Source: Cupriavidus basilensis
GTDB lineage: Bacteria > Pseudomonadota > Gammaproteobacteria > Burkholderiales > Burkholderiaceae
NCBI RefSeq assembly: GCF_000832305.1
Contig: NZ_CP010536.1
Span: 4,278,001 to 4,342,000 of the forward strand
Length of the DNA stretch: 64,000 nucleotides
Direction: 5' to 3'
Made by a program: the position numbers and the translations under genes. Positions 1 to 64,000 of this stretch are shown in pieces. A model generated the notes under the pieces. The model had not been told where the DNA came from. It did not search any database and saw nothing but the letters and a program-made list of their open reading frames with translations. Positions within the stretch are counted from its first letter, which is position 1, and each line of letters begins with the position of its first letter.

Positions 1-114
1 TCGCCAATATGGAAAAGCGGGCAGCGGCGTTCAAGCCGGCGTCGTAGTGTTGCGTGGCGCAGGCGCAGGCGCAGGCGGAGGTGCTTGGCGATCCGCGCCT
101 TGCGTCCTGCGCGC
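1..114. other. No supported gene at window edge
   Basis: This edge stretch lies downstream of the DUF2784 gene on the minus strand. It contains a short run of GCGCAG-like hexamers near 58-78. I see no frame with a recognisable protein; a neighbouring gene could end just outside the window. Confidence 0.4.
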
Positions 115-498
115 TCAGGCGTGCCGACGCGTTCGCTGGCGCCGCATCCGGCGATAGAGCGCCACGTAGACCGTCAGGTTGAGCGCCAGCACCACGGCGC
201 CAAGCCCCATCTGGATCTCGCGCGTGAGGCCCTCGGGATAGATCAGCGCCAGCACGTAGTGCTGCACAAAGTCCCCGCCATAGGCTTGCTGCCCCGCGCG
301 CTGGCGCAGCGCATTTTCCAGCGGCGTGAGCGGGCAGATCCATCCGCTCCACTCCACCACCACGCCCCAGGCCGCTGCCGGCAGATGCAGCCAGGCCATG
401 CGCGGCCAGCGCAACACCAGCAAACCGCCCAGCATGACGAAGACGATAAAGGCGAGGTGAACAAGGACGATCGCGTCCGCGAGCCACCCCGCCATCAT
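115..498 (-). CDS. DUF2784 family inner-membrane protein
   Basis: The product is 127 residues and hydrophobic, with three likely membrane segments (about residues 5-28, 33-50 and 95-115). The arrangement with a VEWSGWICPLTPLE stretch near residue 48 is typical of the DUF2784 family. The function of that family is unknown. The start codon overlaps the stop of the upstream LysR gene in an ATGA arrangement (495-498), so the two are probably translationally coupled. The C-terminus is a basic tail (RRMRRQRTRRHA). I am confident it is real and a member of this family, but cannot say what it does. Confidence 0.85.
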   Translation of the reverse strand: MMAGWLADAIVLVHLAFIVFVMLGGLLVLRWPRMAWLHLPAAAWGVVVEWSGWICPLTPLENALRQRAGQQAYGGDFVQHYVLALIYPEGLTREIQMGLGAVVLALNLTVYVALYRRMRRQRTRRHA

Positions 499-1412
499 CT
501 TCCTTGCCGCCCGGTCCAGTAGCCCGGCACCGCGAACGCCGCCTTCAGGTGCTCGATAAAAAAGCGGATCTTTGCCGGCACCGGACGCTGCTGCGGGTAC
601 ACCGCAAGGATGTCGTAATCCGGCAGCGCGTACTCATCCAGCACCGTGATCAGCTCCCCGCTCTCCAGCTGCGGCAGGATTTCCCAGGTGGAGCGCCAGC
701 CCAGCCCCAGGCTCTCGCCCGTCCAGCGATGCAGCAACTCGCCGTCGTTGCAATCCAGGTTGCCATTGACGCGCACCGTCACCGTCTTGCCGTCCTGCTG
801 GAAATACCAGCCGCGCTGCTGGCCTCCCTGCAGGTTGAACGCCAAGCAGTTGTGCTGCGCCAGGTCGTCCAGTGTCTGCGGCACGCCGTTGCGCGCGAAG
901 TAAGCCGGCGTGCCGCACACCACCCGCTTGTTGGTCGCCAGCTTGATCGCGACAAAGTTCGGATCGATGGCCCCGCCGATGCGGATGCCCACGTCATAGC
1001 CCTCGCGCACGAGGTCCACCACGCGGTCGGTCAGGTTGAAGGAAATCTGCACCTCGGGGTTCGCCGCCAGGAACGCCGGGGCATGCGGCGCCACATGCTT
1101 GCGCCCGAACGCCGCCGGTGCCGACACGATCAGGTGGCCGGTCGCCTTGTGCTTGCCCTCGGCGATCAGCATCTCGGCCCGGTCCAGGTCCGCCAGGGCC
1201 TTCTTGCATTGCTCCATGAACGCCGCGCCTTGCTCCGTCACCACAATGCGCCGGGTCGAGCGGTGGAGCAGCTTCACGCCGATGCGCGCCTCCAGCGCAT
1301 TGATGCGGCGCCCGATCATCACCGGCGTCACCCCCTGCGTCAGCGCGGCCGCAGCCATGCTGCCGTGTTCGACAACGGCGATAAAGGCTTCGATCTGTTT
1401 TAGCTTGTCCAT
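495..1412 (-). CDS. LysR-family transcriptional regulator
   Basis: This is a 305-residue LysR-type regulator with an N-terminal winged helix-turn-helix (about residues 1-60) and a C-terminal substrate-binding domain (about 90-295). The start at 1412 is chosen because an AGGAGA ribosome site lies just upstream; an open frame extends to 1445 but begins inside the leader. The protein resembles the CrgA/AaeR-like branch that recognises aromatic or redox-active ligands, but the ligand cannot be read from sequence. It overlaps the DUF2784 gene by four bases, so the pair is likely one transcript. The only other gene nearby, LysR at 1601-2539, is on the same strand upstream. Confidence 0.93.
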   Translation of the reverse strand: MDKLKQIEAFIAVVEHGSMAAAALTQGVTPVMIGRRINALEARIGVKLLHRSTRRIVVTEQGAAFMEQCKKALADLDRAEMLIAEGKHKATGHLIVSAPAAFGRKHVAPHAPAFLAANPEVQISFNLTDRVVDLVREGYDVGIRIGGAIDPNFVAIKLATNKRVVCGTPAYFARNGVPQTLDDLAQHNCLAFNLQGGQQRGWYFQQDGKTVTVRVNGNLDCNDGELLHRWTGESLGLGWRSTWEILPQLESGELITVLDEYALPDYDILAVYPQQRPVPAKIRFFIEHLKAAFAVPGYWTGRQGR

Positions 1413-1600
1413 GCTGTGTGTCTCCTGGGCGTCATTGTGGCGCATTTGGATGCGGCGGGCATGTGCTGGGGGCTATGGGGGCGATTCGGGTGGGGGTATG
1501 AGGAATGAGATATCCGGCGAGAGGCCCGGACCTGGAGTCTGCCCTCGGGCCATTCGTATCCGATCAGGCACTCGGGCGCCCGGACAATGCATCACTGCAC

Positions 1601-2539
1601 TCACCTGCCCGCACGCACCGCGGGCCGCCCGCGCGGCATCGTTTGCGCGCAGTGCCGTACCTCCTTGCTGAACTCGGCGCAGGCGTGGGTCATCAGGTCT
1701 TCCGATCGGTAGACGAGGAACACGCGGAACTCGGGTAGTTCGTCGCTGATCGGCAGTCGAATCAATGACGAAGCATCGAGCCGCAGCGGGCCGGTGCCGT
1801 CGAAGACAAAGTCGGACCACATGCTGATCAGGTCGGTGCGCGTGGCCAGCTGCAGGCCGAGCAGGTTGGAGGCGCTCTGCACCACGCGCTTGGGCATGTC
1901 GAGGCGGTGCAGCCGCATCACGCTGGCGAGCGGGCTGCCAGGGTCGTCGAGCGGGTCGAGGACGAGCCAGTCGGCATCGAGCAGCGGCCGCAGCCGGCGT
2001 ACCCGCCGCAGCGGATGGCCGGCGCGCACGGCCAGCGACATCCCGATGGAAAACAGCGGTTCCCACTGGAAGGCGCCGGTGCCGGGGCCGCTGTTGGTGG
2101 AGATCAGGCCGAGGTCGAGCCGGCCTTCGCGCAGGCCTTCGAGGATCTGTTGCGGGCGCAGCTCGAAGCCGCGCAGGCCGACGTTGGGAAAACGCTTGCG
2201 GAACGCGGCCATGGCGTCGGGCAGCGGACCGCTGGAGGCCACCGCGGTGAAGCCGATGTTGAGCTGCGCGTCGGCGTGGCCGCGAATGGCTTCGATGTCT
2301 TCCAGCGCATGCCGCAGTTCCTGCTCCACCAGGCTGGCGCGCTTGACCAGCGCCACGCCATAGGCGGTCAGGCTCACGCCGCGCACGGAGCGCGACATCA
2401 GGGTGACGCCGAGTTCGCGTTCCAGTTCGGCGATGGCTTTGGACAGCGCCGGCTGCGACACATGGAGGCTGCGCGAGGCCTCGTGGATGCTGCCGTGCTG
2501 GGCCACCGCCAGCAGGATGCGTAGTTGCTGCAGCTTCAT
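1601..2539 (-). CDS. LysR-family regulator divergent from MFS transporter
   Basis: A 312-residue LysR-type regulator. The N-terminal helix-turn-helix (residues 1-60, with HVSQPALSKAIAELE) is canonical and is followed by a substrate-binding domain. The start at 2539 has the purine-rich site AGAGGAAAAG upstream; the longer open frame to 2674 adds a low-complexity basic stretch and is rejected. It is divergent from the MHS transporter and M20 amidohydrolase at 2897-5477, the usual arrangement for a LysR gene that controls its neighbours. I infer that it senses the transporter's substrate or the hydrolysis product. The specific ligand is unknown. Confidence 0.93.
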   Translation of the reverse strand: MKLQQLRILLAVAQHGSIHEASRSLHVSQPALSKAIAELERELGVTLMSRSVRGVSLTAYGVALVKRASLVEQELRHALEDIEAIRGHADAQLNIGFTAVASSGPLPDAMAAFRKRFPNVGLRGFELRPQQILEGLREGRLDLGLISTNSGPGTGAFQWEPLFSIGMSLAVRAGHPLRRVRRLRPLLDADWLVLDPLDDPGSPLASVMRLHRLDMPKRVVQSASNLLGLQLATRTDLISMWSDFVFDGTGPLRLDASSLIRLPISDELPEFRVFLVYRSEDLMTHACAEFSKEVRHCAQTMPRGRPAVRAGR

Positions 2540-2744
2540 CTTGGCTTTTCCTCTTTTTATGTTCTTCCAGGCGCCCCGCAACGGTGCGCGCCGCCCCGCA
2601 GCCGTGCCCGAGCGCCGCTGGCGACACGACTGCGCGCACCCGGTGCTACGCCGCGAATGCCCATGGATACTCATGGCACAAGGCTTCTCGGTACTTGTAC
2701 CGATAGCGGCGCGACGGTGGTTATGACGGCGATGCCATTTGGTT

Positions 2745-2765
2745 ATCAGGATGAAAATATATGAT
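2745..2765. promoter_or_regulatory. Candidate LysR operator between divergent genes
   Basis: The AT-rich middle of the 357-base intergenic region holds ATCA, 13 bases, TGAT, a short interrupted dyad in otherwise GC-rich DNA. LysR regulators usually bind such dyads. The motif is short and could be chance. The rest of 2540-2896 holds nothing else I can support. Confidence 0.3.
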
Positions 2766-2896
2766 TTTTGGCTTGCCGTGTTTGCCTTAATACTTCATCG
2801 CCAGGGAGTCCCCACTTTCCCGCGATGGATGCCCGGCAAGCGCCAGCCTCCACGGCCCCCACCCCTACCCCCTCAACCAGTTCGTGGAGATCCGAC

Positions 2897-4210
2897 ATGA
2901 ACGATGCCACCCTGCCCGCGGCGCCCTCGCTGGCCCCTTCCCAGGCCACGCCCGCGAGCCCGGCGCGTCAGAGCCAGTCCCGCCTGATCGCCGCCTGCTC
3001 GATCGGCAATGCGCTCGAGATGTACGACTTCACCGTCTACAGCTTCTTCGCGTTGCTGATCGGCAAGCTGTTCTTTCCGTCCGACAGCGCATACGGCTCG
3101 CTGCTGCTGGCGGTGGCGACCTTCGGCATCGGCTTCGTGATGCGGCCGCTGGGCGGCTTCGTGATCGGCAACTACGCGGACCGCCATGGCCGCAAGGCAG
3201 CGATGACGCTGACCATCGGGCTGATGGTGATTGGCACGATGTGCCTGGCCTTCGCCCCGACCTACGCGGCCGCTGGCTTGTTCGGGCCGGTGATGATCGT
3301 GGCCGGACGCCTGCTGCAGGGCTTTTCGCTCGGCGGCGAGATTGGCGCCTCCACCGCCATGCTGATGGAGTCCGGCGGCATCAATGGCCGCGGCTTTCGT
3401 GTCAGCTGGCAGCTCGGTAGCCAGGGCATCGCGGCGACGCTGGGCGCGCTCACGGCCGCCATTCTCTATGGCGTGCTGCCGCAGGCGTCGCTGGAAAGCT
3501 GGGGCTGGCGCGTGCCCTTCGTGCTGGGCCTGCTGATTGCGCCTGTGGGGCTGTATATCCGCGCTCACCTGGACGAGACGCACACGGCCGAGGCGCACGC
3601 GCCCAGCCCGCTCGGCACGCTGTTCCGCGAGCATGGCGGCACGGTGGTCAAGGGCATCCTGACCATCATCGGCGGCACGGTCGGCACCTATCTGGTGGTG
3701 TATTTCATGCCCACCTACATGATCCGCGAACTGCATCTGCCGCCATCGCTGTCGCTGCTGTCGGGCTGCGTGACGGGTGTGGTGTGCCTGGTGATGTCGC
3801 TGGTGGCCGGCACGCTGGCCGACCGCTTGCCGCACCGCAAGCCGCTGGTGCTGGGCTCGATGGCCTTCACGCTGGTGTGCCTCTATCCCGCGTTCTGGCT
3901 GATGACCCATTACCCGAGCGTGCCGCTGGTGCTGTCGCTGTCCGCGTTGCTGACCGCCAGCGTCTACCTGGGCTCCACGCCGATGCTGCTGATGATGATG
4001 GAACTCCTGCCGGCCCATGTGCGCGCCAGCGGCCTGTCGGTGATCTACGCGGTTGGCGTGACGGTGTTCGGCGGCTCCTGCCAGTTCATCGTCACCTGGA
4101 TGCTGGCCAAGACCGGCAACCCGATGGCGCCCGCCTTCTACATGATGGCCTGTGGCGCGGTGACCATCCTCGCGGTGCTGACGATCCGCGAAAACGCCCA
4201 AGCGCATTGA
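2897..4210 (+). CDS. MHS-family (MFS) metabolite:proton symporter
   Basis: A 437-residue, 12-helix transporter of the metabolite:H+ symporter branch of the major facilitator superfamily (ProP/CitA/ShiA relatives). The first helix carries the family hallmark GNALEMYDFTVY and the loop between helices 2 and 3 has the RPLGGFVIGNYADRHGRK signature. Substrates of this branch are small organic acids, betaines or dicarboxylates. The start at 2897 follows a GGAGAT site; an open frame begins earlier at 2768 but without a ribosome site. It is followed 55 bases later by an M20 amidohydrolase and flanked by a divergent LysR gene, so it probably imports the conjugate that the hydrolase cleaves. Confidence 0.92.
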   Translation: MNDATLPAAPSLAPSQATPASPARQSQSRLIAACSIGNALEMYDFTVYSFFALLIGKLFFPSDSAYGSLLLAVATFGIGFVMRPLGGFVIGNYADRHGRKAAMTLTIGLMVIGTMCLAFAPTYAAAGLFGPVMIVAGRLLQGFSLGGEIGASTAMLMESGGINGRGFRVSWQLGSQGIAATLGALTAAILYGVLPQASLESWGWRVPFVLGLLIAPVGLYIRAHLDETHTAEAHAPSPLGTLFREHGGTVVKGILTIIGGTVGTYLVVYFMPTYMIRELHLPPSLSLLSGCVTGVVCLVMSLVAGTLADRLPHRKPLVLGSMAFTLVCLYPAFWLMTHYPSVPLVLSLSALLTASVYLGSTPMLLMMMELLPAHVRASGLSVIYAVGVTVFGGSCQFIVTWMLAKTGNPMAPAFYMMACGAVTILAVLTIRENAQAH

Positions 4211-4265
4211 GCGCTCCCCTCCTCTACCCGGCCAGGCCGGCCAACTTGCAGCAAAGGATAAACAC

Positions 4266-5477
4266 ATGACCCGCGAACCGACCCTGACGCCCTTCCAGCT
4301 GCTGCCGCACCTGCTGCCGGCGATCCAGATCGATGCCGAGACCTTTATCGGCATCCGCCGCCAGATCCACGCCCAGCCTGAGCTCGGCTTCGAGGTTGGC
4401 GCCACCAGCAAGCTGGTGGCCACCTTGCTGGAGAGCTGGGGCTACGAGGTGCACACGGGCATCGGCAAGAGCGGCGTGGTCGGGCAGCTGAAGCTGGGCA
4501 ACGGCAAGCGCCGCCTGGGCATTCGCGCCGACATGGATGCGTTGCCGGTCGTCGAGGCCACGGGCCTGCCGTATGCCAGCAAGATCCCGGGCAAGATGCA
4601 CGCGTGCGGCCACGACGGCCACACTGCCATCCTGCTGGCCGCCGCCAAGGCACTGGCGGATAGCCGCGATTTCGATGGCACCCTCAACCTGATCTTCCAG
4701 CCCGACGAGGAGAACCTCTGCGGCGCGCGCGCGATGATCGAGGATGGCCTGTTCGCGCGTTTCCCGTGCGATGCCGTGTTCGCCTTGCACAATATGCCGG
4801 GCGTGCCCGCCGGCACCTTCCGCGTGCTCCCCGGCCCGGTGAGCTTGTCGTCCGACGTGGCCGACGTGACCATCAAGGGCGTGGGCGGGCATGGCGCCAT
4901 GCCGCACCGCGCGCGCGATCCGATCGCGGCGTCCGCGGCCATCGTCACCGCGCTGCAGACGGTGGTGGCGCGCAATGTGGCGCCGGACGATACGGCCGTG
5001 GTATCGGTGGGCTTTATCCGTGGCGGCGCCACGCACAATGTGATTCCGGAATCAGTCACGCTGGGCCTGAACGTGCGCGCGGCGCGCCCGGAGACGCGCG
5101 CGCTGGTGGAGCAGCGCATCCGCGAGATCGTCAGCCTGACCGCGCAGGCGCACGGCGTGGAGGCGCACATCGACTATCGCCAGCTGACGCCGCCGATGGT
5201 CAACACACAGGCCGAAACAACGCTGGCGCAGCAGGTCTGCGCCGAACTGGTCGGCACCGACAAAGTCGTGACGCAAGCCCCCAAGGGCCTGAACGGCAGC
5301 GAGGACTTTGCGTGGATGCTGAACGAGGTGCCGGGCTGCTACCTGATCCTCGGCAACGGCGAAGGCGAGTTCGGTGGCTGCATGGTGCACAACCCGGGCT
5401 ACGATTTCAACGACCGGGTGCTGCCGCTGGGCGCGGCTTGCTGGGTCCGGCTGGCCCAGACCTACCTGGCGGGCTAA
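4266..5477 (+). CDS. M20-family amidohydrolase (hippurate hydrolase-like)
   Basis: A 403-residue cytoplasmic metallo-amidohydrolase of the M20D group (HipO/AbgB/IAA-amino-acid hydrolase type). Metal-ligand motifs are visible: MHACGHDGH near residue 111-119, FQPDEEN near 145-151 and the late MVHNPGYDFND histidine. These enzymes remove N-acyl groups from amino acids such as benzoyl-glycine. An AAAGGA site precedes the start. It probably forms a two-gene operon with the MHS transporter under the divergent LysR regulator, suggesting uptake and hydrolysis of an N-acyl amino acid. The exact substrate is not determined. Confidence 0.92.
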   Translation: MTREPTLTPFQLLPHLLPAIQIDAETFIGIRRQIHAQPELGFEVGATSKLVATLLESWGYEVHTGIGKSGVVGQLKLGNGKRRLGIRADMDALPVVEATGLPYASKIPGKMHACGHDGHTAILLAAAKALADSRDFDGTLNLIFQPDEENLCGARAMIEDGLFARFPCDAVFALHNMPGVPAGTFRVLPGPVSLSSDVADVTIKGVGGHGAMPHRARDPIAASAAIVTALQTVVARNVAPDDTAVVSVGFIRGGATHNVIPESVTLGLNVRAARPETRALVEQRIREIVSLTAQAHGVEAHIDYRQLTPPMVNTQAETTLAQQVCAELVGTDKVVTQAPKGLNGSEDFAWMLNEVPGCYLILGNGEGEFGGCMVHNPGYDFNDRVLPLGAACWVRLAQTYLAG

Positions 5478-5478
5478 G

Positions 5479-5591
5479 AGGCCATTTCAAAAAGACTCTG
5501 GCGTCGTTGCGCGGCCTTGGCCGTACCACTTGTACTGTCTGCGGCCGCGCGCCTAGCCAAAACCGCTTCGCTTCATTTTGAAACAGCCTCT
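5479..5591. repeat. Compound palindromic element between convergent genes
   Basis: The whole space between the M20 gene and the convergent membrane-protein gene is one nested palindrome. Its outer arms are GAGGCCATTTCAAAA (from 5480) and TTTTGAAACAGCCTC (to 5591), complementary at 13 of 15 positions. Inside are GCGCGGCC and GGCCGCGC arms around GTAC-CACTT-GTAC. The structure could fold in RNA from either strand or form a cruciform in DNA. It resembles REP/BIME-type dispersed elements; I see no second copy in this window. It may act as a bidirectional transcription end. Confidence 0.6.
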
Positions 5592-6513
5592 AAGGCAGCG
5601 CAGGCAGCGTGGGCGGACCCGCTGCTGCGTGGTCCGCGTGGTCCACTTGTGCCGCGGCATCCTCCTGCGGCGAGGCCGCGGCTGCATCCCCGAGCGCGCT
5701 TGCCTGGCGGACTTCGGGCGGTAACGGTGCCGGAGACGGGACTGCGGATGGGGCCGCTGCGATGGGTACGACGGCGGACACTGCCGATGCCGCCGCGCTC
5801 GGCGTCGGCGCCTTTTCCAACTGCGCGCTGATCTGCGCCGCTTCGCCAAGCACGTAGGCAAGCCGGCGCAACGGCCGGCTGACCTGCAATTGCAGGAAGA
5901 CCGCCAGCGCCGCGCCCGACACGAAGCCGAGGCCATAGAGCGACAGCAGCGGCAGCAGGCTGCCGCCTTTGCGCGGCAACTCGAGCAGGCCCGTAACCAG
6001 CGCCAGGGCGCCCGGGCTGACCACGATCAGCAGACCGACCGTCTTCGCCATGCCCTCCCACATCCGTAACTGCACCTCCACCCGCCGTGCCCTGGCGCGC
6101 AGCGCCTGGGCGGGGACGCGCGCCAGCGAGCGCAGCAGCGCGCTCTCCGCCTCATCGTGCCGGTCGACCTGGTCGGCCAGTGCCCCGAGCGGATCGCGCA
6201 GCCGGCGCGCCAGTGCCGGCAGGTGCGTGAGCAGCAGCGCCGCCAGCCCCGCCACGCTGCCGCCCAGCAGGCTGTAGACCAGCCGCGCCAGCCATGGCGC
6301 CGGCGTCTGCAGGATCTGGTACCTGGTGTACAGCACGGCGCCGGTCACTAGCAGCGCAGCCACCGAACAAGCCCAGAACAGCACCAGCAGGCCCCGCTGC
6401 AGCCGCATCAGGTTCATGGCGCTCGCGGGCGAACCGGCGGTATCGGATACGGCGCTCGGCTTGCGCTTGAGCGCGTCAAGCAGCTCGCGGGTGGGAGGGA
6501 GCCTGGTATGCAT
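5590..6513 (-). CDS. Hypothetical four-helix membrane protein
   Basis: I do not recognise a family. The 307-residue product has two pairs of membrane segments (about residues 37-62, 75-100, 160-185 and 190-215), separated by a charged, possibly helical cytoplasmic stretch. After residue 245 the sequence becomes a low-complexity Ala/Pro/Val tail ending with acidic and His residues. The start at 6513 is the first ATG with plausible protein composition; there is no strong ribosome site, and the extension to 6738 is very arginine-rich and unlikely. It is convergent with the M20 gene and divergent from gcl, with no obvious operon partner. Confidence 0.7.
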   Translation of the reverse strand: MHTRLPPTRELLDALKRKPSAVSDTAGSPASAMNLMRLQRGLLVLFWACSVAALLVTGAVLYTRYQILQTPAPWLARLVYSLLGGSVAGLAALLLTHLPALARRLRDPLGALADQVDRHDEAESALLRSLARVPAQALRARARRVEVQLRMWEGMAKTVGLLIVVSPGALALVTGLLELPRKGGSLLPLLSLYGLGFVSGAALAVFLQLQVSRPLRRLAYVLGEAAQISAQLEKAPTPSAAASAVSAVVPIAAAPSAVPSPAPLPPEVRQASALGDAAAASPQEDAAAQVDHADHAAAGPPTLPALP

Positions 6514-6736
6514 GGCGGTCAGGTTGGCGATAGATGGTTCCTGCGCCGTGCCTTGACACAGGTACTGGCGCGATACCCGCACATTGTCGCCATTTAGCGG
6601 GCTGCGGGGTGCGCGCCGTGGCCGTCGGGCGGGCTTTTCCCGCCATTTCCTACGTATCGTTGCCGTCACACAACGTATGTCAATGACACGCGCCAGACCA
6701 CGTCGGGCGGCCGTGTTTTCTGCCTCGGGCCTCCTC

Positions 6737-6759
6737 ATTCGATATCACGGGTATCGAAT
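6737..6759. promoter_or_regulatory. Perfect inverted repeat, candidate gcl-operon operator
   Basis: ATTCGATA and TATCGAAT form perfect 8-base arms around a 7-base spacer, 119 bases before the gcl start in the 364-base gap 6514-6877. No regulator gene is adjacent, so a factor acting in trans would be needed. Closer to gcl, CCCGC-TT-GCGGG at 6788-6799 can also form a small hairpin. I see no other feature in this gap. Confidence 0.5.
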
Positions 6760-6877
6760 CAACTGATCTCCCTTCCCTTTATCCCAACCCGCTTGCGGGA
6801 ATAGCATGGGCTCCAACAGTGATTCGCAGCCATCCATAGCCATTCACAAAACATCGCATCAACGATTGGAGACAGAC

Positions 6878-8653
<1,776 letters not shown>

Positions 8654-8670
8654 GCACGGCAGGCTGACAA

Positions 8671-8691
8671 GCGCGGGCCACGAGCCCGCGC
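8671..8691 (+). repeat. Intercistronic hairpin between gcl and hyi
   Basis: GCGCGGGC and GCCCGCGC form a perfect 8-base stem around the loop CACGA, 17 bases after the gcl stop. There is no T-tract, so it is not a standard terminator. It may stabilise the gcl part of the transcript. Confidence 0.6.
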
Positions 8692-8774
8692 GCAGCGCTG
8701 CATCCCCTGACGCGCCCCCCCAATCACCGCATCCGCGCGAGCGGAATCACAAGACAAGTCATCCGGAGACATCC

Positions 8775-9557
8775 ATGCCAAAACTTGCCGCCAACCTGAC
8801 CATGCTGTTCAATGAAGTGGCTTTCCTCGACCGCTTTGAAGCCGCCGCGCGCGCGGGCTTCCGCGGCGTGGAGTTCCTCTTCCCCTACGCCTTCCACGCA
8901 GACCAGATCGCCGACCGGCTCAACCGCTTCCAGCTCGACCTGGTGCTGCACAACCTGCCGGCGGGCAAGTGGGAAGCGGGCGAGCGCGGCATTGCCTGCC
9001 ACCCGGACCGCGTGAGCGAGTTCCAGGACGGCGTGGGCGAGGCGATCAAGTACGCCAAGGTGCTGGGCGTGCGCCAGCTGAACTGCCTGGTCGGCATCCA
9101 GCCGCAGAACGTCAAGCGCGAACAGGCGCAGGAAACACTGGTGGAGAACCTGCGCTTCGCCTCGCAAGCGCTGGGCGCCGAGCAGATCGACCTGCTGGTC
9201 GAGCCGATCAACACCTTCGACATCCCCGGCTTCTTCCTGTCGCGCACGCAGCAGGCGCTGGACCTGATCGCACAGGTCAACGCGCCCAACCTCTACGTGC
9301 AGTACGACATCTATCACATGCAGCGCATGGAAGGCGAAATCGCCGCCACGCTCAAAGCCAACCTGCCGAAGATCAAGCACGTGCAGCTGGCCGACAACCC
9401 GGGGCGCAATGAGCCGGGCACCGGCGAGCTGAACTACCACTTCCTGTTCCAGTGGCTCGATGAGATCGGCTACGGCGGCTGGGTCGGCTGCGAGTACAAG
9501 CCGCGCACGACCACCGTCGAAGGCCTGGGCTGGCGCGCGGCACACGGCGTGCAGTAA
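8775..9557 (+). CDS. hyi: Hydroxypyruvate isomerase
   Basis: A 260-residue TIM-barrel enzyme of the xylose-isomerase-like superfamily, close to the 258 residues of E. coli Hyi. It interconverts hydroxypyruvate and tartronate semialdehyde in the cytoplasm. The N-terminus (AANLTMLFNEVAFLDRF) and the metal-ligand segment LLVEPINTFDIPGFF near residue 138-152 match the family. A CCGGAGACATCC ribosome site precedes the start. Placement directly after gcl and before the tartronate semialdehyde reductase fixes the assignment. Confidence 0.96.
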   Translation: MPKLAANLTMLFNEVAFLDRFEAAARAGFRGVEFLFPYAFHADQIADRLNRFQLDLVLHNLPAGKWEAGERGIACHPDRVSEFQDGVGEAIKYAKVLGVRQLNCLVGIQPQNVKREQAQETLVENLRFASQALGAEQIDLLVEPINTFDIPGFFLSRTQQALDLIAQVNAPNLYVQYDIYHMQRMEGEIAATLKANLPKIKHVQLADNPGRNEPGTGELNYHFLFQWLDEIGYGGWVGCEYKPRTTTVEGLGWRAAHGVQ

Positions 9558-9608
9558 GCGGAACAGGCAAATCCACAAACATTCAACATCCCATCAAGGA
9601 GACATCAC

Positions 9609-10535
9609 ATGGCAAACCAACGCAACGTCGGATTTATCGGCCTGGGCATCATGGGCGCACCGATGGCGGGCCACCTGCGCGCGGCCGGCCACACGTTGTT
9701 CGTGCATGACGTGAACCCCGCGCCGCAAGCACTGGTCGACGCCGGCGTCACGGTCTGCACCAGCGCCGAGGAAGTGGCCAAGCGCGCGGACATCATCGTG
9801 ATCATGGTGCCGGACACCCCGCACGTGGAAGCCGTGCTGTTCGCCGAAAAGGGCGTGGCCGCCGCGCTCAAGGGCGCCGGCAAGCAAGCCGCGCACGGCA
9901 AGATCGTGGTCGACATGAGCTCGATCTCGCCGATCGCCACCAAGGACTTCGCCGCGCGCGTCAACAAGCTCGGCGCGGCCTACCTGGATGCACCGGTGTC
10001 CGGCGGTGAAGTGGGCGCGAAGGCCGCATCGCTGACCATCATGGTCGGCGGCCCGCAAGAATCGTTCGACGAGGTCAAGCCGCTGTTCGACCTGTTGGGC
10101 AAGAACGTGACGCTGGTCGGCGGCAACGGCGACGGCCAGACCACCAAGGTGGCCAACCAGATCATCGTGGCGTTGAACATCCAGGCCGTGTCCGAAGCGC
10201 TGCTGTTCGCCTCCAAGGCGGGCGCCGATCCGGCACGCGTGCGCCAGGCACTGATGGGCGGCTTCGCAGCTTCGCGCATCCTGGAAGTGCACGGCGAGCG
10301 CATGGTCAAGCGTACCTTCGATCCGGGCTTCCGCATCGAGCTGCACCAGAAGGACCTGAACCTCGCGCTGCAAGGCGCGAAGGCGTTGGGCGTGGCATTG
10401 CCCAACACCGCCACCGCGCAAGAGCTGTTCAATACCTGCGCCGCCAACGGTCTGGGCAAGCAGGACCACTCGGCACTGTGCCGCGCCATCGAGATCATGT
10501 CCAACCATGAGATCGCCAAGGGTGGCGCCAAGTAA
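9609..10535 (+). CDS. glxR: 2-hydroxy-3-oxopropionate (tartronate semialdehyde) reductase
   Basis: A 308-residue beta-hydroxyacid dehydrogenase that reduces tartronate semialdehyde to D-glycerate with NAD(P)H. The N-terminal Rossmann motif GFIGLGIMGAPMAGHLRAAG, the substrate motif DAPVSGGEVGA near residue 122-132 and the catalytic lysine in GDGQTTKVANQ near residue 180 are all present. AAGGAGAC lies before the start. Third gene of the gcl operon. Homologues are named glxR or garR; the gcl context favours glxR. Confidence 0.95.
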   Translation: MANQRNVGFIGLGIMGAPMAGHLRAAGHTLFVHDVNPAPQALVDAGVTVCTSAEEVAKRADIIVIMVPDTPHVEAVLFAEKGVAAALKGAGKQAAHGKIVVDMSSISPIATKDFAARVNKLGAAYLDAPVSGGEVGAKAASLTIMVGGPQESFDEVKPLFDLLGKNVTLVGGNGDGQTTKVANQIIVALNIQAVSEALLFASKAGADPARVRQALMGGFAASRILEVHGERMVKRTFDPGFRIELHQKDLNLALQGAKALGVALPNTATAQELFNTCAANGLGKQDHSALCRAIEIMSNHEIAKGGAK

Positions 10536-10552
10536 GCCAGCAGCACCATCAC

Positions 10553-10600
10553 GGCCTGCCTTGGCAGGCCAGTATCACTCCCGGCAGCTTGCGGCCGGGA
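10553..10600 (+). repeat. Two adjacent hairpins between glxR and ttuD
   Basis: GGCCTGCC-TT-GGCAGGCC (10553-10570) and TCCCGGC-N8-GCCGGGA (10579-10600) are two perfect stems in the 88-base gap. No T-tract follows either. They may mark an RNA processing point or reduce translation of downstream genes. Confidence 0.55.
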
Positions 10601-10623
10601 ACGCAGCACTTCCGGATCCCGTC

Positions 10624-11937
10624 ATGCTCGCCACCGATTCCTACCCTACCCTGCTGGCGCCCCAGCGCCCTGCCGGACTCACCGATCCGCGCGCCCTGCT
10701 GCGCGACCTGTTCGATACCGCGGTTGCCGCCGTCAGCGCCAGCCATTGCCTGGTGCCGCACCTGCCCACGCCGCCCAAGGGCCGCACGGTGGTAATCGGC
10801 GCCGGCAAGGCCGCCGCCGCCATGGCGCAAGCTGCCGAGGCGCACTGGCAAGGCGAGATTTCCGGACTGGTTGTGACGCGCTACGGACATGGCGCGCCGT
10901 GCCAGCGTATCGAGGTGGTGGAAGCCGCGCACCCGGTGCCCGACGAAGCCGGCCAGCGCGCCGCGCAGCGCATGGTGGCGCTGGTCAAGGACCTGAGCGC
11001 CGACGACCTGGTGCTGTGCCTGATCTCCGGCGGCGGCTCCGCGCTGCTGGCAGCGCCGGCCGACGGCATCACGCTTGCCGACAAGCAAGCCGTGAACAAG
11101 GCGCTGCTAAAGAGCGGCGCCAACATCGGCGAGATGAACTGCGTGCGCAAGCACCTGTCGGCGCTCAAGGGCGGCCGGCTGGCGTTGCACTGTGCGCCCG
11201 CGCGCGTCGAGACCCTCTTGATTTCCGATATTCCCGGTGACGATCCCACGCTGATCGCCAGCGGCCCGACCCTGCCCGACGCCACCACCTGCGCCGACGC
11301 GCTGGCGGTGATCGCCAAGTACGGCATCGAAGTGCCGGCCAATGTGCGTGCCCACCTGGAGAGCGGCGCGGGCGAAACGCCCAAGCCCGGCGATGCGCGC
11401 TTCGACGGCCATCGCAGCGTCACGCTGGCCACCGCGCAGCAATCGCTGCAAGCCGCGGCGGCGCGGGCGCGCGAGCTGGGCGTTGAAGCCCACATCCTGT
11501 CCGACAGCATCGAAGGCGAATCCCGCGATGTGGCGCTGGTGCATGCCGCCATCGCGCGGCAGGTTGCGCAGCATGGCCAGCCGTTCAGGAAGCCCTGCGT
11601 GATCCTGTCCGGCGGCGAGACCACGGTGACGGTGCGCGGCAGCGGCCGCGGCGGGCGCAATGCCGAATTCCTGCTGGCGCTCGCGGTCGCACTGGACGGC
11701 CTGCCGGGCGTGCATGCCATTGCCTGCGACACCGACGGCATCGATGGTTCCGAAGACAACGCCGGTGCGTTGCTCGCCCCCGATACGCTGACCCGTGCCG
11801 AGGCGCGCGGACTGTCGGCGCGCGCGCACCTCGGCAACAACGATGGCTACGGCTTCTTCGCCGGCCTGGACGACCTGATCGTCACCGGCCCGACCCGTAC
11901 CAACGTGAACGACTTCCGCGCCATCCTGATTGTGTAA
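10624..11937 (+). CDS. ttuD: Glycerate 2-kinase (MOFRL family)
   Basis: A 437-residue kinase of the glycerate kinase/TtuD (GckA) type that phosphorylates D-glycerate to 2-phosphoglycerate. Visible features are the N-terminal VVIGAGKAAAAMAQ motif (around residue 58-71), the LISGGGSALLAAP loop (around 136-148) and the C-terminal MOFRL domain with ILSGGETTVTVRGSGRGGRN. The start at 10624 is chosen by alignment to the family length; the frame is open from 10507, overlapping glxR, but that extension is Pro/Arg-rich. The ribosome site is weak. Fourth gene of the operon. Confidence 0.93.
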   Translation: MLATDSYPTLLAPQRPAGLTDPRALLRDLFDTAVAAVSASHCLVPHLPTPPKGRTVVIGAGKAAAAMAQAAEAHWQGEISGLVVTRYGHGAPCQRIEVVEAAHPVPDEAGQRAAQRMVALVKDLSADDLVLCLISGGGSALLAAPADGITLADKQAVNKALLKSGANIGEMNCVRKHLSALKGGRLALHCAPARVETLLISDIPGDDPTLIASGPTLPDATTCADALAVIAKYGIEVPANVRAHLESGAGETPKPGDARFDGHRSVTLATAQQSLQAAAARARELGVEAHILSDSIEGESRDVALVHAAIARQVAQHGQPFRKPCVILSGGETTVTVRGSGRGGRNAEFLLALAVALDGLPGVHAIACDTDGIDGSEDNAGALLAPDTLTRAEARGLSARAHLGNNDGYGFFAGLDDLIVTGPTRTNVNDFRAILIV

Positions 11938-12001
11938 GCCCTGAATTTGAACAACGGCGCGCCCATGCGGCGCGCCGCCCGAGATTGGAAGAGGAGACAA
12001 A

Positions 12002-13480
12002 ATGAGACGCCAGCGCAAAGCCAAGATCGTTGCCACGCTCGGACCGGCCAGCACCGACATCGAGGTGATCCGTCAGTTGTTCGAAGCCGGAGCGGATGTC
12101 TTCCGCCTGAACTTCAGCCACGGCTCGCACGACGACCACAAGCGCCGCTACGACGCCGTGCGCCAGGTCGAGGCCGAGACCGGCCGCCCCATCGCCGTGC
12201 TGGCCGACCTGCAAGGCCCCAAGCTGCGCATCGGCACCTTCGCCGCGGGCAAGGTGGCGGTCAAGGCCGGCGACGCTTTCGTGCTCGACAGCGACCCCAG
12301 CCCGGGCGACGCCACCCGCGTGCACCTGCCGCATCCGGAACTGTTCCGGGTGGCCGCGCCGGGTCAGTCGTTGCTGATCGACGACGGCAAGGTGCAGTTG
12401 AAGATCGAGGCGGTGGCCAGCGGCAGCATCGCCACGCGCGTGGTCAACCACGGCACGCTGTCCGACCGCAAGGGCGTGAACGTGCCCGACGCGGTGATCC
12501 CGATCCCCGCCCTGACCGAGAAGGACCGCAAGGACCTCGACTTCGCGCTGGCGCTGGGCGCCGACTGGATCGCGCTGTCGTTCGTGCAGCGCCCGGCCGA
12601 CATCGTGGAAGCGCGCGAGATCATCGGCACCCGTGCCGGCGTGCTGTCCAAGATCGAAAAGCCCGCCGCGCTGCAGCAGCTCGAGGAAATCGTGCGCGTG
12701 TCCGATGCGGTGATGGTGGCGCGCGGCGACCTCGGTGTGGAACTGCCGCCGGAGCGTGTGCCGGGCGTGCAGAAGCGCATCTTGCGCATTTGCCGCCAGC
12801 ACGGCAAACCCATCGTGATCGCCACGCAGATGCTGGAATCGATGATCGATTCGCCGGTGCCCACGCGCGCCGAGGCATCCGACGTGGCCAGCGCCATCTA
12901 TGACGGCGCCGATGCGGTGATGCTGTCGGCCGAGTCGGCCAACGGCCGCCACCCGGTGCCGGCGGTGGCCATCATGAACCGCATCATCACCGAGGTGGAG
13001 CGCGATCCGCTGTACCGCAACCTGCTGGACGCGGGGCATGAGGCGCCGCTGTCCACCCGTCAGGATGCGATCTGCGCGGCGCTGCGCGAGGTCACGCAGA
13101 TCATCGGCGCGGTGGCTACCGTCACCTACACCTCGTCGGGCTCCACCGCGCTGCGCGCCGCGCGCGAGCGGCCGTGCGCGCCCATCGTCAGCATCACGCC
13201 GAACCTGGAAATCGCACGGCGGCTGGCGATTGCGTGGGGCGTGCATTCCACCGTCAGCCCTGACGTGCAAAGCGTGGACGAGATGGTGGATGCGGCAACC
13301 CGCGCGGCGCTGGCAGAGGGCTATGCCGAACCCGGCGACCAGATCACCATCGCGGCAGGCATGCCGTTTGGCCAGGGCGGCACCACCAACCTGCTGCGCG
13401 TGGCCGAAATCGGCGGCGCGCAGCCGGGCAAGACGCCGGGGCAAGCCACTGCCAGCACGGCACCGGCGGTTACCGCCTGA
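12002..13480 (+). CDS. pyk: Pyruvate kinase
   Basis: A 492-residue pyruvate kinase converting phosphoenolpyruvate and ADP to pyruvate and ATP. The N-terminus KIVATLGPAS, FRLNFSHG near residue 32-39, VARGDLGVE near 239-247, and the substrate motif DAVMLSAESANG near 300-311 are conserved. A GAAGAGGAGAC site precedes the start and the gap to ttuD is 64 bases. As the fifth gene of a glyoxylate assimilation operon it likely serves flux from 2-phosphoglycerate towards pyruvate. Only enolase is missing from a complete local route. The gene would usually be called pykA or pyk2 if a second copy exists elsewhere. Confidence 0.95.
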   Translation: MRRQRKAKIVATLGPASTDIEVIRQLFEAGADVFRLNFSHGSHDDHKRRYDAVRQVEAETGRPIAVLADLQGPKLRIGTFAAGKVAVKAGDAFVLDSDPSPGDATRVHLPHPELFRVAAPGQSLLIDDGKVQLKIEAVASGSIATRVVNHGTLSDRKGVNVPDAVIPIPALTEKDRKDLDFALALGADWIALSFVQRPADIVEAREIIGTRAGVLSKIEKPAALQQLEEIVRVSDAVMVARGDLGVELPPERVPGVQKRILRICRQHGKPIVIATQMLESMIDSPVPTRAEASDVASAIYDGADAVMLSAESANGRHPVPAVAIMNRIITEVERDPLYRNLLDAGHEAPLSTRQDAICAALREVTQIIGAVATVTYTSSGSTALRAARERPCAPIVSITPNLEIARRLAIAWGVHSTVSPDVQSVDEMVDAATRAALAEGYAEPGDQITIAAGMPFGQGGTTNLLRVAEIGGAQPGKTPGQATASTAPAVTA

Positions 13481-13513
13481 TACACCACGCGCATGCGTTG
13501 GCGGCATTGCCGT

Positions 13514-13522
13514 TGCTATACT
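13514..13522 (+). promoter_or_regulatory. Extended -10 promoter for the zinc-peptidase gene
   Basis: TGC followed by TATACT is an extended -10 element located 60 bases before the YpfJ-like gene. I see no good -35 at 17 bases, consistent with an extended -10 promoter. It suggests the gene is transcribed separately from pyk. Confidence 0.45.
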
Positions 13523-13581
13523 GACCGACACGCTGCGGCCACCTTTTTGCCGCGGCGATCAACCAGTAATGCGGAGCCACC

Positions 13582-14475
13582 ATGCGTCTCGACGACGAAG
13601 CCGAAAGCCAGAATGTAGAAGACCGCCGGGGTGAAGGCTCCGGCGGTTTCGGCGGCTTTGGCGCGGGGCCCAGGACGCTCGGCATCGGCACCATCCTGGT
13701 GGCGCTGGCGGCGTCTTATTTCTTTGGCATCGACCCGTCCGTGATCATGCAGGGCGCCTCGGTGCTGCAGGGCTCGCAGCAGCAAGCGCCGCAACAGCAG
13801 CATGTGCCCAGCCATCCCCCCGCCAAGGACCAGATGACGGTCTTCGTGCGCAAGGTGCTCGGTAACACCGAGCGCACCTGGTCGCATATCTTCGAGACCG
13901 ATCTCAACCGCCGCTATGCGCCGCCCACGCTGGTGATCTTCTCGGGGGCCACGCCTACCGCCTGCGGCACGGGCCAGTCGGCCATGGGGCCGTTCTATTG
14001 CCCGGGCGACCAGAAGGTCTATATCGACCTGGCCTTTTACGATGAATTGCGCCAGCGCTTCGGGGCTGGCGGCGACTTTGCCCAGGCCTACGTGATTGCC
14101 CACGAGATCGGCCATCATGTGCAGAACCTGCTCGGCGTGTCGGGCAAGGTCGACGCCGCGCGCCGCCGCATGGGCGAGGCGCAGGCCAACCAGTTGTCGG
14201 TGCGCGTGGAACTGCAGGCCGATTGCCTGGCCGGCGTATGGGCCGCCACCGCGGAGCGCATGAACCAGCAGCTGCTGGAGCCCGGCGATATCGAGGAAGG
14301 CCTCAAGGCCGCCGCCGCCATCGGCGACGACCGCCTGCAAAAGCAGGCCCAGGGCTATGTCGTGCCGGAGGCGTTCACCCACGGCACCAGCGAGCAGCGC
14401 ACGCGCTGGCTGCGCCAGGGCCTGACCAGCGGCGACATCCGCAAGTGCGACACCTTCGCGGCCAAGCAACTCTGA
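13582..14475 (+). CDS. YpfJ-like neutral zinc metallopeptidase
   Basis: A 297-residue protein of the putative neutral zinc metallopeptidase family (E. coli YpfJ). Residues 1-30 are Gly-rich and acidic, one membrane segment lies at about 33-50, and the rest should be periplasmic. The zinc site HEIGHH is at residues 174-179, with a likely third ligand in ELQADCLAG near residue 211-219. Two conserved cysteines (GPFYCPGD and ATPTACGTG) may form a disulfide. A GGAGCC site precedes the start. Biological substrates of this family are not known. It stands as a single gene with its own promoter. Confidence 0.92.
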   Translation: MRLDDEAESQNVEDRRGEGSGGFGGFGAGPRTLGIGTILVALAASYFFGIDPSVIMQGASVLQGSQQQAPQQQHVPSHPPAKDQMTVFVRKVLGNTERTWSHIFETDLNRRYAPPTLVIFSGATPTACGTGQSAMGPFYCPGDQKVYIDLAFYDELRQRFGAGGDFAQAYVIAHEIGHHVQNLLGVSGKVDAARRRMGEAQANQLSVRVELQADCLAGVWAATAERMNQQLLEPGDIEEGLKAAAAIGDDRLQKQAQGYVVPEAFTHGTSEQRTRWLRQGLTSGDIRKCDTFAAKQL

Positions 14476-14561
14476 CCCACGCCCGCGGATGACCGCGCTG
14501 CGCCGGCGCTCCGGGCAGCGCCCCCTCGCTGGTGGGGCACTTATTTGTGCTGAATTCGCCA

Positions 14562-14578
14562 TGTAAACGTTGTTTACA
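14562..14578. promoter_or_regulatory. TetR operator over the -35 element
   Basis: TGTAAAC-GTT-GTTTACA is a perfect 7-base dyad with a 3-base centre. It covers the -35-like TTGTTT at 14570-14575, which is 17 bases from the TATAAT at 14593-14598. Its place in front of a TetR gene indicates autorepression. Confidence 0.7.
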
Positions 14579-14592
14579 AAGTGAGCGGTGTT

Positions 14593-14598
14593 TATAAT
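14593..14598 (+). promoter_or_regulatory. Consensus -10 box seven bases before the tetR start codon
   Basis: A perfect TATAAT ends only seven bases before the ATG at 14606. Transcription would therefore begin at or within a base or two of the start codon, giving a leaderless mRNA. No ribosome site is present upstream of the ATG, which fits. Confidence 0.65.
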
Positions 14599-14605
14599 CG
14601 CGGCC

Positions 14606-15361
14606 ATGTCCGCCACCCGCCCAGCACAATCCAGCCCGTCGGCCCCGCCCGCAAACGTACCCGCCACGCCGGTTGCCGCGCGTGCCGGCGCGCCCATTGC
14701 GCCCATTGCGCCCATTGCGCCCATTGCGCGGGTCAGCGGTGCCGAGTTGCGGCGCGAAAGTGTGCGCGAAGCCTTTTTCAATGCGGCCCGCGCGTTGTTT
14801 GCCGAGGCGGGATTCAGCGGCGTCACGTTGCGCCGCATCGGCGAGCGCTGCGGCTATAGCGCGGCCGCCATATACCGGCATTTCGAAGACAAGACCGCAC
14901 TGCTGTTCGAGCTGTGCGCGCAGGACTGGGTACGCCTCGCGGCGGCCCTGGCCGACGCGCGTGCCGCCGCGGGCACGCCGGCCCTGGCGTTGCCGGCCGT
15001 GCTCGATGCCTATGTGTCGTGGGCCCTGGCCAACCGCCACAGCTATCACCTGATGATGATGATGGGCCTGCCGGCCGACGCCGAGCGCGCGATCGACCTG
15101 CGCTGGGGCGAGCGTTTCCCGGAAGACCCGGTGAACGCGGTGCTGATGGCCTGCGTGCATGACCAGCAAGCCACCGCGCTGATCGATTCGATGTACGACC
15201 CCGGCGATGTCACCAACGCGGTGTGGACTGCCGTGCACGGGCTGGCCGCGCTCGAAATCACGTTCGAGCACCTGCCCCACGAGGACTGGCAGCCGCTGGC
15301 GCATCGGCAGCAGGTGCTGCTCGCCGCGCTGCTGCGCGGCTTCTCCCAACCGTCCCGCTAG
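14606..15361 (+). CDS. TetR-family regulator, likely leaderless
   Basis: A 251-residue TetR-type repressor. Residues 1-45 are an unusual Ala/Pro/Ile-rich extension containing four API repeats; the helix-turn-helix follows at about residue 55-100 (GFSGVTLRRIGERCGYSAAAIYRHF) and the remainder is a TetR_C/WHG-like ligand domain. The start at 14606 is the first ATG after the consensus -10 box. The gene precedes an RND pump by 154 bases on the same strand, so I infer it regulates that pump as well as itself through the TGTAAAC dyad. Confidence 0.9.
   Translation: MSATRPAQSSPSAPPANVPATPVAARAGAPIAPIAPIAPIARVSGAELRRESVREAFFNAARALFAEAGFSGVTLRRIGERCGYSAAAIYRHFEDKTALLFELCAQDWVRLAAALADARAAAGTPALALPAVLDAYVSWALANRHSYHLMMMMGLPADAERAIDLRWGERFPEDPVNAVLMACVHDQQATALIDSMYDPGDVTNAVWTAVHGLAALEITFEHLPHEDWQPLAHRQQVLLAALLRGFSQPSR
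14690..14725 (+). repeat. Four tandem copies of a 9-base unit in the TetR N-terminus
   Basis: GCGCCCATT occurs four times without interruption and encodes Ala-Pro-Ile repeats. Because the unit is a multiple of three, copy-number change would alter the linker length without breaking the frame. Confidence 0.9.
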
Positions 15362-15515
15362 AGCGACGGCCAGACACACTTCCCCCACAGCGTTTGTGCC
15401 ACGCTGCCCGGCGCGTTTGCCCGCTCGCATCTCGCGGTGCCAGCGCGCCGGATCCGTTCCACCGCGCCGGCGCGGCGGCTAGCTGCCGCGCCGGCGCAAA
15501 ACAATCCAATGTGCC

Positions 15516-18500
15516 ATGGCGTCCTTTTTTCTTCGCCGGCCCGCGTTCGCGTGGGTGATTGCCATCCTCACCATGGTGGCGGGCCTGATCGCCCTCACCC
15601 GCATTCCGATCGCCCAGTATCCGGCGGTGGCGCCGCCCACCGTGATCGTCTACGCGGACTATGCCGGCGCGTCGGCGCGTACCGTGGAAGATGCGGTGAC
15701 CGCAGTGCTGGAGCAGCAGATGCACGGCATTCCCGGGTTGCTGTACCTGGATGCCAGCAGCGAGGGCGGCGCCGCCACCATCACGCTGGGCTTTCGCCAG
15801 GGCACCGATGCGCAGCTGGCGCAGGTCAACGTGCGCAACCGCGTCATGCAAGCCGAGCCGCTTTTGCCGGAGGCGGTGCGCCGCGGCGGCATCTTCGTGG
15901 ACCAGGCCGGCAGCAGCCCCTTCATGTATGTCTCGCTGGTGTCGCAGAACAGCCAGCTCGACGAAACCGCGCTCGGCGATTTTGCCGCCGCTTCGGTGCT
16001 GCCGATGCTGCGCCGCCTGCCCGGCATCGGCAAGGCGGAACCCTACGGTGCCGAGTACGCACTGCGCATCTGGTTCGACCCTGACAAGCTCAACGCCTAC
16101 GGCCTCACGGCCGCGGACGTCGAGCAGGCCATCAAGGCGCGCAACGGCGACGTCACCCCGGGCCAGCTCGGCGGTGCGCCGGCGGTGCCGGGCCAGCCCT
16201 ACCAGGCGCTGGTGCGCCCGCCGCGGCCGCTCGCCGAGCCGGAGGCCTTCGGCCAGATCGTGGTGCGCGCCGGGGGCGACGCCTCGCTGGTACGGCTGCG
16301 CGACGTGGCGCGGGTGGAGCTGGGCGCCAGCGACTACCGCTATAGCTCGCGCCACGACGGCCAGGTGGCAGCCTCGATCGGCCTCAAGCTGGCAGACGGC
16401 GCCAACGTGCTGGCCACCTCGCGCGCGGTGCGCGCCGCGCTCGACGAAGCCGCGCGCGGCTTCCCCACGGGCATGCGTTACGAGATCTCATCCGACAGCG
16501 CGCAGTTCGTCGAACGCTCGATCTGGCGCGTGCTGACCACGCTGGGCGAAGCCACGGCGCTGGTCTTCCTGATCCTCTACCTGTTCCTCGGCAACCTGCG
16601 CGCCACGCTGATCCCGGTGATCGTGGTGCCGGTTTCGCTGCTTGGCACGGTCGCCTGCCTGTACGCGTTGGGCCTGTCTCTCAACGTGATCACGCTGTTT
16701 GGCGTGGTGCTGGCGATCGGCATCCTGGTCGACGACGCCATCGTGGTGGTAGAGAACGTCGAGCGGATCATGCGCGAAGATGGCGTCCACGCCATGGCGG
16801 CGGCGACCCGCTCGATGCGCGAAGTGTCCGGCGCGCTGGTGGGTGTCACGCTGGTGCTGTGCGCGGTGTTCGTGCCGATGGCCTTCCTGGGCAGTGCGGT
16901 GGGCGTGATCTACCGGCACTTCGCCATCACGCTGGCGATCTCCATCGCCTTCTCGCTGTTCTTCGCGCTTTCGCTGGCGCCGGCCATGTGCGCCAGCCTG
17001 CTGCGCCATGCCCCGCATCCGCAGCGCGGCCCGCTGGCCTGGTTCGAGCGCGGCTTCACGGCGCTCACCGCACGCTATGCCGGCTGGGTACTGGCGCTGC
17101 AGCGGCGCCGCCCGCGCTGGCTGGGCATCTACCTGGCGCTGGCGGTGGCCGGCGGCGTGCTGATGTGGCAGATCCCCGCCGGCTTCCTGCCAGAGGAGGA
17201 CACCGGCGAACTGGTGATCGACATGGAACTGCCCGCGGGGGCCACACAGGCGCAGACGCGCGCCACCGTGGCGGCGCTGGAGGCATGGCTGAAAGCCGGC
17301 AAGTATCCCGTGCGCTCGACCTTCGCCGTGCTGGGCTGGAGCAATTCCGGCAACGGCGAGCAGCGCGCCAGCATGTACCTGGCGCTGCGGGACTGGTCGG
17401 AGCGCGGCGCCGGCGAACGCGCGGACGCCGTGCTGGCCAGGCTCCAGGCCGGGCTGCAAGCGTGGCCCGGGCGCGGACAGGCGCAGCTGTACGCGTATAA
17501 CGGCGCGGCCCTGCCCGAGCTGGGCAGCACCGGCGGGCTCGACATGCGGCTGGTGGCGCAGGCCGGCTCCGGGCGCGAAGCGCTGTTTGCCGCGCGCGAC
17601 AGGCTGCTTGCCGCCGTCAAGGATGAGCCGTCGCTGGGCGAGGTGCGCGCCACCACTGGCGAGCCGGCGCCGGCGCTGGACCTGCACATCGACTACGAGC
17701 GCGCGCGCAGCTTTGGCGTGGAGCCGGAGGCGATCCACCATGCGCTGTCGGCCACGCTGGGCTCGCGCTATATCGACGAAGTCGCGCGCGAAGGCCGTAT
17801 CCGCCGGGTGATCCTGCAAGCGGATGCGCCTTACCGCATGGACCCGGCCAAGCTGTCCCGCGTGCATGTGCGCAATGCCAGCGGTGGCATGGTGTCGCTG
17901 GGCGCCTTCGCCGAACTGGCCTGGGGCAAGGGCGAAGCGACGCTGGAGCGGTTCAACGGGCTCACCTCGGTGCGCATCAACGCCGAAGTGGCGCCGGGCC
18001 ACAGCACCGGCACAGCCATGGAACGCCTCACGGCCAGGGTGCGTGAGCTGGGCGGCGCCTACGACGTGCGCTGGACCGGACGCGCCTTCGAGCAGCAGCA
18101 AAGCGGCACGCAGGCGCCGTGGCTGTTCGCCTTGTCGATGTTGTTCATCTTCTTGTGCCTGGTGGCGCTCTATGAAAACTGGACCTTGCCGCTGGCAGTG
18201 CTGCTGATCGTGCCGGCGGGCCTCGTTGGCGCGCTGGTGGCGATCTGGCTGCGCGGCATGCCGAACGACGTCTACTTCAAGGTGGGCGGCGTGGTGATCA
18301 TGGGGCTGGCGGCCAAGAACGCCATCCTGGTGGTGGAATACGCCGAGCAGTTGCGCCGCGGCGGCATGGACCTGCTGGAAGCCGCCGGCCAGGCCGCCCG
18401 CCAGCGGCTGCGCCCGGTGGTGATGACCTCGCTGGCCTTTGTCCTGGGCGTGGTGCCGCTGGCGATCAGTACCGGCCCGGGTGCGGCCGCGCAGCGCGCG

Positions 18501-18614
18501 GTCGGCACCGGGGTGCTGGGCGGCATGCTGGGCGCCACCGTGATCGGCTCGCTGGCGGTGCCGCTGCTCTATGTCTTGATCGGGCGCAGGCGTGCCGGGC
18601 GCGAACGGGAATGA
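15516..18614 (+). CDS. RND-family efflux pump inner-membrane subunit
   Basis: A 1032-residue resistance-nodulation-division transporter of the hydrophobe/amphiphile (HAE1, AcrB-like) branch. Twelve membrane segments in the 1+5+1+5 pattern flank two large periplasmic loops. The proton-relay aspartates D406-D407 (VDDAIVVVENVER) and the lysine K934 (AAKNAILVVEYAE) are present, so it should be active. The start at 15516 is the first ATG giving the typical first helix; the ribosome site is weak. No membrane-fusion protein or outer-membrane channel gene lies on either side, so it must borrow partners. It probably responds to the TetR regulator upstream. Confidence 0.93.
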   Translation: MASFFLRRPAFAWVIAILTMVAGLIALTRIPIAQYPAVAPPTVIVYADYAGASARTVEDAVTAVLEQQMHGIPGLLYLDASSEGGAATITLGFRQGTDAQLAQVNVRNRVMQAEPLLPEAVRRGGIFVDQAGSSPFMYVSLVSQNSQLDETALGDFAAASVLPMLRRLPGIGKAEPYGAEYALRIWFDPDKLNAYGLTAADVEQAIKARNGDVTPGQLGGAPAVPGQPYQALVRPPRPLAEPEAFGQIVVRAGGDASLVRLRDVARVELGASDYRYSSRHDGQVAASIGLKLADGANVLATSRAVRAALDEAARGFPTGMRYEISSDSAQFVERSIWRVLTTLGEATALVFLILYLFLGNLRATLIPVIVVPVSLLGTVACLYALGLSLNVITLFGVVLAIGILVDDAIVVVENVERIMREDGVHAMAAATRSMREVSGALVGVTLVLCAVFVPMAFLGSAVGVIYRHFAITLAISIAFSLFFALSLAPAMCASLLRHAPHPQRGPLAWFERGFTALTARYAGWVLALQRRRPRWLGIYLALAVAGGVLMWQIPAGFLPEEDTGELVIDMELPAGATQAQTRATVAALEAWLKAGKYPVRSTFAVLGWSNSGNGEQRASMYLALRDWSERGAGERADAVLARLQAGLQAWPGRGQAQLYAYNGAALPELGSTGGLDMRLVAQAGSGREALFAARDRLLAAVKDEPSLGEVRATTGEPAPALDLHIDYERARSFGVEPEAIHHALSATLGSRYIDEVAREGRIRRVILQADAPYRMDPAKLSRVHVRNASGGMVSLGAFAELAWGKGEATLERFNGLTSVRINAEVAPGHSTGTAMERLTARVRELGGAYDVRWTGRAFEQQQSGTQAPWLFALSMLFIFLCLVALYENWTLPLAVLLIVPAGLVGALVAIWLRGMPNDVYFKVGGVVIMGLAAKNAILVVEYAEQLRRGGMDLLEAAGQAARQRLRPVVMTSLAFVLGVVPLAISTGPGAAAQRAVGTGVLGGMLGATVIGSLAVPLLYVLIGRRRAGRERE

Positions 18615-18805
18615 CAAGGCGCGCGCCGGTCAGCGGCGTTCGGGATAGTCGGGGCGGGGATCTTGCGAGACTGGCGGAGGAAAAACGAGAGGCAGCTAGT
18701 GCGGGGAGCGGCGGGTAAAAATCACCCACCCGGCGGGAGAGAGAAGGAGGAGGAGGTCAGCCGGGCAGGTGGGAGATAAAACGGGGAACAACAGTGATAC
18801 CCAGG

Positions 18806-18823
18806 CGGCCACCAAGGTGGCCG
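18806..18823. repeat. Hairpin downstream of the repeat-protein gene
   Basis: CGGCCACC and GGTGGCCG form perfect 8-base arms with only AA between. It lies 23 bases after the stop of the minus-strand repeat protein and 190 bases after the RND pump. There is no T-tract. The rest of 18615-18845 is purine-rich and carries no gene I can support. Confidence 0.5.
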
Positions 18824-18845
18824 TCAGATACCACGGGGGTCGGTT

Positions 18846-19199
18846 TCAGACCCGGTAGCCGTACAGCGAGCCGTCGCCGCCGCGCGAGTTGTCCAGCGAA
18901 CTGGCCGCGATGTCGCCACTGAAAGCGGCACGGGCACCATCGGTGAACGTGTCGAACTTGCCTGCCTTGGCACCGTCGGTGAACGTGTCGAACTTGCCTG
19001 CCTTGGCGCCGTCGGTGAACGTATCGAACTTGCTGGCCTTGGCGCCGTCGGTGAACGTATCAAACTTGCCGGCGCGCAACGCGTCGGCGTACACGTCGAA
19101 CTTGCCGACCTTGCTGTTGGCGGGCGCTGCCAGTGCCACGGCCGACGAGGCCACCATCAGCACGGCGAGAGCGCCGCCGAGGATGCGTTTGGCATTCAT
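18846..19199 (-). CDS. Small secreted protein with 12-residue GKFDTFTDGAKA repeats
   Basis: A 117-residue protein. Residues 1-25 form a Sec signal peptide ending in VALAAPA. Residues about 30-88 are five tandem units of the pattern GKFDxFTDGAKA, the first degenerate (GKFDVYADALRA), and the C-terminal 29 residues are unrelated. An AAGGAG site fixes the start at 19199. Repeats are rich in Asp, Thr and Lys, and an FDxxTDG motif could bind a cation or make regular surface contacts; this is inference. I do not recognise a named family. It is monocistronic, convergent with the RND pump. Confidence 0.85.
   Translation of the reverse strand: MNAKRILGGALAVLMVASSAVALAAPANSKVGKFDVYADALRAGKFDTFTDGAKASKFDTFTDGAKAGKFDTFTDGAKAGKFDTFTDGARAAFSGDIAASSLDNSRGGDGSLYGYRV
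18934..19110 (-). repeat. 36-base tandem repeats inside the secreted protein
   Basis: Four well-conserved 36-base units start at 18934, 18970, 19006 and 19042, and a degenerate fifth follows to about 19110. Neighbouring copies differ by a few bases, so expansion looks recent. The units are in frame and encode the 12-residue protein repeat. Confidence 0.92.
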
Positions 19200-19645
19200 T
19201 TGGGACTCCTTCAACTGATTGTGTCGTTCTTGCTTTTAATTTTCTGTACTAGCTGCCCCGGCAAATCTATGTTGCGCTGCAGGCACGGACTGAAGATTAG
19301 TGGCTTGGCGGGCAAGGAGAAATACCACTGCGACGAATGGTGCGTTGCGAGTCGTGAAACGCTGGAAAGTCGGACGAACGGCGCGGATTGGACGCCCAAT
19401 GGCGTGACGGGAGGGCTTGCGAGGGGGCGCGGCGGGTGGCCAAAGCGATGCTTGATGGCCCGCCAGCCCAGGCCGCAGGCCGGTCCGCGGGCGAACAGCT
19501 TGCTGGCGGGCCAGCGTTTTGCGGGATGGGCGGCGCCGATGAGCGCGCGCCAGGGCGCCACGACCGGCGCCCGGAATCAGCCTTGAATCGGCCTGAACGT
19601 ACCCAAAAGTGCCGGATAAGCTTTTGACCAGGCCTTGACCAGGTC
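19200..19645. other. Gene-free stretch between repeat protein and rnk
   Basis: No frame here has convincing protein composition. The part next to 19200 is AT-richer and probably carries the promoter of the repeat-protein gene. A short direct repeat (GACCAGG, twice within 20 bases) lies near 19626-19645, just after the rnk stop. Confidence 0.5.
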
Positions 19646-20065
19646 TTATACGGTGTACTGGCCGTTGGCCTCAGGCTGGAAAGACAGCTCCACCACGGTG
19701 ACGCTCTGCTCACGTCCGTCCGGCAGGCGGTAGCTCACGGTCTGCCCGGCGCGCGCGCCCAGCAGCACACGGCCGATCGGCGACAGTACCGACAGGCGGC
19801 CTTCCTCGAAATCGGCGGTATCCGGATAGACCAGCGTCCAGCGGCGCGGCGTGGCCTCGCCCTCCAGCGCGCACAGCAGGCTGGAGTTCATGGTGACCAC
19901 ATCCTTGGGAATCGCCTCGGCCGGCACGATGGCCGCGCGCTCGAGGATGCTGTCGAGCATTTCGGCCAGCGGCGCGGCGCCGGCGCGGCCCGCGATGCGC
20001 TCCAGACGGGTCACGTCGAGCTCGGTCAGGTAAAGGGTCGGTTGTTGTTTGGACGATGCCGTCAT
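19646..20065 (-). CDS. rnk: Regulator of nucleoside diphosphate kinase (GreA/GreB-like)
   Basis: A 139-residue protein with the Rnk architecture: a short N-terminal helical domain (about residues 1-50) and a C-terminal GreA/GreB-type FKBP-like domain (about 55-139) with VYPDTADFEEGRLSVLSPIG. Rnk binds RNA polymerase near the secondary channel but lacks the long coiled coil of GreA, and was named for an effect on nucleoside diphosphate kinase. The start is set by a GAGGA site. The neighbours are unrelated. The assignment to this family is firm; its cellular role here is less so. Confidence 0.9.
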   Translation of the reverse strand: MTASSKQQPTLYLTELDVTRLERIAGRAGAAPLAEMLDSILERAAIVPAEAIPKDVVTMNSSLLCALEGEATPRRWTLVYPDTADFEEGRLSVLSPIGRVLLGARAGQTVSYRLPDGREQSVTVVELSFQPEANGQYTV

Positions 20066-20598
20066 GATGAATCCTCGCTAAGTGGCGATGCGGCGACCCG
20101 GAACAGGCTGGAGCGATCCGTCGGGGATCGGCTCCTGGCGTTGCCAGGTCATGAAACAAGGTGGGCCGTTACCGGCGGTCAGTACCGGCGGGAAAACCGC
20201 GAACAGGGAGTGACTCGGCCCGGTTCAGCGTCTGCCTGCGTTGGGGGGAACGTCAGACTGGGAACCGGGCAGGATCAAGCGGTACGTTGATCCGGCGGCA
20301 GGCAATCGCCTGTTTGGCTTGCGCGCGCGGCGCCTGGACTGCGTGCGCGGTCGCGCCAGCCTGCCCGACAGGGGCAAGCTCGACAGCAATCGGCGACAGG
20401 CAGCAAGGCGTCATTGGGTGCGGCAGCAATTGGAATGGAAAATCGGGAAAGCGCGCCATGCGGCGAAACTGACGAGAGCAATGGCTCACTCAAAGGCTTC
20501 GTCGCGGGCTCGGCCCGCCGCTTTTTCACCAGCTTGGTGCGCGGCAGGTAAAGGGATCGTAGCATAGCCGGTACCTTTCAGGCACCGGGGCGCAACCC
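20066..20598. other. Gene-free stretch between rnk and cadR-like gene
   Basis: I find no convincing gene on either strand. The only structure is an imperfect hairpin at 20568-20588 (CCGGTACCT and AGGCACCGG arms) just after the end of the MerR-type gene, without a T-tract. The rnk promoter should lie near 20066-20160. Confidence 0.45.
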
Positions 20599-21039
20599 TT
20601 ACGCGTGGCTTTCCGGATGCGGATGGCACTCGCAGGCGGCGCCAGCGGCGGCTTGCTGCAGGTTCTGCAGGATGCCGCACTCGCTGGCCGGATGGGGCTG
20701 GTCGCAAGTATGGCGAAGTGCCCGCAACTGCCCTTCCAGCGCCTCCAGCGCCACGCGCTGGGCGTGGATCTGCTCGATCTGGCGATCCAGCAGGCTGTTG
20801 ATATCGTCGCAGGCCAGGGTCGGATCGCGCTCGAAGTCGCGCAGCCGGCGCACGTCGGACAGGCTCATGCCAAGGGAGCGGCAGTGGCGCACGAAGTTCA
20901 GCTGCAGCAGATGGCCGTCGCCGTAGCGGCGATAACCGTTGTCCTCGCGCTGGGGCGCGTCGAGCAGGCCTTCGCGCTCGTAATAGCGGATGGTTTCCAC
21001 GTCGCAACTGCTGTGCTTTGCAAGCTCACCGATACGCAT
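20599..21039 (-). CDS. cadR: MerR-family Cd(II)/Pb(II)-responsive regulator
   Basis: A 146-residue MerR-type activator. The N-terminal winged helix (IGELAKHSSCDVETIRYYEREGLL) is followed by a dimerisation helix and a metal site with the CadR/PbrR cysteines C77, C112 and C121 (LACDDIN, HTCDQ, SECGIL). A C-terminal tail CECHPHPESH adds Cys and His ligands, as in CadR proteins with a second metal site. A 7-7-7 dyad lies just upstream. No cation-transporting ATPase or efflux gene is adjacent, so its usual target is absent locally. CadR and PbrR cannot be separated by reading. Confidence 0.88.
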   Translation of the reverse strand: MRIGELAKHSSCDVETIRYYEREGLLDAPQREDNGYRRYGDGHLLQLNFVRHCRSLGMSLSDVRRLRDFERDPTLACDDINSLLDRQIEQIHAQRVALEALEGQLRALRHTCDQPHPASECGILQNLQQAAAGAACECHPHPESHA

Positions 21040-21072
21040 GCCGACTCCAGGTCACTCCCGACCGCACCAAAT

Positions 21073-21093
21073 ACCCCGTAGTAATTACGGGGT
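21073..21093. promoter_or_regulatory. MerR-type operator dyad upstream of cadR
   Basis: ACCCCGT, 7 bases, ACGGGGT is a perfect dyad of the form bound by CadR and PbrR. It starts 34 bases before the regulator's start codon and lies between it and the end of speD. Confidence 0.7.
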
Positions 21094-21139
21094 TAGCTGG
21101 CAGTGTAGACCATCGCGGCAAGCCTTGCCAGCTTCGCGC

Positions 21140-21517
21140 TCAGCCAGGCGCCGGGCCCCGTGCCTGGTCGCGCAGCGTAAGCGTGCGCGGCACGAAGGCC
21201 GCGCGCATCACCTCCACCGCCAGCTCTGGCCGGGCGGCGCCGCACATGAACACATCCACGGCGGCAAAGCCGTACTCGGGCCAGGTATGGATGCTGATAT
21301 GCGACTCCTTGAGCAGCAGCACCCCGGTTACGCCCAGCCCCGGCCCGAAGTGCCGGAAGCGCGCATCGACCACGGTGGCGCCGGCGGCCTGCGCCGCCCG
21401 GTAAAGCACGCGCTCGACCAGTGCGGCATCGGCCAGCAGATCGCTCGCCACGCCTTGCAGGTCGGCAAGCAGGTGGTGGCCGAGCACGGCCGGACAAGGC
21501 AGGGCTGGCGCGTTCAT
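21140..21517 (-). CDS. speD: S-adenosylmethionine decarboxylase proenzyme
   Basis: A 125-residue, single-domain (prokaryotic short form) AdoMet decarboxylase. It self-cleaves before Ser72 in the motif KESHISIHTWPE to create a pyruvoyl group, then makes decarboxylated AdoMet, the aminopropyl donor for spermidine. Cleavage residues Glu71-Ser72 and the later catalytic Cys in DVFMCG are intact. The start at 21517 directly follows the small Gly/Ser gene (stop at 21528). It closes a five-gene minus-strand operon with DUF350, SPFH and DUF4178 genes rather than lying with ordinary spermidine genes; the synthase partner is encoded divergently at 24998. Confidence 0.95.
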   Translation of the reverse strand: MNAPALPCPAVLGHHLLADLQGVASDLLADAALVERVLYRAAQAAGATVVDARFRHFGPGLGVTGVLLLKESHISIHTWPEYGFAAVDVFMCGAARPELAVEVMRAAFVPRTLTLRDQARGPAPG

Positions 21518-21527
21518 GGCCGCCGGC

Positions 21528-21695
21528 TCATTTGTGGCCGCCGCCGGAGGACCAGCCGCTGGAGCCGGAGGAACCGCCGCTCCAGCCACGCGAGCTTGCG
21601 TATCCGGACGAGCCGGAGCCGGTGGATTCGCCGATGTTGAAGAAGGTCGTGCCGAACAGCACGATGATGCCGTAGACGAGATAAAGCAGGCGCAC
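21528..21695 (-). CDS. 55-residue membrane-anchored Gly/Ser-rich protein (GTG start)
   Basis: A short gene that standard length cut-offs would miss. From a GTG at 21695 it encodes 55 residues: a hydrophobic N-terminus with one membrane segment (RLLYLVYGIIVLFGTTFFNI, after the start residue) and a tail of Gly, Ser and Trp (GWSGGSSGSSGW) ending GGGHK. AAAGGA lies about 12 bases upstream, inside the end of the DUF4178 gene, whose stop is only seven bases before this start. The speD start follows 10 bases after its stop. Tight spacing on both sides supports translation. I do not recognise a family; it may be a membrane partner of the DUF4178 or SPFH proteins. Confidence 0.7.
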   Translation of the reverse strand: MRLLYLVYGIIVLFGTTFFNIGESTGSGSSGYASSRGWSGGSSGSSGWSSGGGHK

Positions 21696-21701
21696 GCTGA
21701 C

Positions 21702-23222
21702 TCAATCCTTTCCGGCCCAGCGCTGGACCAGCCAGATCGGCGCCCAAAGCAGCAGGAAGCCGATGACGATAGTGAACCAACCCCGATCAGTGACGAGCGC
21801 CACCGGGACATTGAGGATGGCGAGGAGGATGGCGTAGACCTTGGCGCTCTTGCGGCAAAAGGCGAGGTCGGCGCTATTGCCCGCAGCCGATGCGCGCGCT
21901 GCCTGCGGCAAGCGGGCGGCCGCGGCCAGCCCCGGGCTGGACTTGAACCACTGCGCCAGCTGCGCGCGCGCCACGGTGGTGGACAAAGTCCAGACGATCT
22001 CCGTGCCGGAGGTCTCGCGCGTGAGCCGGCGCGCCGGCTTGCCGAATTCGGTCAGGCGCGTGGTGTCGCCCACCTTGACGCGCCAGTTGAAGGTGCCGGC
22101 CGCGTACAGCACCTCGCTTTCGTAGTCGTAACCCTGCTGGAACGTCTGGCCCTGGTAGCTTGCGGACGTGCCGGAGACCATGCGCGGCCAGGTATCCAGC
22201 ACCTCGACCCGGTCCCAGCCGCTGTCTTGCTCCACCAGCCACATCAGGCCACGCTGCTCGTTGAACAGCAGATACTCGACCCAGGTGGAGGCTTCTTCCT
22301 CGTCGTTGTCGGTGCACTGCATCAGGCCCAGCACCGTGTACGGTTTGCCGTCGATGTTGCCAATGTCGCCCGGTGCCAGGCTGGTCTTGAGCGCATCGAG
22401 CTCACGCTGCTTTTCCAGCACGAGAGCCGTGGAGGTGGAGCAGTCGATCTCGCTGTGGCAGCTCGGGCAGACCACGAAGCTGGCCACGCCCGCGCGGTAG
22501 GCGATCGGGCCGCCGCAGCCGGGGCAGGCCAGCGGCACGGCCTTGCCGCGGTAGCGGTCGGCGGTGCCGGCGATCTGGCCGGCCTCGCGCAGCAGCTGGC
22601 ATTTGAGCTGGTCGAGCGTGACCGCCTGGCCGGCGTAGATGGCGGGCGGATCGCCATCGGCGTAGTCGAGCGTGAGGAAACGGCCTTCGTCGCGGAAGTC
22701 CGCAACCTGCGCGGTCCAGCCAGCGCCCACCGCGAACGGCAGCTCGCCCTGCCCGCCGGTGCAGCGCGCGCTGCGCACGTCGCTGGCCAGGTAGCGATGC
22801 TTGTCGAAGTACAGGGGCGTGCCGGGCGTGAGCTGGTCATGGCGCGGCAGCGCCACGCCGTTGAGCTGCGCGGCGGATTGCTCGGCCGTGACGCGTCGGG
22901 TCAGCATGTACTGGCCGGAGGCATCCGCTAGCCAGCCGTCGCTGCCGTCGTCGAACAACAGGTACCACTCGTTCCACAGGCCGGAGTCGTAGCGCAGCTG
23001 GATGCGGCCGACCAGGGTGAAGCCCTGCCCGTCCCACTGGCCCGAGGTGTGGATCTGCAGCGGCGTGTAGTCCTCCAGCACGGCGGACATCTTGCCGATG
23101 TCCTTGACCGTGTCGGCGTCCTTGAGCAGCGTGCTGTGGCAAAACTCGCACACCACCATCACCGCGGCAGACGAGCGGAAGGCCGCCGGCGCGCCGCAGC
23201 TTGGGCAGTTGATTTCTTGCAT
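21702..23222 (-). CDS. DUF4178 protein with two zinc ribbons and C-terminal membrane hairpin
   Basis: A 506-residue protein built as a duplication. The first zinc ribbon has C6, C9, C25, C28 and the second C233, C236, C252, C255; each is followed by a beta-rich DUF4178 module containing GxWxEYLLF-type segments (NEWYLLFDD; STWVEYLLFNEQ). Two membrane segments lie near residues 462-500 before a basic C-terminus. The function of DUF4178 is unknown. It starts 21 bases after the SPFH gene and is followed seven bases later by the small GTG gene, so it is mid-operon. The start has only a weak ribosome site, which fits translational coupling. Confidence 0.9.
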   Translation of the reverse strand: MQEINCPSCGAPAAFRSSAAVMVVCEFCHSTLLKDADTVKDIGKMSAVLEDYTPLQIHTSGQWDGQGFTLVGRIQLRYDSGLWNEWYLLFDDGSDGWLADASGQYMLTRRVTAEQSAAQLNGVALPRHDQLTPGTPLYFDKHRYLASDVRSARCTGGQGELPFAVGAGWTAQVADFRDEGRFLTLDYADGDPPAIYAGQAVTLDQLKCQLLREAGQIAGTADRYRGKAVPLACPGCGGPIAYRAGVASFVVCPSCHSEIDCSTSTALVLEKQRELDALKTSLAPGDIGNIDGKPYTVLGLMQCTDNDEEEASTWVEYLLFNEQRGLMWLVEQDSGWDRVEVLDTWPRMVSGTSASYQGQTFQQGYDYESEVLYAAGTFNWRVKVGDTTRLTEFGKPARRLTRETSGTEIVWTLSTTVARAQLAQWFKSSPGLAAAARLPQAARASAAGNSADLAFCRKSAKVYAILLAILNVPVALVTDRGWFTIVIGFLLLWAPIWLVQRWAGKD

Positions 23223-23243
23223 GCTTAAGGGATAAGGGCGCGC

Positions 23244-24278
23244 TCAGCCTATCAGTTTCTTGAGGATCTCGGCCTTGGCGGTGTCGAACTCCGCCTGGGA
23301 GATCAGGCTCTTGTCGAGCAGGTCCTTGAGCTTTTGCAGGCGTGCGGCGGGATCGTCGGCGGGCGCGGCCACTGCGGGCGCGGCCGCTGCCGCGGCGGGT
23401 GCGGCAGGCTGGACCCCGGCGGCGGCGCCAAGCCCGCCCGCCATCGCCTGGCCCATCACCGCGCCGGCCGCCAGGCTGGCGCCAAGGCCGGCCACGCCGC
23501 CCTCGTTCTGCGCGGCCAGCGGGATCGAGGTGGCGACCTGGTACTGCGTGAACTTCGCCATATCGCCCATCATGCCCATGGAGATACGGGTGTCGATGGC
23601 CTTTTGCAGCTCTTCCGGCAGCGACACATTGGTCACCGCGAAGTTATCCAGCGCCACGCCATAGCGCTCGAACTCCGGCGCCAGCTTGTCGCGGATGGTC
23701 TGCGACATCAGCGCCTGGTTCGCGGCCATGTCCAGGAAGGGTACCGAGGCGCCGCCCAGCGTGGCGGTCATGGTGGCGATCAACAGGTTGCGCAGCTGCT
23801 CTTCCACCTCGTCGCGAGTGTACTCGGCGCGCGTGCCGCTGATCTCGGTATAGAACCTGGCGGCGTCGGCCACCTTGTACGAATACAGGCCGAAGGCGCG
23901 CAGCCGCACCATGCCGAAATCGGCGTCGCGGATGGTAATCGGCTGGGCGGTGCCCCACTTGCGGCCGATCTGCAAGCGCGTGCTGAAGAAGTACACATCC
24001 GACTTGAAGGGCGACTCGAACAGCTTGTCCCAGTTCTTCAGGTAGGTGAGCACAGGCAGCGTTTGCGTGGTGAGTTTGTGCATGCCGGGCCCGAACACGT
24101 CGGCGATCTTGCCTTCGTTGACGAACACCGCCATCTGCGACTCGCGCACGGTCAGGCTGCCACCGTACTGGATTTCCATATCCTCCATCGGATAGCGCCA
24201 GGCCAGTACGCCGTCCGTGTCCTCCGTCCACTGGAGGATGTCGATAAACTGCTTCTTGATGAACGATCCGATGCTCAT
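23244..24278 (-). CDS. SPFH/Band-7 domain protein with C-terminal SHOCT
   Basis: A 344-residue protein of the SPFH type often annotated as virion-core-like (YdjI). Residues about 30-235 form the SPFH fold, with no N-terminal membrane helix; it probably sits on the membrane surface. A Gly/Ala-rich linker (240-308) leads to a SHOCT motif at about 309-344 (LQKLKDLLDKSLISQAEFDTA is its core pattern, read at DPAARLQKLKDLLDKS and following). SPFH proteins assemble in ordered membrane domains. It lies between the DUF350 and DUF4178 genes with gaps of 44 and 21 bases. Confidence 0.9.
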   Translation of the reverse strand: MSIGSFIKKQFIDILQWTEDTDGVLAWRYPMEDMEIQYGGSLTVRESQMAVFVNEGKIADVFGPGMHKLTTQTLPVLTYLKNWDKLFESPFKSDVYFFSTRLQIGRKWGTAQPITIRDADFGMVRLRAFGLYSYKVADAARFYTEISGTRAEYTRDEVEEQLRNLLIATMTATLGGASVPFLDMAANQALMSQTIRDKLAPEFERYGVALDNFAVTNVSLPEELQKAIDTRISMGMMGDMAKFTQYQVATSIPLAAQNEGGVAGLGASLAAGAVMGQAMAGGLGAAAGVQPAAPAAAAAAPAVAAPADDPAARLQKLKDLLDKSLISQAEFDTAKAEILKKLIG

Positions 24279-24322
24279 GGCAATCCCCAGGTTCTCAGCG
24301 TTGTTCCAGCACGATCAGGAAG

Positions 24323-24709
24323 TCAGGACAGGCAGGCGGCATTGATCAAGCCGACCGTCACTGAAATAGCGCCCATCAGGCCGCCCATGCCGATATTGTT
24401 CGATTCGATCGCCGCATCCATGTCGGGCAGCGCGCGCGCCAGGCCCGCGTAGGCCAGCGCCTGCACCAGCATCGCCCCCACCGACCACACCAGGAACATC
24501 AGGAAGGTGTCGTTGTGCTGGATGCTGGACGACAGCGTAAAGCAAAAACCGATCATCGCCCCCGACAGCGAAAGCGCTGCCGCGAGGTTGCCCTGGCGGA
24601 TCAGCGCGAACTCGCGAAACGGCGTGATCCTGGTGTAGACTCCGACGAACACCGCCAGCAGGGCAAGGCCGGCCAGCAGGTGCAGCACGTAGGCGTAGAT
24701 GGCTTGCAT
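24323..24709 (-). CDS. DUF350 (YjfL-like) inner-membrane protein
   Basis: A 128-residue protein with four membrane segments (about residues 5-25, 42-60, 68-90 and 105-126), matching the DUF350 family represented by E. coli YjfL. Conserved features include the RQGNLAAALSLSGAMIGF motif and an acidic DMDAAIESNN segment before the last helix. Family function is unknown; in E. coli the yjfL operon also contains a PspA-like gene and a glutathionylspermidine-synthase-like gene, an independent link between DUF350, membranes and polyamines. First gene of the minus-strand operon here. Confidence 0.9.
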   Translation of the reverse strand: MQAIYAYVLHLLAGLALLAVFVGVYTRITPFREFALIRQGNLAAALSLSGAMIGFCFTLSSSIQHNDTFLMFLVWSVGAMLVQALAYAGLARALPDMDAAIESNNIGMGGLMGAISVTVGLINAACLS

Positions 24710-24775
24710 CCTGGTTGATCTCCTGCTTGTTCCACGACGGTGTTCCGGGCTGCCGCAACAGCAACAGTAAGCGAG

Positions 24776-24796
24776 TCGTGAATCGTGAATCGTGAA
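24776..24796. promoter_or_regulatory. Three direct repeats in the divergent promoter region
   Basis: TCGTGAA occurs three times head-to-tail at 7-base spacing. It lies 67 bases before the DUF350 start and about 200 before the synthase gene, in the 288-base divergent region. It may be a protein-binding array, or a simple tandem repeat; no regulator gene is next to it. Confidence 0.45.
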
Positions 24797-24997
24797 GCCG
24801 TATTGGCGACATCAGCATTGTTGGCAGTTGGCGCCCAAGTATATCCGTTGTCCATTTCGGTTCATCACAACTTTTTGCAGTTTGCCAGGCGTGCGCGCAT
24901 CGCGCGGCGGCTCGCCTGAGCGCCACGCCTGCCCTTTCCAGCGTCCTTCCCGGCTTCCCTCCCGGCTTCCTCTCCGACCCCCGATTCCCTAGCCCCG

Positions 24998-26509
24998 ATG
25001 CGCGACCGTACCCTTGTTCTTTCGGTGTTGATCGTGGCGTCCTGCGGGCTCGGCTACGAGCTGATCGCAGGCGCCCTGTCCAGCTACCTGCTGGGCGACT
25101 CCATCCTCCAGTTCTCCTCCATCATCGGCTGCTACCTGTTCGCCATGGGCGTGGGCTCGTGGCTGTCGCGCTATGTGAAGGATGAGGACGTGCTGGCGCG
25201 CTTCATCGATATCGAGATCCTGATCGGCCTGCTCGGCGGCATCTCCGCGGCACTCCTGTTCGTGGTGTTTGCCTGGCTGTCCGCGCCCTTTCGCACCGCG
25301 CTCTACGCCATGGTGTTCGTGCTCGGCGTGCTGGTAGGCATGGAGATCCCGCTGGTCATGCGGGTGCTCAACACGCGCCGCACCGCCTTCAGCGAATTGG
25401 TCAGCCGCGTGCTGACGTTCGACTACCTTGGCGCGCTGGCCGTCTCGCTGGTGTTCCCGCTAGTGCTGGCGCCGCGCCTGGGGCTGTCGCGCACCGGCTT
25501 TTTGTTCGGCATGCTCAATGCGGGCGTGGCGCTCGTCACCATCCACATCTTCCGCGACGAACTCAAGCCGGTGATGTCGCGCATGCTGCGCGCCTCGCTG
25601 GTGCTGGTGCTGCTGGCGGGTGGCTTCCTGGCCTCGGGGCGGCTGACCCACTGGGCCGAGCGCGGCATGTTTGGCGACGAGATCATCCATAGCGAAAGCA
25701 CGCCGTACCAGCGCCTGGTGATCACGCGCTGGAAGGACGACATGCGCCTCTATATCAACGGCAACCTGCAGTTCTCCTCGCGCGACGAGCACCGCTACCA
25801 CGAGGCGCTGGTGCATCCCGTGCTGCAGGCACTGCCGTGGGCGCGCCGCGTGCTGGTGATCGGCGGCGGCGACGGACTGGCCGTGCGCGAGATCCTCAAG
25901 CACAAGAACATCGAACACGTGACGCTGGTCGACCTCGACCCCGCCATGACCACGCTGTTCTCGCGCAGCGAGCCGCTGGTGGCGCTGAACCAGGGCTCGC
26001 TCAAGGACGCGCGCGTGCAGGTGGTCAATGCGGATGCCGCGCAATGGATGGAGCAGCACAACGAGATGTTCGACGCCATCATCGTCGACCTGCCCGACCC
26101 GTCCAACTTCGGCCTGGGCAAGCTGTACTCGGTGCCGATGTACAAGCTGATGTCGCACCATCTCGCGGAGAAGGGCTATGCCGTGGTGCAGTCCACCTCG
26201 CCGTATTTTGCGCCGCGCTCGTTCTGGGATATCGACGCCACGCTGCGCGAGGCGGGCCTGCATACCTGGCCCTACCACGCCTATGTGCCGTCCTTCGGCG
26301 AATGGGGCTTCATCCTTGCGGGCAAGCGCGACGACTACACGCCGCCCACGCGCTACACCGTGCCGCTCAAATTCCTCGACGCCGACAGCACCGCGCTGAT
26401 GTTCCGCTTCCCGGCCGACATGGCGCCGCGCGAGGCGCGTGCCAACCGGCTCAACGAGCAGTCGCTGGTGCATGACTTTGAGCAGGACTGGCGCAATGTC
26501 ATTCGCTGA
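24998..26509 (+). CDS. Membrane-embedded spermidine synthase-like aminopropyltransferase
   Basis: A 503-residue fusion. The first 210 residues contain about seven membrane helices; residues about 225-440 form a spermidine-synthase domain with the AdoMet-binding GGGDG at 289-293 and the acidic DLPDP near 364, where the catalytic Asp of SpeE lies. The enzyme would transfer an aminopropyl group from decarboxylated AdoMet, which the divergent SpeD supplies. The acceptor is unknown. The start has a poor ribosome site; first gene of a two-gene plus-strand unit. Such fusions are annotated as polyamine aminopropyltransferases. Confidence 0.9.
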   Translation: MRDRTLVLSVLIVASCGLGYELIAGALSSYLLGDSILQFSSIIGCYLFAMGVGSWLSRYVKDEDVLARFIDIEILIGLLGGISAALLFVVFAWLSAPFRTALYAMVFVLGVLVGMEIPLVMRVLNTRRTAFSELVSRVLTFDYLGALAVSLVFPLVLAPRLGLSRTGFLFGMLNAGVALVTIHIFRDELKPVMSRMLRASLVLVLLAGGFLASGRLTHWAERGMFGDEIIHSESTPYQRLVITRWKDDMRLYINGNLQFSSRDEHRYHEALVHPVLQALPWARRVLVIGGGDGLAVREILKHKNIEHVTLVDLDPAMTTLFSRSEPLVALNQGSLKDARVQVVNADAAQWMEQHNEMFDAIIVDLPDPSNFGLGKLYSVPMYKLMSHHLAEKGYAVVQSTSPYFAPRSFWDIDATLREAGLHTWPYHAYVPSFGEWGFILAGKRDDYTPPTRYTVPLKFLDADSTALMFRFPADMAPREARANRLNEQSLVHDFEQDWRNVIR

Positions 26510-26536
26510 TCCGCATCACCCGCAACCGGAGCTGGC

Positions 26537-28255
26537 ATGGACCGCCGCCGCTTCCTGATCGCCGGCGCTGGCGCGAGCGGCCTGGGCTTGCTGTCCGGCT
26601 GCGATCGCCTGGGCGACGATACCAGGCGCTTCCTGGCCGGCGTCGGCCTGCGCGAGCCCATGCCCGTGGTGCTGCGCCCCGGCATGGCCGAAGGCCACGC
26701 GCTGCGCGATGCCGCCAGTTGGCCGTCGACCGTTTCCGCACAGGACGAGATCGTGACCGATGTTGCCATCCTCGGCGGCGGCGTGGCCGGGCTCAGCGCC
26801 GCGTGGCAGCTGGCGCGCGGCGGCCTGAAGGACTTCCTGCTGGTGGATGGCCCGGAGTTCGGCGGCAACGCGGCGGCCGGAAGTTTCGGCGGCGACCTGG
26901 CCTTCCCGCGCGGCGCGCACTATCTGCCCCTGCCCTCGCCCGAATCCACGCACATCCGCGAGATGCTGGCCGACACCGGCGTGATCCAGCGCGACCCGTT
27001 CGCCGCGCGGCCCGAGTTCGACGAACGCGCGCTGGTGCATGCGCCTGACGAGCGCCTGTTCTTCGCCGGCAAGTGGCACGACGGCCTGCTGCCTAGCGAC
27101 GCTGCGCCGGAGCAGGAAGCGGCGCAGCACGCGCGCTTTCTCGCGCGCGTCGAGCAGCTCAAGAGCGCGCGTGGCAGCGACGGCCGCAAGGCCTTTGCCA
27201 TCCCGCTGGCGCTGGCCTCGCAAGACCCGGCCTGGACCCGGCTCGACCAGCAGAGCATGCGGCAGTGGATGCTGACCGAAGGCTTTACCGCGCCCACCCT
27301 GCACACCTATGTGGACTACTGCTGCCGCGACGATTACGGCGCGGGGCACGAGCTGATCTCGGCCTGGGCCGGCCTGTACTACTTCGCCAGCCGCGCGGGC
27401 CATGCAAGCGATGCGGCCGACGGCGCCGTGCTGACCTGGCCGGATGGATTGCACGCGCTGGTGACGCGGCTCTCGGCGCGCATCGATGCACACCGCGGCG
27501 TCAAACCTGGCGCCCAGCCCTGGCGCCGTCCCGGCATGGCGCTGCAAGTGCAGGAGCAGGGCCGTGGGGTGTCGGTGCTGTGCGCCTGGTGGCCGGATGG
27601 CGTTGGCGCCCGTCCCCCGCGCATCTACCGCATCCGCGCGCGCCGCGTGATCTGCGCCATGCCCCTGCATGTGGCCGCCCGCGTGGCGCCGCTGCGCGAA
27701 TTCGGCTTCGACCCGGCGCGCCACCTGCCGCCCACCGCGTCCTGGCTGGTGTCCAGCTTCCGCCTGCAGGGCTTCCCGCCGGAAGCGCCGGGCGTGCCGC
27801 TGGCGTGGGACAACGTGGTGCATGGCGGACGCGGGCTGGGCTATGTGGTGAGTACCCATCAACTGATCCGGCAGGCAAAGCCAGCAGCCACGGTCTTTAC
27901 CGCGTACTGTCCGCTGGACTTTGCGGCCAGCCCCGGCGCGGCGCCGCGCTCGCTCGCCGACACCCGCCGCTGGCTGGCCGAGGCCAGCGCCGCCGAGCTG
28001 ATGGACTATGCCACCACCGATCTGCGCACGGTCTACGGGCGCGCCTTCTGGCGCCACGCGGACGCGGTGGAAATCACGGTGCGCGGGCACGCCATGGCCT
28101 CGCCGCGCACGGGCTTTCTGGGCAATGCCGGTGCCGCGGCCCTGCGCGCGGCCGATGGCCGCATCCTGTTTGCCCATGCGGACCTGTCCGGCGTGTCGGT
28201 GTTCGAGGAAGCGGCCTGGTGGGGTACGCGCGCCGCGCGGAATATCCTGGGTTGA
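26537..28255 (+). CDS. FAD-dependent oxidoreductase with Tat/lipoprotein-like signal
   Basis: A 572-residue flavoprotein related to amine oxidase/phytoene-desaturase-like enzymes. The N-terminus DRRRFLIAGAGASGLGLLSG followed by Cys22 looks like a twin-arginine signal with a lipobox, so export and lipid anchoring are plausible. The dinucleotide motif VAILGGGVAGLSAAWQLA lies near residue 75-92. A GGAG site precedes the start, 27 bases after the synthase gene, so the two are co-transcribed. Next to a membrane-bound aminopropyltransferase, an amine or polyamine product is an attractive substrate, but this is inference. Confidence 0.85.
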   Translation: MDRRRFLIAGAGASGLGLLSGCDRLGDDTRRFLAGVGLREPMPVVLRPGMAEGHALRDAASWPSTVSAQDEIVTDVAILGGGVAGLSAAWQLARGGLKDFLLVDGPEFGGNAAAGSFGGDLAFPRGAHYLPLPSPESTHIREMLADTGVIQRDPFAARPEFDERALVHAPDERLFFAGKWHDGLLPSDAAPEQEAAQHARFLARVEQLKSARGSDGRKAFAIPLALASQDPAWTRLDQQSMRQWMLTEGFTAPTLHTYVDYCCRDDYGAGHELISAWAGLYYFASRAGHASDAADGAVLTWPDGLHALVTRLSARIDAHRGVKPGAQPWRRPGMALQVQEQGRGVSVLCAWWPDGVGARPPRIYRIRARRVICAMPLHVAARVAPLREFGFDPARHLPPTASWLVSSFRLQGFPPEAPGVPLAWDNVVHGGRGLGYVVSTHQLIRQAKPAATVFTAYCPLDFAASPGAAPRSLADTRRWLAEASAAELMDYATTDLRTVYGRAFWRHADAVEITVRGHAMASPRTGFLGNAGAAALRAADGRILFAHADLSGVSVFEEAAWWGTRAARNILG

Positions 28256-28368
28256 GCGTCGCGCAGTGACGCTTTCGCCATAACATGCCGCGGCGCCGCA
28301 TCCTGTAGAATTCCTTGCTCGATTTCGTGTCGAACCCCCTGACACGCGATCCCAACCCCGATTTTTTT

Positions 28369-28749
28369 GTGCGCGCAATCCGCTTCCTGCTGCTGCTCCT
28401 GATGCTTGCCGTCATGCCCTTCCAAAGCTGGGCAGGCGCGCGCACGTGCGCAGTGGGCAACACGGTGCAGGCGGATTCGTGCAGCACCTTGGCACAAGAT
28501 GCCGCTGTGGCCACCGCAGGCGATGCGGCCCATGCTGCCGCCATCGATGCCAGCGCAGCCCCGGGCTCCGCTGACGTTGGCGACGCCAAGGATCCGTCGC
28601 AGCCCGGCGCCGACCTTGCCGAATCCCTGTTGCCGGCCTCGCCCCCGCGCTTTGCCGCAGGGCTTGCCCGCAGCGCAGCGCCCGCGCACCGCGCGGGCGT
28701 CATGTCCGACCCCGACCTTCCCCTTCAGCAGCGCCCTCCCAGCGCCTGA
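28369..28749 (+). CDS. Small secreted Ala-rich protein (CzcI-like signal region)
   Basis: A 126-residue product from a GTG at 28369. It begins with a clear signal peptide ([20 protein letters not shown] then AGA) followed by an Ala-rich, low-complexity periplasmic part with two early cysteines (RTCAVG, DSCST). The signal region resembles that of small CzcI-type periplasmic metal-resistance proteins, but the His-rich part typical of those is absent. No ribosome site is seen; the frame is also open from a TTG at 28315. I consider it probably real but uncharacterised. Confidence 0.5.
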
Positions 28750-28913
28750 GTCACTCCCGCGCGCGTGCGCTGGCCTTGCGTGCGCTCGTAGTCAGGTTCC
28801 CGGTTTTCCTGTCGTTAGTCTCCTGCACGCGGCGCGCCTGGCCTGGCGCTGCGCGTGCTTGCGATGCGCGCCCCTGTTTTCACCATGGCATTGATCACTT
28901 CCTCACACAAAAC

Positions 28914-29792
28914 ATGAAACGCGTCCTGCTCTTCCTGGCGACCAACCTCGCCGTCATGCTTGTCCTCAGCTTCACCGCCAGCTTGCTGGGCGTGAACCGC
29001 TTCCTCACCGGCAACGGCCTCAACCTCGGCATGCTGCTGGCATTCGCCGCGCTGATGGGCTTCGGTGGTTCCTTCATCTCGCTGCTGATGTCCAAGACCA
29101 TCGCCAAGTGGTCGACCGGCGCGCAAGTCATCACCCAGCCCGGCAACGGCACCGAAGTCTGGCTGGTGCAGACCGTGCAGAAGCTGGCCGACCGCGCCGA
29201 CCTGCCGATGCCTGAAGTCGCCATCTATGAAGGCGAAGCCAATGCGTTCGCCACCGGAGCGACCAGGAAAAGCTCGCTGGTAGCCGTTTCCACCGGCTTG
29301 CTGCAAACCATGTCGCACGACGAAGTGGAGGCCGTGCTCGCGCACGAAGTCGCCCACATCGCCAATGGCGACATGGTCACGCTCACGCTGATCCAGGGGG
29401 TGGTCAACACCTTCGTGATCTTCCTGGCGCGCGTGGTGGGCTACTTCGTGGATTCGATGCTGCGCAAGAACGATGAGGAATCGAGCGGCCCCGGCATCGG
29501 CTACATGATCACGGTGGTGGTATGCGAGATCGTGTTCGGCATCCTGGCCAGCATCATCGTGGCCACCTTCTCGCGCCATCGCGAATACCGTGCCGATGCC
29601 GGCGCGGCCAAGCTCATGGGCAGCCCCACGCCGATGGTGGCGGCGCTGCGCCGGCTGGGCGGCCTGGACTCCGAAGGCTTGCCGCAGAACATGCAGGCGA
29701 TGGGCATTGCCGGTGGCAAGTCGTGGCTGTCGCTGTTCTCCAGCCACCCGCCGATCGAGCAGCGCATTGCCGCGTTGCAAGCTAAGGCCTGA
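28914..29792 (+). CDS. htpX: Membrane-bound zinc protease HtpX
   Basis: A 292-residue M48-family inner-membrane endopeptidase that degrades damaged membrane proteins, usually with FtsH. Two N-terminal helices (about residues 4-25 and 35-55), the zinc motif HEVAH at 144-148 and two further helices (about 155-180 and 195-215) are visible, followed by the glutamate-containing [15 protein letters not shown] segment. The start at 28914 gives the usual N-terminus [12 protein letters not shown]. It overlaps the convergent AraC gene by 11 bases. Its closeness to the SPFH/polyamine block fits an envelope-stress neighbourhood. Confidence 0.96.
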
Positions 29793-30822
29793 GGCCCTTG
29801 GCGGGCTCCTCTGGCTGCGCCCGGAACGCTGCCCGATAGCGTTCCGGGGTGGTTTGCACATGCCGCTGGAACGCCTGGCGCATCACGTCGGCATTGGCAA
29901 ATCCAGTCGCACGGGCGATGCCATCCAGGCGTCGCCCATCTTCCTCCAGCATCCTGCGCACCGCTTCCACACGTAGCCGCTCCACGTAGCGCGCCGGCGT
30001 CTCGCCGACCTGCCGCGCGAACACGCGCGCGAAGTTGCGCGGGCTCATCGCCACGCGCTCGGCCAGCACCTGCACCGACAGGTCGCGCGCCAGGTGCTCC
30101 GCCATCCAGGCCTGTAATTCACGCAACTCCGGGCTTTGCGCGCTCTGGGCCTGCAGCAGCGTGGAGAACTGTGCCTGGCTGCCGGGACGGCGCAGGAACA
30201 GCACCAGCTCGCGCGCCACGGCCAGCGAAGCAGCATGGCCGAGATCGTCCTCCACCAAGGCCAGCGCCAGGTCCATGCCGGCGGTCACGCCGGCCGAGGT
30301 GTACAGATCGCCCGCGCGGATCCAGATCGGGTCCGGGTCCACCTGTACCAGCGGATGGCGCTGCGCGAACCGCGCGGCGTGGCGCCAGTGCGTGGTGGCG
30401 CGATGGCGGTCCAGCAGCCCGGTGCGCGCCAGCACGAACGCGCCGGTGCAGACCGCGCCGAGGCGGCGCACGCGTGGTGCCTGCGTACGGATCCAGGCGA
30501 TCAGGCGCGCGTCGTCGGCTGCCGCGGCGTGGCCTGAGCCGCCGGCGATCAGCAAGGTGTCGATCGGCCCGGGCAGCATGTCGCCGATGCGATGATACGG
30601 CGCGTCGGCCAGCAGCCGGATCCCGCTTTCGGTGCACACCAGGCCGTCGTCGCGCACGCTGGCAATGCGGATGTCGTAGGCCGGCGAGGCCCGGCCGGGG
30701 AGCCGGTTGGCATGGCCGAAGACCGCGCTGGGCCCGGTCACGTCGAGTTCCTGCGCGGGGTCCGGCGCGACGAGCACGACGATGCGCGGCGGATCATTCG
30801 GCAAGGGATGGCTGGCAGGCAT
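29782..30822 (-). CDS. GlxA-type AraC regulator with DJ-1/PfpI domain
   Basis: A 346-residue transcription factor. Residues about 15-190 are a DJ-1/PfpI-like domain with the nucleophile-elbow sequence [11 protein letters not shown], and residues about 235-335 are an AraC double helix-turn-helix ([20 protein letters not shown]). This architecture is called GlxA or FtrA. The start at 30822 is supported by homology rather than a ribosome site; the frame is open much further upstream in the MFS gene. It lies downstream of the MFS and P450 genes on the same strand. Confidence 0.9.
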
Positions 30823-30899
30823 GGACGGTGACCCAGGGCGAGAGTGTGAGTGCGCGAGTGCGCGAGCGCGGTTAGCGCCGATCATACTGGTGCCGGCGC

Positions 30900-32114
30900 T
30901 TATCCGGCCAGCACCGCCGCGCGCGGCATGCTGCGCCGCCAGCCTAGCGTGACCAGCAGCGCCACCGCCAGCGCTGGCAGCACGGCGAGGTTGACGGCCT
31001 GCCAGCCATAGCGGTAAAGCACCTGCCCGGCCGCGAGCGTGGCCAGCGCGGTCAGCGCGGCGGCGCAGAATTCGGCCAACGCCTGGGTCCGCGCGCGCTC
31101 GGCGGGCCGGTAGCTTTCCGCCAGCAGCGTGGTGCCGCCGACAAACATGAAATTCCAGCCAATGCCAAGGCATAACAAGGCGACATAAAAGGCAGGCAAC
31201 GCCGTCGAGGCCAGGGCCACGAGCGAACCCATTGCAGCGAGCGCGATGCCGCACATCAGCATCGGCCCGCGCCCGAAGCGCTGCAGCAGCCAGCCGGAGA
31301 AGAAGGACGGCGCGTACATGCCCACCAGATGCCACTCGATGATCTGCGCGCCCTGCGTGAGGGTATGGCTGCACGCCACTGCGGCAATCGGCGTGGCGGT
31401 CATCACGAACATCATCACCGCGTTGCCGATGCCGTTGTTGGCAAACGCCGCCAGGAATACCGGCTGGCGCGCGATCTCGGCGAGCGGGCGTGCGGGCAAC
31501 GCCGCGGCGCCGTGATCGGCCGCCACCGCGCCTGCGTGCGCCTTTGGCTCGCGGTAGCCAAGCGCCAGCAGCAAGACCGTGGCCATGCCGAACACCGCGA
31601 CCACCGCATACGATCCGGCAAAGGGCTGCGCCACCATCAGGTCGCTGCTCCACGCGGCGATGGCGGGCCCGCACACGGCAGCCACCACGCCGCCGGTAAG
31701 CACGGTGGAAATGGCGCGCGGCTTATCCACAGGCGCGGCGGCGTCCGCCGCGGCCAGCCGGTAAAAGCGCGCGAACGCCTGGAACACGCCGACCAGCGCC
31801 GTACCGACGCAGAACGCCACGAAGTCATGGTGTGAGATGGCCCACACCGACACCAGCCCGCCCGCGCAGCACGCGAGCCCGCCGAGCGAAAAAGCGATGC
31901 GGCGCCCCAGCCGCTCAATGAGGAAGGCGGCCGCGATGGCGGTGAGCGCCGACGCCACCGTGATCAGCGCGAACGGCAGCGTGGCCAGCGCCTTGTCGGG
32001 CGCGAGCGTGTAGCCGACCAGCCCGGTCAGGGTCAGGTCGACCGACAGCGCCGAAGTAAACAGGGCCTGGCAGATTGCCAGGACCCGGGCTTGGGACATT
32101 GCGGGACGTGCCAT
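30900..32114 (-). CDS. MFS transporter
   Basis: A 404-residue, 12-helix major facilitator protein. The cytoplasmic loop IERLGRRIAFSLGG is the expected motif between helices 2 and 3. It looks like an exporter of the YfcJ/arabinose-efflux type, but substrate cannot be inferred. A GGAG site precedes the start. It lies 122 bases downstream of the P450 gene on the same strand and 77 bases upstream of the AraC gene. Joint transcription with the P450 is plausible; it could move the P450's substrate or product. Confidence 0.88.
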   Translation of the reverse strand: MARPAMSQARVLAICQALFTSALSVDLTLTGLVGYTLAPDKALATLPFALITVASALTAIAAAFLIERLGRRIAFSLGGLACCAGGLVSVWAISHHDFVAFCVGTALVGVFQAFARFYRLAAADAAAPVDKPRAISTVLTGGVVAAVCGPAIAAWSSDLMVAQPFAGSYAVVAVFGMATVLLLALGYREPKAHAGAVAADHGAAALPARPLAEIARQPVFLAAFANNGIGNAVMMFVMTATPIAAVACSHTLTQGAQIIEWHLVGMYAPSFFSGWLLQRFGRGPMLMCGIALAAMGSLVALASTALPAFYVALLCLGIGWNFMFVGGTTLLAESYRPAERARTQALAEFCAAALTALATLAAGQVLYRYGWQAVNLAVLPALAVALLVTLGWRRSMPRAAVLAG

Positions 32115-32236
32115 CGGGCGCTCCGGTAAGGAAGAGACGGGGATGGCACCGAGCGTACGAAAAGCGCGAGCGTGGCGGCTGACAATGATCCGCAGAATCC
32201 TGCCAACCGGCTACTGGCTACCGGCTCCTGGCTGGG

Positions 32237-35200
32237 TTAGTTGAACACGTCCTGGCGGTAACGTCCCTGCGCCACCATGCCCGCCAGCCAGTCGGAGGCC
32301 GCGGCCTCGCTCATGCCGCCCTGCTGCGCCGCGATCTCGATCAGCGTGCGCCGCACCGCCGGCGCCATCTGCCGGCCATCGCCGCACACATAGATCGTGG
32401 CGCCGTCCTGCAGCATCGCCCAAATGGCCTGGCGATCGCGCCATAGCAGATGCTGCACATAGCGCTGGTCCGCAGCGGGGGTAGTGGAGTAAGCCGCATG
32501 CGCCTGCACCACGCCCTCGGCCTGCCAGCGCGCGACGTCATCGCGATAGAGCCAGTCATGCCCGGGATGGCGGCAGCCGTAATAAAACTGGCTGGCGGCT
32601 ACCGCCCGTCCGGCAGCCTTCTGCGCTGCGCGCTCTTCCAGGAAGCCGCGGAACGGCGCGATGCCCGTGCCTGGCCCGACCAGGATCATCGGCCGCGCCG
32701 GATCGGGATCGGGCGCGAAGGCCGGGTTGGGCGTGCGGATCGCTGCCGCCACCACGGCGCCCGGCGCGAGTCCTTGCAGCCAGGTGGACGCCACGCCACG
32801 GAACATGCCTCGCCCCGAGAGCGCGGGCGACCACACGGTGCCAACCGTGATCGTCGCCACGTCCGGTGAGACCAGGGGCGACGAAGCGATGGAATAGAAG
32901 CGCGGGCGCATCGGCACCGTGCAAGCCAGCAGGCCCGGCAGCGTGAGCGCGATGGCGGGGTGGCTGACCAGCACATCCACCAGCCCCAGCCGCTGCGACG
33001 CCACGCGCGCCGCGTAGCCCTCTTGCGCGTGGTCCGAGCCGAGCCGCTCCAGCGCCGCGCGAGTGAACGGGCAACGTGTGTATTGCAGCAGCGTGCGCAG
33101 CGTCTGGCGCGACACCACATCTTGCAGCTCGATGAAATGCGTCAGCAGTTCGCGCAGGGGCAATGCCTCGTCCAGTGGCAGCCCGCGCGCGGCGCAGCCA
33201 GGCGCGGCGGACAGCGTCACCATGGCGTCGGGATCGAGATCGAGCCGCTCGCACAGGTCCCGCACGGTGGCGGGATGGTTCCGTGGATACACCGCAAGAT
33301 GATCGCCGGTCGCGTAGCTTGCGCCTTCCGGCAGGCGCAGCTGGATGTCGCGCGTGGCGGTGCGCGGCGCTTCCAGCGCGAAGTCCCAGAGGCCCGCCGG
33401 ATCGTTCACCAGCTCCGTGTTGGCCAGCACCGTGAAGGCTTGCGCCGACGGCGGCAGCGTGCTGGCACGGATGGTGGCGATATCGCGCAGCCGCACCTCG
33501 ATCTGGCTGGCGCCCGCCGCATCCGGTGCCGCGCCCTGCTCCACGCGCAGCGCCTGCAGCGATTGCCACAGCGCGGCGAGCCACGACTCCGCAGCCTGGT
33601 CGAAGTCGCCATTGCCATCCGCCTCGCCGCGCGCGAGCAAAGGCGCCGCGCCAGCCGCGCTGAAGAAGTCGTGCAGCCGCTTGGGGAATGCCTGGTACGT
33701 GGCCCATTGCGAATTGCCGCAGCCTAGCAATGCAAAGCGCAGGCCTTGCGCGCGGTAGCCGCCAGCATCGCCGCTATCGAGCATCGCTTCGAAACGTCGC
33801 GCTGAATCGGGTGCGCGCCCGTTGTAGGTCGCCGCCACGATCACGGCGAGCCCATCGGTGGGCAGCGCGCCCACGGCTTCGTCCAGGTCGCGCAGCGTGG
33901 CGGCAAAGCCGGCCGCCAGCGCGCCGGCGTGGATCTGCTCGGCCAGCTCGCGCGCGGTGCCCAGGCTGGAGCCGCACAGCACGGCAAGGGGCTGGCCATT
34001 GCCGCGCACCGCCGGGGGTTGCGACTGCACGCTGGCGGCGCCGGGCGCGGGCGCGGCGGCGATGCGCTCATGCGCCCGGCGCCGCCGTGCACGCAGCGTG
34101 AACGCATCCGGCTTCAGGGTCAGCGTTTCCTTGATGCGGAACTGGTAGTCGTGCGGATCGCTGAACTGGAAGTTGCGCAGCATCAGGGCCAGCGCGAGCT
34201 TGGCTTCGGTCAGCGCGAACTGGCGGCCGATGCACGCGCGCTCGCCATTGCCGAACGGCTTGTAGGCGTGGGGATGGATCCTGGCCTCGTTCTCGGGCAG
34301 GAAGCGGTCGATGTCGAAGGTCTCCGGATCGGCCCACACTTTCGGGTCGCGGTGCAGCGCGGTGAGCACCACCGAGACGCGCCGATCCTTGCGGATCAGG
34401 TAGCGCCCGCCGATCACCGTGTCCTCGAGCGGGGCCACCGCAAAGGCGGGCGCCGTGGGCCACAGGCGCAGCGTTTCCTTGAGCACGCGGTCAATCACCT
34501 GCAGCTTCGCCAGGTCGGCATAGACCGGCTGCGCGTCGCCCGGCAGCACCGCGTCCACCTCGGCATAGGCTTGCGCGAGCACGCCGGGATGGCGCAGCAG
34601 CTCATATAGCGCGAACGTGAGCAGGCCACTGGTGGTCTCGTGCCCCGCGATCAGGAAGGTGATGACCTGGTTGCGGATGTTCACGTCGTCCAGGCGCTGG
34701 TCGGTCTCGGGGTCGCGCGCCTCCAGCATCAGGTTGAGCAGGTCGTGCGCGGGCGGCTGCCCGGCGTGATTGCCGGCCGCGGCGCGGCGCTGGCGCACCA
34801 CGTCGTCCACCAGCTCTCGCATGTACTGGATATCGTCGGCGAACTTGCGGTGCGCCTTGTGCATGAACTTGTCCTGCAGCGCAAAGCGCGTGAGCTTGCC
34901 CATGGCCTCCTCGAGCGCGCCGACCATGGCGTCGATAAAGGGATGGAGCTGCTCGCGCGAGAATGAATCGAAGTCATAGCCGAAGCCTGACAGCGCAATG
35001 GTGTCCAGCGTGAGCCGGGTCATGTCGTCGGCGATCGGGATGTCGGTGTCGGCGCCCTGGCGGTCCCACTTGTCGACCAGCCGGTTGGCCACGCGCAGCA
35101 TCACGTCGAAGTAGCCCTTCATCGCACGCTGGCTGAAGGCGGGCATCAAGATGCGGTGAGCACGGCCCCAGTTCTCTTCCTCGGCGTGCGCGGTGAACAG

Positions 35201-35533
35201 GCCGTCGCCAGCCAGGTCGCGCAGGTAAGACAGCGGCGGCCCGACGATCTTGCGAAAGTGCTGCCCATCCGACAGCTCGCCCACCAGCGCGGCGTCGCTC
35301 ACGAACGCCACCCGGCGCCCGGCGAAATCCAGTTCGAAAATGCCGTCGAACGCACGGCTGCGCGCCAGCAGGTGCTGCCCGACCTTGCCCGGCGTGACCT
35401 GCAGCAGGTTGCCGACCAGCGGCCAGCCCGGGTCGCGCGGGATGGGTTCGAGCGAGCGTGCGGGCTGCGCCGCCGGAATGGTCGCCGAGGTTGCTGCCGG
35501 AGCGGCGGATGCGGGAGTGGAGGCGCGCTGCAT
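32237..35533 (-). CDS. Self-sufficient cytochrome P450/NADPH reductase fusion (CYP102-like)
   Basis: A 1098-residue single-chain monooxygenase. Residues about 40-490 are a P450 with the I-helix AGHETTSG near 295-302 and the haem ligand Cys434 in FGNGERACIGRQFA. A flavodoxin (FMN) domain follows at about 512-650 and a FAD/NADPH reductase domain at about 700-1098 with the FYSIASSP FAD motif and GPGTGIAPFRGFLEER NADPH motif. This order is that of CYP102 (BM3) fatty-acid hydroxylases, not CYP116. The start at 35533 is preferred over 35584 by composition. The divergent TetR gene probably represses it, as Bm3R1 does in Bacillus. Confidence 0.96.
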   Translation of the reverse strand: MQRASTPASAAPAATSATIPAAQPARSLEPIPRDPGWPLVGNLLQVTPGKVGQHLLARSRAFDGIFELDFAGRRVAFVSDAALVGELSDGQHFRKIVGPPLSYLRDLAGDGLFTAHAEEENWGRAHRILMPAFSQRAMKGYFDVMLRVANRLVDKWDRQGADTDIPIADDMTRLTLDTIALSGFGYDFDSFSREQLHPFIDAMVGALEEAMGKLTRFALQDKFMHKAHRKFADDIQYMRELVDDVVRQRRAAAGNHAGQPPAHDLLNLMLEARDPETDQRLDDVNIRNQVITFLIAGHETTSGLLTFALYELLRHPGVLAQAYAEVDAVLPGDAQPVYADLAKLQVIDRVLKETLRLWPTAPAFAVAPLEDTVIGGRYLIRKDRRVSVVLTALHRDPKVWADPETFDIDRFLPENEARIHPHAYKPFGNGERACIGRQFALTEAKLALALMLRNFQFSDPHDYQFRIKETLTLKPDAFTLRARRRRAHERIAAAPAPGAASVQSQPPAVRGNGQPLAVLCGSSLGTARELAEQIHAGALAAGFAATLRDLDEAVGALPTDGLAVIVAATYNGRAPDSARRFEAMLDSGDAGGYRAQGLRFALLGCGNSQWATYQAFPKRLHDFFSAAGAAPLLARGEADGNGDFDQAAESWLAALWQSLQALRVEQGAAPDAAGASQIEVRLRDIATIRASTLPPSAQAFTVLANTELVNDPAGLWDFALEAPRTATRDIQLRLPEGASYATGDHLAVYPRNHPATVRDLCERLDLDPDAMVTLSAAPGCAARGLPLDEALPLRELLTHFIELQDVVSRQTLRTLLQYTRCPFTRAALERLGSDHAQEGYAARVASQRLGLVDVLVSHPAIALTLPGLLACTVPMRPRFYSIASSPLVSPDVATITVGTVWSPALSGRGMFRGVASTWLQGLAPGAVVAAAIRTPNPAFAPDPDPARPMILVGPGTGIAPFRGFLEERAAQKAAGRAVAASQFYYGCRHPGHDWLYRDDVARWQAEGVVQAHAAYSTTPAADQRYVQHLLWRDRQAIWAMLQDGATIYVCGDGRQMAPAVRRTLIEIAAQQGGMSEAAASDWLAGMVAQGRYRQDVFN

Positions 35534-35680
35534 GTTCAGGTCACCAGATGGTAATCGGCGGGCGAAACGCCAGGGTTGGGCCAAGGGGCTCGGGCGCCGC
35601 CTTGTGTCTCTTGTTCGATTTTCTGTTTCTTGCCGGGTGCATGGCGTACATGCCGTACGTGGCTATCCCTGCAAGTCGAC

Positions 35681-35724
35681 GTAGACAACCGTCTACTTTT
35701 GCAGCAAAGTAGACGAATGTAGAC
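35681..35724. promoter_or_regulatory. GTAGAC operator cluster between P450 and tetR
   Basis: Four GTAGAC half-sites lie within 44 bases: 35681-35686, the inverted copy at 35691-35696, 35709-35714 and 35719-35724. The middle pair forms a longer dyad GTCTACTTT-N6-AAAGTAGAC (35691-35714). This is an excellent candidate site for the divergent TetR protein. The region is locally AT-rich, as expected for two promoters. Confidence 0.75.
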
Positions 35725-35807
35725 CGAGTGTCAATTCCAAACCGGATTCGCCCAAGCCGGCATATTCAAGCCGGCATGTCCCGGCCCTAACTTTTTTGCC
35801 CGACACC

Positions 35808-36473
35808 ATGGAAGACGTTGCCGGCGGCAAACGCAAACTGATCGACGCGGCGCTGCGCCTGGCCGCAGCCAGGCGCAGCTTCGCCGGCCTCGGCCTGCGT
35901 GAATTGGCGCGCGAAGCGGGGCTGAACCCCAACACCTTCTATCGCCACTTCCGCGACATGGAAGACCTGGCGCTGACCGCCGTGGCCGAGGTCGGCAACG
36001 AACTGCGGCCCATGCTGCGCGCGGTGCGCTGGGCGGTAGCGCAGGACAACCCCGGCGAGGTCGCCACCCGCGCCTGCGACGCCTTCTTCGCCTACGCTGA
36101 TGCCCACCCCGACGCCTTCTTTGTCGGCGTGTGCGGCAGCACCGGCCCGCAGCCGGCGCTGCGCGAAGCGGTGCGCCAGGTGCTGGCGGATATCGCCGGC
36201 GAGATGGCGGAAGACATCGAGAGGCTGGAGCTCAGCCCGGGCCTGTCGCGCCCCATCATCGACGACCTCTGCGGCTACGTGGTGTCCTACCTGTTCCACC
36301 TGTCGACGGACTATCTCGAAGATAGCGCCAAGGGACGCCGCCTGCGCATCCAGCAGTCCAAGCAGCTGATCAGCTGGCTGCTGCGCGGCGCGGCCGAACA
36401 GCAGCGGGCGCAGGATCAGCCCGCGCCCGTACCTGCGCGCAAGCGCAAGCCAACGGAGCGCCGGCCGCACTGA
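35808..36473 (+). CDS. TetR-family regulator divergent from the P450 gene
   Basis: A 221-residue TetR/FabR-like repressor. The helix-turn-helix covers about residues 8-55 (GLGLRELAREAGLNPNTFYRHF) and is followed by a ligand-binding domain of about 140 residues; the tail is Arg/Lys-rich. This subgroup often binds acyl-CoA or fatty acids, which would match a fatty-acid-hydroxylating P450. The ATG at 35808 is chosen over a TTG at 35796; the ribosome site is weak. Divergent arrangement and the GTAGAC sites between the genes support control of both. Confidence 0.92.
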   Translation: MEDVAGGKRKLIDAALRLAAARRSFAGLGLRELAREAGLNPNTFYRHFRDMEDLALTAVAEVGNELRPMLRAVRWAVAQDNPGEVATRACDAFFAYADAHPDAFFVGVCGSTGPQPALREAVRQVLADIAGEMAEDIERLELSPGLSRPIIDDLCGYVVSYLFHLSTDYLEDSAKGRRLRIQQSKQLISWLLRGAAEQQRAQDQPAPVPARKRKPTERRPH

Positions 36474-36652
36474 GCGCCTGCCCTGCCGGGTTTCCTCGGT
36501 ACTTTCCCTGAGCCAGCCGCGCAACGGCGGGAAAGCTGGATGAAGGCTTGCCATGCCTACGATGCAAGGGCTGCTCTCATGGCCGGGACACGCGTCTCGC
36601 CCGCGAGCAGCCCGAATCATCGACAAGACTAGCAAGCCCCGAGGAGATCAGC

Positions 36653-37777
36653 TTGAAAACCAAAACCACAGCCATCGCGCTGGCAATCGGCGCGGCCTTT
36701 GCCGGCCACGCCAACGCGCAATCGAACGTGACGCTCTACGGCCTCATCGATACCACCATCAGCACCATCAGCAACGCCGATGCAAGTGGCCATCGCCTGA
36801 CCGGCTACCACCAGCCGGCATGGTTCAGCGGCAACCGCTGGGGCCTGACCGGCGCGGAAGACATCGGCTTCGGCACCAAGGTGATCTTCAAGCTGGAGAG
36901 CGAATTCCAGAGCTACGACGGCGCGATGGACACCCCCGGCGTGCTGTTCAACCGCGACGCCTGGGTCGGCATCAACAGCGATGTCTTCGGCAAGCTGACC
37001 TTCGGCCGCCAGAACGCGCTCGGGCGTGACCCGATGGCTTCGGGCCTCTACGGAGACCCCTACGGCCCGGCCGCGATCACGACGGAGGAAGGCGGCTACA
37101 CCAACAACAACAACTTCAAGCAACTGGTGTTCTACGCGGGCAGCGCCACCGGCACGCGCATGGACAACGGCGTGGTGTGGAAGAAGCTGTTCGACAACGG
37201 CCTGACCGCCGGCGCGGGTTACCAGTTCGGCGAAGTGCCGGGCGCGCCGTCGCGCAACACCACGGAGACCGCCACCCTCGGCTACAACGGCGGCAATTTC
37301 CACGTTTCCAGCTTCTTCACCCAGGCCAATGTGAATGGCCAGCGCAACCGTACCTATTCCGCCGGCGGCAACTATGTGTGGGGCATCGTGCGCGCCAGCG
37401 CCGGTTATTTCCACTACACCGCCGAACAGGGCGCGCTGGGCCAGCGCAAGGACGACGCCTACACGGTGTCGCTCAAGGTCGATCCCGCCGGTCCCTTCGA
37501 CTACGAGATTGGCTACCAGATGATGAAGGCCGGCCATGCCGCCCTGAATGCCAACGGCTTCACCATCAACGCCTACGGCAACACCGCCGCCTCGACCGCG
37601 ACCGACAGCGGCCGCAAGAACACGGTGTACGGCTCGATCTTCTACCACTTCTCGAAGCGCACCGAGGTCTACCTGGCGGCCGACTACATGTTCCTGCAGC
37701 ACGGCTATCACGCCGCGCAGTCGAACGGCTTCGCCCACCAGAGCGAATTCGCGGTGGGCATGCGCACGCGCTTCTGA
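36653..37777 (+). CDS. General outer-membrane porin
   Basis: A 374-residue Gram-negative porin of the Burkholderiaceae OmpC-like (Porin_4) family. A signal peptide of about 22 residues ends AGHANA; the mature protein starts QSNVTLYGLIDT and finishes with a C-terminal phenylalanine (FAVGMRTRF), the barrel assembly signal. Sixteen beta-strands are expected. The start is a TTG at 36653, decided by a GAGGAG site seven bases upstream; no ATG in the right place exists. A strong terminator follows at 37834. It is monocistronic, next to an ABC importer operon on the opposite strand. Confidence 0.94.
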   Translation: MKTKTTAIALAIGAAFAGHANAQSNVTLYGLIDTTISTISNADASGHRLTGYHQPAWFSGNRWGLTGAEDIGFGTKVIFKLESEFQSYDGAMDTPGVLFNRDAWVGINSDVFGKLTFGRQNALGRDPMASGLYGDPYGPAAITTEEGGYTNNNNFKQLVFYAGSATGTRMDNGVVWKKLFDNGLTAGAGYQFGEVPGAPSRNTTETATLGYNGGNFHVSSFFTQANVNGQRNRTYSAGGNYVWGIVRASAGYFHYTAEQGALGQRKDDAYTVSLKVDPAGPFDYEIGYQMMKAGHAALNANGFTINAYGNTAASTATDSGRKNTVYGSIFYHFSKRTEVYLAADYMFLQHGYHAAQSNGFAHQSEFAVGMRTRF

Positions 37778-37833
37778 TCCAACTGCATCGGCGCGTGCCT
37801 AGCGGCGCGGGCCTGGCTCCGAACTTTCCTTGT

Positions 37834-37857
37834 CCCGGCCACAAGCCGGGTTTTTTT
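37834..37857 (+). terminator. Intrinsic terminator after the porin gene
   Basis: CCCGGC-CACAA-GCCGGG forms a perfect 6-base stem directly followed by seven T residues. It lies 57 bases after the porin stop. Confidence 0.9.
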
Positions 37858-38014
37858 CGTCCTGACCGGCATTGTTGCCCGCTGCTATCGTTGCTTGCCA
37901 TCGCCTATCGTCCTGTCCCGCATACACATGAAAAATCCCACGCCGCAAGGATGCGCGCGTGGGACAAAGGAGATCACGGCAGGGGCGGCAGACTGCCGCG
38001 GGAACGAGGCAGGC

Positions 38015-38866
38015 TCAGGCGAGGTTGCCCGGCCTCCATTTGAGCAGGCGCCGCTCCATCGTGGTCAGCAGGAAGTCGGCGGCAAGCGCCACCACCGCCA
38101 GCACGATCATGGCGGCGAACACGCCGCTGGCATTGAAGGCGCCCTGCGCCGTGGCGATCAGCAGGCCGATCCCCTGCTTGGAGCCCAGGAACTCGCCCAC
38201 CACGGCGCCGACCAGCGCGAAGCCGAAGCTGACGTGCAGGCTGGCCAGGATCCAGCTCAACGCCGACGGCACCACCACGGCGAAGGTCAGTTGCCGTTTG
38301 GAGGCGCCGAGGATCTGCGCATTGGCGATCAGGTAGCGGTCGGCTTCGCGCACGCCCTGGAAGGCATTGCCGAACACCACGAAGAACACCATCACCACCG
38401 CCAGCGCCACCTTGGAGGCCATGCCCAGGCCCAGCGCGATCACGAAGATCGAGCCCAGCACCACGCGCGGGATGGAGTTGGCAATCTGGATGTAGATGCT
38501 GAACACATCGGCCAGCAGCTTGTTGCGCCCGAGCACGATGCCGCAGATCACGCCGGCGACCGAGCCGATCAGGAAGCCCAGCCCGGTCTCTTCCAGCGTG
38601 ACCGCCACCTGGGCCAGCAGCGGTCCCTGCGAGGTGCCGTTGACGAACCAGTCGTAGATCTGCTCCGCGATCAGCGAGGGCATGGAGAAGAAGAACGGGT
38701 CGATCCAGTGCAGCCGTCCCGCCAGCTCCCAACCGCCCAGCGCCACCACCAGCAAGGCGATGCGCAGGGTGATGATCAGTTGGCGGCGCCGGCGCATGGC
38801 TAGCCTGGCCTCCCGTTCAAAGACGTCGAGTTCGTCGGCAAGGGCCGTGTTTGCTTCCATGTTCAT
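38015..38866 (-). CDS. ABC transporter permease (NitT/TauT/SsuC type)
   Basis: A 283-residue permease with about six membrane helices and the EAA loop GASKRQLTFAVVVPSALSWI near residue 185. It belongs to the nitrate/sulfonate/taurine/pyrimidine-precursor importer group. The start is uncertain: ATGs exist at 38896, 38866 and 38860 and none has a ribosome site, because the leader is a run of GGTATC-like hexamers. It is the third gene of a substrate-binding protein, ATPase, permease operon, 58 bases after the ATPase gene. Confidence 0.92.
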   Translation of the reverse strand: MNMEANTALADELDVFEREARLAMRRRRQLIITLRIALLVVALGGWELAGRLHWIDPFFFSMPSLIAEQIYDWFVNGTSQGPLLAQVAVTLEETGLGFLIGSVAGVICGIVLGRNKLLADVFSIYIQIANSIPRVVLGSIFVIALGLGMASKVALAVVMVFFVVFGNAFQGVREADRYLIANAQILGASKRQLTFAVVVPSALSWILASLHVSFGFALVGAVVGEFLGSKQGIGLLIATAQGAFNASGVFAAMIVLAVVALAADFLLTTMERRLLKWRPGNLA

Positions 38867-38867
38867 T

Positions 38868-38897
38868 GGTATCGGTATCGGTGTCGGTATTGGCATT
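38868..38897. repeat. Hexamer tandem repeat at the permease start
   Basis: Five near-identical hexamers (GGTATC, GGTATC, GGTGTC, GGTATT, GGCATT) abut the ATG at 38866 and replace the ribosome site. If translation starts at the outer ATG they encode a Pro-Ile/Thr run. Confidence 0.85.
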
Positions 38898-38924
38898 CAC
38901 ATTGGCCGCGTTCGCGGCGCAGCA

Positions 38925-39722
38925 TCAGTCGATGTGGACTTCCTCGCGCAGATCGGCCCAGATCTCGCGCGACAGTTCGACAAAGTGCTTTTCGTAGCGG
39001 ATCTCCGACGTCACGCGCGGGCGTGGCAGGTCGATCTCGTAGACACGCTTGAGGGTGGCCGGACGCGCGGTCAGCACGAAGACCCTGTCAGCCATGGCAA
39101 TGGCTTCTTCCAGGTCGTGCGTGACGAACACCACCGAGCCGGCGTTCTGCGACCAGAGCTGCAGCAGCTCGTCCTGCATCAGCGTGCGGGTCTGCATGTC
39201 CAGCGCGCTGAATGGCTCGTCCATCAGCAGGATCTGCGGATTGTTGATGAAGGTCTGCGCCAGCGCCACGCGCTTGCGCATGCCGCCCGACAACTGATGC
39301 GGGTAGTGGTTGCTGAACTTGGCCAAGCCGACCTTGCGCACCCATTCCTCAGCCAGGCCATAGGCCTGGTCGCGGCCGGCGCCGCGGAACAGCGGCCCGG
39401 CCGCCACGTTGTGCAGCACCGAGCGCCACGGGAAGACCGCATCGGCCTGGAACACGAAGCCGATGCGCGGATCGATGCCGGTCACGCGTTTGCCCATCAG
39501 GCGCACCTCGCCGGTGCTCGGCTTGAGCAAGCCGGTGATCAGGCTCAGCGTGGTCGATTTGCCGCATCCCGTCGGCCCGACGATGGCGACGAACTCGCCC
39601 TTGCCCACACGCATGGAGAAGTCGCGCAACGCCACGGTGGCAGTGCCATCGGGTGCGATGAAGCGGCAGGAGACGCGCTCGAATTCGATGGCCGGCGCAT
39701 CTTGCGGCACGGTATTGGTCAT
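38925..39722 (-). CDS. ABC transporter ATP-binding protein (NitT/TauT type)
   Basis: A 265-residue ATPase of the nitrate/taurine importer class. Walker A GPTGCGKST lies at residues 49-57, the signature LSGGMRKR near 145, and Walker B with D-loop LLMDEPFSALD near 165-175. An AAGGAAA site precedes the ATG at 39722. Its gene is 56 bases downstream of the substrate-binding protein gene. It would power the adjacent permease at the cytoplasmic membrane. Confidence 0.95.
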   Translation of the reverse strand: MTNTVPQDAPAIEFERVSCRFIAPDGTATVALRDFSMRVGKGEFVAIVGPTGCGKSTTLSLITGLLKPSTGEVRLMGKRVTGIDPRIGFVFQADAVFPWRSVLHNVAAGPLFRGAGRDQAYGLAEEWVRKVGLAKFSNHYPHQLSGGMRKRVALAQTFINNPQILLMDEPFSALDMQTRTLMQDELLQLWSQNAGSVVFVTHDLEEAIAMADRVFVLTARPATLKRVYEIDLPRPRVTSEIRYEKHFVELSREIWADLREEVHID

Positions 39723-39778
39723 GAGGTTTCCTTGCAGTGCGCGCGCCGGCGGCGCGAACCGGTTATTCGCCTGGTGCC

Positions 39779-40795
39779 TCACCTGGCGACGTGGTCGACG
39801 AACTCGTTGGTGAACGTGCGGCCCAGTTCGATGTGCTTGCCCTTGACAGTCGGATCGAACGAGGAGAGCACCTTGAGCACCGTTTCGGGGCCGCCGGCGG
39901 GCATCCTGCCGTCGTCCGTGAACATGGGCAGCGAGGCCCCCAGGGCCTTGACGTAGAGCTCGCGGTTATTGCCGTAGTAGTCCTTGGGCATCTTCTGCGC
40001 GATCTCCTCGGCGCTGTGGGCTTTGATAAAGCGCATGGTCTTGACGAAGGCGCGCGCCAGCTTCTGCACCTGGTCCTTGTGCCCCTCCACCCAGGCGCGC
40101 TGCATATAAAGGCTGGAGGCCGGATAAAGCCCGCCCAGTGCCTGGGTGGTGCCCTCGGCCGTGCGCATGTCGACCAGCACCTGCGCCTCGCCGGTCTTGA
40201 GCAATTGCGAGATAGTGGGCTCGGTGGTCATGCCGGCATCGATGCGGCTCTGGCGGATCGCAGCCATGAAGCTGTTATCGGCGCCGACCGGCAGCACCGT
40301 GTACTGGCTCGGCGCCACCCCCGCCTTGAAGGCCAGGTACTGCGTCAGGAAGTTGGTCGACGAGCCCAGGCCGGTCACGCCGAGCGTCTTGCCTTTCACA
40401 TCGGCCATGCTCTTGATCTGGCCGGCCGCACGCGTGGCCACCATCTCCACCTCGCCCGGCACCTTGCCGAACACCACCACGGCCTCTACTTCCTTGCCCT
40501 TGCTCTGCAGGTCAATGGTGTGATCGTAGAAGCCCACCACGCCCTGCACCGCGCCGGCCAGCAGTTCGTTTTCGGCGTCGACCCCGGCCGGCTGCGAGAG
40601 GATCTCGACGTCGAGCCCCTCCTCCTTGAAGTAGCCCAGCTGCTCGGTCAGCCTGGCTGGCAGGTAGATGATCTTGGTCGCGCCGCCCACCATGATCGAC
40701 AGCTTTGCGTCGGCCGCGTGCGCCGTGTGCGCGGCCGCAAGTGCTGCAAGTGCCGCAGAGGCCACGGCAAGCATGCCCTTCCTGTATGCATTCAT
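39779..40795 (-). CDS. ABC transporter substrate-binding protein (NMT1/THI5-like)
   Basis: A 338-residue periplasmic binding protein. A signal peptide ends in AHTAHAADA (about residue 27); the rest is the NMT1/SsuA-like two-lobe fold, with IIYLPARLTEQLGYFKEEGL typical of this group. Ligands of relatives include sulfonates, nitrate, thiamine and pyrimidine precursors and aromatic acids; the true ligand is not readable. GGGAGA precedes the start at 40795. First gene of the importer operon and divergent from a two-component system that may regulate it. Confidence 0.93.
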   Translation of the reverse strand: MNAYRKGMLAVASAALAALAAAHTAHAADAKLSIMVGGATKIIYLPARLTEQLGYFKEEGLDVEILSQPAGVDAENELLAGAVQGVVGFYDHTIDLQSKGKEVEAVVVFGKVPGEVEMVATRAAGQIKSMADVKGKTLGVTGLGSSTNFLTQYLAFKAGVAPSQYTVLPVGADNSFMAAIRQSRIDAGMTTEPTISQLLKTGEAQVLVDMRTAEGTTQALGGLYPASSLYMQRAWVEGHKDQVQKLARAFVKTMRFIKAHSAEEIAQKMPKDYYGNNRELYVKALGASLPMFTDDGRMPAGGPETVLKVLSSFDPTVKGKHIELGRTFTNEFVDHVAR

Positions 40796-41040
40796 CTTTG
40801 TCTCCCTTGTTTTGCTGGCGCCAGGCCTTGGTGGCCGGGGCATGATTGGGCTCTGATTACGGCGTGCCTCCGCGCTCGCCGGGGCCACAGCGCGGGGCTC
40901 GAAGCATTCTAGGCAGCGCAAACCTTCACGCAGCTTTCGCCGCATCTCAGGGAATATCCCGATGCGGTGCAGCGTCCGCGCCATGGCGGGCAGTGGTAAA
41001 AGGAGACCCCGGCAACAGCAGGTCCTCACCAGAGCGGTTC

Positions 41041-41709
41041 ATGAAGGTATTGCTGATCGAAGACAATGCTTCGCTCATCCACTGGCTCGCGAGGCTGCTG
41101 AAGGAAGAGCGCTTCATGGTCGATACCGTGCTGGACGGCGAATACGCCGATCAGTTGCTGCAGACGCAGAGCTACGACGTGGTGCTGCTAGACCTGCAGA
41201 TCCCGCGCCTGGCCGGCAAGAGCGTATTGCGCCGGCTGCGCGCGCGCCGCAACAACGTGCCGGTGCTGGTGGTGACGGCAAGCGCCTCGGTCGACGAAAA
41301 AGTGGAGTGCCTGGGCCTGGGCGCCGACGACTACCTCGTCAAGCCTTTCGAAGTGCGGGAACTGGTCGCGCGCATCAAAGCCCTGGCGCGGCGGCAGACG
41401 GGGGAAAAGCAGGCCGAACTGGTTTGCGGCGATCTCACCTACAACACCGACACGCGGCAGTTCTATGTCGCGGGCGAGCTGCTTTCGCTGCGGCTGAAAG
41501 AGCACACCGCGCTGGAAATCCTGATGATGCGGCTCGGCAAGACCGTGTCCAAGGCGAGCCTCATGTCGGGCGTGTATTCACTCGACGAGGAGCCCAGCGA
41601 GGACGCCATCGAGATCTATATCCATCGCATCCGCAAGAAGCTCGAGGGCTGCCAGGCCACCATCATGACGCTGCGCGGCCTGGGCTACCTGCTGCAGCAA
41701 AAGCAATGA
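41041..41709 (+). CDS. OmpR-family response regulator (TctD/QseB-like)
   Basis: A 222-residue regulator. The receiver domain (residues 1-115) has the acidic pair E7-D8, phospho-acceptor D51 in VVLLDLQIP and the lysine in VKPFE. The C-terminal winged helix (about 125-220) ends IMTLRGLGYLL. The start at 41041 is at the family position; the frame is open further up to 40846. Its stop overlaps the kinase start (ATGA at 41706-41709). Placement next to an ABC importer suggests control of uptake, as TctDE controls tricarboxylate transport. Confidence 0.95.
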   Translation: MKVLLIEDNASLIHWLARLLKEERFMVDTVLDGEYADQLLQTQSYDVVLLDLQIPRLAGKSVLRRLRARRNNVPVLVVTASASVDEKVECLGLGADDYLVKPFEVRELVARIKALARRQTGEKQAELVCGDLTYNTDTRQFYVAGELLSLRLKEHTALEILMMRLGKTVSKASLMSGVYSLDEEPSEDAIEIYIHRIRKKLEGCQATIMTLRGLGYLLQQKQ

Positions 41710-43088
41710 TCCACAGCCTGCGCGTACGGTTGCTGCTATGGCTGCTGGTGCCGCTGGCGGCCTTTGTGGGCATCAGCAGCTATGCCGCGTACCTGAGTGC
41801 GGCCGATACCGCAAACCGCGTGCAGGACCGCGCGCTGCAAGCTTCGGCCGACGTCATCGCGGGCCACATCGCGTGGGCGGACGGACGCATCACGGTGCAG
41901 GTGCCGCCGTCGGCGCTGTCCCTGTTCGACTCGCCCTATGGCGACCAAGTTTTCTACAACGTGGTCGATGATCGCGGCCGGATCCTGGCCGGCAATCCGC
42001 GCTTCGAGCAGCCGCCGATGGCGGGCGCCGCCAGCCCCGTGTTCTATTCGTCCCGCTTCCAGTCGCAGCCGGTGCGGGTCGTGCAAGCCACCCGCACGAT
42101 GTTCGACTCCGGCGAGGCCCGCAAGGTCACCGTCACCGTGGGGCAGACGCTGATCGGCAACCACGAGCTGGTTCGCAGCCTGCGCATGCCCGCGCTGCTG
42201 CGCGAAGTGGTGATGCTGGTGCTGGCCGTGGGGCTGGTGATGATCGGGCTCACGGTGGAACTGAGCCCGCTGCTGCGCGTGAAGGACGAAGTGGCGGGAC
42301 GTGACCCGATGGACCTGGTACCGGTGAGCGCGGTCGACCTGCCGCAGGAATTGCGGCCCATTGTCGAGGCGATCAACCAGTGCATCCAGCGCCTGAACGA
42401 ATATGTGCGCCAGCAAAAGCGCTTTATCGCCGATGCCGCGCACCAGATCCGCACGCCGCTCGCGGTGCTGGGGGCACAGCTGGAGTTTGCCGCGCGGGTG
42501 GACGATGAAGCCAGGCTGCGCGAGATCCTCGGGTCGATGGAGACCAGCACGCAGGCCATGACCAACCTGGCCAACAAGCTACTGTTGCTGTCGCAGGCCG
42601 AAGCCGCGCGCAGTGCCGGTGCCGGTGCCGCGCAACAAGGCGCGGACCTGGTGCCGCTGGTGACCGCCGTGCTGGAAGACATGGTGGTGCTGGCGCAGCG
42701 CAAGGGCATAGACCTGGGTGCCGAGCTGGCGGTAGACAGTGCACGGGTGAGCGTCAACGCGTGGATGATGGCGGCCGTGGTATCGAACCTGGTCGACAAC
42801 GCGATCCGTTACACGCCGGCGCAAGGCCAGGTCACCGTGGCCCTGATACTCGAGGCAGGAAATGCCGTCCTCGCGGTGAGCGACAACGGTCCCGGCATTC
42901 CCGCGGAAGCACGGCCCAAGATATTCGATCGTTTCTATCGCAACGCACTGCCGAACCAGGAAGGCAGCGGCCTGGGGCTGGCCATCGTCAAGGAGATCGT
43001 GCTGACGGCGCAAGGCCAGGTAAGCCTGAGCCCCGGCATCGGCGGGCGCGGCGTCACGCTGACGGTGCGCCTGCCTCTGGCCGCCTGA
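41706..43088 (+). CDS. TctE-like sensor histidine kinase
   Basis: A 460-residue inner-membrane kinase. Two membrane helices (about residues 8-30 and 165-185) enclose a 130-residue periplasmic TctE-type sensor domain. The dimerisation helix carries the phospho-acceptor H246 in DAAHQIRTPLAVLG, and the ATPase domain shows the N box VVSNLVDNAIRYTP, the G1 box VSDNGPGIP and the G2 box GSGLGLAIVKEI. Four-base overlap with the response-regulator gene implies translational coupling. The signal is probably an organic acid, by family analogy only. Confidence 0.94.
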   Translation: MIHSLRVRLLLWLLVPLAAFVGISSYAAYLSAADTANRVQDRALQASADVIAGHIAWADGRITVQVPPSALSLFDSPYGDQVFYNVVDDRGRILAGNPRFEQPPMAGAASPVFYSSRFQSQPVRVVQATRTMFDSGEARKVTVTVGQTLIGNHELVRSLRMPALLREVVMLVLAVGLVMIGLTVELSPLLRVKDEVAGRDPMDLVPVSAVDLPQELRPIVEAINQCIQRLNEYVRQQKRFIADAAHQIRTPLAVLGAQLEFAARVDDEARLREILGSMETSTQAMTNLANKLLLLSQAEAARSAGAGAAQQGADLVPLVTAVLEDMVVLAQRKGIDLGAELAVDSARVSVNAWMMAAVVSNLVDNAIRYTPAQGQVTVALILEAGNAVLAVSDNGPGIPAEARPKIFDRFYRNALPNQEGSGLGLAIVKEIVLTAQGQVSLSPGIGGRGVTLTVRLPLAA

Positions 43089-43143
43089 GTGCCGGCGCCG
43101 ATGTCAGGCGGCGCGAAGCCAGGAAGCCAGCGCAGGCGTGCCG

Positions 43144-43175
43144 CCCTTAGTCCCTTAGTCCCTTAGTCCCTTAGT
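43144..43175. repeat. Four perfect 8-base tandem repeats at the arfB 3' end
   Basis: CCCTTAGT occurs four times without a mismatch. The last unit contains the arfB stop codon. The unit length is not a multiple of three, but added copies on the downstream side would not alter the protein. Confidence 0.95.
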
Positions 43176-43584
43176 CCATCACCTTGCCGCGCTGCGCCTT
43201 GACCTGGCTGCGCTGGCTCTTGCCTTCGAGACGCCGCATCTTCGAGCCGAAGGTAGGCCGCGTGGGGCGGCGCGTGCGCGGCGGCGTAGCCACGCTGCGC
43301 ACCAGGTCGTGCAGGCGCTGCACGGCCTCCTCCCGATTCATCTCCAGGCTGCGGTGTTGCTGCGCCTTGATCACCACCACGCCATCGCGCGTGATGCGGT
43401 GGTCATGCAACTGCAGCAGCCGTGCCTTGTGCCCTTCTTCCAGCGACGAGGCGCGGACATCGAAACGCAGGTGCACCGCATTGGACACCTTGTTGATGTT
43501 CTGCCCGCCCGCGCCTTGCGCGCGGATCGCGGTGATCTCGTACTCGGTGTGGGCGATGGTGATGTCGGGCTGCATGGCACGCAT
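43171..43584 (-). CDS. arfB: Peptidyl-tRNA hydrolase ArfB (ribosome rescue)
   Basis: A 137-residue member of the ICT1/YaeJ family that hydrolyses peptidyl-tRNA on ribosomes stalled without a stop codon. The catalytic GGQ lies in AQGAGGQNINKVSNAVHLRF at residues 26-28 and a basic tail (SKMRRLEGKSQRSQVKAQRG) enters the empty mRNA channel. Starts at 43584 or 43575 (nine bases apart) are equally possible; neither has a strong ribosome site. A tandem repeat covers its stop codon. Codirectional with the transglycosylase upstream, 45 bases away. Confidence 0.95.
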   Translation of the reverse strand: MRAMQPDITIAHTEYEITAIRAQGAGGQNINKVSNAVHLRFDVRASSLEEGHKARLLQLHDHRITRDGVVVIKAQQHRSLEMNREEAVQRLHDLVRSVATPPRTRRPTRPTFGSKMRRLEGKSQRSQVKAQRGKVMD

Positions 43585-43629
43585 GATAGCAAGGGCCGGC
43601 GCGGCCCGCTCCCATGCGCTACCCATGCG

Positions 43630-44121
43630 CTAGCGGGCCGACGGCAGCTCGCCCCAGGCCACCAGGATTCGCTGGATGCTGCGCGCGTAAGCGTCGCGCT
43701 GGCCCGGCGATTCGGAGTGGTAGGCGCCAATGGCGCGCCAGGTGTTGCCATGCCTCACCATCTTTTGCTTTAGCAGCCAGGCCGCGACATAGACGTTGAC
43801 GCACGAGTCGGTCAGCGCGCGGCTTGGCACCCCGTGGCGTGCCAGGTCATTGAAATGCACCGAGTTGATCTGCAACTGCCCAACGTCGATCGACCCGTTC
43901 GCATTGCGGTTCACCGCGGCGGGATCGCCCTTCGACTCGAACCACGCGATGGCACGCAGCACCGACGGGTTGACGCCCTGGTAGGTACCCGCCTGCTCGA
44001 AGCAATCCTGCGCACGGGCCGCACCATGGAACAGCAGCAGCAGCAAAATCGCCAGCAAGCTGCCGGCAAGCCCGCGGTACTGGCGCGGGCCGACCGCTTT
44101 CGTATGGGCGTTAGCGGACAC
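43630..44121 (-). CDS. Small lytic transglycosylase (IagB/VirB1-like)
   Basis: A 163-residue peptidoglycan transglycosylase. After a signal sequence with basic N-terminus (to about residue 37, HGAARA), the SLT domain has catalytic Glu62 in AIAWFESKGDP and the downstream GSIDVGQLQINSVHFNDL motif. The GTG at 44121 is chosen because GAGGG lies 9 bases upstream, making an 11-base overlap with the upstream gene. This short form is typical of transglycosylases that open the wall for secretion or conjugation machines (IagB, IpgF, VirB1). No such machine is in the window. Confidence 0.88.
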   Translation of the reverse strand: MSANAHTKAVGPRQYRGLAGSLLAILLLLLFHGAARAQDCFEQAGTYQGVNPSVLRAIAWFESKGDPAAVNRNANGSIDVGQLQINSVHFNDLARHGVPSRALTDSCVNVYVAAWLLKQKMVRHGNTWRAIGAYHSESPGQRDAYARSIQRILVAWGELPSAR

Positions 44122-44518
44122 GATTGATGCCCTCGCTTGCCAGGCGTTGGCGATGATCTTCAGCCAGCCCGGGCGGCGACGACTGCTGCAGGGCCAGGTC
44201 GAGCTGATGTCCGATCGTGTCCAGGTATGCACGCGAGGTGTCGGAGACTATCAGGCGCACCACCGGCGCGAGGCTCTTGCGTTCCTGCGCGGGCAGCGCT
44301 TTCATCCTGGCCCGGGCGGTGTGTCCCACGCGCGGCGCGCTGAGCTCGTCACTGCCGCTCGCGGGCGGCAACATGGCCAGGGTCGGCAGCGGTGGATAGA
44401 CCTTGTCCGCCGCCGGCGCGGCTGCCGGCAAGGCAGGACGGACATCGGCGCCAGGCTCGGTGGCAAGGGCCGGCATGGCCAGCGCCAGGCTGACGGCAAA
44501 CAGGGTGAGGCGGTGCAT
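44111..44518 (-). CDS. Hypothetical secreted protein
   Basis: A 135-residue protein with a signal peptide ending ALAMPALATE (about residue 20), a Pro/Ala-rich segment and an amphipathic C-terminal half (RLIVSDTSRAYLDTIGHQLD). An AAGGAG site precedes the start. It overlaps the transglycosylase start by 11 bases, so the two are coupled. I do not recognise a family; association with the transglycosylase and the upstream lipoprotein suggests a shared envelope process. Confidence 0.75.
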   Translation of the reverse strand: MHRLTLFAVSLALAMPALATEPGADVRPALPAAAPAADKVYPPLPTLAMLPPASGSDELSAPRVGHTARARMKALPAQERKSLAPVVRLIVSDTSRAYLDTIGHQLDLALQQSSPPGLAEDHRQRLASEGINRVR

Positions 44519-44540
44519 CGGCTGCGGCTCCTTGTTGCGG

Positions 44541-44573
44541 TGTTATTGCGGCGTTATTGCGGCGTTATTGCGA
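44541..44573. repeat. Three tandem 11-base repeats at a gene end
   Basis: TGTTATTGCGG, CGTTATTGCGG and CGTTATTGCGA follow one another. The third overlaps the stop codon of the lipoprotein gene. A partial fourth copy lies just before 44541. Confidence 0.85.
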
Positions 44574-45023
44574 TTGCGCCGTCTTGATGGTGACGCTGTA
44601 CGGCTGGCTCGTGCCGGCCGTCAGGTTCTCGAGGTGGACGGCGGTGGTGCGCTGTGCCGGTACACCCTTCCAGATTGCCTGGTTGAGGTAGGGCAGGTCC
44701 TGGCCGAGCGCGGTGACGACGACGGTCGCCGGCTGCTTCTGCCGGGCCGCCAGCGCGCCGGCCTTGGCAAGCACGGCCGCGAGTTGCGCATCGCGCGCGC
44801 CAAGCGCATCGGGCGGGATCACGAAGCTCGCAATCGTGCTCTGCGGCGCCGGCGCGTCCGCCGTCGCAGAGGCAGGCAGTTGGGCACAACCCGCCAGCGC
44901 GAGCAAGGCTGCCGAGCCGGCCAGCGGCATCGCCAGGCACGTTGCCCACGCGCCCTGCAACCGAGAGTGAGCAACGGCCCGGCGCGTGCGCTCGCGGGGC
45001 ACTTTGTCTGCGATATTGCACAT
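44565..45023 (-). CDS. Hypothetical lipoprotein
   Basis: A 152-residue product. A long basic N-terminal region precedes a hydrophobic stretch and a lipobox LLALAGC with Cys46 as the lipidation site. The mature part (about 107 residues) includes VVVTALGQDLPYLNQAIWKG and has no family I know. An AGGGA site supports the ATG at 45023, although a start nearer to the hydrophobic stretch would give a more normal signal peptide. It heads the three-gene unit lipoprotein, secreted protein, transglycosylase. Confidence 0.7.
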   Translation of the reverse strand: MCNIADKVPRERTRRAVAHSRLQGAWATCLAMPLAGSAALLALAGCAQLPASATADAPAPQSTIASFVIPPDALGARDAQLAAVLAKAGALAARQKQPATVVVTALGQDLPYLNQAIWKGVPAQRTTAVHLENLTAGTSQPYSVTIKTAQSQ

Positions 45024-45372
45024 GGAATGGCTTCCCTAGGCGTTTGATGCGGGCCATTTACGCATTGGGCCGATCGGGCGAAAAGGCGCAATTAAGGGGA
45101 GAAAATGCTTCTGTTTGCGGATTGACAGTGCCTTCCTCCGGGCAGCCGTAGCGCGCGCAAGCGCGGCTACGCGCCGGGCATGACACTTTCCGGGAAGACA
45201 CGTGCTCGACAAGCCGCGCAGCGCGAAGACGAAATGCATCATGCGCCATACCGTGCGCTCCGCCGGAAATTGCCCGCGACGGTTCCCCCGCAGCCCGAAA
45301 CCTGCCCAGGCACGCGCAGCTGTATCACCGGCACAACGCGCGCAGCAGCTGGAACCGGCTCAGCCCGGCAAC
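45024..45372. other. Gap between lipoprotein gene and integrase remnant
   Basis: No intact gene is visible. AT-richer DNA near 45085-45125 probably holds the lipoprotein promoter. An imperfect hairpin (GTAGC and GCTAC ends) lies at 45148-45170. The right part may be degenerate sequence of the former integrase. Confidence 0.4.
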
Positions 45373-45627
45373 CTCGGCGAGTTCGGCCTGGAAACGGGTC
45401 TGCGGCGCGCCAACGTCACCGGGCTGCAGTGGTCGCAGGTGGATCTGGTGCGGCGTGTCGCCTTGATCCACCCGGACCAAGCCAAGGCGCGCAAGGCGAT
45501 CACCGTGCCGGTGTCGAACTGGGAGGCTGGGAAACGATGGAGATGGTGCAACGCTATGCGCACCTGTCGGCGGACCACCTGGCGCAATGGGTGGCGCCCC
45601 TGACTGAGGTGCCTGCGCTGAAGTTAG
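45373..45627 (+). pseudogene. Tyrosine recombinase (integrase) remnant with internal deletion
   Basis: Two pieces of a phage-type integrase are joined in different frames. The first reads GLETGLRRANVTGLQWSQVD with the first catalytic Arg, then KARKAITVPVS. After a junction near 45513-45520 the next frame reads ELGGWETMEMVQRYAHLSAD with the tyrosine nucleophile, then the usual C-terminus. The middle part with the HxxR box is missing. It lies 55 bases from tRNA-Arg, a common integration site, and marks a lost mobile element. Confidence 0.85.
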
Positions 45628-45681
45628 GTGCAGTCGCGCTTCGCAGGAATAGGGCGAAACGCTGGAAACCGTTGTGGGGAT

Positions 45682-45757
45682 TGGTGCGCCCGGCTGGGAT
45701 CGAACCAGCAACCCCTGCCTTCGGAGGGCAGTACTCTATCCATTGAGCTACGGGCGC
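45682..45757 (-). tRNA. tRNA-Arg (anticodon CCG)
   Basis: A complete cloverleaf on the minus strand: acceptor GCGCCCG pairs with CGGGCGC, the D-arm is AGCTCAATGGATAGAGT, the anticodon stem CTGCC/GGCAG encloses loop CTCCGAA with anticodon CCG, and the T-arm contains GGTTCGATCC. The 3' CCA is encoded (45682-45684). It lies between the integrase remnant and the cytochrome gene. Confidence 0.97.
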
Positions 45758-46145
45758 ACAGGGTATGACGGGGTACAACGCGGGCAGCGCGCGAGTGCCG
45801 CTGCCGGAAAGGCGCATAGCATACCGTGTTTGGCGAAAGACGTCCACGCCGGGCTGAAAAGTGCGGCCAGATGACGTCTCTTGCAAGCCGCTTTTGCCTC
45901 CATGCGGTAAGTCTTTGGGGCTATAATCGCGAGTTATTTGTGTAAAAACGGGGCTGCGCAACATCCACATCAGGTCCGGGGATGATGGTGCCGCGCCCTG
46001 CTGGCTGGCCCGTTTCGGGGCAGTTGGCACCGGATAATAGTCCGATGCGCGCAATTGGCCAGGGGGAATTGGCCACCGAGCAAGCGGCCACATAAGCAGC
46101 CGATCGCGAGCGGCCACAGGTTTCCTGCAAAATTGAGAGTTGAGT
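45758..46145. other. Leader region of the cytochrome c gene
   Basis: A good -10 box (TATAAT, 45922-45927) about 220 bases before the cytochrome start suggests a long leader. No convincing -35 is present. The direct repeat ATTGGCC occurs at about 46050 and 46064. I see no gene here. Confidence 0.4.
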
Positions 46146-47027
46146 ATGAGCGACGTCCACAACGCACAAGACGAACACGAGTCTCCCATCAAGACCCCCA
46201 AGCAGCTGATCGCTGTGGTGATTGCCGCCTTCCTGGTGCCAATCATCGTGATCATCCTGCTGGTCAACTTTGTCGGACACGGTGCCAAGGAAGGCGCGGG
46301 TTCCACCACTACCGTGGAAGCTGTCAATGACCGCATCAAGCCGGTCGCCTCGCTCGAGCTGAAGGACCCGAACGCACCGCGCGTCTTCAAGACGGGCGAG
46401 CAGGTCTATAAGGAAGTCTGCGCCGCCTGCCACGCCACCGGTGCTGCCGGCGCGCCCAAGTACAGCAACGCTGGTGACTGGGCTCCGCGTATCGGCCAAG
46501 GCTTTGACGGCCTGCTGAACTCCGTGCTGCATGGCAAGGGCGCCATGCAAGCCCGCGCCGGCACCACCGCCGACGACTACTCCGATTACGAACTCGGCCG
46601 CGCCGTGGTCTACATGGCCGACGCCGGCGGTGCCAAGTTCCCGGAACCGGCCGCGCCCGCCGCCGCTCCGGCTACCGCTGCTGCCTCGGACGCCGCGGCG
46701 CCTGCGGCAGCCGCTGCGCCGGCCGCTCCCGCAGCGGCACCTGCCGCCGCCGCACCGGCTGCCGCAGCTGCAGCCGCGCCGGCTTCCGCCGAAGTGGGCA
46801 AGAAGGTCTACGAACAAGTCTGCGCCGCCTGCCACGCAGCCGGTGTTGCCGGTGCGCCGAAGTTCGGCGACAAGGCAGCCTGGGCGCCGCGCCTGAAGGA
46901 AGGCATGGACGCCGTGCACGCGTTCGCCCTGAAGGGCAAGGGCGTGATGCCGCCGAAGGGCGGCTACGCCGGCCCCGACGCCGACGTGATGGCCGCAGTG
47001 GACTACATGGCCAACGCTTCGAAGTAA
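46146..47027 (+). CDS. cycB: Di-haem cytochrome c5 with Ala/Pro linker
   Basis: A 293-residue membrane-anchored cytochrome. One membrane helix (about residues 21-44) is followed by two class I cytochrome c domains with haem sites CAACH at 92-96 and 226-230, and methionine ligands in GKGAMQAR and GKGVMPPK. The domains are almost duplicate and are joined by a linker of about 55 residues that is nearly all Ala and Pro. It should shuttle electrons at the periplasmic side of the membrane. The ATG at 46146 has a GAGAG site; a TTG lies two codons earlier. The gene symbol follows beta-proteobacterial usage. Confidence 0.92.
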   Translation: MSDVHNAQDEHESPIKTPKQLIAVVIAAFLVPIIVIILLVNFVGHGAKEGAGSTTTVEAVNDRIKPVASLELKDPNAPRVFKTGEQVYKEVCAACHATGAAGAPKYSNAGDWAPRIGQGFDGLLNSVLHGKGAMQARAGTTADDYSDYELGRAVVYMADAGGAKFPEPAAPAAAPATAAASDAAAPAAAAAPAAPAAAPAAAAPAAAAAAAPASAEVGKKVYEQVCAACHAAGVAGAPKFGDKAAWAPRLKEGMDAVHAFALKGKGVMPPKGGYAGPDADVMAAVDYMANASK

Positions 47028-47044
47028 GCGCAAGCCGCTCTCAA

Positions 47045-47076
47045 CAAAAAAGCCCGCGGCATGCCGCGGGCTTTTT
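47045..47076. terminator. Bidirectional intrinsic terminator
   Basis: AGCCCGCGGC-AT-GCCGCGGGCT is a perfect 10-base stem flanked by an A-run on the left and a T-run on the right. It can end transcripts of the cytochrome gene and of the convergent hemN. Confidence 0.95.
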
Positions 47077-47091
47077 GCTTTCCGGTGTGGC

Positions 47092-48693
47092 TTAAACCAC
47101 GCGCGAGTAGCGCGTTGGCATCGGCAAAGGCGTACCTGCATCAGCGCTCCGGATGGCGGCGGGCTCTGTACGCCGGGCATCCTCGCGCAGGAAGCCGTCG
47201 AACACCATGGCCAGGCGGCGCACCAGCAAACGCCCCAGCGGCGTCACCTCGATGCGGCCAGGCTCACAACGCACCAGCCCGTCTTCGGCCAGCCGCGCCA
47301 GCTCCGCCAGCTCGTGCGCGAAGTGCACGGCAAAATCGATGCGGTGGCGTGCTTCGACCGCGGCGACATCCAGTACGCCATTGCACATCAGCGCGCCAAT
47401 CACATCGCGCCGCAAGTGATCTTCGTCGCGCATGGCGAAGCCGCGCATCACGGGCAGCACGCCGGCGTCGAGGCTGCGGTAGTAGTCATCCAGCGTGCGG
47501 GCGTTCTGCACGTAGCGGCCCGCCACCGCGCCGATCGACGAGACGCCGAAGCCCAGTTGGTCATGGCCGGCATGGGTGGAATAGCCCTGGAAGTTGCGCT
47601 GCAGCCGGCCCTCGCGCTGGGCCACGGCGAGCGCGTCGTCCGGCAGCGCGAAGTGGTCCATGCCGATGTAGACATAGCCCGCGGCGGTGAGCTGCTCGAT
47701 CGTGCCGACCAGGATGTCGAGTTTTTCTGCGGCTGCCGGCAGTGCGCGTTCATCGATGCGCCGCTGCGGCTTGAACACGTGCGGCAGGTGCGCGTAGCTG
47801 TACACGGAGAGCCGGTCCGGGCGCATCGCCAGCACCTGCTCCACAGTGGCGGCAAAACGCGCCGTGGTCTGGTGCGGCAGGCCGTAGATCAGGTCCATGC
47901 TGACCGAGCGGAAACCCAGCCGGCGCGCGGCGTCGACGACCGCCTGCGTCTCAGCTTGCGATTGCACGCGGTGGATGGCGCGCTGGACCTCGGCGTCGAA
48001 ATCCTGCACGCCCAGGCTGATGCGGTTGAAGCCAAGTTCCGCCAGCAGCGCCATCTGCGCGTCGCCGATGCGGCGCGGGTCGATCTCGATCGAGTGCTCG
48101 CCCTCGGGCAGCAGGTGGAAGTGCTGGTGCAGCGCGTCCATGACACGGCGCATCTCGGCGGGATCGAGGAAGGTCGGCGTGCCGCCGCCCCAGTGCGACT
48201 GCACCACCTCGCGCCGCGTGCCGAGCTGCTGCGCCACCAGCGCCATCTCGCGCGCCAGGTAGTCCACGTAGCGGGCGCTGCGGCGGTGGTCCTTGGTGAT
48301 GATCTTGTTGCAGCCGCAGTAGTAGCAGATGTTCTCGCAGAACGGCACGTGCACATACAGCGAAAGCGGCGCGGCGGCTTTGGCCGTGTTGGCGGCGTGG
48401 GTGGCGCTAGCAGCGCAATCGGCCAGCGCCTGCTGGTAGTCCTGCGCGCCGAAGCCGCCGTGGAAGCGGTCCGCCGTCGGGTACGAGGTGTAGCGCGGGC
48501 CGTTGATATCCATGCGGCCCGCCAGCGCGCGAAAGTCCGACAAGGCATGCCGGTCCGGCGCGGCAGCGCCTGGTCCTGCCGGCTTGCCGGTGCAGGCGGC
48601 GCCACACTTGCCGGAGCAGGTGCGGGACTGGCTCGAGACGGCAACGGGAACGGACATTGCGTTGGGGAACGGGGCGGGGGCAGTCGCAGCCAT
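47092..48693 (-). CDS. hemN: Oxygen-independent coproporphyrinogen III oxidase
   Basis: A 533-residue radical-SAM enzyme that converts coproporphyrinogen III to protoporphyrinogen IX without oxygen. The iron-sulfur motif is C119, C123, C126 ([10 protein letters not shown]), with GGGTPTFLD near residue 168. Residues 1-48 are an unusual extension with three cysteines ([12 protein letters not shown]) that could bind another metal or cluster. The start is uncertain (48693, or 48657 for a form starting at the second Met; 48726 is also open). An FNR/ANR box lies 60 bases upstream, which fits induction at low oxygen. Confidence 0.96.
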
Positions 48694-48752
48694 GGGGCGG
48701 CCTTTGTCGTGGATTCGATGGCCCATCGTAGGGCGCGCCGCCCGCGCCTGCG

Positions 48753-48766
48753 TTGACCGGGGTCAA
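48753..48766. promoter_or_regulatory. FNR/ANR-type box upstream of hemN
   Basis: TTGAC-CGGG-GTCAA is an exact match to the TTGAT-N4-ATCAA class of anaerobic regulator sites in its symmetric form. It lies 60 bases from the proposed hemN start, at a normal activator distance. Confidence 0.75.
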
Positions 48767-48900
48767 GCCGCGGCCCATGACATGCGGCGCGCCACGGCCC
48801 GGACATGCCCGGCGTCATGCCAGCGTCACCTGGATCGGATAGGCTGCGCGGCGCTCTCCCCAATCATGCCATTGCTCTGCACCTGGCCTCGCGGATTCCC

Positions 48901-50043
48901 ATGCACGCTTCCTCCCTGATCGCCAACCCCGCACGGCCGCCGCGCCGCCGGGTCCTGGCCGCGCTTGGCAGCGCCATGCTGGCGCCTGCCTCTTTGCTGG
49001 CGCAGGCGCCACCACGCCGCCCGCTGGTGATCGGCCACCTGGTGGACCGGGGCGGTGCCCAGGCCGACCTGGCACGCGACTACCTGGCCGGGGCCAAAGT
49101 GATGTTCGATGCGGCCAACGCCGGCGCGCGCGAGCCTCGCGTGGTGCATGTGGTGCGCGAGGTCGACGCCGATCCGCGCGCGGCCACCGCGCAGGCGCTG
49201 TCGCTGGTTGACGGGGAGCGGGCTGAATTGCTGTTCGGCCCCAGCGATGCCTTGCTGCCGGTGCTGGCCGCCTCGCCCGAGCTGGCCCGGCGCGGCGTGC
49301 AGATCGTGGCGCCGTTGTCGGGGCTGTCGCTCGCGGCGGATCACGTCTGGTACACGCGGGCCGACTACCGCAGCGAGCTGGACGCGGCCATCCGGCAGTT
49401 GCGCAGCTATGGCCTCAAGCAACTGGTGCTGGCCGTGGCGCCGGATTTTGCGGCCGGCAGCCTGGCTAGCGGCACGCCGTGGCGGCGCCAGGCCGAGCAG
49501 GAGCCGGGACTGCAGGCCCTCACGCTGGATGCAGGCAAGGGCAGCGACGCCGGCGCGGTGGCGCAACGCATCGCCGCCGCGCGCCCGGCCGCGGTGATCG
49601 TGGCGGGCGATACGCTGGCCTATGGCAACCTCGGCCGCGCGCTGGCGGCGCGGGGCTGGTACGGGTTCCTGGTGGGATTGTCGGCGGTCAATTCGCTGGC
49701 GGCACGCGAGATTCTTGGCGCCGGCTACATCGGCGGCATCGTGCTGACGCAGATCGCCCCGGGGCCGCAGGACCTGACCCTGCGCGTGGTCAAGGAGCAC
49801 GTGGGCCGGATGAAGCAGTTCCTGGACGAGCCCGCCTCGCCGGCCACGCTGGCCGGCTATATCGGCGCGGCCTGGCTGGTGCGCACGGCGCTGGCCGCGC
49901 CGCGCGGGGCCACCCCGGCGGACCTGCGGCGCGCGCTGCAGGCCCGTGTCGACGTGGGCGATTTCGTGCTGGATTTCACGCGCGGATCGCGCGGATCGCA
50001 GTATGTGCAGCTTGCGGCAATGGGTGGCGGCACGGCACGGTGA
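48901..50043 (+). CDS. Periplasmic ligand-binding protein (Peripla_BP_6 / LivK-like)
   Basis: A 380-residue protein of the branched-chain amino-acid-type binding fold. Its N-terminus ARPPRRRVLAALGSAMLAP resembles a twin-arginine or Sec signal with cleavage near LLAQAPP. The mature part shows the two-lobe pattern (VIGHLVDRGGAQADLARDY; GPSDALLPVLAA). No permease or ATPase gene is adjacent, so it may act as an orphan or sensory binding protein. The start at 48901 gives a normal signal; the frame is open from 48805. It is convergent with the sensor kinase gene. Confidence 0.85.
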   Translation: MHASSLIANPARPPRRRVLAALGSAMLAPASLLAQAPPRRPLVIGHLVDRGGAQADLARDYLAGAKVMFDAANAGAREPRVVHVVREVDADPRAATAQALSLVDGERAELLFGPSDALLPVLAASPELARRGVQIVAPLSGLSLAADHVWYTRADYRSELDAAIRQLRSYGLKQLVLAVAPDFAAGSLASGTPWRRQAEQEPGLQALTLDAGKGSDAGAVAQRIAAARPAAVIVAGDTLAYGNLGRALAARGWYGFLVGLSAVNSLAAREILGAGYIGGIVLTQIAPGPQDLTLRVVKEHVGRMKQFLDEPASPATLAGYIGAAWLVRTALAAPRGATPADLRRALQARVDVGDFVLDFTRGSRGSQYVQLAAMGGGTAR

Positions 50044-50073
50044 GCGGTAGCGCTGGCACCGGCCGCCCGCCGC

Positions 50074-51255
50074 TCAGGCGCGCGGCAGCACGATGCGCAC
50101 CCGCAGGCCGCCCTCCGCCCGGTTGGCCAGGCTGAGCTCGCCGCCGTGGCGCGAGACGATATCGGCGGCGATCGACAGGCCCATGCCAACCCCGCCGGTG
50201 GCACGGTTGCGCGAGGATTCGAGCCGGTAGAACGGCTCCAGCACGCGCGCCATTTCCTCCGGCGGAATGCCGGGGCCGTTGTCACACACATCGATCATCA
50301 CCCGCTCGGCGCTGTCTGCCAGTTCGATGCACGCGCTGCCGCCGTAGCGGTGCGCGTTCTCGACCAGGTTGACCACGGCCCGGCGCAGTTCGGCCGGATA
50401 GGCCAGCAGCGGCTCGGCGTCGCCAGACAAGGTGACGTCCTGGCCAATCTCCGTGGCATCGTCCACCACGGCCTGCAGCAAGGCATGCACATCCACCCGC
50501 TGGCGCGGTGCGGCGGCGCCGTCGCGCTCGCGCAGGTAATACAGGGTGGCATCGATCAGACCGTTCATCTCCGCGAGGTCCTGGCGCAGGCGATAGCGCA
50601 CCTGGTTGTCGTCGACGCCTTCGATGCGCAGGCTCATGCGGGTGAGCGGGGTGCGCAGGTCGTGGGACACGGCGGCCAGGAAGCGCGATTGCTGTGCCAG
50701 CTGGGTGCGGATGCGCTGCTGCATGTGGTTGAAGGCCTTGGCTGCGGCGCGGGCCTCGGCCGGGCCGCTGTCCTCGTCCAGCGGCGGGGCATGCACGTCC
50801 TGGGCCAGCCGGCCGGCGCTGCTGGCCAGGCGCTGGACTGGCCTGGCCAGCAAGCGCGCACCCACCCAGGACGCGGCCACAATGGCGGCGAGCTGGAACA
50901 GCAGGCCCAGGCGGGGCGGCCCAAGACCGCGGGTCCGGCGCTGCCGGCGTGGCGGCACTGGCGCCCCAGCTCCGGCTTGGCCGTTGTCCGCGCGCGCCTC
51001 GGCATCCGGCGGCGGCGGGAACTCGCCCCGCTGCCCCTCTTCACCCGGGGGCGGGGGTGGCGGCATTTCGTCGCCGGGGACGAAGGTGAACCCGGTATGC
51101 CCCGGGCGCGGGAATACGCTCTCGATGACCGTGACGCCGAGCAGATGCACGGCCAGCATGATCGCGGCCATCACCAGGAACAGCCGGATGAACATGGAGT
51201 CGTGGCGGGCCACCCAGCCCGCGCGCTCAGGCTTCGACGGCGCCGGTGAAGACAT
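50074..51255 (-). CDS. EnvZ-like sensor histidine kinase with proline-rich sensor loop
   Basis: A 393-residue kinase. Two membrane helices (about residues 22-45 and 115-135) enclose a short periplasmic loop rich in Pro, Gly and Glu (EMPPPPPPGEEGQ and further FPPPPD). A HAMP domain follows; phospho-acceptor H198 lies in AVSHDLRTPLTRM; ATPase boxes NLVENAHRYGG, DVCDNGPGIP and GGVGMGLSI are intact. It overlaps the response-regulator gene by 29 bases. The small loop suggests sensing of membrane or envelope state more than a soluble ligand. Confidence 0.93.
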   Translation of the reverse strand: MSSPAPSKPERAGWVARHDSMFIRLFLVMAAIMLAVHLLGVTVIESVFPRPGHTGFTFVPGDEMPPPPPPGEEGQRGEFPPPPDAEARADNGQAGAGAPVPPRRQRRTRGLGPPRLGLLFQLAAIVAASWVGARLLARPVQRLASSAGRLAQDVHAPPLDEDSGPAEARAAAKAFNHMQQRIRTQLAQQSRFLAAVSHDLRTPLTRMSLRIEGVDDNQVRYRLRQDLAEMNGLIDATLYYLRERDGAAAPRQRVDVHALLQAVVDDATEIGQDVTLSGDAEPLLAYPAELRRAVVNLVENAHRYGGSACIELADSAERVMIDVCDNGPGIPPEEMARVLEPFYRLESSRNRATGGVGMGLSIAADIVSRHGGELSLANRAEGGLRVRIVLPRA

Positions 51256-51958
51256 AGCCCTCGCCTCGGACGGTACGGATCAGCGTCGGGTCGCGCGGAT
51301 CGTCGCGCAGCTTCTGGCGCAGGCGCGAAACCAGCAGGTCGATGCTGCGATCGAAGACGTCGAGATCGCGGCCGCGCGCCTGGTTGATCAGCAGCTCGCG
51401 ATCCAGCACGCGGTTCGGGTGCTCGATAAACGCCAGCAGCAGCCGGAATTCCGCATTGGACAACGGCACCACGGTGTCCTCGCCATCCACCAGCTGGCGC
51501 AGCGTGGTGTTCAGGCGCCAGTTGCCGAAGCGCAGTTCGTGGCCGCCCGCCGCCGCCGGGCGCTTCACGCCGCCGCCCCGGGCACGGCGCAGCACGGTGT
51601 GGATGCGCGCCACCAGCTCACGCATCTCGAAGGGCTTGGTGACATAGTCGTCGGCGCCCACCTCCAGCCCGACCACGCGGTCGGCCAGTTCGGTGCGCGC
51701 GGTGAGCATGATCACCGGCAGGTCGCTGCGCTCGCGGATCTCGCGGCACAGCGTCAGGCCGTTTTCACCGCGCAAAGAGAGGTCGAGCACCACCAGGTCG
51801 TAGTCGCGCGTGGCCATGGCGGCGCGCATGGCAGCGCCGCCCTCGGCGCCGTCGGCTTCGATGCCAAAGGTGGATAGGTACTCGGCCAGCATGGAGCGGA
51901 TCTGCGGATCGTCGTCGACGATCAGCAAATGAAGGGGCGAGGCGGGAGAATGGTCCAT
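51227..51958 (-). CDS. OmpR-family response regulator
   Basis: A 243-residue regulator: receiver domain with the DDD triad at residues 15-17 and phospho-acceptor D59 (VVLDLSLRG), then a winged-helix domain (about 140-240) ending IRTVRGEGYVF. Its gene is divergent from the Spy/CpxP-like gene at 52393, and the space between holds strong inverted repeats, so autoregulation and control of that gene are likely. The kinase gene overlaps its 3' end. Confidence 0.95.
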   Translation of the reverse strand: MDHSPASPLHLLIVDDDPQIRSMLAEYLSTFGIEADGAEGGAAMRAAMATRDYDLVVLDLSLRGENGLTLCREIRERSDLPVIMLTARTELADRVVGLEVGADDYVTKPFEMRELVARIHTVLRRARGGGVKRPAAAGGHELRFGNWRLNTTLRQLVDGEDTVVPLSNAEFRLLLAFIEHPNRVLDRELLINQARGRDLDVFDRSIDLLVSRLRQKLRDDPRDPTLIRTVRGEGYVFTGAVEA

Positions 51959-52130
51959 CGGGTTTCGTCGTGCTTTGCAGCGGTTCGCCGCGTCGTTCGC
52001 GGCAGGTTGGTGCGCCGGCAGGCCGGCATTGCAGCAGATTGGTGGGGCGGATCAGGGCGGCCCCGGCAAGCCGCCGCCGCCAGGGATTCACTCTACCAGC
52101 CCGGCGCGGCGGCCTGATAGGCAGGGTGTG

Positions 52131-52185
52131 GCCGCTTTGTACCGGGCTTGATACAAAGCGGCTCGCCCGGCGGCCCGCTTTGTAC
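52131..52185. promoter_or_regulatory. 11-base inverted repeat plus third half-site
   Basis: GCCGCTTTGTA (52131-52141) and TACAAAGCGGC (52152-52162) are perfect arms around 10 bases. A third copy, CCGCTTTGTAC, lies at 52175-52185. They sit between the response-regulator gene and the LTXXQ gene and are the best candidates for its binding sites. The rest of the 434-base gap 51959-52392 holds nothing else I can support. Confidence 0.65.
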
Positions 52186-52392
52186 AGCATTGCTTCCGCG
52201 CGCTGACCAAGCGCTCAAGCAACAGCGGGCGGGCCTTTCTAATATGTCATGTCGTTACCCCGCCGCTTTTGTGCCTGCCAGTTCCCGACCGGCGGGCCAC
52301 GGCCGCCCGGCTGCCCCCGCTATGCTTGAAGCCATCGGCATTACGTTGGCAATCCCGGGCCTCTCCCCGCATCACCTCCATGGAGAATCCTT

Positions 52393-53025
52393 GTGACCCA
52401 GCCCCAAGCCTTGCTGCCCCGCATCCGCGCCTTGCTGTCCCTTGCCGTGCTGTGCGGCGCCTGCGCCTTGACGCTGCCGGCGCACGCACTGCAGACCAGC
52501 CCACAGGTGGTTGCCGGCGCCGGCCGGCCAGTGGCGCCCACATCGCTGCGCGAAGCGCTGGCGCTCACGCCTGCCCAGGCCACGCTGTGGCAAGCCGCCC
52601 TGGATGCGGCGCGGGAGGCGCATGCCCACGCGCTGGAACTGCAGGCGCGCTTTATCCGCGAAGGTGGAGGCCCCGGTCAGCCGGAGGGGCCCGAGTCGTC
52701 GCTGCGCGCCCGCGCGGAGCGGGAAGACCGGCTGCACGATGCGCTCGACAAGGATCGCCGCGCCGCGCGCGATCGCTGGATTACATTTGAAGAGAGCCTG
52801 GATGCCGGCCAGCGCAGGCACCTGCACGACATGCCGGAGGGCCGCTTGGCGGTTCCGCCGCAGGGCACATTCGGCCCCGGCGCCCACCCCTTCCCCGGCG
52901 CCATGCCAGGCCCCATGCCCGGCCGCGGACCAGCGCCCATGCCCTGCGCCTTCGGCGCGAACAGCCCATTTGGCGTACCCGGCGCTGCGGGGCCTCACCA
53001 ACAAGGAGCGCCAGATGCCCGGTAA
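52393..53025 (+). CDS. Spy/CpxP-like LTXXQ-motif periplasmic protein
   Basis: A 210-residue protein with a signal peptide ending LPAHALQ (about residue 35). The LTPAQATLW segment near residue 58 is an LTXXQ motif as in Spy and CpxP, periplasmic chaperone-like proteins of envelope stress; the helical part extends to about residue 150 and the tail is Pro/Gly-rich with many Met. The GTG start follows GGAGAATCC. Divergence from an OmpR-type system mirrors cpxP and cpxRA. Its stop overlaps the start of the dioxygenase pseudogene. Confidence 0.8.
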   Translation: MTQPQALLPRIRALLSLAVLCGACALTLPAHALQTSPQVVAGAGRPVAPTSLREALALTPAQATLWQAALDAAREAHAHALELQARFIREGGGPGQPEGPESSLRARAEREDRLHDALDKDRRAARDRWITFEESLDAGQRRHLHDMPEGRLAVPPQGTFGPGAHPFPGAMPGPMPGRGPAPMPCAFGANSPFGVPGAAGPHQQGAPDAR

Positions 53026-53375
53026 GCCCCTCGGCCACGCAAGCCCGATAGCAGCAAACAGCGGCCGCCGCCGCTTCCTCGGCGGTGTACTGTGAGGATC
53101 GCCACCGGCGCCGATGGCGCCGCGCAGTTCCTGACGATCTACCCGGGCTGGTACGCGCCGCGCGCGGTGCGTATCCACTTGAAGATCCATCTCGGCAAGA
53201 CCGAGGTACTGACCAGCCTGCTGTTCTTCGACGATGCGCTCAGCCGCGAGGTGCATCTGCAGCATGCCGCGTATCGCACGCGCGGCGCTTCGCCAGTGCA
53301 AAACGCACAGGACGGCATTGCCGGCGCGCGCCTGACGGCCACGGGATCTGGCGGATTCCCTAAAAAAACGCCCCC
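53015..53375 (+). pseudogene. Intradiol dioxygenase, internally deleted
   Basis: An AAGGAG site leads to an ATG at 53015 and a typical twin-arginine signal (SGRRRFLGGVL) that stops at a TGA (53093-53095). Directly after, in another frame, lies the C-terminal part of a protocatechuate/catechol-type dioxygenase: FLTIYPGWYAPRAVRIHLKI, then TEVLTSLLFFDD and REVHLQHAAY. The central region, including the tyrosine ligands, is missing. The relatives are exported Tat proteins. It was co-transcribed with the LTXXQ gene. Confidence 0.8.
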
Positions 53376-53394
53376 GGACCCAAGTGCGGAGGCG
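53362..53394 (-). terminator. Intrinsic terminator for the rep gene
   Basis: On the minus strand CGCCTCCG and CGGGGGCG form an 8-pair stem (one G-U) followed by seven T residues. It lies about 200 bases after the rep stop and within the 3' end of the pseudogene. Confidence 0.7.
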
Positions 53395-53597
53395 CTGAAC
53401 AGGGAAGAATTCGGGCGTGCTGCCCGGCCACGCCACTCCGAAGGGACGGAACGGCGCGACGCCTGGTCCATACGTCGGGCCAGGCACCGGTGATGTTAGA
53501 CAGACATCGGGCGGGGGTCTTGTCCCGCTTGTAGGCTAATGTATCGACTTTGTACGATTGGCACCGGGATGGGGCACGGAACGCCCGCCGGGGCCGG

Positions 53598-55703
<2,106 letters not shown>

Positions 55704-55947
55704 GCGAGGGCTGGTGGTGGTGCTGGGTGGCGGGATGGCCGGCAAGGCGGGCGCGGGCTTTTGCGCATGGCAAAAGCAGCACATGCACTGGCGCGGCCAA
55801 GGCCACGGGTGAAGCCTGCAGCACAGCAAAAGCCATCGGAGCCGCAGATGTTAACACGCCGGCCAGCCGGCCAGCGGCTGCGCCCGGGCTGGCGCGCGAG
55901 CGCGTTGACAAGCCCCCGAGGCTGGCTGTAGAGTCGCGCCATCCGAC

Positions 55948-56193
55948 CGGGAGAGCGCGCAGATCTTGCGCCGCCGAAGGGGTATCACCCGAAAACTCTC
56001 AGGCACCATGGACTGGTTGGATCGGCTTGCAACATGCACACGATGCACGCCGTACTCTGGAGAGCGGCACCCGCCACTGATCGATTCCGTCGACAGCCTT
56101 GGTGAGCGTGCCCACCGAAGGGGCGCGCAAGGCTTGGGTTTCCGGTAAATGGAATCCGCCTTGTAATCTCTCAGGTATCGAGGACAGAGGGGT
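55948..56193 (+). promoter_or_regulatory. Tandem glycine riboswitch
   Basis: Two aptamers precede gcvT. The first begins GGGAGAGCGCG, has the conserved CCGAAGGGG near 55975 and closes with ACTCTCAGG near 55995. The second begins CTCTGGAGAGC near 56055, has CCACCGAAGGGG near 56112 and closes AATCTCTCAGG with GGACAGAGGGG near 56190. This is the standard tandem glycine architecture controlling the glycine cleavage operon. The expression platform is the terminator that follows. The space 55704-55947 carries the promoter region and no gene. Confidence 0.93.
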
Positions 56194-56257
56194 CATCCGC
56201 CGCAGCGGATCTGGCAGCGCTATGGCGCGCCGAATCCTGCGGCGGATGGCCCTTTTT
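56194..56257 (+). terminator. Riboswitch-controlled terminator before gcvT
   Basis: CATCCGCCGCAG (56194-56205) pairs with CTGCGGCGGATG (56237-56248) in a perfect 12-base stem, and five T residues follow at 56253-56257. Its left arm abuts the second aptamer's closing stem, so glycine binding can compete with terminator folding and switch expression on. Confidence 0.85.
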
Positions 56258-56295
56258 AGTTTTCGAACCGAGATTTGCCTTCCCCCGAGGATTCC

Positions 56296-57435
56296 ATGAC
56301 GCTCCAGGCCACGCCCCTCAACGCTATCCACCGCGCACTCAGCGCCCGCATGGTCGACTTCGGCGGCTGGGACATGCCGGTCAACTACGGCTCCCAGATC
56401 GAGGAACATCACGCCGTGCGCACGGATGCCGGCATGTTCGACGTCTCCCACATGTGCGTGGTCGATCTCAATGGCGAGCATGTGCGTGCCTTCCTGCGTG
56501 GCCTGCTGGCCAACAATGTGGACAAGCTGCAAACGCCGGGCAAGGCGCTGTACTCCTGCATGCTGGACGAGAAGGGTGGCGTCATCGACGACCTGATCGT
56601 CTATTTCTTCGCCGAGGACCACTTCCGCCTGGTGGTGAATGCTGGCACCGCCAACAACGATATCGAATGGATCGCCGCGCGCAACGCCGCCACCAATAGC
56701 GGCGTGCGCATCACGCCGCGCCGCGGCGACAATGCGCCCGACGGCGTGGCTCCGCTGGCGATCGTCGCGGTGCAGGGCCCGAATGCCCGCGCCAAGGTGT
56801 GGAACGCCTTCCCCTCGACACAACCCAGCGAAGCCCTGAAGCCGTTCAACGCCGTCGTGGTGCAGGACCCCGCCCTTGGCGAAGTCATGGTGGCACGCAC
56901 CGGCTATACCGGCGAAGACGGGTTCGAGCTGGTGGTGCCAGCCGAGAACGTGGCCGGCCTGTGGGAAAAGCTGATCGCCGAGGGCGTGCGCCCGGCGGGC
57001 CTGGGCGCGCGCGACACGCTGCGCCTGGAGGCCGGCATGAACCTGTACGGCCAGGACATGGATATCCACACCTCGCCGCTCAACGCCGGCCTGGCCTGGA
57101 CCGTGGACCTGCAAAGCGAACGCGACTTCACCGGCAAGGCGGCCCTGGTCGCTGGCGGCAAGACCCAGCAGTTCGTCGGGCTGATCCTGCGCCCGGCCAA
57201 CGGAAAAGCGGGCGGCGTGCTGCGCGCCCACCAGAAGGTCATCACCCCTGCTGGCGAAGGCGAAATCACCAGTGGCACCTTCAGCCCCTCGCTGTCCCAG
57301 TCCATCGCTTTTGCCCGCCTGCCGCTCGACGTTGCGCTCGGCGCCGAGGTGCAGGTCGAGATCCGCGACCGCAAACTCGCCGCGACTGTGGTTAAACTGC
57401 CGTTTGTGCGCAATGGCAAGGCACTCGTGAGCTGA
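56296..57435 (+). CDS. gcvT: Glycine cleavage system T protein (aminomethyltransferase)
   Basis: A 379-residue tetrahydrofolate-dependent aminomethyltransferase. It moves the methylene group from the H protein to tetrahydrofolate and releases ammonia. Hallmarks are [13 protein letters not shown] near residue 17-29, [12 protein letters not shown] near 48 and [20 protein letters not shown] near 236-255. GAGG precedes the ATG at 56296. First gene of gcvT-gcvH-gcvP behind the glycine riboswitch. Confidence 0.97.
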
Positions 57436-57537
57436 AACGCTCGCACCGGTCACAGCGCGCCCGCCGGCGGTTACCCCGTCGAACTTCGACATCCCCCCGG
57501 CTGGCGCTGAATAACAAATTGAATCTGGAGCAATCCC

Positions 57538-57918
57538 ATGAATTTCCCCGCCGACCTGAAATACACCGAGTCCCATGAGTGGGTGCGCGTCGAAGCCGAC
57601 GGCACGCTGACCATCGGCATCACCGACCACGCGCAGGACGCGCTGGGCGACATCGTCTTCCTGGAACTGCCGGAAGTGGGCAAGTCGGTCGGCGCCGGCG
57701 ACGCGCTGGCCGTGGTGGAATCGGTCAAGGCCGCGTCCGACATCTACGCGCCGGTGGCAGGCGAAGTGATCGCCATCAACGACGCCGCCGCGGCCGCGCC
57801 GGAAAGCGTCAATGCCGACGCCTTCGACGCCTGGCTGTTCAAGCTCAAGCCGGCCAACAGCGACGACGTGAACGGCCTGATGTCGGCCGACGCCTATAAG
57901 GCCAACGTCGGCGCCTGA
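57538..57918 (+). CDS. gcvH: Glycine cleavage system H protein
   Basis: A 126-residue lipoyl carrier. Lys64 in [12 protein letters not shown] is the lipoylation site. The H protein passes the aminomethyl intermediate between the P and T proteins and lipoamide dehydrogenase. A CTGGAGCAATCCC ribosome site precedes the start. It lies 102 bases after gcvT and 101 before gcvP; no lpd gene is in this operon. Confidence 0.98.
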
Positions 57919-57926
57919 TGCCAGAT

Positions 57927-57953
57927 CGTCATTCCCGCGCCACGGGAATGACG
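57927..57953 (+). repeat. Perfect 11-base hairpin between gcvH and gcvP
   Basis: CGTCATTCCCG and CGGGAATGACG enclose CGCCA. The sequence family (GTCATTCCCGC) is a widely dispersed palindrome in proteobacteria. There is no T-tract. In the transcript it may tune gcvP relative to gcvH. Confidence 0.75.
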
Positions 57954-58019
57954 GATAAAGACTGCCGCGACGCGGACCGGGCCGACCACCCGCCGCACCG
58001 CTCCCACGAGATTCTTGCC

Positions 58020-60941
<2,922 letters not shown>

Positions 60942-61054
60942 GCTGGCATGAGGCCGGGGCGGCTGCGCGTTGCGGCGGCCCCGACGCATCGCCCTCGCGC
61001 TATGCTCTGTGTGGATGCGCGGCCACCCGGCCGTGCCCGGAATGCGGAGCACGC

Positions 61055-61597
61055 ATGTGGAATCTCAGCGCCCCATGGTGGGAATTCGTCCTGCGCGGAC
61101 TGATCGTCTACGGCAGCCTGCTGGTGCTGCTGCGGCTGTCCGGCAAGCGTCAGATCGGGCAGCTTACCTCGCTCGACCTGGTGCTGCTGCTGGTGCTGTC
61201 CAACGCCGTGCAGAACGCCATGAACGCCGGGGACAACTCCGTCACGGCCGGGTTGATCCTGGCGGTGACGCTGGTCGGCGCCAACCTTGTGCTGGCGTGG
61301 CTGAGCTGGTGCAGCCGGCGCTTCGAGAACGTCGTCGAGGGGCGCCCGCAGGTATTGATCCACGACGGCATGGTCTTCGGTGACGTGATGAAGCGCGCCT
61401 TCGTGACCCGCGACGACCTGCACAAGGCACTGCGCCATGCGGGGTGCGAGCGCGTTGCCGATGTGCATTTCGCGATCCTCGAGAACGACGGCACCATCAG
61501 CGTGCTGATAAAGAAAGACGTGCCACCCCCGCCGCCCGATGCGGCGGGTTCGCTGTGGCGCGCCCCCATCAATCAGGACACGGACGCGCCGGTCTGA
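61055..61597 (+). CDS. DUF421 family membrane protein (YcaP/YetF-like)
   Basis: A 180-residue protein with two or three N-terminal membrane helices (about residues 12-30, 40-58 and 62-85) and a soluble DUF421 domain. The family signature [20 protein letters not shown] near residue 24-43 is clear. The function is unknown; related YetF proteins are linked to spore and envelope biology. GGAG precedes the start. It lies between gcvP and sdaA with 113 and 31 base gaps and may be co-transcribed with them. Confidence 0.92.
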
Positions 61598-61628
61598 CCC
61601 CGGCGCGAGCCAACCCCAGGAGCCTACC

Positions 61629-63005
<1,377 letters not shown>

Positions 63006-63096
63006 GGCCGCCCCGCCAGCGCAAGCGAATGCACGCTTTCTGCTACGCTTGCCAGGCATTTACCCCCAATCCGATCCGATCCAACTGGAGTCCGGC

Positions 63097-63420
63097 ATGA
63101 TCAAGATCAGCTTTCTCTATCCGCACAGCAAGGGCGGCAAGTTCGACATGGATTACTACCTGCAGCGCCACATGCCGCGCGCCATCGCGCTGTTTGGCGC
63201 GCACCCGGGCTATCGCGGCGTGGCGGTGGAACGCGGTCTGGGCGCCGGCGCGCCGGGTTCAGATCCGGCCTTCACGGTGATGTGCCATTTCCTGTTCGAG
63301 TCCGTGCCTGACTTCGTTGCCGCCGCCAAGGCCGCCGGCAACGAGCTGCAGCTCGATATCCCCAATTACACCGATGCGGTTCCCGTGGTGCAGATCAGCG
63401 AAGTGCTGACAATCGGCTGA
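63097..63420 (+). CDS. EthD-family protein
   Basis: A 107-residue protein of the EthD ferredoxin-like (dimeric alpha-beta barrel) fold. The beginning [20 protein letters not shown] followed by [13 protein letters not shown] is typical. EthD is needed for ether degradation in Rhodococcus, but most members are uncharacterised small dimeric proteins. CTGGAG precedes the ATG at 63097. It lies 91 bases after sdaA and 48 before the next gene, so it may be part of a longer transcript. Confidence 0.9.
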
Positions 63421-63468
63421 TTGCGCCCGCTGGCGGCGCTATCATGTAGCGTTTCCCCACTAGCGGGC

Positions 63469-64000
63469 ATGGCCATGCAGACCTTCCACCAGCTGTTTGA
63501 CGAGACCTCGTCCACCTACACCTATTTGCTGATCGATGCCGCCACGCGCCAGGCGCTGCTGATTGATCCGGTGGACCACCAGCTGGAACGCGACATGGCG
63601 CTGCTGCAGGCCTGCGGCGCCACGCTGGCGTGGGTGGTCGAGACCCATGCCCATGCGGACCACATCACCTCGGCCGGCCATGTTGCACTGCAAACCGGCG
63701 CACGTACCGCAGCCCCCTCGGGCTGCGACATCCAACCCGCGCAAAAGCAGCTGATCGACGCCGACACGCTGCAGTTCGGCACGCAGACGCTGCGCGCCAT
63801 CCATACGCCGGGGCACACCGCCGGCAGCATGAGCTACCTGTGGGAAGAGCCCACGCCCGCCGGCCCGGTGCGCCGCGTCTTCACCGGCGACGCGCTGCTG
63901 ATCGACGGTTGCGGCCGCACCGACTTCCAGTCCGGCGACGCCGGCACGCTGTACGACAGCCTCACGCAGAAACTCTTCGCCCTGCCCGACGACACGGTGG
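63469..64000 (+). CDS. Persulfide dioxygenase-like metallo-beta-lactamase protein (cut at window end)
   Basis: The first 177 residues of a metallo-beta-lactamase-fold hydrolase run open to the window end. The metal motif THAHADH is at residues 59-65, the next histidine is in TPGHTAG and the following FTGDALLIDGCGRTDFQSGD is the ETHE1/persulfide dioxygenase signature. Such enzymes oxidise glutathione persulfide in sulfide detoxification. Starts at 63469 or 63475 are possible; neither has a strong ribosome site. The gene is partial only because of the window edge. Confidence 0.9.
   Translation, partial: MAMQTFHQLFDETSSTYTYLLIDAATRQALLIDPVDHQLERDMALLQACGATLAWVVETHAHADHITSAGHVALQTGARTAAPSGCDIQPAQKQLIDADTLQFGTQTLRAIHTPGHTAGSMSYLWEEPTPAGPVRRVFTGDALLIDGCGRTDFQSGDAGTLYDSLTQKLFALPDDTV

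Follow-up and report, generated by a model that had tools for sequence, protein, structure and literature searches.

The window analysed here is a stretch of 64,000 nucleotides from the genome of Cupriavidus basilensis. Between positions 21140 and 28255 it carries seven genes in two divergent units, which are separated by an intergenic region of 288 bases (24710..24997). This arrangement had been described in a first-pass annotation made from the sequence alone, and all seven genes are present at the locus, with Pfam and NCBIfam profiles identifying every product except the small Gly/Ser protein. The minus-strand unit starts with a gene for a DUF350 protein of the YjfL family (24323..24709; 128 aa; PF03994, E 2.4e-33), followed by genes for an SPFH protein (23244..24278; 344 aa; Band_7_1, E 1.5e-78) with a C-terminal SHOCT domain (E 4e-07) and a DUF4178 protein (21702..23222; 506 aa; E 1.1e-28). 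The latter contains two DUF4178 stretches, a hydrophobic C-terminal part and, at its N-terminus, a weak zinc ribbon below the Pfam cut-off. Next lies the gene of a small Gly/Ser protein, the proposed aminopropyl acceptor (21528..21695, minus strand; 55 aa), which was delineated from its open reading frame, its sequence and the C-terminal lysine of its relatives. It has a GTG start, a single hydrophobic stretch at the N-terminus and a Gly/Ser tail ending in SSGGGHK, with the codon of the terminal lysine (AAA, 21531..21533, minus strand) immediately 5′ of TGA. The unit closes with speD (21140..21517), and the plus-strand unit comprises the genes for a membrane-fused aminopropyltransferase (24998..26509; 503 aa) and an FAD amine oxidase (26537..28255; 572 aa).

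The speD product is likely a class 1b S-adenosylmethionine (AdoMet, SAM) decarboxylase: it matched AdoMet_dc (E 3.7e-34) and scored above the cut-off of the equivalog TIGR03330, from which AdoMet specificity is predicted. The open reading frame 21140-21811 overlaps the DUF4178 gene and the likely start is 21517 (125 aa), so that the cleavage serine falls at position 72, as first annotated. His77 (+5) and Cys92 (+20) are in place, with the spacing of S63/H68/C83 in T. maritima. A neofunctionalised SpeD acting as ornithine or arginine decarboxylase, as reported in PMC10407285, was not favoured, given the TIGR03330 score. A search of the host for polyamine genes, one family at a time, found no AdoMet_dc besides the cluster gene; the genome also holds two OKR-type decarboxylase loci and one soluble SpeE-like gene. 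The earlier statement that no normal polyamine gene is present therefore holds in the window but not genome-wide.

The membrane-fused synthase contains a Spermine_synth domain and, by full-length score, belongs to PRK03612, 'polyamine aminopropyltransferase' (695.8 bits against a cut-off of 472, residues 3-501); its aminopropyl transfer activity is a prediction. The GGGDG and DLPDP motifs and the approximately seven helices noted at first were borne out by the alignment, in which GGGDG (289-293) and D364-P-D367-P are retained as columns, and by a structure model with seven N-terminal membrane helices (mean pLDDT 87.5). The spermidine-synthase domain begins at about residue 227, after the seven predicted helices. 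According to the positive-inside rule, K/R residues were biased toward the odd loops in 52/52 and 19/19 synthase sequences; for the second set 22 divergent loci were listed and L122, L123, L124 and L126 were removed by a motif filter. The catalytic domain is thus predicted to lie outside the cytoplasm. The decarboxylated SAM donor and the known aminopropyltransferases are cytoplasmic, which speaks for a topology in which the domain faces inward, its target being either a protein of the cytosol or the tail ahead of export. Against the seven confidently modelled helices and the uniform charge bias, this arrangement appears rather improbable.

Export of the FAD protein, an amine-oxidase-type enzyme according to Pfam, had likewise been suggested, and its sequence carries a twin-arginine signal as well as a lipobox-like LSGC. 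The R3-R4 pair was invariant in 28/28 FAD proteins; a Tat regular expression matched 64 of 69 FAD frames, some of which were over-long, the R3-R4 count being the cleaner one. In a Foldseek search the FAD model came closest to the spermidine dehydrogenase SpdH (PDB 7d9j and others; rank 1, E 1.3e-19, TM 0.59, rmsd 8.8), which has the same fold but is distant, with about 14% identity. A phmmer search of the PDB with the FAD protein as query at E 0.001 did not detect SpdH and matched only a piece of thiazole synthase (E 2.9e-04).

Whether these genes belong together, as first proposed, was assessed by co-occurrence, and the proposal withstood this test. The fused synthase was found in 28 of 249 Pseudomonadota genomes and in at least 588 confirmed stretches of the genome collection. 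DUF4178 was present in 18 of the 249 genomes, all 18 within the 28 with the fused synthase (hypergeometric p ~1e-20, with genomes treated as independent despite their relatedness), and DUF350 in 27 of the 28. The cluster itself is already known. Ravi et al. 2024 (PMC11237479) describe polyamine-linked PSP operons that share the 7TM-SpdSyn fusion, DUF350, DUF4178 and a lipoprotein with the present cluster, and place under the ligase group, in wording that leaves room, a variant in which band-7-SHOCT is accompanied by AdoMetDC and polyamine oxidase. The window fits this variant, with Band-7-SHOCT, DUF350, AdoMetDC and polyamine oxidase and with neither PspA nor CesT. In the passages considered, the acceptor is named no further than 'aminopropylation of other substrates', and the words lysine, glycine-rich and periplasm are absent from the main text. 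Of the first-pass interpretation as a whole, the gene association and the export signal stand and a non-putrescine acceptor is plausible, whereas a genome-wide absence of polyamine genes does not hold; the cluster and the idea of another acceptor are both already in print.

Li et al. 2019 (Biochem J) reportedly described clusters of class 1b AdoMetDC with an MFS-SpdSyn fusion and made the case for an acceptor other than putrescine. These clusters are said to share SpeD, the fused synthase and the DUF350 neighbour with the present one, and the abstract is not known to describe a terminal-lysine protein or an extracytoplasmic catalytic domain. The fusion reportedly failed to complement an E. coli speE mutant, spermidine being absent, which counts against ordinary chemistry at the membrane, in which the fused enzyme would produce a free polyamine such as spermidine or aminopropyl-cadaverine, or load it for export, with the small protein as scaffold or activator docking its lysine in the enzyme. 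In favour of this explanation, the fused enzyme has the catalytic motifs of polyamine aminopropyltransferases, the NCBI family name says the same, and the OKR-type decarboxylases of the genome could supply a diamine; as this explanation also leaves the constant lysine described below unaccounted for, we consider it unlikely.

New here, and overlooked by the earlier annotation, which recorded simply a 'small Gly/Ser protein', is that its terminal lysine is a constant feature across cluster types. In a set of 80 genomes with the fused synthase, a terminal-lysine protein was seen in 61/61 DUF4178-bearing loci from 4 phyla, the lysine being on separate small open reading frames in 56 and on fused DUF4178 tails in 5; L015, L034 and L035, in which DUF4178 ends in lysine beside a separate HK protein, were not counted as fused. 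Overall, 74 of the 80 genomes showed such a protein, 4 were cut by contig ends (L005, L011, L018, L054) and in 2 it was not found. Loci L083-L110, short copies of loci taken again at length, were omitted from the counts, and the sequences counted are related rather than independent. All 28 fused-synthase genomes of the Pseudomonadota sample, the genome under study included, had the protein; among the 27 besides that genome, 23 carried it within the synthase locus and 4 elsewhere, adjoining DUF4178 or DUF350. Database homologues of two small proteins ended in lysine in 19/19 and 36/36 cases, against a background of 10/361 among the other cluster proteins. The carriers differ widely: 45-66-aa one-helix proteins, DUF4178 tails, 77-100-aa Gly-rich proteins, 311-367-aa Arg/Ser-tailed proteins, and single proteins of 576 aa and 510 aa. 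Where the small protein is absent from DUF4178-bearing loci, an unrelated exported protein ends in lysine instead, and none of eight larger or PspA-type carriers that were scanned reached a Pfam cut-off.

A constant C-terminal lysine could have other uses, such as a recognition signal or linkage to peptidoglycan. Braun's lipoprotein (Lpp) is attached covalently via its C-terminal lysine, a residue shared by the window protein, and the lipobox on some copies of the small protein places their tails outside, so that L,D-transpeptidases might form an analogous tether whose link the aminopropyl chemistry modifies or blocks. A lipobox-like N-terminus occurs, however, in only 6/56 small proteins, and the window copy lacks the N-terminal lipobox of Lpp and any cysteine. 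With no transpeptidase encoded by the seven genes of the cluster, and with SpeD and the synthase left unexplained, such a tether is quite improbable.

As a control, all frames were passed through a filter that takes no account of the final residue and asks for a hydrophobic start and for G, S or R at no fewer than 8 of the last 18 positions. On 18 PspA-type, split or plasmid loci it returned exactly one lysine-ending frame in each, and on seven synthase-free DUF350 loci (L220-L226), chosen by hand from 41 DUF350 genomes without a fused synthase (E 1e-60), it returned lysine-ending frames in 0/7. The filter alone is unspecific, since frames not ending in lysine also pass, up to eight in L119. 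In L220 and L221 the Arg/Ser-tailed protein is present but ends in SGFIG; lysine-ending proteins without a Gly/Ser/Arg tail occur in L223 (two), L225 (two) and L226 (one). This association of the lysine with the synthase, 28/28 sampled genomes with the enzyme as opposed to absence from 7/7 synthase-free loci examined, is difficult to reconcile with the view that the acceptor is the head group of a membrane lipid or of an envelope polymer (e.g. phosphatidylethanolamine) and that the protein has an unrelated structural role. The seven predicted membrane helices of the synthase and its SPFH and PspA partners, which act on membranes (PMC11237479), would suit a lipid acceptor, which nevertheless seems improbable.

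Exceptions were few. No terminal-lysine protein was found on the DUF4178 or DUF350 contigs of a Conchiformibius genome with the fused synthase (G252, L047), nor, where searched, in a Rhodanobacteraceae MAG without DUF4178 (G264, L072), in which DUF350 adjoins a lipoprotein ending in TSG, nor in the examined stretches of plasmid records L141 and L145, which hold a lone or partial synthase. DUF4178 was missing from 19 of the 80 loci, at least three of which (L005, L011, L018) end at a contig edge. A search of the other 16 genomes and four from the phylum sample located DUF4178 in 16/20; 14 of the 15 such genomes with a closed 3′ end showed a terminal-lysine protein, the exception being L165, while L156 was 3′-open. 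At first sight the DUF4178-less loci had looked like counter-examples.

The nearly constant presence of the terminal lysine suggests that, rather than making a free polyamine, the enzyme modifies the end of a protein outside the cell membrane. From the computed gene content, co-occurrence, constant lysine, predicted topology, export signal and fold we infer a reaction, its acceptor, transport of the donor and a role for the FAD enzyme. SpeD would form decarboxylated SAM in the cytoplasm, and the seven-helix aminopropyltransferase, whose catalytic domain would face outward from the inner membrane, would attach a 3-aminopropyl group to the lysine that ends the small membrane-anchored Gly/Ser protein, at its side-chain amine. 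The lysine side chain, a butylamine, resembles one half of putrescine; the resulting N-epsilon-(3-aminopropyl)lysine would be spermidine-like. The exported, spermidine-dehydrogenase-like FAD enzyme may then oxidise or reverse the modification, and DUF4178, SPFH-SHOCT and DUF350 may keep the complex at the membrane and regulate it. Periplasmic use of decarboxylated SAM, for which we know of no precedent, requires a donor exporter, and the donor would cross the membrane perhaps via the seven-helix domain or DUF350. This reading, in which the cluster aminopropylates the C-terminal lysine of a protein outside the cytoplasm, is given a probability of about 45%.

Hypusine on eIF5A, the polyamine-lysines of silaffins and the aminopropyl group of microcin C are known cases of aminoalkyl groups attached to lysine or a ribosomal peptide product. 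They differ from the present cluster in enzymes or hosts, and to our knowledge none of them involves a bacterial C-terminal lysine that is exported. Clusters of a YjfC/GspS-like ligase with DUF1190 (YjfM) and DUF350 likewise combine DUF350 with a polyamine-type enzyme and an exported Gly-rich protein, but the ligase-linked DUF1190 proteins end in GG in 7/10 and in lysine in 0/10 cases, and the Gly-Gly end is consistent with a ligase acting on the C-terminal carboxylate. More tentatively still, a widespread bacterial post-translational modification may be envisaged, in which a dedicated C-terminal lysine is aminopropylated extracytoplasmically by a membrane aminopropyltransferase using decarboxylated SAM and a sister GspS-like ligase/DUF1190 system modifies a C-terminal glycine. 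No earlier mention of a role of terminal lysine or aminopropyl-lysine was found among the matches listed, with most subscription literature outside the scope, nor in the excerpted text of PMC11237479, PMC10948618, PMC10407285, PMC11107197, PMC10433244, PMC7857480 and PMC8503589.

The question of which acceptor the membrane-fused aminopropyltransferase uses goes back to at least 2019 (Li et al.; PMC11237479). The constant terminal lysine points to a specific residue, for which a mass shift of +57.06 Da (C3H7N) is predicted. If the proposal is true, it would add a protein modification, place decarboxylated SAM chemistry outside the cytoplasm and make the polyamine enzymes of DUF350 clusters protein-end modifiers of the cell envelope.

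The cluster at 21140..28255 is organized in two divergent units, a minus-strand unit of DUF350, SPFH-SHOCT, DUF4178, a 55-aa Gly/Ser protein and SpeD, and a plus-strand unit encoding a 503-aa membrane-fused aminopropyltransferase (the fused synthase) and a 572-aa FAD protein. All genes were found as described in the first-pass annotation, except that the speD start was corrected to 21517. The statement that no normal polyamine gene is present holds for the window but not genome-wide, as one soluble SpeE-like gene and two OKR-type decarboxylase loci are located elsewhere in the genome. In family searches of this genome, the AdoMet_dc of the cluster was the only one found and the sole PF02784 match was lysA. 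Downstream of speD lies a MerR-family regulator (20599-21039, minus strand), which we take to be of the metal-responsive type from its Cys/His C-terminus, and downstream of the FAD gene an M48 membrane metallopeptidase (28776-29792, plus strand), presumably HtpX-like. Additionally, a signal-peptide-like protein of 12-residue repeats around GKFDTFTDGAKA is encoded by a 36-base tandem repeat at 18846-19214 (minus strand).

In a set of 80 loci with the fused synthase, drawn from at least 588 confirmed stretches, the same genes recur in varying order across Pseudomonadota, Acidobacteriota, Gemmatimonadota and Fibrobacterota. Among 249 sampled Pseudomonadota genomes the fused synthase was detected in 28 (E 1e-60). 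DUF4178 was present in 18 genomes, all of which belong to these 28 (p ~1e-20), and DUF350 in 27 of the 28 and 68 of the 249 (Fisher p ~1e-16), the p-values overstating independence because the genomes are related. The proposal that the cluster genes belong together was thereby borne out. A half-size DUF350 of ~70 aa, which may be the ancestral form or may dimerize, was located directly 5′ of the synthase in five loci (L070, L071, L111, L116, L142). The gene cluster is genuine and has been published before: Ravi et al. 2024 (PMC11237479) report operons in which a 7TM-spermidine synthase is accompanied by DUF350, DUF4178 and a lipoprotein, as well as a band-7-SHOCT variant with AdoMetDC and polyamine oxidase, and credit 'aminopropylation of other substrates' to Li et al. 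2019.

In beta-proteobacterial loci, the small protein between DUF4178 and speD combines a single hydrophobic stretch with a Gly/Ser tail that ends in His-Lys. In the 80-locus set, DUF4178 was inside the stretch examined in 61 loci, and a terminal Lys was found in 61/61. For 52 of these, the protein was captured by a rule blind to the last residue (same-strand open frame, N-terminal hydrophobic stretch, start -60 to +80 bases from the DUF4178 stop); four (L021, L073, L074, L078) were read by hand because their start position or hydrophobicity lay outside the limits of the rule, and in five (L045, L053, L059, L068, L069) the tail is fused onto the end of DUF4178. In L030, L042 and L080 the rule returned an extra candidate frame without terminal Lys. 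The penultimate residue is mostly His; in 8/9 loci from Acidobacteriota and Gemmatimonadota it is Gly, and L125, L127 and L143 have Ile or Val at this position. Since the terminal codon of 56 rule-found small proteins is mixed (AAG 32, AAA 24), conservation acts at the protein level. Among the database relatives of two small proteins, 19/19 and 36/36 ended in Lys.

DUF4178 was outside the stretch examined in the remaining 19 loci. It was located elsewhere in 16/20 genomes (16 of those 19 plus four from the phylum sample). A terminal-Lys protein at these DUF4178 genes was predicted in advance of inspection, and one followed the gene or was fused to it in 14 of the 15 cases with a closed 3′ end. 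Over the 80 genomes, a terminal-Lys protein was present in 74, four were cut by contig ends (L005, L011, L018, L054) and in two none was found. In G252 (Conchiformibius, L047) there was none on the DUF4178 or DUF350 contigs (L189, L233); in G264 (L072) no DUF4178 was found, nor a terminal-Lys protein beside DUF350 (L232), which adjoins a lipoprotein ending TSG.

PspA/CesT-type clusters encode another exported protein as the partner, and it too has a terminal Lys. These carriers comprise Gly-rich proteins of 77-100 aa (ending GGK, GSGK or GVGK), Arg/Ser-tailed proteins of 311-367 aa (FGGK or RGK), a 576-aa protein (RSGK) and a 510-aa lipoprotein on an Alteromonas plasmid (SSGK); a Pfam scan of eight of them gave no family over the cut-off. 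Among 27 other fused-synthase genomes of the phylum sample, 23 have a terminal-Lys protein in the synthase locus and four (G207, G052, G057, G164) have it elsewhere, adjoining DUF4178 or DUF350 (L158, L217, L218, L219). These carriers were first picked by eye and then retested by means of a filter that ignored the last residue, which returned exactly one passing frame with terminal Lys in each of 18 such loci. The three plasmid loci with the cluster (L142-L144) all have a terminal-Lys protein; none was found within the stretch examined around a lone (L141) and a partial (L145) plasmid synthase.

The other five families of the same loci gave a background of 10 terminal-Lys proteins in 361 (SpeD 1/63, SPFH 2/65, DUF350 0/66, synthase 0/101, FAD 7/66). 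In seven synthase-free DUF350 loci, selected by hand from 41 such genomes, a passing frame with terminal Lys was found in 0/7. In two of the seven (L220, L221) a similar Arg/Ser-tailed exported protein ends SGFIG and adjoins other enzyme genes, possibly representing a third variant in which the tail chemistry differs. DUF1190 (YjfM) proteins (L131-L140) had terminal Lys in 0/10 and a Gly-Gly end in 7/10, with a glutathionylspermidine-synthetase-like frame visibly adjacent in 8/10; most carry an RGGFG-type motif. Ligases of this type couple the carboxylate of a glycine to an amine and would accordingly require a C-terminal Gly; the Gly-Gly end is a possible substrate of the ATP-grasp enzyme. 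In parallel, an aminopropyltransferase would need a lysine amine. A second DUF350 of this genome (L001, C2:2334439 region) lies by an exported Gly-rich protein ending SGRSGGG, with a ligase-like frame at the edge, and is probably the sister system.

An AlphaFold2 model of the synthase (52-row alignment; mean pLDDT 87.5, pTM 0.72) has seven long helices at the N-terminus followed by a spermidine-synthase domain, its closest solved structures being aminopropyltransferases. Lys+Arg averaged 11.3 in the N-terminal, 2-3, 4-5 and 6-7 loops versus 3.6 on the opposite side, with the same bias in 52/52 rows, and Lys/Arg likewise favour the inner odd loops in 19/19 synthases (that of the window plus 18 divergent sequences retained from 22). 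Seven helices after an N-terminus on the inside would place the catalytic domain outside the cytoplasm; the rival reading is that this topology is wrong. The tail of the small protein is probably outside too, as suggested by an N-flank charge higher or equal in 54/56 and a lipobox in some copies. In the FAD protein Arg3-Arg4 is invariant (28/28 aligned proteins), and the window copy has LSGC behind a hydrophobic stretch. The FAD-protein model (mean pLDDT 89.1) best matched spermidine dehydrogenase SpdH, closely followed by protoporphyrinogen oxidase, putrescine oxidase and monoamine oxidases.

Synthase domain, Lys tail and amine oxidase, all predicted outside, fit a cyclic scheme: the outward domain would aminopropylate the terminal lysine, and the exported oxidase would then oxidize the spermidine-like product on it; the reaction, a route for decarboxylated SAM across the membrane and a purpose are what we infer. 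The product could alternatively be a small molecule, the acceptor a lipid, or the lysine might serve an Lpp-like link to peptidoglycan. Li et al. in 2019 reportedly found no complementation of E. coli speE by the fusion and proposed that putrescine is not the acceptor. The literature searched, with most subscription papers outside the search, made no mention of a terminal-lysine partner. As far as searched, this partner and the outward catalytic domain have not been previously described, and together they make the question of which molecule receives the aminopropyl group directly testable.
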